A stretch of 40,200 nucleotides of DNA from a virus: positions 1 to 40,200 of IMG/VR virus record IMGVR_UViG_3300020596_000056, one strand, 5' to 3'. The translations under genes and the position numbers were made by a program. Positions 1 to 40,200 of this stretch are shown here, piece after piece. Within the stretch, counting starts at the first letter, position 1. Every line of letters begins with the position of its first letter. The notes under the pieces are model-generated. The model was not told where the DNA came from. It did no database searches and worked only from the letters and a program-made list of their open reading frames with translations.

Positions 1-152
1 ATATTGGAGCCTGCGTCGTCTCCCTTGATGCCGGACATCTGCCCACGGAGGCCAGTGGCGAGCGCCACCATGCGTCTCTGCTCGTCTTCGGCGCCGCCAA
101 TGTCGCCCATTCCCATGAGTGCCCGTAACTGCTCTTCGTTAAGTTGTGACAT
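1..152 (-). CDS. Small conserved virion-region protein, 5' part (cut by window edge)
   Basis: The N-terminal 50 codons are visible; the gene runs off base 1. The protein begins MSQLNEEQLRALMGMGDIGG and is rich in Glu, Gln and Met. The ATG overlaps the TAA of the upstream S74-like gene by one base (TAATG), and GGAGG lies about 7 bases upstream, so translation is probably coupled. Short proteins opening with a similar N-terminus are known to me from podovirus late operons, between tail and ejection genes, but no function is established. Its C-terminal half may be the fragment at the other window end. Confidence 0.7.
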   Translation of the reverse strand, partial: MSQLNEEQLRALMGMGDIGGAEDEQRRMVALATGLRGQMSGIKGDDAGSN

Positions 153-1309
153 TAGAGGCCTCCGTAGTTAATCATCAAGTAACCGCTTGGATGGGACACC
201 ACCAACTCAGGACGGGAGAGCATAAGTTCTTGTGCCATCATCCCTATGCGCCGCCCGCCTCCCCAGACATACTCATACTCATACCAGCCACCGCCCAGAG
301 GCTTAATATTCTTCTTAAGCCGGCGATCGCTAGCTGCGAACGCGCCCGCCGCAGAAGCCACACCGCCGATTGCGCTGCCCCAGTCCATCCCAGGCGCCCT
401 ATTCGCGGATGTGAATTGCCCTTGCATACCCGCCGCGTTCAGAGCCTGAAGAGCTTGTGCGCTGCCCGCCGTAGAAGTTGGCGCCCCTGGGAACGCGGGC
501 ATGTTCACTTGCTGGCCCGTCAGCAGCGCATTCAGCTCGTTCAACGTCATGCCGCGCCGCTGTGCTTCCTCGGCGACGTAAGACTGGCGCTGCCGATCCA
601 TCTCCTGCGCCCCGCCTGCCCGCAGACTCAGTTCGCGCTGTGCTTCCGCACCGCCCCCGGAGATAGCGTTCAGAGCAGCGTTCTCATACTGAGTGCCTCT
701 GTTCGCATCCATACTGGTTTGAGCGCGAGTCCATGCCTCGCTCCCGCCTTCTGGAGACACACCCATATTCGCCAGCCGTGTGCGACGCTCGCCCTCTGAC
801 TGGGTGAGCATCGGCTCAATCCGATTTACTTGCCGCTGATAAAGCGCTTGCTCTGCACGATCACGCGCCTTGTTAGGATCGTAATCGCCCATGCTGCCCG
901 CGCCAGGAGCACCTTCCCAGTTGAATTTCTTATTGAAGCCCTCGGTCGCCTGCCCGAGCAAGCCCTCTGCTGCATTACTTCGCCCTTGGCCGATGCGCTG
1001 CTGTGCGCTGAGCGCGTCCTGCATTTCAGGCGTCAGGGTTGTATTCTGCGTCCATGCCGTAACAGGCTGGCCTGTGGAAGGATCAATGCTGGAGCCAGAA
1101 CTCCACGTCTGTTGTCCCACGGGCGTGTTGATGTTGGGCCGGTTCGCCCACGTCTGCGCTGTGTTGACCTCCTTGCTAGACGCGGCTTGTTCTCTGGCCG
1201 CGCCCGTATAATCTGGCGGAGCAGGAGCACGGGAACCCTTGCCGCCATAGAGTATCAGCCCGGCTCCAGACATATAGGCCATCAGCCAGCGGTATAGAAT
1301 TTCTTTCAT
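152..1309 (-). CDS. Virion protein with C-terminal S74-like chaperone domain
   Basis: 385 residues from the ATG preceded by AAGGA with 6-base spacing; a longer start ten codons upstream lacks such a site. The start overlaps the GNAT stop as ATGA. The PDYTGAAREQAAS block (about residues 29-41), followed by the TWANRP and WSSGSSIDPSTGQP blocks, belongs to a conserved podovirus structural family. The last 55 or so residues (SDRRLKKNIKPLGGG, then IGMMAQEL and a terminal INYGG) look like the intramolecular chaperone module (peptidase S74 type) that trims itself from trimeric fibres and related proteins. The middle is Gln/Ala-rich. The first 24 residues are hydrophobic and resemble the capsid N-terminus. 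Late virion protein, exact location in the particle unknown. Confidence 0.75.
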   Translation of the reverse strand: MKEILYRWLMAYMSGAGLILYGGKGSRAPAPPDYTGAAREQAASSKEVNTAQTWANRPNINTPVGQQTWSSGSSIDPSTGQPVTAWTQNTTLTPEMQDALSAQQRIGQGRSNAAEGLLGQATEGFNKKFNWEGAPGAGSMGDYDPNKARDRAEQALYQRQVNRIEPMLTQSEGERRTRLANMGVSPEGGSEAWTRAQTSMDANRGTQYENAALNAISGGGAEAQRELSLRAGGAQEMDRQRQSYVAEEAQRRGMTLNELNALLTGQQVNMPAFPGAPTSTAGSAQALQALNAAGMQGQFTSANRAPGMDWGSAIGGVASAAGAFAASDRRLKKNIKPLGGGWYEYEYVWGGGRRIGMMAQELMLSRPELVVSHPSGYLMINYGGL

Positions 1310-1740
1310 GCTGCATCCTTTTCCAGAAGATATTTGCATTGATCGGCGGTCATCCCAAAGATGACAATGTCGCCCCCATCTTCATGCATTCCAACCATGC
1401 GATGCTCTTCAATAAAGCCAAGATGCAGGTCGTATTTCATCGCGCGCTCATTCTTGCTGTTGACAATGCCAATTAACTTCAGCAGGCCCAACTGATTGAA
1501 GGTATAGTCAAACACGGCATCCAGCATCTTGCGCGGTGTGAAGTTATACCCCTCCGACATGCCTACGTGAATCTGACACACCCGGCCAAGGAACCCGTTG
1601 AAGCACACGCACATCTTCAAGGCGTCGTCTTCTACCCACCCCATGATCTTCATGTCTGCGCTTGGCACGACGCCTGCATGGTAGGATAGGAAGAGCGTAG
1701 CCGCCCGCCATTCCTCAGGAGTCTGGGGCATTATAATCAT
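1306..1740 (-). CDS. GNAT-like acetyltransferase-fold protein
   Basis: 144 residues starting MIIMPQTPEEWR. The ATG overlaps the TGA of the tail-nozzle gene (ATGA) and AGGGGGGCGGG lies just upstream. A longer open frame upstream is only the nozzle gene in another frame. The pattern of an N-terminal strand/helix, then VCQIHVGM, a Phe/Asp-rich helix (DAVFDYTFNQLG), KLIGIVNSKNERAMKYDLHLGF and EEHRMVGM matches the GNAT fold of phage acyltransferases embedded in tail operons; the NSKNERAM..LGF segment is the typical acceptor side. Such genes may modify a virion or host protein; the substrate is unknown. Co-transcribed with tail genes. Confidence 0.6.
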   Translation of the reverse strand: MIIMPQTPEEWRAATLFLSYHAGVVPSADMKIMGWVEDDALKMCVCFNGFLGRVCQIHVGMSEGYNFTPRKMLDAVFDYTFNQLGLLKLIGIVNSKNERAMKYDLHLGFIEEHRMVGMHEDGGDIVIFGMTADQCKYLLEKDAA

Positions 1741-3407
1741 AGCCCGCCCCCCTTCTGAATCATCCAATCCAAACTCACAAGTTCCGTCCCACCCGCACCC
1801 TGTAAATCTATCTGGGCCGCAAGGGAGTATCCGCCGCCAATAGTCCCCGTCCACTTTCTTACGGGGGTAGCTTCCCCGAACCACCGCCCCACGCCCCAAT
1901 AAGCGGCGTTCCATCTTGAGCCAGCGGTTGCAACGAGGGACGCAACCGAAGCCGTGGTGCGCGTGATAAAGTCGCCCAGAATGCTAATCGCCAATTCCGG
2001 CGTGTATGTGAATACGAGGGTCAGCCGCACCATGGATGCAGACTTGTAAATTCCCGGAGAATCAAAAATTCCATACGCAGGCGTGACCCGCGCCAGAATC
2101 CCTACCCCGTCTATGCCTGCGCGACTTCTTGCGTCAAAGTAGTCGTCAAACAGCAGAAATACTTTGCCTCCATCTGGAGAGGCCTCATAGCTTCCGCCGA
2201 ATGCTACATGGTCATGATCAAGCATGCAAGCAACGGGAACGTCTTGGTATAGGCACCATGCCAGACGCTGAGTGTCAAACACCAGCTGACGCACCCCCTG
2301 CCCGACCACGGTCTCTGGCAGACCCAGAACTAGAGAATTGTCGCTGGGGATGTCCGCAACATACCAGTCTTCTACGCCCGCTCGCGTCTTCATGGCCAGT
2401 TCAATTAGCGGGTCAACCTTCGCGCTAATATTCGTGCTAGAATTCCGCTCAAGATTGGCAAGCGCCACGAGCTTAGAAGCCTGAACCAGCCCTTGCGTAG
2501 TAAGAATGTGAACATCGCCGCCAATGGACTTAACCGAGCGTCGTCCCGCGGGAAGACTGCCCACATACCAGATACCATGGAGTGCGAATGCCGCAGGGTC
2601 AGTGCCAGCAGTGTTTGGATCGTAGCCCTTGTAAATCACCACGTCCCCTTCAGAGCTTACAGCAACGAGGTAGTCGTCAATGCCCTCGCCTCCATCGATG
2701 GTCCAATTCTCGAGCGCCACGAGAGTCCCGCCATGCCGGAATTGCGGGCCGAAGTCCCACAAAGCGACTGCACCCGTGAGCTGATCGACGGGAAGGTAGT
2801 AAGCCTTAGTAGAGTTCTTTGCTATGAACCACTGCCGCCGCTTCCAGACTGTGTGGTGCGCGAAGGTGTCCGGGTCAGCGCCGCTGATCTGCCCCGCCCC
2901 GCCCCCTTGCGTGACTTTGACGATTGCGGTCAAGTCCGTCGCCGCCATGTAGTAATAGCCGCCCGCTTCGTTGCACAGAGTCAGGAAGTTACCGCCCGCA
3001 TTCTGGAAGTTCAACCATGACCAGAAATCTGAAGTAGCGGCTGCGGCCAGAAGGCTCGTCCACGCGCCCGCGCCTCCGCCGGTCACATCGTAGATGTGAC
3101 CGTTTGTCGCCGCGAGTAGATAGCCGTCGAACAGAGCGGCAGGGTAGGAAGTCGCACTTGCGGGGAAGAAGCTCATGAGCGTCTGCACTTTTCCTGCGCC
3201 CGGCAGATTCTCAGCATACGTGCGATACCCGTAGCGCATAGAAACTCCACGCGCTGTAGGACGAGCGTTGATTAGCGCAATGGCGTCGGCTGGCGGCATC
3301 CCGTCATACATGTCGCGCAGATTCAGCCCCTTAGAGGGCAAAATCCCCGGGACAAGCTCCCCTGTCATTGGGAGATCGCGGGGCGTCTTTTTAAGCGCGG
3401 TGAACAT
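1737..3407 (-). CDS. Tail nozzle / tail tubular protein B-like
   Basis: 556 residues. It follows the adaptor gene with a one-base TGATG overlap, the usual order adaptor then nozzle in podoviruses. The N-terminus carries SKGLNLRDMYDGMPPADAIALINARPT, written here in pieces: a proline/aspartate loop (PPADAIALIN) that in this family lines up with the start of a beta-propeller barrel. The rest is beta-rich with repeated Gly/Trp/Tyr strands (LFDGYLLAATNGHIYDV, WYVADIPSDNSLVLGLPE) and ends in a compact domain. It probably forms the hexameric nozzle below the adaptor. Size fits proteins annotated as tail tubular B or stabilisation protein. Assignment rests on order and pattern, not alignment. Confidence 0.65.
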   Translation of the reverse strand: MFTALKKTPRDLPMTGELVPGILPSKGLNLRDMYDGMPPADAIALINARPTARGVSMRYGYRTYAENLPGAGKVQTLMSFFPASATSYPAALFDGYLLAATNGHIYDVTGGGAGAWTSLLAAAATSDFWSWLNFQNAGGNFLTLCNEAGGYYYMAATDLTAIVKVTQGGGAGQISGADPDTFAHHTVWKRRQWFIAKNSTKAYYLPVDQLTGAVALWDFGPQFRHGGTLVALENWTIDGGEGIDDYLVAVSSEGDVVIYKGYDPNTAGTDPAAFALHGIWYVGSLPAGRRSVKSIGGDVHILTTQGLVQASKLVALANLERNSSTNISAKVDPLIELAMKTRAGVEDWYVADIPSDNSLVLGLPETVVGQGVRQLVFDTQRLAWCLYQDVPVACMLDHDHVAFGGSYEASPDGGKVFLLFDDYFDARSRAGIDGVGILARVTPAYGIFDSPGIYKSASMVRLTLVFTYTPELAISILGDFITRTTASVASLVATAGSRWNAAYWGVGRWFGEATPVRKWTGTIGGGYSLAAQIDLQGAGGTELVSLDWMIQKGGGL

Positions 3408-4141
3408 CAGTTCCCAAACCCCGTGTCAGGCACATTGCCGCCGTTCAGAAAACGCGTAGCCCCCGCACGAACGCCGCCGCCAATCACCAAAGTATTCGCC
3501 ATCTGATTGCGGGTAGTAATCTGCGAAAACCGGTCGTTGAAGTCTTGCTGGAACTGCGCAGAGGCCAAACCCCTCACCTGCGCCCATTTCAACTTCAGTG
3601 CGAACGTAAACAGAAGAGAGTCATGGCGCGGCTTGTCCAAATTCGCGGTAAGCTCCTCTTTCTCAGTTACCGTGTCTGCGTCGAGAACCCAATTTCGGGA
3701 CACATACTGGAATGTGATGGACTCCAAGTTGGCAGGCGCGGAGACAAACCGCATTACATCGTCCACAACCCGGCAAGCGGGCGAAAGGAAGGGGGTGTTT
3801 CCGATCCATGCCGCGACCGCAGCGGCCTCTGAGTCTGAGACAATCTGCACCGGCCTGCGATTAGTGACGCTCCAGCCCGTATTACCTATGAAGCGGGACA
3901 GGCCCGAGGGCAGCGCGAAATCCGTAGTAATTCCGTTCCCCGTAACCGTGAACGTCGCATTAAACTGCTGCCACGAATATATGTCCGTGAGCAGCGGCCC
4001 CACTTGATTAGCGAGCGATCCCATCATAACGGCGTTGCCATCCTGCGAGTCGTAGACACCCGCAGGGCTGGTCTGGTTCATGGAAACCAGTGCGTCCTGA
4101 ACAATCTTCAGGATAGTGGCGTAAAGATAAAGATTAGCCAA
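3407..4141 (-). CDS. Head-tail adaptor / tail tubular protein A-like (TTG start)
   Basis: 244 residues. The start is a TTG immediately after the TGA of the upstream gene, with GGAGG five bases before it inside that gene's end; no in-frame ATG fits the conserved N-terminus, so I take TTG with translational coupling. The N-terminus is a helix set (ILKIVQDALVSMNQTSP), followed by a beta region with a TGNGITTDFALPSG loop and a C-terminal helical part with a WAQVRG segment and NGGNVPDTGFGN tail. Position between scaffold/capsid genes and the nozzle gene supports an adaptor joining portal to tail. Family named from context and general pattern. Confidence 0.6.
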   Translation of the reverse strand: MANLYLYATILKIVQDALVSMNQTSPAGVYDSQDGNAVMMGSLANQVGPLLTDIYSWQQFNATFTVTGNGITTDFALPSGLSRFIGNTGWSVTNRRPVQIVSDSEAAAVAAWIGNTPFLSPACRVVDDVMRFVSAPANLESITFQYVSRNWVLDADTVTEKEELTANLDKPRHDSLLFTFALKLKWAQVRGLASAQFQQDFNDRFSQITTRNQMANTLVIGGGVRAGATRFLNGGNVPDTGFGN

Positions 4142-4726
4142 TCAATCCTCCGATTTCTTGGGCTTGCGCTTGGAGAGTTCTTCTTGCAGAACCAAATTCG
4201 TAGCGGCAAGATCGTCCAGCTTCGCCATAAGCTCGTCAATCTGCGCTTGCAGCTTGGCGATAGGCGCTTTCTTCTTAGCGGCTGAAAGATACTCGTCTGC
4301 CTTTTGTTTGATGTTCTGTATACCCGGAAACTTGGAACCCACGCTGTCCGGCATAGCGACAAGCTGCTCAACGGTTTTGACGTTGAAGTATTCAAACTCT
4401 TTGATTTGGGGTGCCCGAAGGTAAGACCACAAACTCAGAGGAGTTCCAACTGGCGAATCCTCCGCGCCCGCTACCCGCTCTTTGAAGAGTTTGTAGTGGC
4501 GCGGAAACCGCTCAATGTCTTCCTTACGCATTGGGCGGATAACGATGTTGTCGCGGTTGCCCGGAATACGAATGTCGATGATTTCCACTTCCTTGAAGAT
4601 CGGGCGACCTTCGCGCTGCGTAGCTTGCACGTCTTCTCTGCTGTCCATATAAAACTTGACGAGCAGGGACTCATCCGCCTTGTTAGGCGTAGTGTAGATT
4701 TCGTGATCGTGGTCTAGCGTTTCCAT
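4142..4726 (-). CDS. Conserved phage protein with C-terminal coiled coil, unknown function
   Basis: 194 residues; ATG preceded by TGGAGA in the repeated leader at 4733-4752. The first half is acidic and polar, with an IPGNRDNIVIRPMRKEDIERFP block that sets a mixed alpha/beta domain; residues about 125-155 (FNVKTVEQLVAMPDSVGSKFPG) read as a helix-hairpin-like turn; the last 45 residues are a charged Leu heptad coiled coil ending in a basic tail (KRKPKKSED). Similar proteins occur next to capsid and adaptor genes in podoviruses without known role. It could be a virion assembly factor. It lies directly before the adaptor gene, whose ribosome site is inside its end. Confidence 0.6.
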   Translation of the reverse strand: METLDHDHEIYTTPNKADESLLVKFYMDSREDVQATQREGRPIFKEVEIIDIRIPGNRDNIVIRPMRKEDIERFPRHYKLFKERVAGAEDSPVGTPLSLWSYLRAPQIKEFEYFNVKTVEQLVAMPDSVGSKFPGIQNIKQKADEYLSAAKKKAPIAKLQAQIDELMAKLDDLAATNLVLQEELSKRKPKKSED

Positions 4727-4732
4727 TTTATA

Positions 4733-4752
4733 TCTCCAGTAGTGGGGTTAAT
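4733..4752 (-). repeat. 20-bp leader repeat, copy A
   Basis: On the minus strand ATTAACCCCACTACTGGAGA sits directly before the 194-residue gene and includes its ribosome site (GGAGA). The identical 20 bases are at 10791-10810 before the scaffold gene. The intergenic space here is only 35 bases, so the element fills most of it. It could be an operator, a processing site or a translation enhancer. Confidence 0.75.
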
Positions 4753-4761
4753 CGTAGTTTA

Positions 4762-6594
4762 TCATGCGGTCAGTGCCGCGAGTTGTGCGTTAGAGAGGTT
4801 TGTGGGGTAGATGCGGACGTTCTTTACGTTTCCGAAAAGCTCAGTGCCGGCAACCCCGCCGCCTACGGTTAGAATAGCGTTTGTCAGTGATGTCGGAACG
4901 TTTGCAGTGGCGTCAGTGCCCTCTACCACCCCATTAACAGCGATAGCCAAATCGTTAAGCGCCCACCTTCCCGCAATTTTTTGCGTTGACGCGGATGCCG
5001 TTGTTCCCATAGCAGCGCCGTTTGCGACCCCCTGCCCGCCAGAGAACATGCGGCCAATATTTGATCCATTATTTACCTCAATAAAGATGCCCGAAAGCCC
5101 GTCTCCGGGGTCGTAAGCCCATGTGCCTATCGCGTTGGCTTGCGCCCCATTATTTGAAACAGTAGGCTCGCAATATACGGCTCCAGTAGCCGCCGCCATA
5201 TTCCCCGCCGCCACATAGGTCAGAAGGTCCTTGTTCCGCACTACTGAGGTTCCAGCAGCCCCTGCATTCGGGATATAGGACGAACGAGTCGAGCCGTTTT
5301 CAATCTGGAATCGAGTCGGCACCCCGACCACAGTAGCCGTAACCGTCCCCGCCCCGGTGACTACAAACGTTAGAGGAGTCGCGGGTGTTGCAGCACCACC
5401 CCCCGTAATCGTCGCAGACCCTGCCGCAATCGTGACCGAAGTTCCACCATCAAGCCAGCAGGTGTAAGTGCCCGTGCTGAGGATCGTAGTTGTCTGGTTC
5501 GCCGGGGCATCAGTAACACCAAGATACTGAGTCCGCGCACCCTCCCCCAAATACCCCTTAAGTGTTGCCCCGGAAATCGCAGCCCCTGTTGCCGCGGTGA
5601 CTACGTTCGATGCAACTGTGTTTCCGTTCAGAGTATTAAAAGACTTACTGCCATCAACCCCGGCCCCGTGGAATGGACTCGCCAAAACCCCGACGCTTAC
5701 ATACTCTGATGGGTTTTGGTTGGATTGGCTGGTGACTTCCTCTGTCTGCCAATACTCTGCGTTTATCACATCCCCACTAGCAGCAAACCTTACAATCAGG
5801 TTTGCATTGTTTGCGGCAATGCCAGACTTAAATACGCTGTATCGAGTCGGGACGGTCGTTATTGCGGGCAACTCTACGTAAGTTGCGCCAGAGTCTACGG
5901 AAACGCTGATCGCACCCGCGCCAGAAACGCGGGTAATAGTCACCGACCCAACGTAATCACCGGCGGGTGAAGATGGTTGCGAATTCCCGACAAAACCGTT
6001 ATTGGCTGTTGCCGTTGCCTGAATTGCACTATCTCTTGTTACGTTTGCCGAATTCCCGGTATAGGCTGCGTTAGTTATGTCCTGACTAGCGGCTGCTATC
6101 AGGTTACGAACCCGCCTCGCACCCGTAAACCGAGCCTCGCCGCTAACAACGTTCTTCAGCAATGCCTCAAAATCAATAACCGTCGCAATCGTGGCCCGGG
6201 TGAAGGTAGGGGTGCTGCTGCCTCCCGAGTAATTTGGGACTAGCGAAGTAGTGAGGCCCGCCCAAAAGCTCATTAGCGCGGCAGCGAGCGCGCCTTCTGC
6301 AGTCCTGGGCAGACCGGCTTGCCTATGCGTAATAGCCCCTGAGAAATCCACGCAAAGCCGGTCAGCCTTCATGCCCATTCCAGATTGGAAATAGGTGGGC
6401 GCCTCTTCTGTGGTCGCAATGTTGCCTGCTGCGACAAACCCTAGTCCGCTGCTAAAATGATTGACCGCCTGCCACGGATCAATTCCCAACAGACCCCCAT
6501 TAAAGGGTCTGCCCCCTGAATATCCCGTGGGAGCTTCGGGAGAGCAGCTTACGCGCCCGCCAGAGTCATAGGTTAGCTCTGCGGAGTTTAGCAC
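4762..6594 (-). CDS. Appendage (fibre-like) protein with N-terminal repeats and LamG-like C-terminus
   Basis: 610 residues with a GTG start that overlaps the stop of the upstream gene (GTGCTAA) and has GGAG eight bases upstream; the frame extends further but only as a shadow. The N-terminus has four imperfect repeats of about 22 residues (near 22-38, 44-61, 66-83, 88-105), each with a His/Tyr, a Gly-rich turn and a hydrophobic pair (for example THRQAGLPRTAEGAL). Such short repeats occur in phage appendage proteins. The long Thr/Ser/Gly/Val-rich middle is beta-structured, and the last about 140 residues end in the RIYPTNLSNAQLAALTA pattern of concanavalin/LamG-like domains, which bind glycans. 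Likely a head fibre or other appendage for surface binding. It is set among head genes, not with the tail fibre. Confidence 0.6.
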   Translation of the reverse strand: MLNSAELTYDSGGRVSCSPEAPTGYSGGRPFNGGLLGIDPWQAVNHFSSGLGFVAAGNIATTEEAPTYFQSGMGMKADRLCVDFSGAITHRQAGLPRTAEGALAAALMSFWAGLTTSLVPNYSGGSSTPTFTRATIATVIDFEALLKNVVSGEARFTGARRVRNLIAAASQDITNAAYTGNSANVTRDSAIQATATANNGFVGNSQPSSPAGDYVGSVTITRVSGAGAISVSVDSGATYVELPAITTVPTRYSVFKSGIAANNANLIVRFAASGDVINAEYWQTEEVTSQSNQNPSEYVSVGVLASPFHGAGVDGSKSFNTLNGNTVASNVVTAATGAAISGATLKGYLGEGARTQYLGVTDAPANQTTTILSTGTYTCWLDGGTSVTIAAGSATITGGGAATPATPLTFVVTGAGTVTATVVGVPTRFQIENGSTRSSYIPNAGAAGTSVVRNKDLLTYVAAGNMAAATGAVYCEPTVSNNGAQANAIGTWAYDPGDGLSGIFIEVNNGSNIGRMFSGGQGVANGAAMGTTASASTQKIAGRWALNDLAIAVNGVVEGTDATANVPTSLTNAILTVGGGVAGTELFGNVKNVRIYPTNLSNAQLAALTA

Positions 6595-7925
6595 TGCACA
6601 CGCTCCACAATAAACATTGACGAAATGGGGCCTTCCTGGCTCCACGTGACATTGCCGTGCTCAGACAGAGCAGCCAGCCACCAAGCATAGGGTTGAATGG
6701 TCAGGTGTAACTCACATCCTATGAGATCCCCATAAGAATCTGACACTGTGCTTATCTGAAAAAACACCTTTGGCACAGAGGCGAGAATGTTAGAAATTAC
6801 CCCGCTCACTTGCTCTGGGGGCAGGTGCTCCATAAGATCCGCGCAGAAGCCAAAATCGCCCCTTTCAGCAGTGCCCGCCACCAGGTCGCACTGTATGAAC
6901 GGAAGGTGCCCTGCTACGTCCTGAACTACGCCTGCCTCTACGAAGTCCAGCAGCCGCACGTCACAATCAGTAAGCTCCGCAATCTTGGCCCCGCCCTTGC
7001 CAGAGCCACACCCGAAGTCGATAACCTTGCCGGAAGGTTGGCACCTTTCGACGAAAAGTGCCGCGATTCCTTCTCCTGGAGAAATATGCCCGTAAGAGGG
7101 GTATGCCCACATCCGCGTGTATTTGTCCAACTCCGTGATAGGCGTTTGCGGAAGCATTCTATGCCACGCAACGAAGGGCAAAAGTCCGGAACCATGCACG
7201 CTGATTTCACATCCTAACTCCAGAAGCTGCGGCAGCAACAGTTGAAATTGCTCAACTTGAACTACCATCCACGGCGCTGCCCGGAAGTTACGCCCCTTGA
7301 CTGTCACTTCAATAACATCATCTTCATCATTAGCGGGCTGCACGTATGCGTGATGCGCCAAATCCTGCCGGCTTGAGTCGTAGCCGTATAAGTGCATAGT
7401 GCGGAAGCCTCGCGCGTAGGCGAGGGACATAGCAATCAGCCCTACGCTCGCACCGCCTCCCACAGCCTGTATTTCGCGCTCGCCGGGAACATAGTAACCG
7501 ATGTTCTCTGTGTCAATGTGGAACAGAGTTACGGACTGCCTTGCTTGGGTGAAGAGTGCAGGGTCACACTGCGAGGCCAAGAATACCATCTTAGCGGAGC
7601 AATCCAAAAAGGCCTCATTCTTACCGGCGCGCGCATCCAGGACCATCAGCGCATCTGGCGTGATGCCGTGGGTGTTGAGGAATTTGGCCGCACCGTTGAG
7701 CGCAAGAACATACGCGCCGTTTTTCTGGCGCGCAGCAATTTCAGCGACATCGCCTGTCAGCGAAGGCCCGCCGCCTACAAGCAGGCACTCCTGCTCGGTT
7801 TCTGGCAGTAATGCGAGCCACTCCAAATCACGCATAGAGGAATCGTGGATATTACGCGCTACCGTTTCAGTTGAGACGTTGTTCTCAAACTGAATATTGG
7901 GGGCCGCGAGCAGCAAAGCAGGCAT
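6588..7925 (-). CDS. Fusion of DUF115/MptE-like domain and SAM-dependent methyltransferase
   Basis: 445 residues; ATG with AAGGA seven bases upstream. The N-terminal half shows the DUF115 (6-hydroxymethylpterin pyrophosphokinase MptE-like, motility accessory factor) signature: VGGGPSL at 50-56, GITPDALMVLDAR at 87-99 and GGGASVGLIAMSLAYARG at 156-173 followed by LYGYDSS. The C-terminal half is a class I methyltransferase: motif I VIDFGCGSGKGG at 301-312 and a DLMEHLP motif at 363-369. In bacteria DUF115 proteins act in surface glycan or flagellin modification; the fused methyltransferase suggests a two-step transfer. Its place between the decoration protein and the appendage gene suggests a virion or envelope target. 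Substrate unknown. Confidence 0.7.
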   Translation of the reverse strand: MPALLLAAPNIQFENNVSTETVARNIHDSSMRDLEWLALLPETEQECLLVGGGPSLTGDVAEIAARQKNGAYVLALNGAAKFLNTHGITPDALMVLDARAGKNEAFLDCSAKMVFLASQCDPALFTQARQSVTLFHIDTENIGYYVPGEREIQAVGGGASVGLIAMSLAYARGFRTMHLYGYDSSRQDLAHHAYVQPANDEDDVIEVTVKGRNFRAAPWMVVQVEQFQLLLPQLLELGCEISVHGSGLLPFVAWHRMLPQTPITELDKYTRMWAYPSYGHISPGEGIAALFVERCQPSGKVIDFGCGSGKGGAKIAELTDCDVRLLDFVEAGVVQDVAGHLPFIQCDLVAGTAERGDFGFCADLMEHLPPEQVSGVISNILASVPKVFFQISTVSDSYGDLIGCELHLTIQPYAWWLAALSEHGNVTWSQEGPISSMFIVERVQC

Positions 7926-7994
7926 CTGCGTTCCTTATATGGAGTAGCTCTTTAGTCTGCCCACTCTTGCGAGTGAGCAGGTAAAGATCACTCG

Positions 7995-8489
7995 TTAGGT
8001 GATTTGTGACTGGCAGTGCGGGCGACTGATCGTCACCAGCACCGTTCCCGCCGCGCTCAACGTGGTGAGCAATTGCGTCCGGCAAGCTACGATTTGCAGA
8101 CCGGCGGAGGCAATCGCCTTTACCGAACCCGCAGTAGCTGAGATAAAGACCGGCACGTTGGGGCCGATGATCACCGCTGTCTTCTTCATGGTTGCTTGGC
8201 CGCTGATTTGATACCAGCCATACTGTGCTGCCACGATTGCAGCCATCGCAACCGCGACCGGCATGACTTGCACCGCCGTATTGATCAGCCGCACGGTTTG
8301 GAATGTCGCCGCGTTGTAGCGGACAACATCCCCGAGGACGGTGCTGGCGACGCCGAGCAGGTAAATAAACTCGCCTTCGCCAAGCGTCTGGCTGCTGCCT
8401 TTGACGATAGTGCCGAGCGGGACTCTGGCAACGGTGTCCACCTCGGTGAACCCGGGTGCGCCCAGATAACTTGTGTTTTTGAACGTCAT
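7995..8489 (-). CDS. Head decoration-type protein
   Basis: 164 residues; ATG preceded by AAGGAG. It lies just after the capsid terminator. A beta-rich sequence with an N-terminal NTSYLGAPGFTEVD block, alternating Val/Ala strands, GEGEFIYLLGVASTVLGDVVRYN and a terminal VTISRP strand is typical of small head decoration or stabilisation proteins that follow the capsid gene in this phage type. No enzymatic motif. Another frame over the same bases is open but has no ribosome site and an Arg-rich, shadow-like composition. Confidence 0.6.
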   Translation of the reverse strand: MTFKNTSYLGAPGFTEVDTVARVPLGTIVKGSSQTLGEGEFIYLLGVASTVLGDVVRYNAATFQTVRLINTAVQVMPVAVAMAAIVAAQYGWYQISGQATMKKTAVIIGPNVPVFISATAGSVKAIASAGLQIVACRTQLLTTLSAAGTVLVTISRPHCQSQIT

Positions 8490-8512
8490 GTTCGCTTCTC
8501 CTTAATCTTTTC

Positions 8513-8542
8513 AAAAAGGGGTGGAGTAGAATACCTCCACCC
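8513..8542 (-). terminator. Rho-independent terminator after capsid gene
   Basis: On the minus strand GGGTGGAG, an 8-base loop and CTCCACCC form a perfect 8-bp stem, followed by CTTTTT. It lies 20 bases after the capsid stop and before the decoration gene. Partial termination here would make capsid mRNA more abundant than downstream structural mRNA. Confidence 0.8.
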
Positions 8543-8562
8543 AAGACCCCCACTACGAGGCG

Positions 8563-9627
8563 TTAGTCGCTGTCCACCAGACGACCTTGGTATTGACGGC
8601 CTGAGCAAGTCAGGTTTCCCGCCCATCCCAAGATCTGGACTTCTGCATCTTGATTCGTCGCGTAGCGCCGGTTCGGGGAAAGCGGAACCATATTGCGGCG
8701 AGCGTGGGGGCGCCAGAAGATATATTTCGTGTTAAGGAAGTAGCAGGTTTTCGTAGTAGCCCCGCCGCCGATGCCGCCATCAAGCACCACATCTGAGTTC
8801 ATGTATTTGATGGTGGGGAAGCCCAGACTCGCTTTCTCAGATTGAGTGAAGCGTTGCTGCGCCTGCAGACTGGCGACGTAGATACCCCAGAAGTTATTGT
8901 CCATCACCAGCAGGTCTGGCCGATCAATTCCACGAATCAGCGAGGCCCACATGGCGTTCATGGCAGCGCCTACTGTCGTAGAGGTCAAGGCTGCTGAGGT
9001 GTATTTGCTCCGCCAGAATGTCCACGTTGCGGGATCGATGGCACCGTAAGAGCCGGTGGTTGGATCAATCGGAACAGCTTTGTCCAAGCCGGTGATCTGC
9101 TTGCCGCCGAAGCCGGTTCCGTCAGAATAAATGCCGGTGGCAAGAAGGTTGGCCATGGATGATTCGCAGACTTCCAAACGGGATTCGAGCAATTCGATCA
9201 TGCGCTCTTTTCCGTCGTTCTGCAATTGCTCCAGACCAGAGATAAGAACCGGACAGGCCGCTTGCTTGATCTCATACTCGGCGGCGCTGATAACATCTTG
9301 CGCGGATACCGGTAGAAGATCGTAGCCGCTGTAGTATCCAGCGTTGCCGTTTTCGGCAAAGGACAGTTCTTGTAAGATTTTGGTGCCGCCACTGAACGTT
9401 TTCGTATTACCTCGCTCGGTGACCCATCGCAGGAGAGCGTTGTTGTTGGTGACGTTGTCGGCGATTTTCTTGGTGCGCGACTCAATGGTAGTAGCCGCGA
9501 TGTCGCTGATGTTCGGGAAGGCGTAGAGCACCAGACCCGTGCGTCCCATGTAGGACAACAGAATCTGGCCTGCTTGTTCCCGGAAGGTGCTGAGGGCCAG
9601 CGCGACCCATGCGAAAATGCGTTTCAT
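8563..9627 (-). CDS. Major capsid protein with unusual N-terminal extension
   Basis: 354 residues, HK97-fold capsid family common in podoviruses of proteobacteria. Diagnostic segments: FPNISDIAATTIESRTKKIA from residue 37, KTFSGGTKILQEL, SAAEYEIKQAACPVLISGLEQLQN, LESRLE, SDGTGFGGKQITGLDK, the LVMDNNFWGIYVASLQ block and the C-terminal FLNTKYIFWRPHARRNMVPL and GWAGNLTCS. The ATG is chosen because GAGGAAATT precedes it; homologues in this family, as I know them, begin near the FPN segment, so the first 36 residues (MKRIFAWV...GLVLYA) appear extra and hydrophobic. Downstream of scaffold, upstream of the decoration gene. Confidence 0.85.
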   Translation of the reverse strand: MKRIFAWVALALSTFREQAGQILLSYMGRTGLVLYAFPNISDIAATTIESRTKKIADNVTNNNALLRWVTERGNTKTFSGGTKILQELSFAENGNAGYYSGYDLLPVSAQDVISAAEYEIKQAACPVLISGLEQLQNDGKERMIELLESRLEVCESSMANLLATGIYSDGTGFGGKQITGLDKAVPIDPTTGSYGAIDPATWTFWRSKYTSAALTSTTVGAAMNAMWASLIRGIDRPDLLVMDNNFWGIYVASLQAQQRFTQSEKASLGFPTIKYMNSDVVLDGGIGGGATTKTCYFLNTKYIFWRPHARRNMVPLSPNRRYATNQDAEVQILGWAGNLTCSGRQYQGRLVDSD

Positions 9628-9687
9628 AATTTCCTCACTAGGTTAGATTGAAAAAGTTTCCATTCCACTCTAGCGAGGATAAACCGT

Positions 9688-10785
9688 CTAGGCACTATTC
9701 GCATCTATCGCGTTGAGGATGTCTTGCCGAAGAGACCCATCTTCAGAAGGCAAAGATTTCACGGGGGCACCACTGATGCTGACCGCTTTCTTCTTTGCCG
9801 CTACAGCCTTCACCGAAGCGGAAGCTGCTCTTGCTTGTGTCTCTCTGCGGGCAACAACGTCCGCGATGTCATTGTGCGCCAATATAGCACGTGAATACGC
9901 GGTTGACAAGTTCATTTTTTGGCCCCGGTTTGCGGAGACTTCCAGCAGGTCTGCCATCGTCTCTGCTACGTCCGCCGCGAACTCATTCTTGGGGTCAGCC
10001 ATGAACGCTTCCAACTCTGTAGCGGCGTCCTGCGACGTGCGTTCCTCGGCGTCGCGCTGCCCCCGTAGCAGGGGGGCGAGGGCTTGCTGGATTTGCTGCT
10101 GGATCTGCTGCTGCATATCAGGAGCCTGCGTATGCTGCGCTGCACCGCTGCCTCCTGCAACGAGTGCTTCGTCAAGAGCGGTGATATCGATGCCGAAGTT
10201 CTTGATAATGGCGGCGACGGTTTGCGCCTTCTGCAGTTGCGATCCGGAGTAAAGCACGTTCGCCGTCTTCAGCAGATTGTCCACAGTTTCCAGCGGCTTG
10301 CCGCCTTCTGCGTTGATAACGTTTGCATACTGATTCACACTTCCGAGGAAGTGGTCGCGGAATTTGCGAATGTCTGTGACCTCGTTAAAGCCCCTGCTCA
10401 TTTCTTGTTCGCGCTTGATGATTTCCTGCTGCACGTCCAACTCGAGTTTGGCAAACTTTTCCCGCGCCGCAGGCCTCCAAGAAGTAGGCGCTTTGATCGC
10501 TGCGGGAGCTTCTTCAATAACAGGCTTCTCGACCTCTACCACAGGCTTCGCGTCTTCCTTGGGTTGGAATTTGCCCGTGTCGTCCCGCTCCAGCCCCTGC
10601 TTGGCTTCCTGCTTCGCGCCTTCCGTCTCAGACTTTACCTGCCCTTCACCTGCGTCTGCCTCCTCTGCTGAGGCTATGCTCGCTTCAATAGTCTCCCGCA
10701 AAGACAACTCTTCAACAGGGGTCTCAAGTTCTACTTCCACTTCTTCGTTCACATCTGCTACAGCGTCCAATTTTCCTACAGCCAT
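9688..10785 (-). CDS. Capsid scaffolding protein
   Basis: 365 residues, between the 104-residue protein and the capsid gene, the normal place for a scaffold. It is acidic and highly charged: an N-terminal Glu-rich region (VEVELETPVEELSL), a middle with TSWRPAAREKFAKLELDVQQ typical of this phage scaffold family, then helical segments, a QQQIQQQIQQAL run near the middle and a basic C-terminus (VKAVAAKKKAVS) of the kind that contacts the coat protein. ATG lies 5-10 bases after TGGAGA in the leader repeat at 10791-10810. It guides prohead assembly and should leave the head before packaging. Confidence 0.75.
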   Translation of the reverse strand: MAVGKLDAVADVNEEVEVELETPVEELSLRETIEASIASAEEADAGEGQVKSETEGAKQEAKQGLERDDTGKFQPKEDAKPVVEVEKPVIEEAPAAIKAPTSWRPAAREKFAKLELDVQQEIIKREQEMSRGFNEVTDIRKFRDHFLGSVNQYANVINAEGGKPLETVDNLLKTANVLYSGSQLQKAQTVAAIIKNFGIDITALDEALVAGGSGAAQHTQAPDMQQQIQQQIQQALAPLLRGQRDAEERTSQDAATELEAFMADPKNEFAADVAETMADLLEVSANRGQKMNLSTAYSRAILAHNDIADVVARRETQARAASASVKAVAAKKKAVSISGAPVKSLPSEDGSLRQDILNAIDANSA

Positions 10786-10790
10786 GATAT

Positions 10791-10810
10791 TCTCCAGTAG
10801 TGGGGTTAAT
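10791..10810 (-). repeat. 20-bp leader repeat, copy B
   Basis: Identical to the copy at 4733-4752, in the same orientation relative to the gene that follows (here the scaffold gene). Three of its bases form the stop codon of the upstream 104-residue gene. The repeat includes the scaffold ribosome site. Confidence 0.75.
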
Positions 10811-11120
10811 GTCTGCGACTTGAAAGTTTGTTAAATGCTTCTACCACATCCCGAATGCGGGTCGGGTCTTTGCCCGCTAGGGTGCTCGTGCGCTTCCGGG
10901 CATCTTTTTCCCACGTGCTCTTGTAGTCATCCATCGTGGTCAGACCATTGCGCTTCATGAACTCGCGGTGCTGCGACCGCGAGGCGTATCGCTGATCCTT
11001 ATCGTCTTGGTAGAGGCGATCATTCCACATAACATTGTCCGCAGCTTTCAGCGGCTGCGCGTAGTCCTCCGAAACTTCTAACGCCTCGCCCTTGATATAA
11101 ATCCATCTACGCCTCGTCAT
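10806..11120 (-). CDS. Conserved small protein between portal and scaffold
   Basis: 104 residues with AAGGAG before the ATG and a 14-base overlap with the portal stop. It is basic and charged, with an RRRWIYIKGEALEVSEDY start and a YKSTWEKDARKR region. Small proteins of this size and start pattern are common between portal and scaffold in podoviruses; their role is not known to me. No signal peptide or membrane segment. Confidence 0.6.
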   Translation of the reverse strand: MTRRRWIYIKGEALEVSEDYAQPLKAADNVMWNDRLYQDDKDQRYASRSQHREFMKRNGLTTMDDYKSTWEKDARKRTSTLAGKDPTRIRDVVEAFNKLSSRRH

Positions 11121-13194
11121 CGCTCTGCTCCTTTGCTTTACGGACTGCCTCGGCTGTGCGGACTTTCTCCATGCGCTCCACTATCTCTGCCTCGTTGCTG
11201 TCGCGAAGTGCGCGCATTTCTTCTGCGTGTTGCTCAGCCGCTTGCTGCATCTCCGCGTCGTGTTGCTCAGCCGCTTGCTGCATATTGTTCAGATGCTCCT
11301 GGGCCGCGACCTCTGCTTTGGCGACTGCGGCGTCCGCGTGACCTTGCGCGATAATCACGGATTGGGCCGCTTCGCTCTCAGTCTGCATCTTGTCAGAAAT
11401 CATCTTCGCATCGGTTTTCTTAGAAAGATCCGCAATGTATGCCTCCGTCCTCGCTTGCGTAGCTGCGATGTCCGCCTGCGCCTTCAGAGCCGCAGGATCC
11501 GGCTGTTGCTGTTTCGGCTGCTTGGCAGAATTCGCCAACTGGAGCAGAGCCTTGGAAAACACGCCCTCAATCGATTGCGCGGAACGGAAGCTGGCGATGC
11601 CCCACTGGAGGATTTCCATTAAGAATGGCGCCGCCCCCGGCTCTGCTTGGATCAACGGCATGACTTGGCTCACGAACTGGCCCGTCGCCGAAATGAACTC
11701 TATGCGCCCCTGTCGCTCGGCGTTATAGTCCGGTATGCTCAACGTGTCTGCGAATATCTGCACCCGATACATCTGGCCCCAATCGCTCTTCAGGATATCT
11801 ACCGCAGCTTCTGCGTATTCAGCATCTGGAGTGAGCTGTATTAAGCTGTTCCGTAAAATGATGTCCTTGTCGAAGTGCGTGGCGATAATCTCCCCTTTAA
11901 TCCGCAGGGCTTCCTGCACAAAGGACGCCACCTCGTTCTGCTTGTATTGCAGGCGGACGCTGGAATACTGTGCCTTCAAGTCCTGTGCGTGGGCCGTCTC
12001 TCTTGGGGACGAGATGCCGCGCATCATATCGCTCAGCCCCGTAAGCTCGAACAGTTCCGCCTTAGCCTCGTTCTTAAGTTCCCGCAGCTTGTCAAGCGCG
12101 TCCACAATCATCTGCAACGGGAACCAGTCGATTGTCCCCTTCAGCCCGCCTTTCTCTGCGAAGTAGGCCCAGTTGTCCACTGCGATCATACGGTTGGTCT
12201 TCGAGCCGTTCAGCAGCGCGGAGAGTTCCGTGTTTGTCTTGTCGTAAACGCCGGAGGCCTGGATTGCATCTTCCAGCATCTGTATGCGCACAGTCAAGTC
12301 ATTCAGGCGCACATACTGCGTCTGCACCATCATATAATCCGACTTGGGAACCATCGAGTTGGTAGTGTGCGTCGCGAGCAGCGGCTTCGGGAAAGGGAAG
12401 AAGTCTCGCAGTTGCAGCGGATCTTCCACCCTGTCCAATTCGTAGGAGCAATCCTTAGATATGAATATAACTTGCCGCTTTGTCTTGTGCCAGATTTCGT
12501 AAACCTTCGTCTTCTTGACAACTGTGTCCTCGGGGGTTATGTCCCCGTCCTTACTGGACTTTGTCGCCCACCCAACGAGCGAAGTGTATTCCTCACCGAA
12601 TTTATCCTCAAACTCCGCTTTGGTCATGTAGACTGCGCGCCCCGCCCAGCGGCACTCTTTCCAACTCCGGCAAGGCGACCACAGGAAGTCCTCCCAGTAG
12701 ACGTATTCCATCTCCACCTGCTCGTCCATCACCTGCTCGTCTTTTATCTCGGGCTTGTAGAGCAGCCAGAGTTGCCCGAGGCCGGGGAGAAGATAATCTT
12801 CCACCGCGGACTTGAAAGCGGTGTTAAGCTCTGAATCTTCTTCCTCAAAGGGCTGGCTCAGCAGCCGCTCCATGATAATGGCGGCGACGCGCCCTGGCTG
12901 GTCTTTGTAGTCGTCAAATTCCCGCTTCACCACCGGCTTCGGTGCATTCGCATAGAGCGCCGCCTTGAGAACGCCGACGTTCGACCAGAACACGTTGAAT
13001 TTCGAATCTATTCGTTCGTCTTGCGCATCCGGCGTCTCCCCCATGTAGCGTTTGACGACGCGACGCCCCCGCTCAAGGAATTTTCTGAACTCCGGGTCTT
13101 TCTCCGCCGCGCTAATTTCCTTCACCCACGCGGCAGAAGATTTTGCGCCTTTCTTTGGCGCCTCGCTATCTAATGAAGCCGTTTTTCTGGCCAT
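11107..13194 (-). CDS. Portal protein
   Basis: 695 residues, directly downstream of large terminase with a 29-base overlap; GGGAGA precedes the ATG. The FNVFWSNVGVLKAALYANAPKP segment (near residues 67-88, here split as FNVFWSNVGVLK and AALYANAPKP) opens the family, followed by YVYWEDFLWSPCRSW, TGLSDMMRG, and AHAQDLKAQYSSVRLQYKQ in the crown-proximal helix region. It forms the dodecameric ring at the DNA vertex. The last about 140 residues are a long Gln/Ala/Glu coiled coil with a nearly perfect internal repeat (QQAAEQHDAEM and QQAAEQHAEEM) matched by a 33-base DNA period at 11228-11283. That tail is longer than in many portals. Confidence 0.85.
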   Translation of the reverse strand: MARKTASLDSEAPKKGAKSSAAWVKEISAAEKDPEFRKFLERGRRVVKRYMGETPDAQDERIDSKFNVFWSNVGVLKAALYANAPKPVVKREFDDYKDQPGRVAAIIMERLLSQPFEEEDSELNTAFKSAVEDYLLPGLGQLWLLYKPEIKDEQVMDEQVEMEYVYWEDFLWSPCRSWKECRWAGRAVYMTKAEFEDKFGEEYTSLVGWATKSSKDGDITPEDTVVKKTKVYEIWHKTKRQVIFISKDCSYELDRVEDPLQLRDFFPFPKPLLATHTTNSMVPKSDYMMVQTQYVRLNDLTVRIQMLEDAIQASGVYDKTNTELSALLNGSKTNRMIAVDNWAYFAEKGGLKGTIDWFPLQMIVDALDKLRELKNEAKAELFELTGLSDMMRGISSPRETAHAQDLKAQYSSVRLQYKQNEVASFVQEALRIKGEIIATHFDKDIILRNSLIQLTPDAEYAEAAVDILKSDWGQMYRVQIFADTLSIPDYNAERQGRIEFISATGQFVSQVMPLIQAEPGAAPFLMEILQWGIASFRSAQSIEGVFSKALLQLANSAKQPKQQQPDPAALKAQADIAATQARTEAYIADLSKKTDAKMISDKMQTESEAAQSVIIAQGHADAAVAKAEVAAQEHLNNMQQAAEQHDAEMQQAAEQHAEEMRALRDSNEAEIVERMEKVRTAEAVRKAKEQSDDEA

Positions 13195-14542
13195 GTTGCA
13201 TCTCCCAAAGCTGCTCTAGGTTGAAGTTATGGAATTTTGGCGGCGTAGGGTTGAACGGCTCTACGCTGGGCGCTTCTTTCGGAGCAAGCTGCCGCCTTGC
13301 CACGATTGCAAAGTAGCGGAACACATCCGCGTAGTGAACAGACCAGTCCTCAACGGGGGCGTTGGAAAACGCCTTCTTGTCTTCGTCCCAATTACGTCGA
13401 TACGTCTTCAGCGCCTCCACTAGGTCGCCCGTGGCGAGGGAATTCATGTAAACTTCCCCAAATATCATCCGCGCAGCGGCTATGCCGTCGATGACGTCCA
13501 AACCGGGGATTCTCCGCGGGCGAATACCCGCTGCCAAGAATTGCTCCATAATAGAGCGACCTGTTTGCATCGTTTTGGCCCACGCATCGTGAGGAAGCCA
13601 GACGGTGCCACGCTCGCATCCGTATTGCCCGCAGAGTTCGCCAATACGGCGGATGTAGTGCTCCGTGGCCCGCAAGTTATCCGCCTCTGCGTGGATGATA
13701 GGATACCCGTCCACCGCATCTTGGAAGCATATCGTCGCGGTGTCGTCCCTGTAGCCCAAATCGTAGATGAAATGCAGCGGCATATCGCGATTCGCAGCCA
13801 TTGGCCGGATACGCTCTTCCTCCTCAGCCTTCATGATCTCCGCGGAGTAGAACGCGCCCCGCGCACTGGCCTCGAAGCTGCACTCCATCTCTTGTGCATA
13901 CTCCTCCGGCAGCATCATTTTCTTCATCTCATCCAGTTCTTCCTGCGGAATGAGTTTCGTCTTGCTGACGGGCCAATTTTCATAGAACCAACGATCCGGT
14001 TCTTCCATGGCAGTTCTGACCAGCCGCCGGAAGTGGTTTGGCCCGTTCGGCGTCCCAATAAAGGTCGCCCACCCGCGCCTGTCGACGAGCGTAGGGAGCA
14101 GGACCTCGCTCCACAGGCTCGGCCGCATCATCCCATACTCGTCCAAGTCAATTCCGTCAAAATACTGGCCGCGAAACGCGTCGGGATTGTCCGCCCCGTA
14201 AAGCGTGAATTTCGCGTCGTTGAAGTAGGTGATGGAAAGCTCGCCTTCCGAGACCTTCTTCGTCAATCCCAGAGAATAACGCTTGAGGTAGTCCCACGCG
14301 ATTTGCCGGGCCTGATTTAGGTATGGCGCGACATAGGCGAACCGTCCTGGTTCACGGGCCTGCACGCCCCGTATCACCGGAGGCTGGAAATAGAGAATAC
14401 GACTGATTGTGTCGTTAATGGTCGCCACCGTCTTCCCGCCCCGCCTGTGAACTACGTCGATCGCCCATCGCTGGGGCCGCGCATGGAAGTTCTTAAAAAT
14501 CTCCCGGGGGACATACTTGTGCTCTACTATCCGCGTCGCCAT
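13166..14542 (-). CDS. terL: Terminase large subunit
   Basis: 458 residues. The ATPase part carries a Walker A-like VVHRRGGKTVA at 30-40, Walker B FDGIDLDEY at 128-136 and a GTPNGPNHF coupling motif at 163-171. The C-terminal nuclease part shows IYDLGYRDDTA (Asp261) and a late VHYADVFRYF acidic motif. Length and order fit podovirus large terminases. ATG overlaps the small-subunit gene by 50 bases, and the stop overlaps the portal gene. It is the motor that packages DNA and cuts it. Confidence 0.9.
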   Translation of the reverse strand: MATRIVEHKYVPREIFKNFHARPQRWAIDVVHRRGGKTVATINDTISRILYFQPPVIRGVQAREPGRFAYVAPYLNQARQIAWDYLKRYSLGLTKKVSEGELSITYFNDAKFTLYGADNPDAFRGQYFDGIDLDEYGMMRPSLWSEVLLPTLVDRRGWATFIGTPNGPNHFRRLVRTAMEEPDRWFYENWPVSKTKLIPQEELDEMKKMMLPEEYAQEMECSFEASARGAFYSAEIMKAEEEERIRPMAANRDMPLHFIYDLGYRDDTATICFQDAVDGYPIIHAEADNLRATEHYIRRIGELCGQYGCERGTVWLPHDAWAKTMQTGRSIMEQFLAAGIRPRRIPGLDVIDGIAAARMIFGEVYMNSLATGDLVEALKTYRRNWDEDKKAFSNAPVEDWSVHYADVFRYFAIVARRQLAPKEAPSVEPFNPTPPKFHNFNLEQLWEMQHGQKNGFIR

Positions 14543-14849
14543 GTTCTAGGATCTTGAGGGCGACTGGCGGAGGTAGTGCATGGCGGACAATAATTTCTTG
14601 TGGGCCATCGAGTTCGCTGGTGGAAGAGGCTGGGAGCAGACGGCCATAAAGCTTGAAGAAATCGCCCGCATTAGCATCTGCCCAGATCGCCAATCGCGGA
14701 ACGCCGCCGATAAGTTCAAAACTGTTTTGGAAGGCTTCAATGACCTGTGCGCGAGTAACGCCCGCAACTTTCTTAAGTCGGCCTGTGGGATGGTAGAGGG
14801 GTCCGGCTGTTTCATTGGCGATTATAGCGAGCGTTTTATCCAGATCCAT
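14493..14849 (-). CDS. terS: Terminase small subunit-like DNA-recognition protein
   Basis: 118 residues from the internal ATG at 14849; a TTG 13 codons upstream opens the frame but is not used in my reading. A QVIEAFQNSFELIGG helix and a PRLAIWADANAGDFFKLYGRLLP block (split: LAIWADANAG, DFFKLYGRLLP) resemble the helix-turn-helix region and conserved tail of podovirus small terminases. It is immediately upstream of the large subunit, in the usual order. Predicted to bind the packaging site; no such site was proved. Confidence 0.65.
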   Translation of the reverse strand: MDLDKTLAIIANETAGPLYHPTGRLKKVAGVTRAQVIEAFQNSFELIGGVPRLAIWADANAGDFFKLYGRLLPASSTSELDGPQEIIVRHALPPPVALKILEHGDADSRAQVCPPGDF

Positions 14850-14902
14850 AATGTGCAATACACTAACACAAAGAGGCTTGGAATGCAAGTTCTTTACGTA
14901 CC

Positions 14903-14930
14903 AGGATATTCGTTTCTAAATTCTAGTCAA
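14903..14930 (-). promoter_or_regulatory. Putative late promoter upstream of terminase genes
   Basis: On the minus strand TTGACT (plus-strand bases 14925-14930), 16-base spacer, TATCCT (14903-14908). It lies about 55 bases upstream of the small terminase start and is the best sigma-70-like match there. A weaker TTGCAT with 17-base spacer is just inside the same leader. Confidence 0.5.
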
Positions 14931-15331
14931 AAAGATACGTGACCCCCGAGGCAGGGTAAGGGGACAGTGATGGGGGTGGGTAGCCCCCGGGGGTTTCCCG
15001 CTCTGGTATTTTCCACGCCTCCACCGTCAAGGTCAAAGTCAAGGGCAAGGTCAACAGCAGGTCAACGTCAAGGGTGTTGCTCCGCAACGTACTGCTCGTG
15101 TTGCTCCGCAACGGTAACGTCAACGTCAACATCTTATCGTGTTGCTTCGCAACGGTAACGGGTCGTGCTCGCTGCGCTCGGTTCGTAACTGCTGGCTGGT
15201 ATCTGCTAAGCTGTTACCCTTTCGCTGTTCTAATTCCACGGCGTGTCTTTCTACAACCTAGTCAATCCCGCACTGCGTCTGTAGGGGTTTGGTCAGTAAC
15301 CACTAACGTCAGTGGTTACTAACGTCAGTGG
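14931..15331. other. Intergenic region with short palindromes and repeats
   Basis: About 400 bases with no gene I can support between the small terminase promoter and the next minus-strand gene. It contains GTCAAG/GTCAAC-rich blocks near 15025-15070, three hairpin modules of the form GTTGC-TCC-GCAAC (15076-15088, 15100-15112, 15141-15153, the last with TTC), copy one of a 40-bp repeat (15121-15160), a GCTCGCTGCGCTCGG palindrome, and the tandem repeat at 15302-15332. It lies beside the terminase genes, where a packaging site is expected. Confidence 0.6.
15121..15160. repeat. 40-bp dispersed repeat, copy 1
   Basis: Forty bases from CAACGTCAACATCTTATCGT to GGTAACG recur at 16241-16280 with one difference (T/C in the hairpin loop). 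A shorter version (AACGTCAACATCTTA) is at 16118-16132. The repeat contains a GTTGC-TTC-GCAAC hairpin. Confidence 0.85.
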
Positions 15332-15332
15332 T
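15296..15332. repeat. Tandem 15-bp repeat with internal palindrome
   Basis: ACTAACGTCAGTGGT occurs at 15302-15316 and 15318-15332, with a 16-base period. GTAACCACT (15296-15304), six bases and AGTGGTTAC (15311-15319) form a 9-bp inverted repeat across copy one. Copy two touches the stop of the 103-residue gene. It may be an operator or a transcription-end structure; no T-run follows on either strand. Confidence 0.7.
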
Positions 15333-15643
15333 CACCAACTTAATTCGGTAACGTGTTCCCTCCCCCCGCCATACATGTAGTCGTATATGCTGTCCATAGC
15401 GCACACGCAAAATTCCCGTTCAGCGCCTCCACATGTAAGCCAGTCCTCGGCGGTGTATGTGGTCACCTGCTGCCCCTCATCGTCGCAGTTTGTCACGCAC
15501 ATCGCCAACACCGCACTCAGCAGCAGTTGGTGCTTTTGGTTCATTTCAACCAGTGGCACCGGCTCGTAATTTCCGCCCAGTGCCTGCACTGCCTGCGCGT
15601 ATTCTTGCACATACGCCTGTAATCTTTCCTTGGCTACGGTCAT
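15332..15643 (-). CDS. Hypothetical Cys-rich small protein
   Basis: 103 residues from the ATG at 15643 (MTVAKERLQAYVQEYAQ); a GTG three codons earlier also has GGGG close by, so either start is possible. Helical N-terminus, then a middle and C-terminal part with six cysteines (AMCVTNCDDE, DWLTCGGAEREFCVCAM). The pattern might bind a metal but does not match a family I recognise. Located in the repeat-rich region, downstream of the 99-residue gene. The hairpin at 15652-15671 overlaps its possible ribosome site. Confidence 0.5.
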   Translation of the reverse strand: MTVAKERLQAYVQEYAQAVQALGGNYEPVPLVEMNQKHQLLLSAVLAMCVTNCDDEGQQVTTYTAEDWLTCGGAEREFCVCAMDSIYDYMYGGGREHVTELSW

Positions 15644-15651
15644 GTTCAGCA

Positions 15652-15671
15652 CCAGCCCCTTTCGGGGCTGG
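15652..15671. promoter_or_regulatory. Perfect 8-bp hairpin between two small genes
   Basis: CCAGCCCC, TTTC loop, GGGGCTGG. On the minus-strand mRNA it lies between the 99- and 103-residue genes, and its 3' arm holds the GGGG that could serve as the ribosome site of the latter, so folding could limit its translation or stabilise the upstream mRNA. On the plus strand it is followed by TTT only. Confidence 0.55.
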
Positions 15672-15678
15672 TTTCCGG

Positions 15679-15978
15679 TTACTTCGTTGTTAAAAACCCG
15701 CGCCTCAGCATGTAGCTAAGGTAGGCTTGCGGGCTAACACATTTCGGCTCGCTCAGCGCCTCCAGCTTGGCCAGTTCCAACGCCGTTGCAGGCAGCGCCT
15801 TTTTCACGGCATCCCACGCCGCAATAACATGCGCCGCCCGGCTTTTGGGTGCCTTGGCGGTCAGCACCAGCAACGCGTCGCTTGGCGTCGCGTTCCGCTT
15901 TGTCAACTTCGTGGCCACGCTGGCCACTTCTGTTACCACCGGCTTCGCTGCCGGGGCTTGCTTTGCTTTCTTGGCCAT
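15679..15978 (-). CDS. Small basic protein, unknown function
   Basis: 99 residues; AGGAG precedes the ATG. The N-terminus is Lys/Ala/Pro-rich and flexible (MAKKAKQAPAAKPVV), followed by a helical Ala/Lys core (RAAHVIAAWDAVKKALP) and a C-terminal SPQAYLSYMLRRGFLTTK. Composition is like small DNA-associated proteins but no family is recognised. It is isolated on the minus strand between the two repeat fields. Its stop is 8 bases from the hairpin that precedes the next gene. Confidence 0.5.
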   Translation of the reverse strand: MAKKAKQAPAAKPVVTEVASVATKLTKRNATPSDALLVLTAKAPKSRAAHVIAAWDAVKKALPATALELAKLEALSEPKCVSPQAYLSYMLRRGFLTTK

Positions 15979-16240
15979 CTTTGGTTCTCCTAGGTTAACC
16001 AACTCGCTGTTGGTATAAGTTAGTCCGCTAATCTGCGCTTTAGTTCCACGTTCTTTTTTATGGCTCCATCAATTTTACTTATGGTGCGGTGCAATAAATT
16101 TCGCTCGCTGCGCTCGCAACGTCAACATCTTAGCTTGGTCGCTGCGCTCCTGGGTTCGCGCTGCGCGCTCGCAACTGCATTCCGCCTGCGGCTGCATCGC
16201 TGGCGCGCTCGCGTCTCGCTTCGCTCGCCCCCTGCAACGG

Positions 16241-16280
16241 CAACGTCAACATCTTATCGTGTTGCTCCGCAACGGTAACG
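16241..16280. repeat. 40-bp dispersed repeat, copy 2
   Basis: Matches 15121-15160 in the same orientation, 39 of 40 bases, 1120 bases away. The hairpin loop is TCC here. Confidence 0.85.
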
Positions 16281-16284
16281 TCAG

Positions 16285-16344
16285 GTCAACTTCAACTTCA
16301 ACTTCAACTTCAACTTCAACGTCAACGTCAACTTCAACGTCAAC
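16285..16344. repeat. Hexamer tandem repeat (KTCAAC)10
   Basis: Ten uninterrupted hexamers, each GTCAAC or TTCAAC: one G form, five T forms, two G forms, one T form, one G form. The block directly follows 40-bp repeat copy 2. Confidence 0.9.
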
Positions 16345-16362
16345 CTCGCGCCGCCTCCTCTG

Positions 16363-16537
16363 GATCACGACCTTCCTTAATTTCGCGTTTGGGATACGGA
16401 CCTTCGTCCTCTCTATCTTGACCCAGAGTCGTAGCCCGGCCCCTCTGGATCATGAGCTCCCTAGATCGCAGGGCTCCCGATCATGAGCTTCAGCGTCGCT
16501 CCCGATCATGAGCTCTTTATTCGGCTCTGGATCATGA
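16363..16537. repeat. Iteron-like GATCATGA array
   Basis: GATCATGA at 16448, 16479, 16504 and 16530, plus a variant GATCACGA at 16363. The four closest starts are 25-31 bases apart and the first gap of 85 is about three such steps. Flanks are also conserved: a pyrimidine-rich CTGG or CCCG before and GCTC/GCTT or CTTC after. Spacing of 2-3 helical turns is typical of initiator or regulator binding sites. Confidence 0.65.
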
Positions 16538-16641
16538 CTTCATTTCTTCCTTATAGGACGTTCGGGAGCTCTGGGGGATCCTCAAATCTCTCTTTAAACG
16601 ATTCGAGGAGGGTCTGATGAGGATAAGTGCCGGACAATGGC

Positions 16642-16785
16642 TGCACCCCCTGCACCCCCTGCACCCCGTGGTGCACCTAGTAGACGTAAGTAATTTATAG
16701 ATTTATACACTTATATAAAAACCATGGGGTGCATGGGGTGCAGGGGGTGCAACCCGTTTAAAAACAAGCACTTAGACTGCACCCC
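16642..16785. other. Candidate replication origin: inverted 9-bp repeat array with AT-rich core
   Basis: TGCACCCC occurs three times at 9-base steps (16642, 16651, 16660). Its complement GGGGTGCA occurs three times at 9-base steps (16726, 16735, 16744). The two 27-base arms are inverted repeats with 25 of 27 matches. They flank a 56-base spacer that starts with palindrome GGTGCACC (16670-16677) and is then very AT-rich (16686-16720). A seventh copy is at 16778, five bases from the stop of the primase/helicase gene. Repeats plus an unwinding-like core beside a replication gene suggest an origin; a transcription regulator site is possible. Confidence 0.6.
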
Positions 16786-16790
16786 CTGCC

Positions 16791-18788
16791 CTATAATCTC
16801 CACAGGTTCTTGACATTCACACCGTCTTTAAAGCGGACTCCGTGGCTAGAATCATGCCAAACGAGGCCGAGGGCACGTGCACGAAGCCCTAACTCTTTCC
16901 TTTCCCAGTCCTTCGGTTTATAATCAGCCCTCCCGTTTACCTGCTGCCAGAACCTGCTGGCCTTAAAATAAACGACACCATCTTTACTAAAGACATCGAC
17001 GCTATTGACCTTGATGGCCCCGCTGCGAAGGTCGCCCACGAATTCCCTCAATTGTTCAGTGATAGCCGCCTCCTCCGTGTATTTAGCGGTCATTTCGACA
17101 AAGTCGATATCCTCGGCGGCATACCCATCTGCGAGCAGCCCACGCGCACAAGCGATAATAGCGGGGCGATGCTTGATCATAAGATCGAATGGTAAGAGGG
17201 CGGGCACCATGCCGACTACGAAGCGTGTGTTCCCTGTAGGATCATCTGGTATAATCTGGGGGTCATTCGTCGTGCCCATCATCACGCCCCTGCGAAGCAG
17301 AGTCTCATCGTGCTCTTTGTATGCCCCTCGCAGAGTGGTAGACTGCTGAGTGATGATAGCCTTCAGTCGACCTTTCTCGGTCCGACCGAAGGTATCGATA
17401 TCGTCAAACAACGAGATTCCCGGCCGCATCAACCTTTTAAGGATGTCCTTATCCTTGCCATCCATCTGCCCTGCGTGGAAGTCGTACACCCGTTCTTTCG
17501 AGCCGGTGACCCATCGGGCACAGCCAGTCTTGCCGACCTTCTGCGGCCCTGCCAAGATGACCATGATGCGCCAATCACAGCCGGGGTCCATAACACGTTT
17601 GACGTAGCCGCAGACCAGCGCTCGCATGACAGGGGCTAGCTCTTCTGAGAATATCTTCTCAAACCACTCCTCGCCATCCCACTCCCCACAGGCCAGGATG
17701 TCCTCCATCGCCGGGCTGTATGAGTTCTTCATGGCTACGTGCTTGATGGCAGTCTGGCAAACACGGAGAGTCAATTTGGGCATATACATATCCCACTGTA
17801 GCCCCTCCAGGATTCCTGCATCCTGCAGATTGTTCTGTATCGGCTGGCCGAAGACCTCGAGCTTCGCCGCGTCCTCGTTATATCGGAGACTATCCTTGTG
17901 CTTGGGGTGGGCGGAGAGCAGCTTCATCACGTTGTGCTCGTTCACATAGATGCCAGTAACGACCGCCACGCCCGCCGGATTGATTTTGGAGATAGTCAAG
18001 AGTTTGTAGTGTTTCGCCAAGTCCGTCATCGACAAGGCCGTGTCCATCCCGGGCACATCCTCCAACTGTAACAATTCGTCTAACTCTATGTCGGCGGCGT
18101 CGCCTACCAGCCAGTCGTCCACTTTCTCGGGAGTGGCGATAATCCTTATGGATCTATCCGGGTATTGTGCCCTCAAGCGTAAAAGCAGGCCCGCGTAAGA
18201 TTTCTTTACTTGCTCTTTTTCGTTGATGTCTGGGTCTGCCAGTATGACGATGTCGCCGCCCGCTGCGAGCGCCTTAACAAGCTCGGGGTGTAAGACCTTC
18301 GGATGCACATCAGGATGGTGCCACATATCCTTGCCGCCGATGCCGATAGCTCGCACGCCGAAATGGTCTGCGACCTTAGCTGTCTTTTTCTCGCCCTCGC
18401 AGATAAACACGCCTAGGGAAGCGACGCCATGCGGGTAGAGATATGGCATACACGCGAGCACTTCATGACGAGCTAGTTCTTCCTTATTGGGCTGGACATA
18501 CTTCGGCAGGTCGGCAGGCGCCCCCGCTTTGTAGAACACTCGCTCTCGCCACATATGCTCAAGCTGAGCGCCGGACTGGTCGAAGTATGGGATGCGATAG
18601 CACCCCACTGCTAGATCACCACGTGGGCACCAGAGGGATGGTAGAGACCGAGCTTCTGCATATAGGTCGCTATCCTCCAGCCCAGACTTCGCTAAATCTT
18701 CTTCCATCAACTCCTTACTAATTTTTCTTTTCACTTCTAAGATGCTGGCGTCAATAAATCCGTCCGCAACCTTATTAGGTGCTTTCAT
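16791..18788 (-). CDS. Primase/helicase: TOPRIM-like region plus VapE-like AAA+ ATPase
   Basis: 665 residues from the ATG with GAGGAG; an upstream in-frame TTG is not needed. The N-terminal part has a TOPRIM-like acidic set, VFICEGEKKTAKV (127-139) and VILADPDINE (181-190), preceded by a possible metal/DNA-binding patch around WCPRGDLAVGC. The C-terminal part is a virulence-associated-E/P4-type ATPase with Walker A GPQKVGKTG (414-422), Walker B GISLFDDID (457-465) and sensor GTTNDPQ. These proteins prime and unwind at phage origins. It is transcribed leftward, away from the early genes, with its own promoter at 18824-18852, and reads towards the TGCACCCC array. Confidence 0.8.
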   Translation of the reverse strand: MKAPNKVADGFIDASILEVKRKISKELMEEDLAKSGLEDSDLYAEARSLPSLWCPRGDLAVGCYRIPYFDQSGAQLEHMWRERVFYKAGAPADLPKYVQPNKEELARHEVLACMPYLYPHGVASLGVFICEGEKKTAKVADHFGVRAIGIGGKDMWHHPDVHPKVLHPELVKALAAGGDIVILADPDINEKEQVKKSYAGLLLRLRAQYPDRSIRIIATPEKVDDWLVGDAADIELDELLQLEDVPGMDTALSMTDLAKHYKLLTISKINPAGVAVVTGIYVNEHNVMKLLSAHPKHKDSLRYNEDAAKLEVFGQPIQNNLQDAGILEGLQWDMYMPKLTLRVCQTAIKHVAMKNSYSPAMEDILACGEWDGEEWFEKIFSEELAPVMRALVCGYVKRVMDPGCDWRIMVILAGPQKVGKTGCARWVTGSKERVYDFHAGQMDGKDKDILKRLMRPGISLFDDIDTFGRTEKGRLKAIITQQSTTLRGAYKEHDETLLRRGVMMGTTNDPQIIPDDPTGNTRFVVGMVPALLPFDLMIKHRPAIIACARGLLADGYAAEDIDFVEMTAKYTEEAAITEQLREFVGDLRSGAIKVNSVDVFSKDGVVYFKASRFWQQVNGRADYKPKDWERKELGLRARALGLVWHDSSHGVRFKDGVNVKNLWRL

Positions 18789-18823
18789 AGGTCTACTCCT
18801 CAGGGTTTGCAAGGCTACCAGTT

Positions 18824-18852
18824 AGTATGCCCCCGAATATGCTCATTAGCAA
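18824..18852 (-). promoter_or_regulatory. Putative promoter for the primase/helicase gene
   Basis: On the minus strand TTGCTA (plus bases 18847-18852), 17-base spacer, CATACT (18824-18829). The start codon is 36 bases downstream. It is 14 bases from, and divergent to, the early promoter at 18866-18893, so one regulator could control both. Confidence 0.55.
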
Positions 18853-18854
18853 AC

Positions 18855-18932
18855 AAAAGAATTGCTTGTAATCCTAACGGACAGGTGCATACTGGTTGTG
18901 TAGTTAAACGAAACCTAAGGAGCACGATATGA
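18855..18932 (+). repeat. 78-bp promoter/leader repeat, copy 1
   Basis: Same sequence as 19407-19484 at 76 of 78 positions, ending in both cases at ATGA of a gene. It holds TTGTAA (18866-18871), 16-base spacer, CATACT (18888-18893), then the ribosome site AAGGAG. It looks like an early promoter plus leader that has been duplicated. Confidence 0.85.
18866..18893 (+). promoter_or_regulatory. Putative early promoter P1
   Basis: TTGTAA, 16 bases, CATACT, in repeat copy 1, followed by a 35-base leader to the ATG at 18929. GACAGGTG before the -10 box recurs in altered form in other plus-strand promoters. Confidence 0.5.
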
Positions 18933-19408
18933 CACAGTTTGAAAATGAATTTGCGGAGTTAGATAAGGAAGTAGTTGCACTCGCAGTAAAGCTCGCCAAG
19001 CTGGTTTCTGAAAACAGGGGCGACGCGCAGGAAGCTCTGGAGATGTTTACCAAGGAATTTCGAATCTCACTATACAAGAGCGCCAGCGGGGGAACCGGGC
19101 CTGAGGAGAGGCAAATGATTGAAATTACCCGAGCAGAAGTGCTGAAACGACTGGGCTACGAAGCGCCGAGCCTCGTATACACGGAAAGTGGGGAAGAGGT
19201 AAAAGTGGGCGACGGGGTTACGCTGGACGGGGAAACTCACATGGTAACATACTTCTGCCATCCGCACAAGCCTAGTGCGAGCGGGCGTGTGACCGTGCAG
19301 GCGCTGAACGGGCAGTGTTACGAATACTACGTCACCGTGATTGGCGCTAAGTGGGTTAACAGGCGTGACCAGCCGAGCATGCTGGAACAGTGGCTGAGCG
19401 AACCCTAA
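18929..19408 (+). CDS. First early protein, unknown function
   Basis: 159 residues; AAGGAG with 7-base spacing. Helical, acidic N-terminal half (AELDKEVVALAVKLAKLV) and a small C-terminal beta domain with a Gly-rich GVTLDGETHMVTYFC strand pattern like an SH3 or Tudor-like barrel. It is the first gene of the early block and has its own promoter, often the position of host-takeover or antirestriction genes; no family is recognised. Confidence 0.6.
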   Translation: MTQFENEFAELDKEVVALAVKLAKLVSENRGDAQEALEMFTKEFRISLYKSASGGTGPEERQMIEITRAEVLKRLGYEAPSLVYTESGEEVKVGDGVTLDGETHMVTYFCHPHKPSASGRVTVQALNGQCYEYYVTVIGAKWVNRRDQPSMLEQWLSEP

Positions 19409-19484
19409 AAGAGTTGCTTGTAATCCTAACGGACAGGCGCATACTGGTTGTGTAGTTAAACGAAACCTAAGGAGCACGATATGA
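19407..19484 (+). repeat. 78-bp promoter/leader repeat, copy 2
   Basis: Begins in the stop codon of the 159-residue gene and ends at the start of the next gene. Two differences from copy 1, at the bases before the TTGC and before the -10 region (AGGCGC in place of AGGTGC). TTGTAA is at 19418-19423 and CATACT at 19440-19445. Confidence 0.85.
19418..19445 (+). promoter_or_regulatory. Putative early promoter P2 (duplicate of P1)
   Basis: Same hexamers and spacer as P1, inside leader repeat copy 2. It would let the operon from 19481 be transcribed independently of the first early gene. Confidence 0.5.
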
Positions 19485-19687
19485 GTCGCATATTTTACAA
19501 GATTACAATGGCAGACAAGGAAGTGTGGTTCGCAAGCGGCATGGATCTGGGCGGCCCCGAAAAGTCGCTCGCTGTGGTGCAGAAAGCCGCCGAGGAAAAG
19601 GGGGTCGGGGCGACTTACGAATTGGCCACCCAAAAGGAATACCAAGCCTACCGGAGCTGGGTGCAGGGAATGAAGGCGCTGCCATGA
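19481..19687 (+). CDS. Small early protein, unknown function
   Basis: 68 residues; same AAGGAGCACGAT leader as the preceding gene. Short beta start (SRIFYKITMADKEVWFASG) and a helical C-terminus. Unlike the first early gene in sequence although they share the leader. First of a ladder of ATGA-overlapping genes. Confidence 0.6.
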   Translation: MSRIFYKITMADKEVWFASGMDLGGPEKSLAVVQKAAEEKGVGATYELATQKEYQAYRSWVQGMKALP

Positions 19688-19938
19688 AATACCCCACTGT
19701 CCATCTTGGTGGAACATCCAAGAACATGTTGCTGGATGGCTACGAGGATTGCTGTAGCGCAATCCGCGTAGCCATCACCATACTTTCTGATCAGGCGCCA
19801 CACGGGCGTGACTACACCCAACAGAACGACTTTATATGGGCACAAGAAGAGCACACCTACAGAATCAGCAGGCTTCACACCATTTTGGACGAGCTTAACA
19901 GGCTGTGCCACGATATCTCAAACCAACAGGAGAACTGA
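19684..19938 (+). CDS. Small early protein, unknown function
   Basis: 84 residues, ATGA overlap with the previous gene. Helical, with adjacent cysteines (EDCCSAIR) and a C-terminal LHTILDELNRLCHDISNQQ helix. Possibly protein-binding; no family recognised. Confidence 0.55.
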   Translation: MKYPTVHLGGTSKNMLLDGYEDCCSAIRVAITILSDQAPHGRDYTQQNDFIWAQEEHTYRISRLHTILDELNRLCHDISNQQEN

Positions 19939-19939
19939 A

Positions 19940-20131
19940 ATGAACAGAGAACAAGCGATTAAAACTGCGAAGGGGCTGCGCAAGGGGATGGTAGTTTACG
20001 ACTGCACCGACGGCCAGCGCACGACGCACGAGACCATCGGCGCCGCAAAGCGCCACATGCGGAAGCTCGGGAGGGGCGTCGCCCTCAAGTGGGGGGAGCG
20101 GCCCCCGCAGCCTAAAGAGGTGACAGCATGA
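19940..20131 (+). CDS. Small basic early protein, unknown function
   Basis: 63 residues; AGGAG precedes the ATG, one base after the previous stop codon. Basic (REQAIKTAKGLRKG, AKRHMRKLGRG), with a small beta core between. Could bind nucleic acid. Ends in an ATGA overlap. Confidence 0.5.
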   Translation: MNREQAIKTAKGLRKGMVVYDCTDGQRTTHETIGAAKRHMRKLGRGVALKWGERPPQPKEVTA

Positions 20132-20310
20132 TTTATAAGTTCGACATGGACGAAGTGTTGGAGGCGGCGATAGCTGACGACAACTCAGGCTTCTGCCTGT
20201 CCTGCGGCAACCATCAGTATGACTGCGAGCCGGACGCACGTGACTACCTGTGCGAGGAATGCGGCCAGCGCCGAGTCCACGGCGCGGCGGAGGTGCTGCT
20301 ATGTTTCTAG
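20128..20310 (+). CDS. Small zinc-ribbon protein
   Basis: 60 residues, ATGA overlap. CLSCGN and CEECGQ give two CxxC pairs 19-20 residues apart, a zinc-ribbon pattern. The order MDEVLEAAIADD, CxxC, DARDYLCEECG is shared by many small phage proteins without a known role. Confidence 0.65.
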   Translation: MIYKFDMDEVLEAAIADDNSGFCLSCGNHQYDCEPDARDYLCEECGQRRVHGAAEVLLCF

Positions 20311-20552
20311 TCCGCGTAAGAGTGGAGGGCGGTGTGACAGGCGCACTAGAGTCTACGCTGAAGATGCACGGTGGGGCACCCGCGCTGTTTAAAACGGCGA
20401 GGGAGGCGGAGCAGCAGGCCGCGGAATACATGCGCAGGCTGACGAACCCTTGCGGCTCCGCTCAATATACAGCGTGGGTCGAGGAGGAAGTGAAGCAGGC
20501 GATCTATCGCGCCTTTCAGAGTAACAACATATGTGAGAGGGAAGTGATATGA
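20301..20552 (+). CDS. Small early protein, unknown function
   Basis: 83 residues; GGAGG precedes the ATG, which lies 10 bases before the end of the zinc-ribbon gene. A beta-strand start (MFLVRVRVEGG) followed by two helices. No motif recognised. Confidence 0.5.
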   Translation: MFLVRVRVEGGVTGALESTLKMHGGAPALFKTAREAEQQAAEYMRRLTNPCGSAQYTAWVEEEVKQAIYRAFQSNNICEREVI

Positions 20553-20749
20553 GGAAAGCACAGGAGCCGCTGAACGGCTACGACGCGGACGCTCTGCGTA
20601 AGAAGATCGACGCAGCAGTGCATCAGTTGGTAAACCGAATGACTCGCAACCTGCACCCGGACACAGACTACGAAATACGGGAACTCCTGACCGTGCAGTT
20701 CCGGTTTTGGCGAAACAGCTGGCCTGCTACAACAGAGGAGGGGAAATGA
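20549..20749 (+). CDS. Small helical early protein
   Basis: 66 residues with ATGA overlaps at both ends. Amphipathic helices (DADALRKKIDAAVHQLVNRM), mixed charge, Trp-containing C-terminus. No family recognised. Confidence 0.5.
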   Translation: MRKAQEPLNGYDADALRKKIDAAVHQLVNRMTRNLHPDTDYEIRELLTVQFRFWRNSWPATTEEGK

Positions 20750-21192
20750 GCATCGAAACTTGGAAGCAAGAGTTTTATGCGGTAGAGGCCCGCGTTGTCG
20801 GCAACGATACAGACGTGGTGTTGCTTGAACACTCGATCAAAAAATGGGAAGGCTTGCAGTTAGAAAGCCTTGAACGGCACAAACTGATCGCGTTCCACAA
20901 TGGCGATGTTGTTCTTTATATTAAAAATAAAGGCGAGCAGAAAAGGACAAACAGATTCTTCATAGATGGCGCAAGCTGCGCGCTTTGCGCAAAGTATCTG
21001 CACGTCGCCAACGAACCCAGTTGCGTATCCTGTCCGCTGAGTAAAGTCAGGGGCAACGTAGAGTGTGACGAAAAAAGAAAGGAGGAAAAGTTTTCGCCTT
21101 TTTTGGCATGGACAGAGGATGCTTATCCAGAACCGATGCTTCATTGGCTGAGAAAAGCGCTGAAGGTCGCAATGCTCAAGGAGGGGAAATGA
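20746..21192 (+). CDS. Cys-rich early protein, likely metal-binding
   Basis: 148 residues, ATGA overlap and GAGGGGAA before the ATG. The centre has CALC, SCVSC and a further Cys (VECDE), a zinc-cluster pattern, flanked by a mixed beta domain and a C-terminal Trp-containing helix (MLHWLRKALKV). The spacing of the cysteines resembles small phage proteins of unknown role. Confidence 0.55.
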   Translation: MSIETWKQEFYAVEARVVGNDTDVVLLEHSIKKWEGLQLESLERHKLIAFHNGDVVLYIKNKGEQKRTNRFFIDGASCALCAKYLHVANEPSCVSCPLSKVRGNVECDEKRKEEKFSPFLAWTEDAYPEPMLHWLRKALKVAMLKEGK

Positions 21193-21683
21193 CCCCAAAG
21201 CAGAAAGTTTTGAAAAAATACGCCGCCGCGTATTCGGCGAGTTTTGCAGATTGCTGGGTTGTATTTCGGGACTACGGCACTCAAGTCGGCGTAGGCAAGA
21301 GTGCAGCGATGGCGTGGAAGGATGCGGCAGAGAACATAGCTCCTACCGGATGTGAGGCGAGTAAGCCGACGCTGGCCGAGGTTATCGAATACGCAGAATA
21401 TTTGACAGAGGGCGATGAGTGCCTTTCTGTGCAAACCGAAATACTGCGGATCGTTACTGAGCATGCGGCACGCGCCACGCAGGACGCGCTGGAAATGGAA
21501 AACAAAGAGCTGCGCCAACGCATCAGGCAGTTTGAATTCTGCATTGGTCGCGTCGCCATCGCGCTGGGAGGTGTTTGTTGCGGCGGAGTCGATGTCACGC
21601 TGCAACAAGTGCAGGCCGATCCGCATTCAACGACGCGTGTACTTTGTGACGCTATCGCTGCACTTCGCGAGGATGGGAAATGA
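21189..21683 (+). CDS. Early helical protein, unknown function
   Basis: 164 residues, ATGA overlap, GGAGGGGAA ribosome site. N-terminal KYAAAYSASFADCW region with a GVGKSAAMAWKDAAENI segment, then a heptad-like coil (EMENKELRQRIRQ) and a Cys/Gly-rich GGVCCGG patch. GVGKS is not in a Walker A context. No function assigned. Confidence 0.5.
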   Translation: MTPKQKVLKKYAAAYSASFADCWVVFRDYGTQVGVGKSAAMAWKDAAENIAPTGCEASKPTLAEVIEYAEYLTEGDECLSVQTEILRIVTEHAARATQDALEMENKELRQRIRQFEFCIGRVAIALGGVCCGGVDVTLQQVQADPHSTTRVLCDAIAALREDGK

Positions 21684-21868
21684 CCCTCGAAAAACGCATC
21701 ATGGAGTTATGTTTGGAGCATGGCACCCTACGCGCTGCGGCGCTGGCCCTGAAAACTGACGCGGGGTATCTGTCGCGCCTTTGGCACGGAGAGAAAGTGA
21801 ACCCGAGCGCGGCCCTGCTGAAACGAATGGGGTTGCGCAGAGTAACAACATACGAGAGGAGAAAGTGA
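21680..21868 (+). CDS. Small helix-turn-helix regulator (Cro-like)
   Basis: 62 residues, ATGA overlap. GTLRAAALALKTDAGYLSRL (residues 15-34) fits a helix-turn-helix of the lambda-repressor/Cro class with the recognition helix near GYLSRLWHG, followed by NPSAALLKRMGL. Phages of this kind often carry one small HTH early regulator. Candidate targets are the repeated early leaders, by inference. Confidence 0.6.
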   Translation: MTLEKRIMELCLEHGTLRAAALALKTDAGYLSRLWHGEKVNPSAALLKRMGLRRVTTYERRK

Positions 21869-21869
21869 A

Positions 21870-22748
21870 ATGATGATTAACGGAGTCTGGTTTGACAACA
21901 TAACCTGTCCTCGGTGCAGGAAACGCCACCCAGAAAACATCACCTGTAAGTATGCAAAGAGTGTCGCTGATGAAAATAAAGAAGAAAGGGAAAAAGAAAG
22001 GGGTGGGGAAATGAACAAGCTGTCTGATCGTGTGCGCGCAAACAGCGAGGCGGCACCGTGGGTGGTTGACGAGATAAAGCAGCTCGAGGCCGCGCTTGCA
22101 GAACTGCAACACAACCTAAAAAATTGGGGAGCGATTGAAATAGCAATTCGGAATCCAGCAGTAGCGGAATCAATGCGGCACTGGGAATGCCGCGCAGAGA
22201 AAGCCGAAGCTGAACTCAAGGCACTCACCAAGCAGGAGCCTGTGGTGACACCGCCTCAGCCCAGCACCCAAGGGGAGAAACCCATTGATGTAGCCAGACG
22301 CTTCCACGAAACGTATGAGAGACTAGCGCCGAGCTTCGGATATGAAACGCGGCAGGACACCAAGACGTTTAATCCCGATTCGCAAAACGGCAAGTTAATG
22401 ATCGCCGTATGCGCAGAACTCAAGGCGCGCACCGCGCAGGAGCGTGAGGCCACAAGAAATCTTGCTGCTGCGATGTTCGATGCTGGGTTCCGGGCTGGTG
22501 CCGACTGGTCTGGTGAGGAGCATATCTTGCACGACATGGAAAGCTTTCGCTATAACGAAGAACGCAATGCAGCCATTGATGCCGCCCTTCGCGGCGAGCA
22601 GGAGCCTGAGGCTGATATGGAGAGAGCGGCGAAGATTTGCGAGGATGAAAGTATTATGCAGCCGCTTAACGAGACTGAAAGAAATACAGCACTGGCCTGC
22701 GCCACAGCTATTCGTGATGCCGCCATTCACGGCAAGGATGGGAAATGA
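21870..22748 (+). CDS. Early protein with N-terminal Cys motif and helical body
   Basis: 292 residues; AGGAG precedes the ATG one base after the previous stop. Residues 1-26 contain CPRCRKRHPENITC. From residue 48 a second Met (MNKLSDRVRA) has its own GGGGTGGGGAA site, so an internal start is plausible and the first part may be a separate short protein in the same frame. The body is helical and charged, with EQEAE stretches late. It resembles large hypothetical early proteins in other phages that carry alternating helices. No function. Confidence 0.5.
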   Translation: MMINGVWFDNITCPRCRKRHPENITCKYAKSVADENKEEREKERGGEMNKLSDRVRANSEAAPWVVDEIKQLEAALAELQHNLKNWGAIEIAIRNPAVAESMRHWECRAEKAEAELKALTKQEPVVTPPQPSTQGEKPIDVARRFHETYERLAPSFGYETRQDTKTFNPDSQNGKLMIAVCAELKARTAQEREATRNLAAAMFDAGFRAGADWSGEEHILHDMESFRYNEERNAAIDAALRGEQEPEADMERAAKICEDESIMQPLNETERNTALACATAIRDAAIHGKDGK

Positions 22749-22780
22749 CCGACAACGAGATTAACAAGGAGCACTACTGA
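22745..22780 (+). CDS. 11-residue overlapping micro-ORF
   Basis: ATGACC...TACTGA encodes MTDNEINKEHY. Its ATG overlaps the previous stop (ATGA), and its TGA overlaps the next ATG (TGATG). GATGGGAA before the start resembles the ribosome sites of neighbours. It bridges two genes exactly, suggesting a coupling or leader peptide, though chance cannot be excluded. Confidence 0.35.
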   Translation: MTDNEINKEHY

Positions 22781-22896
22781 TGCACTACTATCTGCAGCAC
22801 GAACGAAGGTTGCGCATGATCAGAGAGAGATACCGCCGACGTCGTAACGCCGAACTGAGATATCAACGCTGGTGCGTGTACAAGGTGTTGGAGTGA
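22780..22896 (+). CDS. Arg-rich 38-residue peptide
   Basis: AAGGAG precedes the ATG with 7-base spacing. The peptide is strongly basic (ERRLRMIRERYRRRRNAEL) and helical, with aromatic residues on one face. Last gene of the small-gene ladder; a promoter follows. Candidate RNA/DNA-binding peptide; unknown family. Confidence 0.5.
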   Translation: MHYYLQHERRLRMIRERYRRRRNAELRYQRWCVYKVLE

Positions 22897-22908
22897 CCCA
22901 AGACTAGC

Positions 22909-22937
22909 TTGCGCACACGCCCTGACAAGTGTATGCT
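22909..22937 (+). promoter_or_regulatory. Putative middle promoter before the SSB/polymerase block
   Basis: TTGCGC, 17-base spacer, TATGCT. The spacer end GACAAGTGTATGCTG is close to GACAGGTGCATACTG in P1 and P2. A further TATAAT is at 22962-22967 without a partner. Leads into the gene at 22983. Confidence 0.5.
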
Positions 22938-22982
22938 GTAGGCTGTTGTTTCGAATAACCGTATAATCTCGGAGACAAAGAA

Positions 22983-23351
22983 ATGAACAACTTAGCAATC
23001 GCCCTTCAATGGCGAGCCAAGAGAGCTGAGCGACTCGCAATGGATAAAGTGGCGGAGGCTCTCAAGAAAGAAGAAACTGAGCTTAAGAAGAAGCTCATGG
23101 AAAGTTTCAAGAAGTCCGTAAACAAGTCCGTGTCTAATGGGGAACGCCTGTTCCAATTCAAGGTTACGCAAGAGCCTGCCATTGCCGACTGGGCCAAACT
23201 CTACAAGCACATACTGAAGACTAGGGAATTTGAATTCCTCCAGCGGCGGCTGAACACGACCGCCGTCAAAGAACGCTGGGAAAATAACGTGAAGGTTCCC
23301 GGAGTAGGCAGCATCCCGCACGAAGATGTATCCGACACACAAGCCAAGTAA
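22983..23351 (+). CDS. Charged protein before the putative ssDNA-binding gene
   Basis: 122 residues; GGAG precedes the ATG. Long charged N-terminal helix (KVAEALKKEETELKKKLM), then an NGERLFQFKVTQEPA strand segment and a helical C-terminus. Proteins of this pattern precede the ssDNA-binding-like gene in some podoviruses. Role unknown; a replication accessory function is possible from context. Confidence 0.5.
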   Translation: MNNLAIALQWRAKRAERLAMDKVAEALKKEETELKKKLMESFKKSVNKSVSNGERLFQFKVTQEPAIADWAKLYKHILKTREFEFLQRRLNTTAVKERWENNVKVPGVGSIPHEDVSDTQAK

Positions 23352-23361
23352 AGGAACACCC

Positions 23362-24174
23362 ATGAAAACGAAGAAACGCGTAATCGAAGAATCCACCGAA
23401 GTAGCAGTGCAGTCCACAGGCCGGGCGCTTGCCCTTCCTGTGGAGTGGCAGGAAAGTCTCGCAAGCCAAGCCAAGGAAGACAGCGCACTGGAGCAGCCTT
23501 CCGTGCAGGCGTTCAAGACCAGCGGCGGCATCCTCAGCTACAACGGGAACGCCATGCCGGACAACAAGATGAATGTCATCGTCTTGGGGGCTGCGTTTAT
23601 CAACTCCCTGTTTATCAACAAATACGACCCGTCCAACATCATCAGCCCGCTGTGTTTCGCACTCAGCGAAGACGGCGAAGAGATGGCCCCGCACGAGAAC
23701 TCGTTCAAGCCGCAAAGCCCCGGATGCGTCGGGTGCGAGCATGCGGAATGGGGCAGCGACGAAAACTCCCCGTCAGGCCGCGGGAAGGCTTGCAAGGAGA
23801 CTCGTCGGCTGGTAGTCATCCCGGAAGATGCGCTCAACGACGGCATCGAAAAGGCTGTGGCGGCGATCTTTAACGTGCCGGTGACCTCCGTATCTAACTG
23901 GGGAAATTATGTGCATACGATGGCAGCGACGGCGAAGCGCCCCACGTGGTCGGTCGTTACGGAGATCTTGCTGAAGCCCGATCCCAAGAATCAGTTCATG
24001 GTGAACTTCTCGGCGGTAGATGTCATTAACAACCCCAAGCATCTGGAGCAGTTGACCGCAGTGCGGCAGAAGGCAAAGCAGGCGGTGATGACCCCGTTTG
24101 CAATGATGACCCAGGAGCAGTTCGAGGACATCCAAACGGCGAAGGCCAAGCCTGCAAAGAAACGAAAGTTCTAA
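23362..24174 (+). CDS. Putative ssDNA-binding-type protein with Cys cluster
   Basis: 270 residues from the ATG with AAAGGAACACC; a longer frame start is not used. Basic N-terminus, a TSGGILSYNGNAMPDNKMNV block (split as SGGILSYNG and MPDNKMNV), a Cys region SPGCVGCEHAEWGSD ... KACKETR that can hold zinc, an aromatic WGNYVHTMAATAKRP stretch and a basic C-terminus (KAKPAKKRKF). It precedes the DNA polymerase module and is strongly expressed-looking. Such proteins are usually labelled hypothetical; I infer ssDNA binding from context and composition. Confidence 0.5.
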   Translation: MKTKKRVIEESTEVAVQSTGRALALPVEWQESLASQAKEDSALEQPSVQAFKTSGGILSYNGNAMPDNKMNVIVLGAAFINSLFINKYDPSNIISPLCFALSEDGEEMAPHENSFKPQSPGCVGCEHAEWGSDENSPSGRGKACKETRRLVVIPEDALNDGIEKAVAAIFNVPVTSVSNWGNYVHTMAATAKRPTWSVVTEILLKPDPKNQFMVNFSAVDVINNPKHLEQLTAVRQKAKQAVMTPFAMMTQEQFEDIQTAKAKPAKKRKF

Positions 24175-24180
24175 CGGAAA

Positions 24181-24204
24181 GCCGCGCACCGTCCAAAGCG
24201 CGGC
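24181..24204 (+). terminator. Hairpin after putative ssDNA-binding gene
   Basis: GCCGCGC (24181-24187), 10-base loop, GCGCGGC (24198-24204): a perfect 7-bp GC stem six bases after the stop, followed only by AGTTTAGG. It may act as a weak terminator or 3' end protector. Confidence 0.5.
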
Positions 24205-24220
24205 AGTTTAGGAGATTGAC

Positions 24221-24463
24221 ATGAATGAGCCAGACGATGTTGTTGATAACGAGCAGACAGACGAGTTTGCGGACTACGGCTACAAGCGCCGCGCTGCTGC
24301 GGAATTGGAAGAGCTGAACGAACGGCTGAATGACCTCAACGAATTCCTGCGCACTGAAAAGTTCGAGCGTTTGACGGATGAGCAAAAGGGAGCACTTGAA
24401 AGTCAGCGGCACCACATGTCGAGTTACGCAACCGTGCTCCGCGAACGCATAGCTGCATTCTAG
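24221..24463 (+). CDS. Acidic coiled-coil small protein
   Basis: 80 residues; GGAG precedes the ATG. Strongly acidic N-terminus (NEPDDVVDNEQTDE) and a heptad coil (AELEELNERLNDLNEFLRTE). Similar short acidic proteins occur next to SSB-like genes. Function unknown. Confidence 0.55.
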   Translation: MNEPDDVVDNEQTDEFADYGYKRRAAAELEELNERLNDLNEFLRTEKFERLTDEQKGALESQRHHMSSYATVLRERIAAF

Positions 24464-24480
24464 CCAGACTGCGCTATAAT
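24453..24480 (+). promoter_or_regulatory. Putative promoter before the hairpin leader
   Basis: CTGCAT, 16-base spacer, perfect TATAAT (24475-24480). The spacer shares TCTAG and GAC..G.GC with the promoter at 29493-29521. The hairpin leader begins immediately after. Confidence 0.55.
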
Positions 24481-24522
24481 AAAGGGGCGGGCAATCCAGC
24501 CCGCTCCCTTTCCTAGGAGAAC
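24481..24522 (+). repeat. Hairpin leader repeat, copy 1
   Basis: AAAGGGG-CGGGC, AATCCA loop, GCCCG-CTCCC-TTT, then CCTAGGAGAAC with the ribosome site. The stem is about 12 bp with one bulged T. The element recurs 136 bases downstream with one extra G. Confidence 0.85.
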
Positions 24523-24525
24523 GAC

Positions 24526-24612
24526 ATGCTTACAGGATTTATGATAGGATTTATAGCAGGCGTAGGCTACATGCTGGTCTGGCAAATGATCATTTCTAAG
24601 CGTGTGAAATAG
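24526..24612 (+). CDS. 28-residue single-span membrane peptide
   Basis: MLTGFMIGFIAGVGYMLVWQ, then a short basic tail (MIISKRVK). TAGGAGAAC precedes the ATG. Almost the whole peptide is one hydrophobic helix with a positive C-terminus. The gene sits between two copies of the same hairpin leader. Too short for family assignment; a small inner-membrane peptide is likely. Confidence 0.6.
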   Translation: MLTGFMIGFIAGVGYMLVWQMIISKRVK

Positions 24613-24616
24613 TAAT

Positions 24617-24659
24617 AAAGGGGGCGGGCAATCCAGCCCGCTCCCTTTCCTAGGAGAAC
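24617..24659 (+). repeat. Hairpin leader repeat, copy 2
   Basis: Same as copy 1 with five G instead of four in the left arm, which turns the bulged T into a G-U pair and extends the stem to 14 bp. The rest, including the AATCCA loop and CCTAGGAGAAC, is identical. Confidence 0.85.
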
Positions 24660-24661
24660 AA

Positions 24662-24841
24662 ATGTATCTAACGCCTAAAGCCCGTGAAAAGATGCTCGCT
24701 CTGCCAGCGGAGGTGCAAGAAAAGCTGCGGCGAGAAGCTGCCACTATGCGGCGCAGGGAGAAAAGAAGGCAGTGGAAGTCCAAAAACGCTAAGAATCCAT
24801 ACGACGCTATGGATTCGTCAGATTTCCAAAACGCCTACTAG
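24662..24841 (+). CDS. Basic 59-residue protein before DNA polymerase
   Basis: TAGGAG precedes the ATG. It starts MYLTPKAREKMLALPAEVQE, then is very Arg/Lys-rich (KLRREAATMRRREKRR), and ends in a polar DAMDSSDFQNAY tail. One long amphipathic helix is likely. It has the twin hairpin leader. It may help the polymerase or bind nucleic acid, by context only. Confidence 0.55.
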   Translation: MYLTPKAREKMLALPAEVQEKLRREAATMRRREKRRQWKSKNAKNPYDAMDSSDFQNAY

Positions 24842-24852
24842 GAGCTTAAGTG

Positions 24853-26646
24853 ATGTGGACTATCGACTTTGAGACGGACGCCATAGCTGGCAACCCGACC
24901 GTCAACCCCCCGAAGCCGGTTGGCGTTGCGACTAAGCGTCCCGGTTACAAATCTGTATACCGCTCATGGGGCCACCCGAGCGGGAACACCCATACATTCG
25001 AAGAAGCGAAGGCGCACCTTCATAAGATTGTGGATAGCGGTGCGCCGCTTCTATTCCACAATGCCAAGTTCGACCTCAGCGTTATGCGACAGTGGTTTGG
25101 GATTTTGCCTAAGGCCAACCCTATCCACGACACCATGTTTATGATCGCGCTGTATGACCCATATGCCGCTACCTTCAGTTTGAAGCCTAGCGCTGAGCGG
25201 ATACTGAACATTGCCCCCGAGGAGCAGGACGCGCTGCATGACTGGATAATGGCGCACGTCCCGCAGGCTACTCACAAGACAGCGGGCGCATATATCGCAC
25301 TCGCACCTGCCGAGATCGTAAAGCCCTATGCGCGGGGCGACGTGGATAGGACGGAGGCGCTATACCTATTCCTCAAGGACAAAATACCTCTGGCCGCGTA
25401 TGACCGGGAGCGCGCCCTGCTGCCCATCATTATGAAAAGCGAGCAGCGTGGCGTCAACGTAGACGAACACAGGCTTTGCGAGGACATGGCCGGGTATGAG
25501 GGCGCGTTGCTGAGATTGAACGATAAGATACACGGCCTGCTCAAGAACGACAGTGTTAATCTAGACAGCGGCACCGAGTTGGCCAATGCCCTAGACTCTG
25601 CGGGCTTTATAGGCGAGTGGCAGCTAACCCCCACAGGCAAGCGAAGCACAAGTCGGGACAACCTGGAACGGGCCATAGCAAATCCCAAAGTGCTAGGGCT
25701 GCTACAGTATAGGGGGGCGCTGTCACACTGTCTGAGCAGCTTTGGAAGGCCGTGGGTTGCCCTTGTCCGCGAATACAACGGGCGGCTGCACCCGGACTGG
25801 AACCAAGTGCGGCAGGCTCGGGGCGATGATATCAAGGGCACCCGAACAGGGCGGCTATCCTGCGGGAAGCCCAACTTTCAGAACATGCCTAACGAGTATG
25901 AGGTCGCGATACCCAAAGGCTTTCCGGCCCTGCCTATCATGCGGCAGTATCTTATCCCTGACAAGGGCTATGTCTGGCTGAAGCGCGACTACAGCCAGCA
26001 AGAACTGCGGATACTTGCCCACTACTCGGACGGCAGGCTACTCGCACGTTACAAGGCGAACCCGCGGATAGACGCGCACGAAGAAACCAGTGCGCTTATC
26101 ACCGAGCACACAGGCCTCACGCTGCCCCGGAAGCATGTTAAGATTACAGGCTTCAGCACCATCTATGGAGCGGGCGTATTTGGCCTGAGCCAGCAGTTGA
26201 AGGTAATACCTCATGAGGCTAAGCAAGTCCGCGATGCTTACTACGCGGCGCTGCCCGAAGTGCCCGAGCTTATGAAAGAGTGCCAGAAGATTGGCAGGTC
26301 GGGCGGCAGCATCACCACATGGGGCGGGCGGAGCTACGCCTCGGAACCGCCCAAGCTCGTCAACGGGAGGATGATGGAGTTCCACTACAAGCTGCTGAAC
26401 TACCTAATCCAAGGCAGCGCGGGCGACTGCACGAAGGAGAGCATCATAAGGTGGAACTCTGCGAAGGGCAACGGGCAGTTCCTTGCTACGGTGCACGACG
26501 AGAACGACATACAAGCGCCCAAGGAAGACTGGAAACGCGAGATGGGGTATCTGCGGCGGGCTATGGAAAGCATAGAGTTCGACGTGCAGATGCTGAGCGA
26601 TGGTTTCTACGGGAATACATGGGCGGACTTAAAGGCGTGTGAATGA
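24853..26646 (+). CDS. DNA polymerase, family A, with 3'-5' exonuclease
   Basis: 597 residues from the ATG with GGAG upstream. The N-terminal exonuclease has DFET (residues 5-8), FHNAKFDL for Exo II and a YARGDVDRTEALYLF pattern for Exo III. The polymerase has motif A KRDYSQQELR (Asp379), motif B with Arg426, Lys430, Phe434, Tyr438 and Gly439 (RKHVKITGFSTIYG), and motif C VHDEND (547-552). The Phe434 position is the residue of E. coli Pol I Phe762, and the Gly that normally follows it is Ser435. There is no 5' nuclease domain; size is shorter than Pol I. Confidence 0.9.
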   Translation: MWTIDFETDAIAGNPTVNPPKPVGVATKRPGYKSVYRSWGHPSGNTHTFEEAKAHLHKIVDSGAPLLFHNAKFDLSVMRQWFGILPKANPIHDTMFMIALYDPYAATFSLKPSAERILNIAPEEQDALHDWIMAHVPQATHKTAGAYIALAPAEIVKPYARGDVDRTEALYLFLKDKIPLAAYDRERALLPIIMKSEQRGVNVDEHRLCEDMAGYEGALLRLNDKIHGLLKNDSVNLDSGTELANALDSAGFIGEWQLTPTGKRSTSRDNLERAIANPKVLGLLQYRGALSHCLSSFGRPWVALVREYNGRLHPDWNQVRQARGDDIKGTRTGRLSCGKPNFQNMPNEYEVAIPKGFPALPIMRQYLIPDKGYVWLKRDYSQQELRILAHYSDGRLLARYKANPRIDAHEETSALITEHTGLTLPRKHVKITGFSTIYGAGVFGLSQQLKVIPHEAKQVRDAYYAALPEVPELMKECQKIGRSGGSITTWGGRSYASEPPKLVNGRMMEFHYKLLNYLIQGSAGDCTKESIIRWNSAKGNGQFLATVHDENDIQAPKEDWKREMGYLRRAMESIEFDVQMLSDGFYGNTWADLKACE

Positions 26647-26870
26647 TCATCCAAATAATCATAGGCGTCACGGGCGTCACGGCGATATGGCTCAGCCAGA
26701 ATCCAGACCCCCGAATTCACAGATGGGCGTGTGTGGCAGGAATCCTCGGTCAGCCCTTCTGGTTCATAGCGATGTATCAGGCCGAGCAATGGGGCATCCT
26801 CGTATTGTGCGTGTGCTACACTATTTCGTGGATGCGCGGTGTGCGAAACTACTGGTGGAGAAAATCATGA
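26643..26870 (+). CDS. Small membrane protein
   Basis: 75 residues, ATGA overlap with the polymerase stop. Two hydrophobic segments (IIQIIIGVTGVTAIWL, ILGQPFWFIAMYQ) and a third part around ILVLCVCYTISWM, with a basic, Trp-rich end (VRNYWWRKS). Similar membrane proteins follow the polymerase in some phages; role unknown. Confidence 0.6.
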   Translation: MIIQIIIGVTGVTAIWLSQNPDPRIHRWACVAGILGQPFWFIAMYQAEQWGILVLCVCYTISWMRGVRNYWWRKS

Positions 26871-26947
26871 TTGGAGACACTCTTACACTTATTGGCTTCA
26901 TCGTTATTATCCTGTTCGTAATATCATTGTGGAACTCGGAGGGCTAA
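26867..26947 (+). CDS. 26-residue single-span membrane peptide
   Basis: ATGA overlap with the previous gene. MIGDTLTLIGFIVIILFVIS is almost one transmembrane helix with an acidic start and a LWNSEG tail. The next gene starts on the base after the stop. The reading frame is open for longer upstream but the ATG is placed by the overlap. Confidence 0.5.
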   Translation: MIGDTLTLIGFIVIILFVISLWNSEG

Positions 26948-27235
26948 ATGATCACAACCACTTACAAGTGCGATAACTGCGGGCACGAGCAGCCTACAAA
27001 AGAACAGATGTGGGAGGTAGTAGTCTACTGCACCCATATGGATTCTTCGCCCATAAAACGCGAATTTAATTGGGTGCCTTCGTCCAGCCCAATGTGGTGC
27101 AGAAAATGTGTGGACAAACTAGGGCTGCTGGGAAATTGGAAGCCCGAGAAGATTTTCCCGGCTCAGACTGCTCCAACACTTGAGGATAAAATCCGCGCGA
27201 TTATACAGGAGGAGATAGACGATGCCAGATACTAA
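26948..27235 (+). CDS. Zinc-ribbon small protein
   Basis: 95 residues, ATG directly after the TAA of the preceding gene with GGAGGG 3 bases before that. CDNCGH (8-13) and CRKC (51-54) form two CxxC pairs. A basic/acidic C-terminal helix (TLEDKIRAIIQEEIDD). May be a zinc adaptor; family unknown. Confidence 0.55.
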   Translation: MITTTYKCDNCGHEQPTKEQMWEVVVYCTHMDSSPIKREFNWVPSSSPMWCRKCVDKLGLLGNWKPEKIFPAQTAPTLEDKIRAIIQEEIDDARY

Positions 27236-27881
27236 AGCGTTCTCGTGGTCGTATAGCAAGCTGTCGCTCTACGAAAAATGCCCTGCGCAGTATAAGTATC
27301 GTTACGTTCAGGGACTGGCAACTCCTAAGTCCATGGCGGCTTCCCGCGGGTCGGAAATACATGCCTCTGTGGAGAACTTCCTGCTTGACAAGGCGAAGAC
27401 GGTGCACGAAGCAGCGGCAGACTACATGGGGCTATTCAAAGAACTCAAGTCCCATAAGCCGCTCATTGAGGAGAAAATAGCCATCTCTGATTCATGGGAC
27501 GTCGTGCCGTGGGCAGCGGGATGGGGCCGTATGGTGATCGACTCCTACTACGTGGAGAAGAAAGCCGTGGTCATGCAGGAGTGGAAGAGTGGTAAGATGT
27601 ATGACGACCACGAAGACCAGCGGAACCTCTACGGCACAGTGACGATGTTAAAGCACCCGGAGACCAAGACGGCCACGGTGCGGACTATATACCTGGATCT
27701 GGGCAAGGCCGTGAAGGTGGAATACACACGCGACCATGTGGAGGATATCATCGAAGATTTTGACAGGCGCATTAACTTCCTCAAGGTGGACGATGAGATG
27801 AGTCCCCGCCCCGGCTGGTATTGCCGATTCTGCCCCTTTAGCAGGATGAGTTCGTCCGGTGGCCCATGCAAAATCGGCTAG
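27222..27881 (+). CDS. PD-(D/E)XK nuclease, RecB/Cas4-like, with Fe-S cysteines
   Basis: 219 residues; GGAGGAG precedes the ATG, inside the end of the preceding gene. SYSKLSLYEKCPAQYKYRY opens the family, GSEIHASVE gives His47, then Asp107 (GRMVIDSYYV) and Glu120-x-Lys122 (VMQEWKSGK) form the nuclease core. Cys20 and Cys201, Cys204, Cys216 at the C-terminus (CRFCPFS...GPC) match the four-cysteine iron-sulfur pattern of AddB/Cas4-type exonucleases. Acts in phage DNA recombination or end processing. It is followed by VRR-NUC and SNF2 genes. Confidence 0.85.
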   Translation: MPDTKAFSWSYSKLSLYEKCPAQYKYRYVQGLATPKSMAASRGSEIHASVENFLLDKAKTVHEAAADYMGLFKELKSHKPLIEEKIAISDSWDVVPWAAGWGRMVIDSYYVEKKAVVMQEWKSGKMYDDHEDQRNLYGTVTMLKHPETKTATVRTIYLDLGKAVKVEYTRDHVEDIIEDFDRRINFLKVDDEMSPRPGWYCRFCPFSRMSSSGGPCKIG

Positions 27882-28231
27882 AGCGTAACGAAGAGCAGGA
27901 CACTGTGGACTATATGCTGGATAATTACGGCATAGAGTCTATAAAGCAAACCTTCATGGGGAGCAGGGGCTGGCCGGATAGGATATTCTTGCTGCCCCGG
28001 CGCCCCGCATGGATTGAGTTTAAGAAGAAGGGCAAGAAGCCCCGCAAGCTCCAGATTTATCGGATGAAAAAACTAAAATCTCTTGGCTACGACGTAACCT
28101 GGACGGACAATAAAAATGAAGCAATCCTCTGGCTCGAAAAAATATTCGCCTCACGCTTATCAAACGAGGGCAATAACTCTGATGATAAAGCAGGCTTGCG
28201 CGGGGCTTCTGCTAGACCCCGGACTGGGTAA
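27866..28231 (+). CDS. VRR-NUC domain nuclease
   Basis: 121 residues, overlapping the preceding gene by 16 bases. The VRR-NUC core is clear: ESIKQTFMGSRGWPDRIFLL with Asp38, then AWIEFKKKGKKPRKLQ with Glu51 and Lys53, Gln63 and YRMKKLKSLGYDV. The last 38 codons lie over the start of the helicase gene in another frame and are not part of the domain. VRR-NUC proteins are structure-dependent nucleases; in phages they stand alone beside a SNF2 helicase. Confidence 0.8.
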   Translation: MQNRLERNEEQDTVDYMLDNYGIESIKQTFMGSRGWPDRIFLLPRRPAWIEFKKKGKKPRKLQIYRMKKLKSLGYDVTWTDNKNEAILWLEKIFASRLSNEGNNSDDKAGLRGASARPRTG

Positions 28232-29504
28232 GACATCCATAACTCTGGCAGCGGCTACGATCTTAAAGAATAAGAAGCTCTCCAAGGGCGTCTTAGTCAT
28301 AGCTCCCCTCCGCGCAGTCTATGATGTATGGCCTGCCGAGATTGAAAAGTGGGAGGACTTTAACCACTTCAGCTATGGGGTTATACACGGCAAGACGAAG
28401 GTGGCCGCACTTCACGGGCCGCAGAAAGATTTTTACTTTGTGAACCCTGAGGGGATTCAGTGGCTGTCTGAGGAGTTGCTAAGTCTGCCCGTAAAAGACT
28501 GGCCCTTTGACATCCTTGTGGTGGACGAGAGCACTAAGTTTAAATCTGGCAGAGGGCCACGGTTCAAAGCTTTGAGGAAGATAGTGGGCAAGTTTCGGAG
28601 ACGTTACATCCTCACGGGCACCCCGACGCCGAACGGCTTGCTTGACCTCTATGGGCAAATCTACATACTTGACCTCGGCAATGCGCTAGGGGCGTATATC
28701 ACCCATTACCGGAATAACTACTTCTACTCCAGCGGCTTCGGAGGATACACTTGGTCTCCGCGTGAGACTGCGATGGAGGACATTACTGAAAAGATAGCCC
28801 CGCTTGTCTTGCGTATGCGTCACGAAGACTACCTCACCCTCCCCAAGCTGGTCAATCAATACCATTGGGCCGAACTGCCGCCTGAAGCTCGCGCGCAGTA
28901 TAAGGCTATGAAGGAGGAGTTTATGCTGGAGATAGGGGAGGAGACTATTATCTCCCCGAGCGCCGCCGCAGCAGGGATGCGATGCAGGCAGATTATTAAT
29001 GGGGCAATCTACACCAACGTAGAAAAGAAGGAATATGCGGTGCTGCACGATGCCAAGATTGACTTGTTAAAGGACTTAGTAGAGGAGCTGAGCGGACAAC
29101 CCCTGCTGTTGTTCTACGAGTTTAACCATGACAGAGACAGGCTAGTGAAGACACTGGGCTGGCCGTGCATAGGACACCAAAGCCAAAAGAAAGACAGTGT
29201 GAATATCCGGCTGTTCAACGCGGGCCTGCTTCCCGGACTTATAGCCCATCCTGCGAGCGCGGGCCACGCCTTGAACCTCCAGGGGGCGTGTTGTCACGTA
29301 GGCTGGTTCGGCCTCACATGGAACCTTGAGCACTACGACCAAGCGATCAAGCGCGTGTGGCGGCAGGGCAACGAGTCTTTACGAGTTATTGTTCACCACC
29401 TATGTATAAGGCGCTCCCTGGATGAGGTAGTCATGGATGCGCTGCGATCTAAACACAAGACCCAGACTACATTTATGGAAGCATTAAGAGCCTTGCATGT
29501 CTAG
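28116..29504 (+). CDS. SNF2/SF2-type helicase
   Basis: 462 residues; the ATG is the first that covers the HAYQTRAI Q-motif. Walker A is LDPGLGKTS (33-41), motif Ia VIAPLRAVYDVW (61-72), motif II VVDEST (135-140), motif III LTGTPTPNG (166-174), and the C-terminal half has a QGACCHVGWFG segment and motif VI QAIKRVWRQGN. Pairing with VRR-NUC suggests DNA remodelling during recombination or replication restart. It overlaps the VRR-NUC frame by 116 bases. Confidence 0.85.
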   Translation: MKQSSGSKKYSPHAYQTRAITLMIKQACAGLLLDPGLGKTSITLAAATILKNKKLSKGVLVIAPLRAVYDVWPAEIEKWEDFNHFSYGVIHGKTKVAALHGPQKDFYFVNPEGIQWLSEELLSLPVKDWPFDILVVDESTKFKSGRGPRFKALRKIVGKFRRRYILTGTPTPNGLLDLYGQIYILDLGNALGAYITHYRNNYFYSSGFGGYTWSPRETAMEDITEKIAPLVLRMRHEDYLTLPKLVNQYHWAELPPEARAQYKAMKEEFMLEIGEETIISPSAAAAGMRCRQIINGAIYTNVEKKEYAVLHDAKIDLLKDLVEELSGQPLLLFYEFNHDRDRLVKTLGWPCIGHQSQKKDSVNIRLFNAGLLPGLIAHPASAGHALNLQGACCHVGWFGLTWNLEHYDQAIKRVWRQGNESLRVIVHHLCIRRSLDEVVMDALRSKHKTQTTFMEALRALHV

Positions 29505-29521
29505 TTTGACGGTGCTATAGT
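29493..29521 (+). promoter_or_regulatory. Putative promoter for the basic/acidic protein
   Basis: TTGCAT, 17-base spacer, TATAGT. It lies over the end of the helicase gene. The spacer TCTAGTTTGACGGTGC resembles the one at 24459-24474. Confidence 0.6.
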
Positions 29522-29535
29522 GTAACTACCCTCTA

Positions 29536-29562
29536 CCCCACTGGAGGGATTTAACAGTGGGG
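29536..29562 (+). promoter_or_regulatory. 5' leader hairpin
   Basis: CCCCACTG (29536-29543), 11-base loop, CAGTGGGG (29555-29562): perfect 8-bp stem about 28 bases before the start codon. An alternative GGGG-ATAAA-CCCC pairing uses the right arm. It may stabilise the mRNA or control translation. Confidence 0.6.
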
Positions 29563-29589
29563 ATAAACCCCTTCTTAAGGAGAATTAAA

Positions 29590-30006
29590 ATGGCTGCAAA
29601 GAAAGCACCTGCTACGACGAAAGAAGCCCTCGTGAAAGACGCCCCCACCCCCGCCGCGCCCAAGCGCAAAGTCGGGACACGGGGCAGTTCCAAATTCCCC
29701 GGCACCAACGTCATCACCCTGCTGGTGGACTTCAACCCGAAACGCAAAGGCTCCGCGAGCCACGGCCGCTTCGAGAACTACGAAGACGAAATGACCGTCG
29801 AAGAAGCGCAGAAAGCCGGAGTCACTCCTGGCGACCTGCTCTGGGATACGGCCCACGGCTTTGTCGAGGTCGGCGAGAAGTTCAACAGCAAAGCAGTCGT
29901 GAAGTCCAAGCCAGAACCCAAAGCCAAGGCCGAGAAGCCCGCGAAAGCCCCCAAGAAGGGCAAGGTCGTGGTTGAAGAGGAAGACGAGGAAGAAGACGAA
30001 GAGTAA
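29590..30006 (+). CDS. Tripartite basic/acidic protein in its own transcription unit
   Basis: 138 residues from the ATG with AAGGAG; eleven codons upstream are in frame but lack such a site. Residues 1-36 are Lys/Ala/Pro-rich; 37-95 form a compact domain with a TNVITLLVDFNPKRKGS strand region and DLLWDTAHGFVEV; 96-126 is an Ala/Lys/Pro linker; 129-138 is an all-acidic tail (EEEDEEEDEE). It has its own promoter, a leader hairpin and a strong terminator, so high expression is likely. Basic arms with an acidic tail resemble nucleoid- or SSB-like proteins, but no family is recognised. Confidence 0.6.
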   Translation: MAAKKAPATTKEALVKDAPTPAAPKRKVGTRGSSKFPGTNVITLLVDFNPKRKGSASHGRFENYEDEMTVEEAQKAGVTPGDLLWDTAHGFVEVGEKFNSKAVVKSKPEPKAKAEKPAKAPKKGKVVVEEEDEEEDEE

Positions 30007-30030
30007 TTCATTTTCGGCATTTTGTTCCAG

Positions 30031-30055
30031 CGCCCGCCTCTAGGCGGGCGTTTTT
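30031..30055 (+). terminator. Strong rho-independent terminator
   Basis: CGCCCGCC (30031-30038), TCTA, GGCGGGCG (30043-30050), then TTTTT: a perfect 8-bp GC stem with a T-run, 25 bases after the stop. It closes the unit that starts at 29493. Confidence 0.9.
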
Positions 30056-30072
30056 ACTTACAGGAGACAATC

Positions 30073-30822
30073 ATGGAAGTATATGTTATATCAAGCGGAC
30101 GAGCTGATAAGCAGACGACTTACAACAGCCTTCCAGCAAGAATACAAGAGAAAGTCAATATCGCCATACCTTCCGCGGAAGCCGCCGATTACGCGGAGTA
30201 TCCCCACGTTCTTGTGCCCGTGATGGGCATCGGCCGGACAAGGCAGTGGCTGGTAGACCAGTGCGCAGACCAAACAATCTGTATGCTGGACGACGACCTT
30301 ACTTTTGCCACACGGCGGGAAGACGACCCCACTAAGTTCTACCCTTCCACAGAGTATGAGATTGAGGCTCTGTTTGCAGACATCGAATTTCAGTTGTCAA
30401 ATTTCGCCCACGTCGGAGTGGCTTCTCGGGAGGGGGGCAACCGGCAAGTGGAAGACTATCGCGGCACCGGGCGCATGTTGCGCGTATTGAGTTACGACGT
30501 TGAGATCTTACGCAGGACGGGAACACGCTACGACAACCTGGAGGTCATGGAAGATTTTGACGTAACTCTGTCCTTGCTCCGAAAGGGCTACCGCAACGCC
30601 ATCGTCAACTACATGGTGCAGAATCAGAATGGCAGCAACCTGAAGGGCGGGTGCAGTCAATACCGCACGAAGGATGTGCAGGAGCGGGCGGCAGCCGCTT
30701 TGGCTTCGCGGCACCCCGGCTTCGTTAAGCTGGTGCAGAAAAACACCAAAGGCGCGGATGGATGGGGCACCCGAACAGACGTCATAATCCAATGGAAGAG
30801 GGCGTATGAAGAATCCCAATGA
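30073..30822 (+). CDS. GT-A glycosyltransferase-like protein, probably a TET/base-modification-associated type
   Basis: 249 residues; AGGAG precedes the ATG just after the terminator. MEVYVISSGR opens a Rossmann-type strand, VPVMGIGRTRQWLVDQC gives a helix, and CMLDDDLTF (70-78) is a DxD-like metal and sugar-nucleotide site. A VMEDFDVTLSLLRKGY segment with Glu-Asp-Phe-Asp resembles the second acidic region of GT-A enzymes. The start pattern and LDDD are those of TET-associated glycosyltransferases (TAGT), which glycosylate modified bases. The next two genes overlap and belong to base modification, so DNA is the probable acceptor. The sugar donor is unknown. Confidence 0.6.
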   Translation: MEVYVISSGRADKQTTYNSLPARIQEKVNIAIPSAEAADYAEYPHVLVPVMGIGRTRQWLVDQCADQTICMLDDDLTFATRREDDPTKFYPSTEYEIEALFADIEFQLSNFAHVGVASREGGNRQVEDYRGTGRMLRVLSYDVEILRRTGTRYDNLEVMEDFDVTLSLLRKGYRNAIVNYMVQNQNGSNLKGGCSQYRTKDVQERAAAALASRHPGFVKLVQKNTKGADGWGTRTDVIIQWKRAYEESQ

Positions 30823-31651
30823 GCAGGTGGCGTATTGGATCACAGAGCGTGAGAAGATCCGTGTGCAGCACGACGAAGGACAGCGCAAGCCGTGGACCGC
30901 AGACACTACTCTGGAGCGCTACCGGTTCTGCAATGTGCGGCGGGAAGATGACAGGGTTACGCGCTGGCTGAAGAAGTATTGGCGCGACCCTAACGAGGGC
31001 CACGAAAATATGACTGCGGCCATGCTCCTCGCCCGCATGGTGAACTGGCCGCCGACCCTCGATTTAATAGGGTTCCCGCTAACGTGGGATCCGCAGCGTA
31101 TAGTTGACGCCATACACGCCTGCATGAGCGAGGGGAAAGCGTGGTCTGCCGCATACGTCGTAACAACCTGCGGAGTGAGTATGGACAAGGCGCTATACGT
31201 TGTCCAGACAGCAGGGCTTGCGGCGGGCAACCCCACGTATACCCCCGCCCCCGCCGACACGCTGGCGGGCTTCTGGACAAGGCTTAAAACTATTCCCGGG
31301 CTAGGGGCGGGCTTTTTGGCGGCGCAAGTTGTGGCAGACTTGAAATATCTCAAACCGCTGAGTGGCGCCGCCGACTGGGGAAATTGGGCTACTCCCGGCC
31401 CTGGAAGTCGCCGAGGAATAAACAGGTATTTCAACCTCGCGTTAGACGCCAAGCTGCCAGCGATCGAGTGGCTTGCTCGCCTGCACCAAGTCCGCTCCGA
31501 GGTAGAAGACCTACTGCCTGCTCATCTCCGGGACATCCACGCGCAAGACTGGCAGAACGTAATGTGCGAATGGGATAAATACCAGCGGACTGTCCTGGGG
31601 GAAGGTCGGCCCCGCAGTAACTACCGCCCGGAGACCGCATATGAAATCTGA
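30806..31651 (+). CDS. Base hypermodification protein, HMUDK-helical / aGPT-pyrophosphorylase type
   Basis: 281 residues; overlaps the glycosyltransferase by 17 bases with GAGGG before the ATG. A WITEREKIRV start, PWTADTTLERYRFCNVRRED (29-48) and DRVTRW, then a HhH-like IPGLGAGFLAAQVVADL (163-179), DW at 190-191 and GPGSRRGINR (198-207) are the signature of the 5-hmdU DNA kinase helical domain / alpha-glutamyl-putrescinyl-thymine pyrophosphorylase group. These act on pyrophosphorylated 5-hydroxymethyl-dU in DNA or are fused to the kinase. There is no P-loop domain attached here. So the step it catalyses in this phage is open. Confidence 0.7.
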   Translation: MKNPNEQVAYWITEREKIRVQHDEGQRKPWTADTTLERYRFCNVRREDDRVTRWLKKYWRDPNEGHENMTAAMLLARMVNWPPTLDLIGFPLTWDPQRIVDAIHACMSEGKAWSAAYVVTTCGVSMDKALYVVQTAGLAAGNPTYTPAPADTLAGFWTRLKTIPGLGAGFLAAQVVADLKYLKPLSGAADWGNWATPGPGSRRGINRYFNLALDAKLPAIEWLARLHQVRSEVEDLLPAHLRDIHAQDWQNVMCEWDKYQRTVLGEGRPRSNYRPETAYEI

Positions 31652-31823
31652 GCTTCTGGCCATTAGGAATCGGCTGCACATCCGGAATGTAAACCGAGAC
31701 GGCCGCTGTGATTGTTTGGTAGTTTGGGAGGACGGGGAATGGAAGGTGGAGATATTCGCCAGTGAAGCACACGCTCATAAATTCGCAGATGAGCACAAAA
31801 TGGAGGTCGTGAATCATGCATAG
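31641..31823 (+). CDS. Small protein inside the modification cassette
   Basis: 60 residues, overlapping both neighbours by a few bases (11 with the preceding gene, 8 with the following one). SELLAIRNRLHIRNVNRDGRCDCLVVWEDG and a short VEIFASEAHAHKFADEHK helix (quoted here in parts: RNRLHIRNVNRDGRC, EIFASEAHAHKF). A CDC pair. A small mixed alpha/beta protein, perhaps a regulatory subunit; no family recognised. Confidence 0.55.
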   Translation: MKSELLAIRNRLHIRNVNRDGRCDCLVVWEDGEWKVEIFASEAHAHKFADEHKMEVVNHA

Positions 31824-32820
31824 CTTAGTCGCACGTAATGTGAACGATGCCTATTACGAGGGCATGTGGTATATGTATCTGATGGGCAAGGAGCAGAGCA
31901 GCCGGGGCGGGGATGTCCGAACTGTTCCGCACCCGGTAGTCACTCAGTATGAAAAGCCGTGGGAGCGGGTGCTGTTCAACGGACCCCGAAGGCCCAACCC
32001 CTTCTTCCACCTTATGGAGTCGATGTGGATGTTGGCGGGGCGGCAGAATGTAAGCTGGCTCTTGAAGTATAATTCGCGAATGCAAGACTTCGCAGACCAC
32101 GGAGTCCTTCGCGGAGCTTACGGTTACCGATGGCGAAAGCATTGGATAGAAGAAAGCGGGGACTCCTTCGACCAGATACGTATGGCCATTGAGATGCTCA
32201 AAGCCTCAAGCACTACGCGGCAAGCAGTGATCGCAATGTGGGACCCCGGCATAGACCTCGGCACTGACAACAAAGACGTCCCCTGCAATACGCACATCTA
32301 TTTCCGTGTGGTGAACAAGAAGCTGGAGATGACGTTGATGTGCCGCAGCAATGATATCGTATGGGGCGCGTATGGGGCGAACGCTGTCCACTTCAGTTTC
32401 CTCCACGAGCTTGTTGCGCTAGGGGCGGGCTATCCGCAGGGCAAGATGTATCAGTTCAGCAACAACTGGCACATCTATCGGCGGCACTGGTATCTGCTAC
32501 AGGAAAAGGAATACGAGGGCAACCCTTACGAAACGCACGACCATCCCTTTGTGCCGCTAATCCGGCCCGGAACAGCCGAGACCTACCAGGACGTATTGCG
32601 GGATGCAGAGGATTTCACAGGCGCGCTGTTCCTCTGGGAGCATGTCTTCCGCACACGGTTCTTTACTGACGTCGTGCTCCCTATGCGCAAGGCATGGGAG
32701 GCCCACAAAGCCGGAAACGACCACGCCGCCCTAGTAGCGTTAGGAGAGACCTACCCCTGCGACTGGACAGACGCAGGGGAAATCTGGATTAAGGAGAGCA
32801 TCGATGGCAAAAGCGAATGA
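31816..32820 (+). CDS. Thymidylate synthase family, probable dUMP hydroxymethylase
   Basis: 334 residues; overlaps the preceding stop. Thymidylate-synthase/hydroxymethylase signatures: NPFFHLMESMWMLAG (61-75), YGYRWR (102-107), catalytic VPCNTH with Cys157, CRSNDIVWGAYGAN (176-189) and HIYRRHW. Asn189 in the GAYGAN motif lines up with the Asn of TS that reads the uracil ring, which favours dUMP over dCMP. The residue after the catalytic Cys is Asn, where TS has His. Phage enzymes with RSND..WGAYGAN are usually hydroxymethylases. It would make 5-hydroxymethyl-dUMP for the two modifying proteins. Confidence 0.7.
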   Translation: MHSLVARNVNDAYYEGMWYMYLMGKEQSSRGGDVRTVPHPVVTQYEKPWERVLFNGPRRPNPFFHLMESMWMLAGRQNVSWLLKYNSRMQDFADHGVLRGAYGYRWRKHWIEESGDSFDQIRMAIEMLKASSTTRQAVIAMWDPGIDLGTDNKDVPCNTHIYFRVVNKKLEMTLMCRSNDIVWGAYGANAVHFSFLHELVALGAGYPQGKMYQFSNNWHIYRRHWYLLQEKEYEGNPYETHDHPFVPLIRPGTAETYQDVLRDAEDFTGALFLWEHVFRTRFFTDVVLPMRKAWEAHKAGNDHAALVALGETYPCDWTDAGEIWIKESIDGKSE

Positions 32821-33124
32821 CATGCAGGTCGGCGGGCAGCACTATCGGGGCGTGAAGATTCAACATTGGGACATTGTGGACATGCACAGACTCGACTACT
32901 TCCAGGGTCAAATCACGAAGTATGTGATGCGGTGGAGAGACAAGGGCGGGATGCAGGACTTACTGAAAGCACAGCACTTCCTGGCAAAGTATATTGAACT
33001 GCAAAAGGAGGGCGACACCCCCTGCGGTGCTGAGAGCGGCGCTGAGCCGGGGAGGGGATATGTCGACCAAGATGCAGAACCTGCAGTTGCACGTCCGGTG
33101 CGGGCGGGTATAATAAAGCTTTAG
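32804..33124 (+). CDS. DUF3310-type protein (SaV-like)
   Basis: 106 residues; AAGGAG and a 17-base overlap with the synthase gene. The core VGGQHYRGVKIQHWDIV and YVMRWRDKGG.QDLLKAQHFLAKYIEL is the DUF3310 pattern found next to nucleotide-metabolism and ligase genes. Function is unproven in the family (sometimes called nucleotide kinase). The C-terminal 36 residues are Ala/Gly-rich and hold the promoter at 33087-33114. Confidence 0.75.
   Translation: MAKANDMQVGGQHYRGVKIQHWDIVDMHRLDYFQGQITKYVMRWRDKGGMQDLLKAQHFLAKYIELQKEGDTPCGAESGAEPGRGYVDQDAEPAVARPVRAGIIKL
33087..33114 (+). promoter_or_regulatory. Putative promoter for the ligase operon leader
   Basis: TTGCAC, 16-base spacer, perfect TATAAT (33109-33114). 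It starts inside the DUF3310 gene and reads into the structured leader. Confidence 0.55.
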
Positions 33125-33250
33125 CGCTCTGGCAAGTGGGCCTTGCCCGGCCCTGAAGATGGCTTAGGTTTGCGACTCTGCCCAACTCCTCAAGAGTCGC
33201 AGTGCGCTTAGGACTTGCATTGTAGGGAGCAGGGTGCCATCTCTCCCTAC
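33123..33250 (+). ncRNA. Candidate structured RNA leader
   Basis: After the promoter at 33109, three foldable parts: AGCGC (33123-33127) pairs with GCGCT (33204-33208), enclosing GGCAAG-CTTGCC (33131-33147, with an alternative GGGCC-GGCCC at 33138-33153) and GCGACTCT-AGAGTCGC (33172-33200, 8 bp, 13-base loop). A second 8-bp stem with a 13-base loop, GTAGGGAG-CTCCCTAC, lies at 33222-33250. The 149-base space has no coding frame. It could be a leader of the ligase unit or a small RNA. Confidence 0.45.
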
Positions 33251-33273
33251 TACTTTCTTTAAGGAGCAAGACA

Positions 33274-33396
33274 ATGGTGATACTTCGGATTGCCGCCGCC
33301 TTTGTAGATGACTTAACCCGGATTGCGCTAGGCGCTATTTGGAGGGTAGCCTTCCTTGCACTCATATTCTTACCAATCTGGTGGAGCGCACTATGA
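33274..33396 (+). CDS. 40-residue membrane peptide
   Basis: AAGGAG precedes the ATG. MVILRIAAAFVDDLTRIALG then AIWRVAFLALIFLPIWWSAL: one clear membrane segment in the C-terminal half. ATGA overlap with the ligase gene. Too short for a family. Confidence 0.55.
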   Translation: MVILRIAAAFVDDLTRIALGAIWRVAFLALIFLPIWWSAL

Positions 33397-34280
33397 CATT
33401 CCGTCCAATGCTGGCCTGCAAGACCCCGTCCGACCTGTCGCAGCTCACATACCCCATGCTGTCCAGCTACAAGCTAGACGGAATACGGGCTTTCATGTGG
33501 GAGGGCCGTATGATGAGCCGCAGCATGAAGCTGCTGCCGAACCAGAAAATGCAGAACTGGTTCCAAGCGCGGCCCGGGCTGGAGGGATTCGACGGGGAGC
33601 TGATTGTTGGCCCACACGATAACTCTGTTTACCGCCGCACGATGAGTGCTATTATGTCCATTGACGGCAACCCAATGGAGGATTTGACGTGGTATGTGTT
33701 TGACACCGTGGGCATAGACAAACAGTTCGCCATACGGATCAACACTTGCCGCGAAATAATAGGGCAGCATGACGTTGTAAAAGTCTTGGCCCACAAAGTC
33801 GTACATAGCCCGGATGACGTGCTTGCGCACCACGCCGAAGCCATAGCCACGGGACATGAGGGGCTAGTCCTCCGCGCCCCCGACGAGTTTTATAAGCGGG
33901 GCCGGAGCACCATGCGCGAACAGGGCATGGTGAAGATCAAGATGTTTGAGGACAGCGAAGCTGAAATACTCGGCATGGTTGAACTCATGCACAACAATAA
34001 CGAAGCCGTTGAGAATGAACTTGGGCTGACCAAGCGTAGCAGCCACAAAGAGAATAAGCGGCCCGCAGGGATCTTAGGCGCCTTGCAGGTGCGCGACTTG
34101 AAGACTGGGGTGGAGTTTGAAATAGGCACCGGCTTCACGGATACTATGCGCTATAATTACTGGAACGGCGTAGACGATATGAAGGGGCTTATAGTCAAGT
34201 ATAAGTTCTTCCCTGTGGGCGTAAAGGACAAGCCCCGGCATCCTGTCTTTTTGGGCTTCCGTGCGGCAATTGACCGCTAG
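33393..34280 (+). CDS. ATP-dependent DNA ligase
   Basis: 295 residues from the ATG that overlaps the preceding stop (ATGA); the earlier open frame is a shadow. Motif I YKLDGIR with Lys27, motif III FDGEL (66-70), motif IV EGLVLRAP, motif V MVKIK, and a C-terminal OB-fold with GALQVRDLKTGVEFEIGTGF. Size is that of small phage ligases. It seals nicks in replication and recombination. Confidence 0.9.
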   Translation: MTFRPMLACKTPSDLSQLTYPMLSSYKLDGIRAFMWEGRMMSRSMKLLPNQKMQNWFQARPGLEGFDGELIVGPHDNSVYRRTMSAIMSIDGNPMEDLTWYVFDTVGIDKQFAIRINTCREIIGQHDVVKVLAHKVVHSPDDVLAHHAEAIATGHEGLVLRAPDEFYKRGRSTMREQGMVKIKMFEDSEAEILGMVELMHNNNEAVENELGLTKRSSHKENKRPAGILGALQVRDLKTGVEFEIGTGFTDTMRYNYWNGVDDMKGLIVKYKFFPVGVKDKPRHPVFLGFRAAIDR

Positions 34281-34416
34281 GGCGGTATACGCCTCTAACA
34301 AGGGGCTAAACGGGCATATCGGGGGCTACCAGACAAGTCCTAACGCCATCAAACAGGGCCGGTAATACCCTACCCCATGCCAAAACAGGGCACATTAGGA
34401 CAACTAGGAGAATAGC

Positions 34417-34569
34417 ATGACGCGCATCAAAGATTTGCTGGTGGTAGAGGAAGAAGACTACAAAGATGATCGCAGAGAATTATTCTGGTGGGGCTTCTTT
34501 GCAGGCTTCCTAACCGCCGTAGCGGGCGGGCTGACTATGAACTACGTGTTCAGCCTTCTTTGGTCCTGA
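34417..34569 (+). CDS. 50-residue single-span membrane protein at the end of the plus-strand block
   Basis: AGGAG precedes the ATG. Acidic N-terminus (LLVVEEEDYKDD) and one membrane segment (WWGFFAGFLTAVAGGLTM). The last gene on this strand; it overlaps the stop of the convergent minus-strand gene by about 20 bases. The 136-base space before it has palindrome GGCGTATAC-like elements but no gene. Confidence 0.55.
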   Translation: MTRIKDLLVVEEEDYKDDRRELFWWGFFAGFLTAVAGGLTMNYVFSLLWS

Positions 34570-34861
34570 GAAGTTGCACCAGAATTTGCTGGTTCTTTAA
34601 CTCCTTCTGCCGCTGGTCATCTGGCGGGAAGTGCCAATTAAGATCGTCGCTGCCCGGTGCTGGATAAGACCGCATCTTAAAGGCAGGGACGTTCGGCACA
34701 CTTCCGGGAAGTTTATTCTCCTTGACCTGATCGCGCTGTTCCCAAGAGGGCAAAGGCGTTAGAATGCCCGCTTTCTCTAGCGGGTCACGTATGGCCGGAA
34801 TAAGGTGGCGGTCGGTATAGAGCGACTTCGCCCGCACCCATGCTTCCCGCAAGCGGCTCAT
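34550..34861 (-). CDS. Last late protein, unknown function
   Basis: 103 residues, ATGA overlap with the holin-like gene. Mixed charge with WVRAKSLYTDRHLIPAIRDP and a Pro/Asp-rich YPAPGSDDLNWHFPPDD middle, ending in a helix (QKELKNQQILVQLL). Last gene of the lysis side; might be a virion or packaging-related protein. Not recognised. Confidence 0.5.
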   Translation of the reverse strand: MSRLREAWVRAKSLYTDRHLIPAIRDPLEKAGILTPLPSWEQRDQVKENKLPGSVPNVPAFKMRSYPAPGSDDLNWHFPPDDQRQKELKNQQILVQLLRTKEG

Positions 34862-35379
34862 TTAGTTCCTTCTGCGTTCTGCATAAAGTCTTTTGACTTG
34901 CTCCCTGAACTGGAGCCGAACCAGAAGTTCATGATCTGTATCTGCGCCGCAGTCATTACACCAAGCAACGGGAGCAGCATATCCTTGTTTTGCAGGGGAA
35001 TGATCACGGTGCCAGACAGGAGCTGATACAGCAGCGTGAAATAGCCTGTCGTATAGATCACGGACAGCAGAATCTGCGGCCACATATTAACCTTGGCCAG
35101 TTCCCGGGCGCTGGATCTGTCCTTGAATTCCAGTTCCGAATATTTGAAGCCCCGCTCCTGCTCGTCGTTCTGATACGCCAGCTCAAGCTTTTTGATCTCG
35201 GCCAGTTGATCGGGCGTTATCTTGCCGTCCTCGAAAGCCTTGCTGAGCTGCGCCGTGGTCGCGCCGTCAATCCCTATGATCTTTCCGATTGCGGCCACCG
35301 CGACGCCGCCCAATGGACCAAGAAAGGCGCTGGCGACCGTTGGGGCCAGCGTTTGCAATAGGTCGAGAAAGCCGTTCAT
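34858..35379 (-). CDS. Holin-like 3-segment membrane protein
   Basis: 173 residues from the ATG with GGAG; a longer frame is a shadow. Three hydrophobic parts: about 12-34 (PTVASAFLGPLGGVAVAAIG), 100-122 (WPQILLSVIYTTGYFTLLYQ) and 134-154 (MLLPLLGVMTAAQIQIMNFW). A charged helical linker with a DRSSARELAKV motif lies between, common in 3TM phage holins. One base after the endopeptidase stop (TAATATG). It would make the membrane lesion in lysis. Confidence 0.65.
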   Translation of the reverse strand: MNGFLDLLQTLAPTVASAFLGPLGGVAVAAIGKIIGIDGATTAQLSKAFEDGKITPDQLAEIKKLELAYQNDEQERGFKYSELEFKDRSSARELAKVNMWPQILLSVIYTTGYFTLLYQLLSGTVIIPLQNKDMLLPLLGVMTAAQIQIMNFWFGSSSGSKSKDFMQNAEGTK

Positions 35380-35380
35380 A

Positions 35381-35767
35381 TTAGTAGCTCCAGATAAAAG
35401 GGCGGGGGCTGGTCGGGGAGTTCGGCAGGTCGTCCAAGTGGATGAAGCGGCCACTGCCTTTTTGCGACACACCGATGCCAGTGAAGAATCTAACATCAAA
35501 CCCGGTCGCAACAGCACAAGCGAGGAGTTGATAAGCCTGCAAGCCTCGGACTCCTATGTCGATGGCCCTGCCAGTGGTATGCGGCCCAGTGAGTCCTGTG
35601 CTAGACACCTTTGCGTTATACTCCGGACAGCGGGCGGCGCTGTTCACCGGCAGGGCGAAGCCTAGCGACACGCGCAGCTTCTCAATCTTGTCCATGAAGT
35701 CCTGCTGTGGCAGCATCCCGCAGCCGCACTTGCAGGCCAGTTCAGCGTTTGTGAAGTGTGGTGTCAT
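35381..35767 (-). CDS. M15-type peptidase endolysin
   Basis: 128 residues, ATGA overlap with the small membrane protein. Peptidase M15 signature: NSAARCPEYNA (42-52), TGPHTTGRAIDI with His63 and Asp70, and a late GSGRFIHLDD with His110, the three zinc ligands. CKCGCG near the N-terminus. Cuts peptidoglycan stem peptides. No signal peptide, so it needs the holin to leave the cytoplasm. Confidence 0.85.
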   Translation of the reverse strand: MTPHFTNAELACKCGCGMLPQQDFMDKIEKLRVSLGFALPVNSAARCPEYNAKVSSTGLTGPHTTGRAIDIGVRGLQAYQLLACAVATGFDVRFFTGIGVSQKGSGRFIHLDDLPNSPTSPRPFIWSY

Positions 35768-36018
35768 TTGTCCACCTTTTTGTCCAGCTTATCTTCGATG
35801 CGCTGACAGACTTTAAAAATTGCAGCTAAGTCTTTCTCGACGTCAACGCGCTTGACATACTCCCCCGCCACCAGGACTTCCATGTCTTGTATTTTACTTG
35901 CCAGCACCATGTCTGCCTCCTGTAGTTGCTCCATGGAGCCTTTTAGTCCAGTAAGAACCCACACCATAAGAAATCCAGCGATGGCCCCTACGATGTTGAA
36001 AGCGGTTTGCATATCCAT
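35764..36018 (-). CDS. Small membrane-anchored coiled-coil protein of the lysis cassette
   Basis: 84 residues; AAAGGA before the ATG. One N-terminal membrane segment (TAFNIVGAIAGFLMVWVLTG) and a charged helical rest ending in DKLDKKVDK. Genes of this shape sit beside phage lysozymes; a spanin-like or lysis-regulating role is possible but unproven. Confidence 0.55.
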   Translation of the reverse strand: MDMQTAFNIVGAIAGFLMVWVLTGLKGSMEQLQEADMVLASKIQDMEVLVAGEYVKRVDVEKDLAAIFKVCQRIEDKLDKKVDK

Positions 36019-36052
36019 TTTTAAAGTCCTTTTATTTGCGCTACGGGATGCT

Positions 36053-37219
36053 TCAAGTTTTGATGATCTTCAGCACCACAGCGGATGGCTGCATGTTATT
36101 GTGGGAGCCTCCGCCGCCAGCGGCTGCGGTGTTGCCCTGGTCGTAATTGGCCCCGCCCGCGCCAGCGGTGCCGACGGTATTCGTTAGAACCGCGCCGTGG
36201 ACGTGGCTAGGGATTTCCGCAGTCGTCAGTGTGTGAGTCTCTGCACCACCAGTATTGCCGACTGCATTGCCGAGTGTGGCTGTCCCAGTCCCGGCAGAGC
36301 CGACTGCAACCCGCCGACGAAAATCAGGTAACCCGAATGTCGTGGAGCCATCCCCAATGCCCCATGTCGTACTTATTGCCGTGAACAACGCGGCATACGT
36401 TGCGCGGCTTACATTTGAACCATCGCAGCCGAGATATCCAGTAGGCGCGGCAGTGCCGCCAAAATCAAGAATCGCGCCTGCCGGAATCCCACCCTGTGCC
36501 GCAGTCAGCGGAGTAGTCAGCCCACCAAGCGACGTGATGTCCAAGTTCGCGCCCGCCTTCGCCATGCCGGACGCTCGCAGATAGGCCACACATCGCACGA
36601 CGCCCGCAGCATAGCCCTGGAATATCGCGTAGTCGCCCGCCGCAGTCGTGATGTTCGCAGCCCCCGGCAGAATAAGGGAGGCGCCATGCGTCAGGATCAG
36701 TATGCCCGTAAATCTCACGAGTCGCTGCGTTCCTTCTGCTAACGTTATCGCTGTCTGCGTAGTCGTGCCGGTCACATCCACGGTGTTGCCAGTCGCAGTC
36801 GTTAAGTTCAGAGTGCCTGCGCCTGTTGCCGATGCGATATCCGCGCCGTTTTTGGAGTTGAATAAAGTCCCCGCAGTAATCGCAGTAGACGCTGAAAACG
36901 CACCTGTCAGCGCCACAGCCGCAGCGGTGAACTTGAGCAACTCTACGCCAGCCAGCCCAAAGCGAATATCTCCCGCCCCCGCGCGATACCAGCCAGTAGC
37001 GACCTCGTCTGCCCAAGTCACACCGGGCGCTGCCAGCGTCCCTGCGAACGCTTTCAGTGCAGCGCTCATCCCGCCTTTGCCAGAGCGGGAAAGGCTGTCC
37101 TGCATCGCCACAGCGAGATCGTCCAGTGTGGCATTCGCCCACCCTGCCTCGATCAAGTCGTTAACGACAACAGGGTTTCCTGCCGCTAGGGTGTAAACTC
37201 CGTTCGAATCACGCGACAT
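36053..37219 (-). CDS. Tail fibre with phage collar domain
   Basis: 388 residues; AGGAG precedes the ATG. N-terminus SRDSNGVYTLAAGNPV is typical of tail-fibre attachment ends, the middle is Ala/Thr/Gly-rich fibre, and residues about 245-300 have the tail collar pattern (AAPTGYLGCDGSNVSRATYA then GIGDGSTTFGLPDFRRRVAVG). The end SHNNMQPSAVVLKIIKT is the usual C-terminus of that domain. Probable host-binding protein. Confidence 0.8.
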   Translation of the reverse strand: MSRDSNGVYTLAAGNPVVVNDLIEAGWANATLDDLAVAMQDSLSRSGKGGMSAALKAFAGTLAAPGVTWADEVATGWYRAGAGDIRFGLAGVELLKFTAAAVALTGAFSASTAITAGTLFNSKNGADIASATGAGTLNLTTATGNTVDVTGTTTQTAITLAEGTQRLVRFTGILILTHGASLILPGAANITTAAGDYAIFQGYAAGVVRCVAYLRASGMAKAGANLDITSLGGLTTPLTAAQGGIPAGAILDFGGTAAPTGYLGCDGSNVSRATYAALFTAISTTWGIGDGSTTFGLPDFRRRVAVGSAGTGTATLGNAVGNTGGAETHTLTTAEIPSHVHGAVLTNTVGTAGAGGANYDQGNTAAAGGGGSHNNMQPSAVVLKIIKT

Positions 37220-37227
37220 AATAGCTC

Positions 37228-39063
37228 CTATTCATCCGTATCAAACGAGGCTGCGAGTGTTCCCAGCTTCGGGTAAATCGTCTTGCGTATAGTCTTTGCC
37301 ATCACCCGCTGTGCCTCAGTTCTGCCCATGAGGAGCTTTGCCCCTGTCTTCGTAGTTCCCGCTGCGCTCGCGACTAGCAGTCCCGCTGCGACTCCCGCCG
37401 CAGGGGTAATCCCCGCCGTTGCAGCAACAGATCCGAGGCCCAGCGAACTTCCAAGCCCATAGCCTATTTGACGCGCCGCTGTTCCCCCAAGCCTTTGACG
37501 CTCTAACACGGCGCTCATCGGGCCTGTCAGTCTCTGGAAGTGCGCCGCCTCCTGAACCTTCAACTTTCGTGGCGAGACACTTTGAACTGCATCTACAAGA
37601 TTTCGCGCCGTTATGTCGCGCATACCGGGATTAGCGACGGGGGTTGTGGAGGATATACCTCCCGCAATATCTGCTGCCTCTTCCAAGACTAGGTATTTAC
37701 TATACGCCAAATCTATCTCTTTCAAAGCAGAGATATCACTTTTGGATAGCGCCCCTTTAGCCGCCGCCCTATCAATGAAGGAGCGCTCTATCGCCTTGTA
37801 GCCTGCAATTAAATTCTTGGAGGGCAGGTCGGTAGCGGTGAGATTTCTTCGTTCTTCCCTAAACAGATTCAATACGTCGCGCCACTCCCGCCCTGACTGT
37901 GCGCCTTTTGACGAAGAAAATATCTGCGCGGCCTTCTTGCGGAAAACGTTTTGCATTTCATCGGTCGCTCCGGGCATAGCCAGCAATGCTTTCTCAGTCG
38001 CCGACTCCCTAAAGACGCGGGGCAGGCTGATAACTTTATTCTCCAATATTTTGTCGTAGGAAGCGTCGAAGCCTCGAGGAACGTCTCTAAAAAAGCCGCT
38101 ATTGCGCGAGACTGAGGCAGTAATTTCCTTAGATTTAGGGAGGAACAGCCGTAGCATATCCGTGACTTCCTTGCCTGCTTCCTGCACGACTTCCTGCCCT
38201 ACTCGGTCAGTTTGAGTCCTAATGCCTATGATTCGCATCAGGTCTTCCCCCGCGCCCAGAACTCCCCCCACGAACCCCTTACTGGCCTGTCCGACTGTGG
38301 GATTTAGATGTTGCTTCTCCAACTGATGCCCTAGCTTAGACATCTTAGCTGCACCGGGGCCGAGAACTCGCAAGCCGCCCTTCAAAGCGGAGCCAAGCAC
38401 GCCCGCCATAGCCGCAGACTTCAGCGCCTCCTCCCCACGATCTTCTCCCTCTATCGTAGGCCGGAGTGCTGCGGCCTCTGCGGCTGCCACTGCGGGCACG
38501 ACGCCAAAGCCCAGAGCTTTCTTCAGTAAACTCGGCCCCCGGAGGACTCCACGCAGGGCTTTCTCCGCCTTGCCGAGGGGGAGCGCCAGCATCCCTATAT
38601 TTCCCGCGATATTCCCGGCCATGCCCCACCCGGTATTGGAGATCGCCCGTTGCGCCTTTACGTCGGCTTCGGAAACCTTGCCCAGACCGGTAAGCTGTTT
38701 GATGCTCTGCGTCGCCTGCGCGGGCGCGACACCTATCCCGGCCACGGCTTGCTCATGCCACGGCATTTCATCTATCTGTGGCTGTAGGTCTCCTCCAACA
38801 GTGTGCCGCACTCTTGGCGCCATGCCCGGTATGAGATCTTGGTTTTCCACGGGCGGCGCTCGGTATTGCTCAGGCACGTCTGGAAGCGGCGTGGCCGGGC
38901 CTTGGGGTGCAGGTATTGGGGCGCTGCCAGCAGGCTGTCCCGACAGGTTTGCGGGGGTGCCTGCCCTTCCGGCCATAGCTTGCGCCGCCCCCGCCGCAGC
39001 TTGGGGCGTAGCAGCCTCCACTTCGTAGACTTTCCCGTTAATTTCGATTTCGTAGATCTTCAT
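37228..39063 (-). CDS. Large internal virion / ejection protein
   Basis: 611 residues, start overlapping the previous stop by one base (TAATG). MKIYEIEINGKVYEVEAATPQAA begins a small beta hairpin plus Ala-rich helix (quoted as MKIYEIEINGKVYEV). The middle has membrane-prone stretches (GWGMAGNIAGNIGMLALPLG, GFGVVPAVAAAEAAALRP, AAMAGVLGSALKGGLRVLG) and the C-terminal part again (GYGLGSSLGLGSVAATAG). Long helical sections lie between. This composition is that of ejection proteins that form the DNA-translocating channel. The position after the tail genes fits. Confidence 0.6.
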   Translation of the reverse strand: MKIYEIEINGKVYEVEAATPQAAAGAAQAMAGRAGTPANLSGQPAGSAPIPAPQGPATPLPDVPEQYRAPPVENQDLIPGMAPRVRHTVGGDLQPQIDEMPWHEQAVAGIGVAPAQATQSIKQLTGLGKVSEADVKAQRAISNTGWGMAGNIAGNIGMLALPLGKAEKALRGVLRGPSLLKKALGFGVVPAVAAAEAAALRPTIEGEDRGEEALKSAAMAGVLGSALKGGLRVLGPGAAKMSKLGHQLEKQHLNPTVGQASKGFVGGVLGAGEDLMRIIGIRTQTDRVGQEVVQEAGKEVTDMLRLFLPKSKEITASVSRNSGFFRDVPRGFDASYDKILENKVISLPRVFRESATEKALLAMPGATDEMQNVFRKKAAQIFSSSKGAQSGREWRDVLNLFREERRNLTATDLPSKNLIAGYKAIERSFIDRAAAKGALSKSDISALKEIDLAYSKYLVLEEAADIAGGISSTTPVANPGMRDITARNLVDAVQSVSPRKLKVQEAAHFQRLTGPMSAVLERQRLGGTAARQIGYGLGSSLGLGSVAATAGITPAAGVAAGLLVASAAGTTKTGAKLLMGRTEAQRVMAKTIRKTIYPKLGTLAASFDTDE

Positions 39064-40115
39064 TATTTCTTCTCACGAATCCGAACGCCGTTGATTACAG
39101 TCCACCCGCCGCTTGCCCCCGCACGTGCTCCAACATCAACAGCCTCGCCTTCCGGCGTAGCGCCGGGACGTTTATCCATGCCGAAGCGCACTTGGTCCAT
39201 AGAATATCCAGCAGCGAGGGCTTTGTTGATTACCACTGTCTCCGCTTTAAACAGCGCCAAGTTCTTTCTGATCTTGTCATAGCCATCTCCAGGATGGGGA
39301 ATGAAAGACTTCAAGCGTGGAAATTCCGCAGCGGTGACTGCTGCGCCACTGCGGGCATGAATCATAAGACTGCCTATATTGAAGACCATCGCGCGGGCGT
39401 CTACACCCTTTGGATCTGTGCGCTGCAAGATTTCATCCGGAATCCACCCCGTCTTTCCGTAATCGAACGCTGCCGGATACTGATCTATTGCCGCTGTAGC
39501 GGCGTCCAAGATCTGTATACGCCCAGCATTCTCCGCATAAGTCGCCCGGACTTTAGCAGGCATCGCGCCAGCCTTGAGCGCTGCGGCTTCGGCCCTCGCC
39601 GCGTCTGCATCAATCCTACGGTTAAGCTCTGCCTGCCGCATGCTCAGATTTCCCCCTGCGATTTCCCGCCGCAATGCCTGCGCTTCCTGATGGCGACCCT
39701 GCGCCTCCAGTCTGCGGGCCTGCGCCTCTGCAAGCGTATTTGCCTTCGCGTCCGCCGCCTCTACAGCTTTGATTTGGAACTCGGTGCTTTTGATGCCCTG
39801 CGACTGCGCGGTCATCGGATTGGCAACCATCTCCCCCGTATCCGAATTAGTGTATGCGACGTCCGCAGCATTGGGGCGAAGGGGCTTGCCGTCCACCAGA
39901 GATTGATCAATCAAGGATTGCCCCTGTCGCTGCATAGTCTTGCCGCCAAGCGTAGTCATCGCCAGCCCGCCAAGGAAGTCCCGCTGGGAGCCTTCCTTCG
40001 ACGCCGCAGCAATGGCCTTCAAGGGCGCAAGATCTAGCGGCGTCTCAGTCAGCTTCGCAAGACGCCCGTAGAGGGCCGCTAGGTCAGGCCGATTTACCTC
40101 ATTAGGGGACGCCAT
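39063..40115 (-). CDS. Internal virion-type protein, Ala-rich helical
   Basis: 350 residues; GAGGAAGG precedes the ATG. A long Ala/Glu/Arg coil (AKANTLAEAQARRLEAQGRH and following) sits between an N-terminal ASKEGSQRDFLGGLAM region and a C-terminal domain with RSGAAVTAAEFPRLKSFIPHPGD, which occurs in many podovirus virion proteins. It is co-transcribed with the large ejection-type protein and probably is a second ejection or core protein. Its start overlaps the end of the upstream partial gene by 14 bases. Confidence 0.6.
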   Translation of the reverse strand: MASPNEVNRPDLAALYGRLAKLTETPLDLAPLKAIAAASKEGSQRDFLGGLAMTTLGGKTMQRQGQSLIDQSLVDGKPLRPNAADVAYTNSDTGEMVANPMTAQSQGIKSTEFQIKAVEAADAKANTLAEAQARRLEAQGRHQEAQALRREIAGGNLSMRQAELNRRIDADAARAEAAALKAGAMPAKVRATYAENAGRIQILDAATAAIDQYPAAFDYGKTGWIPDEILQRTDPKGVDARAMVFNIGSLMIHARSGAAVTAAEFPRLKSFIPHPGDGYDKIRKNLALFKAETVVINKALAAGYSMDQVRFGMDKRPGATPEGEAVDVGARAGASGGWTVINGVRIREKK

Positions 40116-40200
40116 ATTCGCCTTCCTCGCGAGGGATGATGCGATCTTCTACCGGGGCGGGCTTCTGGCTCCCGTAAGCGGCCAGGAGCTTCGCCATAAT
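40102..40200 (-). CDS. 3' part of a small late protein (cut by window edge)
   Basis: 32 codons: a MAKLLAAYGSQKPAPVEDRI segment and PREEGEYGVP before TAA. It overlaps the next gene. It could be the C-terminus of the gene that begins at 152 and leaves the window at base 1: the two would join in frame only if one, four, seven... bases are missing between 40200 and 1. An ATG is present inside but has no visible ribosome site. Confidence 0.55.
   Translation of the reverse strand: MMAKLLAAYGSQKPAPVEDRIIPREEGEYGVP

Follow-up and report, generated by a model that had tools for sequence, protein, structure and literature searches.

What does a phage do with hmdU when it carries the thymidylate synthase-like (TS-like) gene and the helical HMUDK_hel protein (HEL) of known thymidine hypermodification systems, but has a glycosyltransferase of the TAGT family in place of the P-loop 5-hmdU DNA kinase? 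In related phages hmdU is incorporated and is then modified within the DNA by a sequence-specific kinase (PMC6449724, PMC7653180). The question is posed here by a linear IMG/VR virus record, which was analyzed over its entire length of 40,200 bp (the window), and whose genes include those for head, packaging, tail, lysis, DNA polymerase and helicase functions, as seen in a PHROGs/Pfam scan of its open reading frames. An earlier note on this DNA had described a base-modification cassette, and that observation is confirmed; its interpretation finds support in the protein families, the dUMP-type Asn and the failure to detect a kinase. We consider it rather probable that the cassette glycosylates hmdU in DNA directly, without a phosphorylated intermediate, with HEL acting as the base-recognition partner.

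Layout of the cassette

Five overlapping genes occupy positions 30073-33124, encoding the TAGT, HEL, a 60-residue protein, the TS-like enzyme and a DUF3310 protein (Table 1). The overlaps are 17 nt (TAGT/HEL), 11 nt (HEL/60-aa ORF), 8 nt (60-aa ORF/TS) and 17 nt (TS/DUF3310). The reading frames agree with those delimited in the earlier note, as does their overlap; the unit which it counted as three genes and a 60-residue one is, however, in truth of four or five genes, since the 60-residue ORF is conserved and the DUF3310 gene is coupled to that of TS. The latter gene also lies 3' of TS in L002, L005, L008 and hmdU phages. The 60-residue ORF is a real conserved gene, its family being located just 3' of HEL at 9 of 22 non-redundant loci with an upstream TAGT and at 3 of 25 with a kinase, and its presence at both kinds of locus makes it a companion of HEL rather than of the TAGT. 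The TAGT-HEL-TS order recurs in L002, L005, L007 and L008 at 35-47% protein identity, often flanked by SNF2 helicase, DUF3310 and ligase genes, and the closest relative is L018 (58% identity for HEL, 52% for the TAGT). As this order is kept in several unrelated contigs, the cassette is no chance assembly.

The strong terminator that had been placed upstream of the cassette stands as a stable hairpin (-20.6 kcal/mol, z=-4.8; the top terminator-like site of the region), but not as an established terminator. Its end lies approximately 20 nt 5' of the TAGT start codon, and a simple scan found no promoter-like site between the two, such that transcription of the cassette either reads through the hairpin or begins with it as a leader element. 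As such, a role in the leader is as plausible for it as one in stopping transcription.

Table 1. Positions of the cassette genes, their key residues and the upstream hairpin in the 40,200-bp window.
Feature	Position	Strand	Size or basis
Intrinsic terminator or leader hairpin	30029..30052	+	GC-rich 10-bp stem, then TTTTT
TAGT-family (GT-A, GT2-like) DNA glycosyltransferase	30073..30822	+	249 aa
LDDD, D73-D75, predicted nucleotide-sugar/metal site	30289..30297	+	invariant in 33 TAGTs
D161 (MEDFDV), candidate catalytic base	30553..30555	+	invariant in 33-38 TAGTs
HMUDK_hel protein (HEL), all-helical	30806..31651	+	281 aa
IPGLG hairpin, HhH-like, between helices 153-160 and 170-179	31292..31306	+	DSSP of model, column conservation
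D190, ~25 residues past the IPGLG hairpin	31373..31375	+	invariant in 75/75 HELs
GPGSRRGINR signature	31397..31426	+	G198, P199, G200, G204 invariant in 75 HELs
Conserved small protein between HEL and TS	31641..31823	+	60 aa
TS-like deoxyuridylate hydroxymethylase (predicted)	31816..32820	+	334 aa
Catalytic Cys157 of TS-like enzyme	32284..32286	+	109/109 relatives
Asn189 (= E. coli TS Asn177; T4 dCMP hydroxymethylase Asp179), dUMP-type	32380..32382	+	alignment
DUF3310 protein	32804..33124	+	PF11753 3.1e-5

The three central proteins

Profile searches with Pfam and PHROGs uphold all three family assignments of the earlier note. The TS-like enzyme matches PF00303 (Thymidylat_synt; 8.5e-25) and phrog_5131 (3.5e-90), and is approximately 40% identical to Yuavirus enzymes annotated as deoxyuridylate hydroxymethyltransferase. 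Cys157 and Asn189, which had been singled out as consistent with the synthesis of 5-hydroxymethyl-dUMP, are both in place and are kept in all 109 relatives from HEL-containing and related loci. In the T4 dCMP hydroxymethylase the corresponding Asp179 is the determinant of dCMP versus dUMP (PMC6400193); Asp stands at this position in T4 gp42, as it does in the hydroxymethylase of L017, a T4-like Acinetobacter phage in which the TAGT gene adjoins that of this enzyme. Judged by its active-site residues the window enzyme appears to be a dUMP-type hydroxymethylase, and for the Asn this assignment is robust. The Brevibacterium phage LuckyBarnes was described in print as encoding a dCMP hydroxymethylase (PMC6588365), and on that annotation the TS-like enzyme would be a dCMP hydroxymethylase and the TAGT would glucosylate hmC, in line with the characterized T-even TAGTs, which work on glucosyl-hmC (PMC13216743, PMC13390438). 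We hold this to be extremely unlikely for the window, given that the enzyme and all 109 of its relatives have Asn and not Asp, that the nearest TS relatives come from Yuavirus-type hmdU phages, and that no alpha- or beta-GT match was obtained among the main window ORFs scanned; the LuckyBarnes enzyme is of the Asn type too. Phage thymidylate synthases and hydroxymethylases are also readily confused with one another (PMC5977210), and as sequence alone is no proof of hydroxymethylase chemistry, the enzyme might simply be a thymidylate synthase, with the glycosyltransferase directed at a target other than DNA. That Trp is not among the commonest residues at the site aligned with E. coli TS Trp80 in the 109 relatives, that members of the TAGT family are known for glycosylating DNA, and that the operon with HEL is so consistent (TS lies within 9 kb of HEL at 74 of 79 loci) render this highly unlikely.

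The glycosyltransferase matches PF20691 (9.2e-15; 55.6 bits against a cut-off of 27.5) and phrog_842 (1.4e-41). Its AlphaFold model (pLDDT 94.7, with a 33-sequence alignment) resembles in Foldseek the GT-A enzymes TarP, TarS, K4CP (K4 chondroitin polymerase) and SpsA at E values of ~1e-5 to 1e-6, while the first-ranked match is the nucleotidyltransferase KdsB, also a nucleotide-sugar-type fold. The model, these matches and the invariance of D73-D75 confirm the GT-A fold with LDDD that had been proposed for this protein, and by analogy with the GT2 family D161 may serve as the catalytic base. PDB sequence searches, with the single protein or a profile, returned nothing meaningful. No TET/JBP match was found by Pfam or PHROGs among the main window ORFs (small ORFs aside); the association with TET/JBP is the context behind the TAGT name and does not define membership of the family. 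The gentiobiosyl-hmC produced by the T6 TAGT has a beta-1,6 linkage, which makes it plausible that the reaction here is inverting and its product beta-linked. T4 beta-GT is able to glucosylate hmU within oligonucleotides (PMC4111573), and so offers an enzymatic precedent for sugar transfer to hmU. Weighing against direct glycosylation, the T6 TAGT forms gentiobiosyl-hmC by placing a second glucose on already glucosylated hmC, and is thus known to add the second and not the first sugar (PMC13216743).

HEL matches PF18723 (1.3e-35; 123.6 bits against a cut-off of 25) and phrog_2396 (1.1e-52), and the GPG...RG pattern is invariant in 75 HELs, in keeping with the HMUDK-helical signatures previously recognized in it. 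The predicted structure (pLDDT 95.5) is all helical and has no significant fold match in the PDB by Foldseek (best E 0.43). The top matches, themselves non-significant, are to the queuosine nucleosidase Qng1/DUF2419 (E 0.43-1.8, probability 0.69), with the AGOG DNA glycosylase far lower in the list (E 3.5, also non-significant); PDB sequence searches, single and profile, again gave nothing meaningful. The layout of an HhH-like hairpin followed by Asp recalls the HhH-GPD DNA glycosylases, to which HEL may be related, and D190 could, from its spacing, be the counterpart of their catalytic Asp. It could therefore be argued that HEL is itself a DNA-glycosylase-like enzyme whose invariant Asp serves in a step on the hmdU nucleotide, its partners acting before or after. 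Its eight invariant polar residues (R15, R46, D49, R77, D178, D190, E255 and K258) are more than a simple adaptor requires, and the glycosylase-like spacing of hairpin and Asp, along with the weak likeness to Qng1/DUF2419 (E 0.4) and the much weaker one to AGOG, would agree with catalysis. Nonetheless we think a catalytic HEL unlikely, as even the best of these matches is non-significant and the chemically unrelated partners found beside HEL are a better fit to a shared recognition role.

Partners of HEL and the missing kinase

No 5-hmdU DNA kinase was found in the window with PF18748, PF18747, a 4-sequence model or a 31-sequence model. These four profile models bear out the earlier failure to find a P-loop hmdU kinase, and rule out one hidden in the contig. 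Searches by tblastn with the Sonora and Pam3 proteins likewise found no aGPT-Pplase in the window. The DUF3310 protein was considered for the role of the missing kinase and rejected, the PHROG matches described as 'nucleotide kinase' covering mainly the DUF3310 part; PHROG descriptions are unreliable here, in that 5-hmdU kinase candidates match 'terminase small subunit'. The 31-sequence model recognized all four kinase-bearing records used as positive controls at 1e-53 or better, and with it no kinase was found in any of 25 viral records that combine a TAGT with HEL, most of which are fragments but which include the complete genome of LuckyBarnes (50,774 bp). Weak partial matches (E ~0.003) occurred only in two bacterial MAGs.

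A scan of viral contigs with the single HEL protein gave nothing and one with an alignment query gave matches; at 79 non-redundant HEL loci, a kinase lies within 2 kb at 25, a TAGT at 34, neither at 20 and both at none (Fisher p=1.4e-8, a value inflated by the relatedness of the loci and their sampling by similarity to the window HEL). When the distance is widened to 3 kb a kinase and a TAGT both accompany HEL at a single locus, L010. The kinase label requires 12 changes on the HEL tree, at least 4 of them forced by well-supported branches, and partners have been exchanged several times. Sister HELs with 100% support, for instance, have a TAGT-like neighbor in L037 and a different, possibly GT-B, neighbor in L065. 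At the 20 loci without kinase or TAGT the nearest genes include radical-SAM, UDG and glycosyltransferase-like ones, with Pfam identifying radical SAM (L072), uracil-DNA glycosylase (L120), IU-nucleoside hydrolase (L033) and DpdA (L106) near HEL; a sulfotransferase match in L023 is weak and below cut-off. The proteins in this slot in L024, L027, L050, L065 and L066 remain without a Pfam match at a threshold as loose as E 10, and to call them GT-B-like, as they look by eye, is only a guess.

The alternation of kinase and TAGT beside HEL shows that the TAGT stands in the kinase's place. The earlier note had left the choice between a sugar placed directly on hmdU and a kinase located elsewhere, and this alternation, together with the 0 of 25 records, favors the former. 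For the window to follow the classical pathway, its kinase would have to lie outside the contig or be encoded by the host, with the TAGT adding a sugar later. The linear record would allow for a gene beyond its ends, and L010 does combine all three genes; given, however, the 25 records without a detected kinase, one complete genome among them, and the fact that the kinase is normally adjacent where the partners of HEL are known, we judge this very unlikely.

Since HEL is paired with such different chemistries, the simplest reading is that it makes a common contribution, most likely the recognition of hmdU in DNA. We can entertain, though short of calling it probable, the broader proposal that HEL is a general hmdU-recognition subunit with interchangeable enzymes, here directing a one-step glycosylation of hmdU to a base-J-like nucleotide by a JBP-independent route. 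The interchangeable partners would then comprise the kinase, the TAGT, other glycosyltransferases, radical SAM and perhaps others. In MW202897, a complete phage with genes for a TAGT and a TS-like enzyme, tblastn found no HEL, and HEL may consequently be dispensable. This phage, locus L010 and the lack of a significant PDB fold match for HEL all weigh against direct glycosylation with HEL as partner.

A proposed pathway and its relation to known systems

Very probably the phage substitutes 5-hydroxymethyl-uracil for thymine and, in the finished DNA, adds a sugar to it. Before replication, the TS-like enzyme would convert dUMP to 5-hydroxymethyl-dUMP, and the replication machinery would insert hmdU for part or all of the thymidine. 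Once the DNA has been replicated, the TAGT, as a metal-dependent GT-A transferase, would move a sugar from a nucleotide-sugar donor to the 5-hydroxymethyl group, with HEL recognizing or presenting the hmdU base to it, as it presumably does in M6-type phages for the 5-hmdU DNA kinase. This would yield a 5-(glycosyloxymethyl)uracil, identical to base J in the event that beta-glucose is the sugar transferred, and DNA carrying it would be protected against restriction. SP8 DNA, which has plain hmdU, resists only ~8% of Type II enzymes (PMC7653180); with so little protection from hmdU itself, a further group on the base would matter.

The Yuavirus-type Pseudomonas phages (M6, MP1412, PaMx11) share with the window a dUMP-type hydroxymethylase and HMUDK_hel in one operon, with HEL upstream of TS, and the kinase-HEL-(x)-TS arrangement of PaMx11, Sonora and MP1412 matches that of the window. 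The modified base of M6 is 5-NedU. Unlike M6/ViI-type thymidine hypermodification, the window has no detected kinase or aGPT-Pplase. LuckyBarnes comes closer in content (gp38-gp41), its complete genome having HEL, TAGT and an Asn-type TS-like gene and no kinase found, but it differs in its two tandem TAGTs and opposite gene order; its annotation has a dCMP hydroxymethylase and glycosyltransferases, with HEL as hypothetical. This phage is cultured and fully sequenced, and a direct test is feasible. The T-even TAGT (T6 beta-glucosyl-HMC-alpha-glucosyltransferase) is likewise a PF20691 protein with a GT-A fold, but it acts on glucosyl-hmC and stands beside a dCMP hydroxymethylase of the Asp type and, in the case of T6, also an alpha-GT, whereas the window has an Asn-type synthase and HEL and no alpha/beta-GT among its main ORFs. 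Outside of phages, the predicted O-glycosylated hydroxymethyluracil recalls kinetoplastid base J (JBP1/2 and the J-associated glucosyltransferase), although that pathway oxidizes T in DNA to hmU and the route predicted here passes through the TS-like enzyme at the nucleotide level. Bacillus phage SP-15 also has a sugar on a thymine-derived base; in that case glucose is on a dihydroxypentyl side chain of uracil and a large sugar-metabolism gene set is involved (PMC5977210).

The gene families are all known, and with caution we place the novelty in the kinase-free operon of TAGT, HEL and Asn-type synthase, which extends the hypermodification systems. Neither its wide occurrence, nor the small protein, nor the alternation of HEL partners was found in the literature searched, though an earlier prediction linking TAGT and HEL is possible. 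A 2026 study reported a solitary TAGT in 288 of 753 phage genomes and called these potential novel transferases (PMC13216743); for at least some of them, the window operon supplies a concrete context, that of hmdU with HEL. If the pathway is as proposed, it would broaden the nucleotide chemistry of phage DNA, might provide a tool for the production of base-J-type DNA, and would constitute a natural partner-swap experiment on the role of the helical protein in the hmdU kinase pathway.

Repeated elements and a structural-module protein in the window

The copies of a 78-nt direct repeat, 97% identical, each end at an ATG, for two successive early-side genes, and the pair looks like a duplicated promoter/leader. 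A GC hairpin plus Shine-Dalgarno unit also occurs in two near-identical copies with small ORFs immediately 3' of both, and the hairpin and ribosome-binding-site layout 5' of the TAGT-family glycosyltransferase gene is similar to these. Repeats of 12-nt period (CAACTTCAAC/CAACGTCAAC) are abundant between the terminase and primase genes. Within the structural module, a 445-aa protein is weakly sialyltransferase-like at its N-terminus and methyltransferase-like at its C-terminus.

Coordinates of features in the window and in compared loci
Location	Feature
Window 18855-18932, 19407-19484	78-nt direct repeat
Window 24481-24522, 24618-24659	Hairpin/Shine-Dalgarno unit
Window 15034-16347	12-nt-period repeats
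Window 6588-7925 (-)	445-aa protein
L009 8081-11114	HEL, TAGT, TS, radical-SAM-like gene
L010 8542-11875	HEL, TAGT, TS, radical-SAM-like gene, kinase
L106 7027-7980	DpdA-like transglycosylase
L033 7081-7980	IU nucleoside hydrolase
L013 (MW202897) 914-2694	TAGT, Asn-type TS

Other partners of the HMUDK_hel protein (HEL)

The L009 and L010 loci possibly yield a more elaborate, glycosylated hmdU derivative. Unexpected partners lie immediately 5' of HEL in L106 and L033. Four bacterial contigs, L097, L098, L103 and L120, have a uracil-DNA glycosylase-HEL-TS neighbourhood; three of them are Hyphomicrobium/Hyphomicrobiaceae records and the other is a Pseudomonadota MAG, and the length of some would fit a chromosome. 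This arrangement may serve the host in DNA modification or defence. A 5-hmU kinase and a thymidylate synthase have been reported among validated defence systems (PMC13092281).

Complete phage genomes as comparisons

Gp38-gp41 of Brevibacterium phage LuckyBarnes (L014, NC_047851) have been annotated as a dCMP hydroxymethylase and glycosyltransferases (PMC6588365). However, the active site is Asn-type and HEL is a neighbour, which together suggest that the modified base would instead be hmdU. In the complete, circular genome MW202897, which carries TAGT and an Asn-type TS, neither the P-loop kinase nor, by tblastn, HEL was found; this pairing of TAGT and TS without detected HEL constitutes a natural test of the need for HEL.
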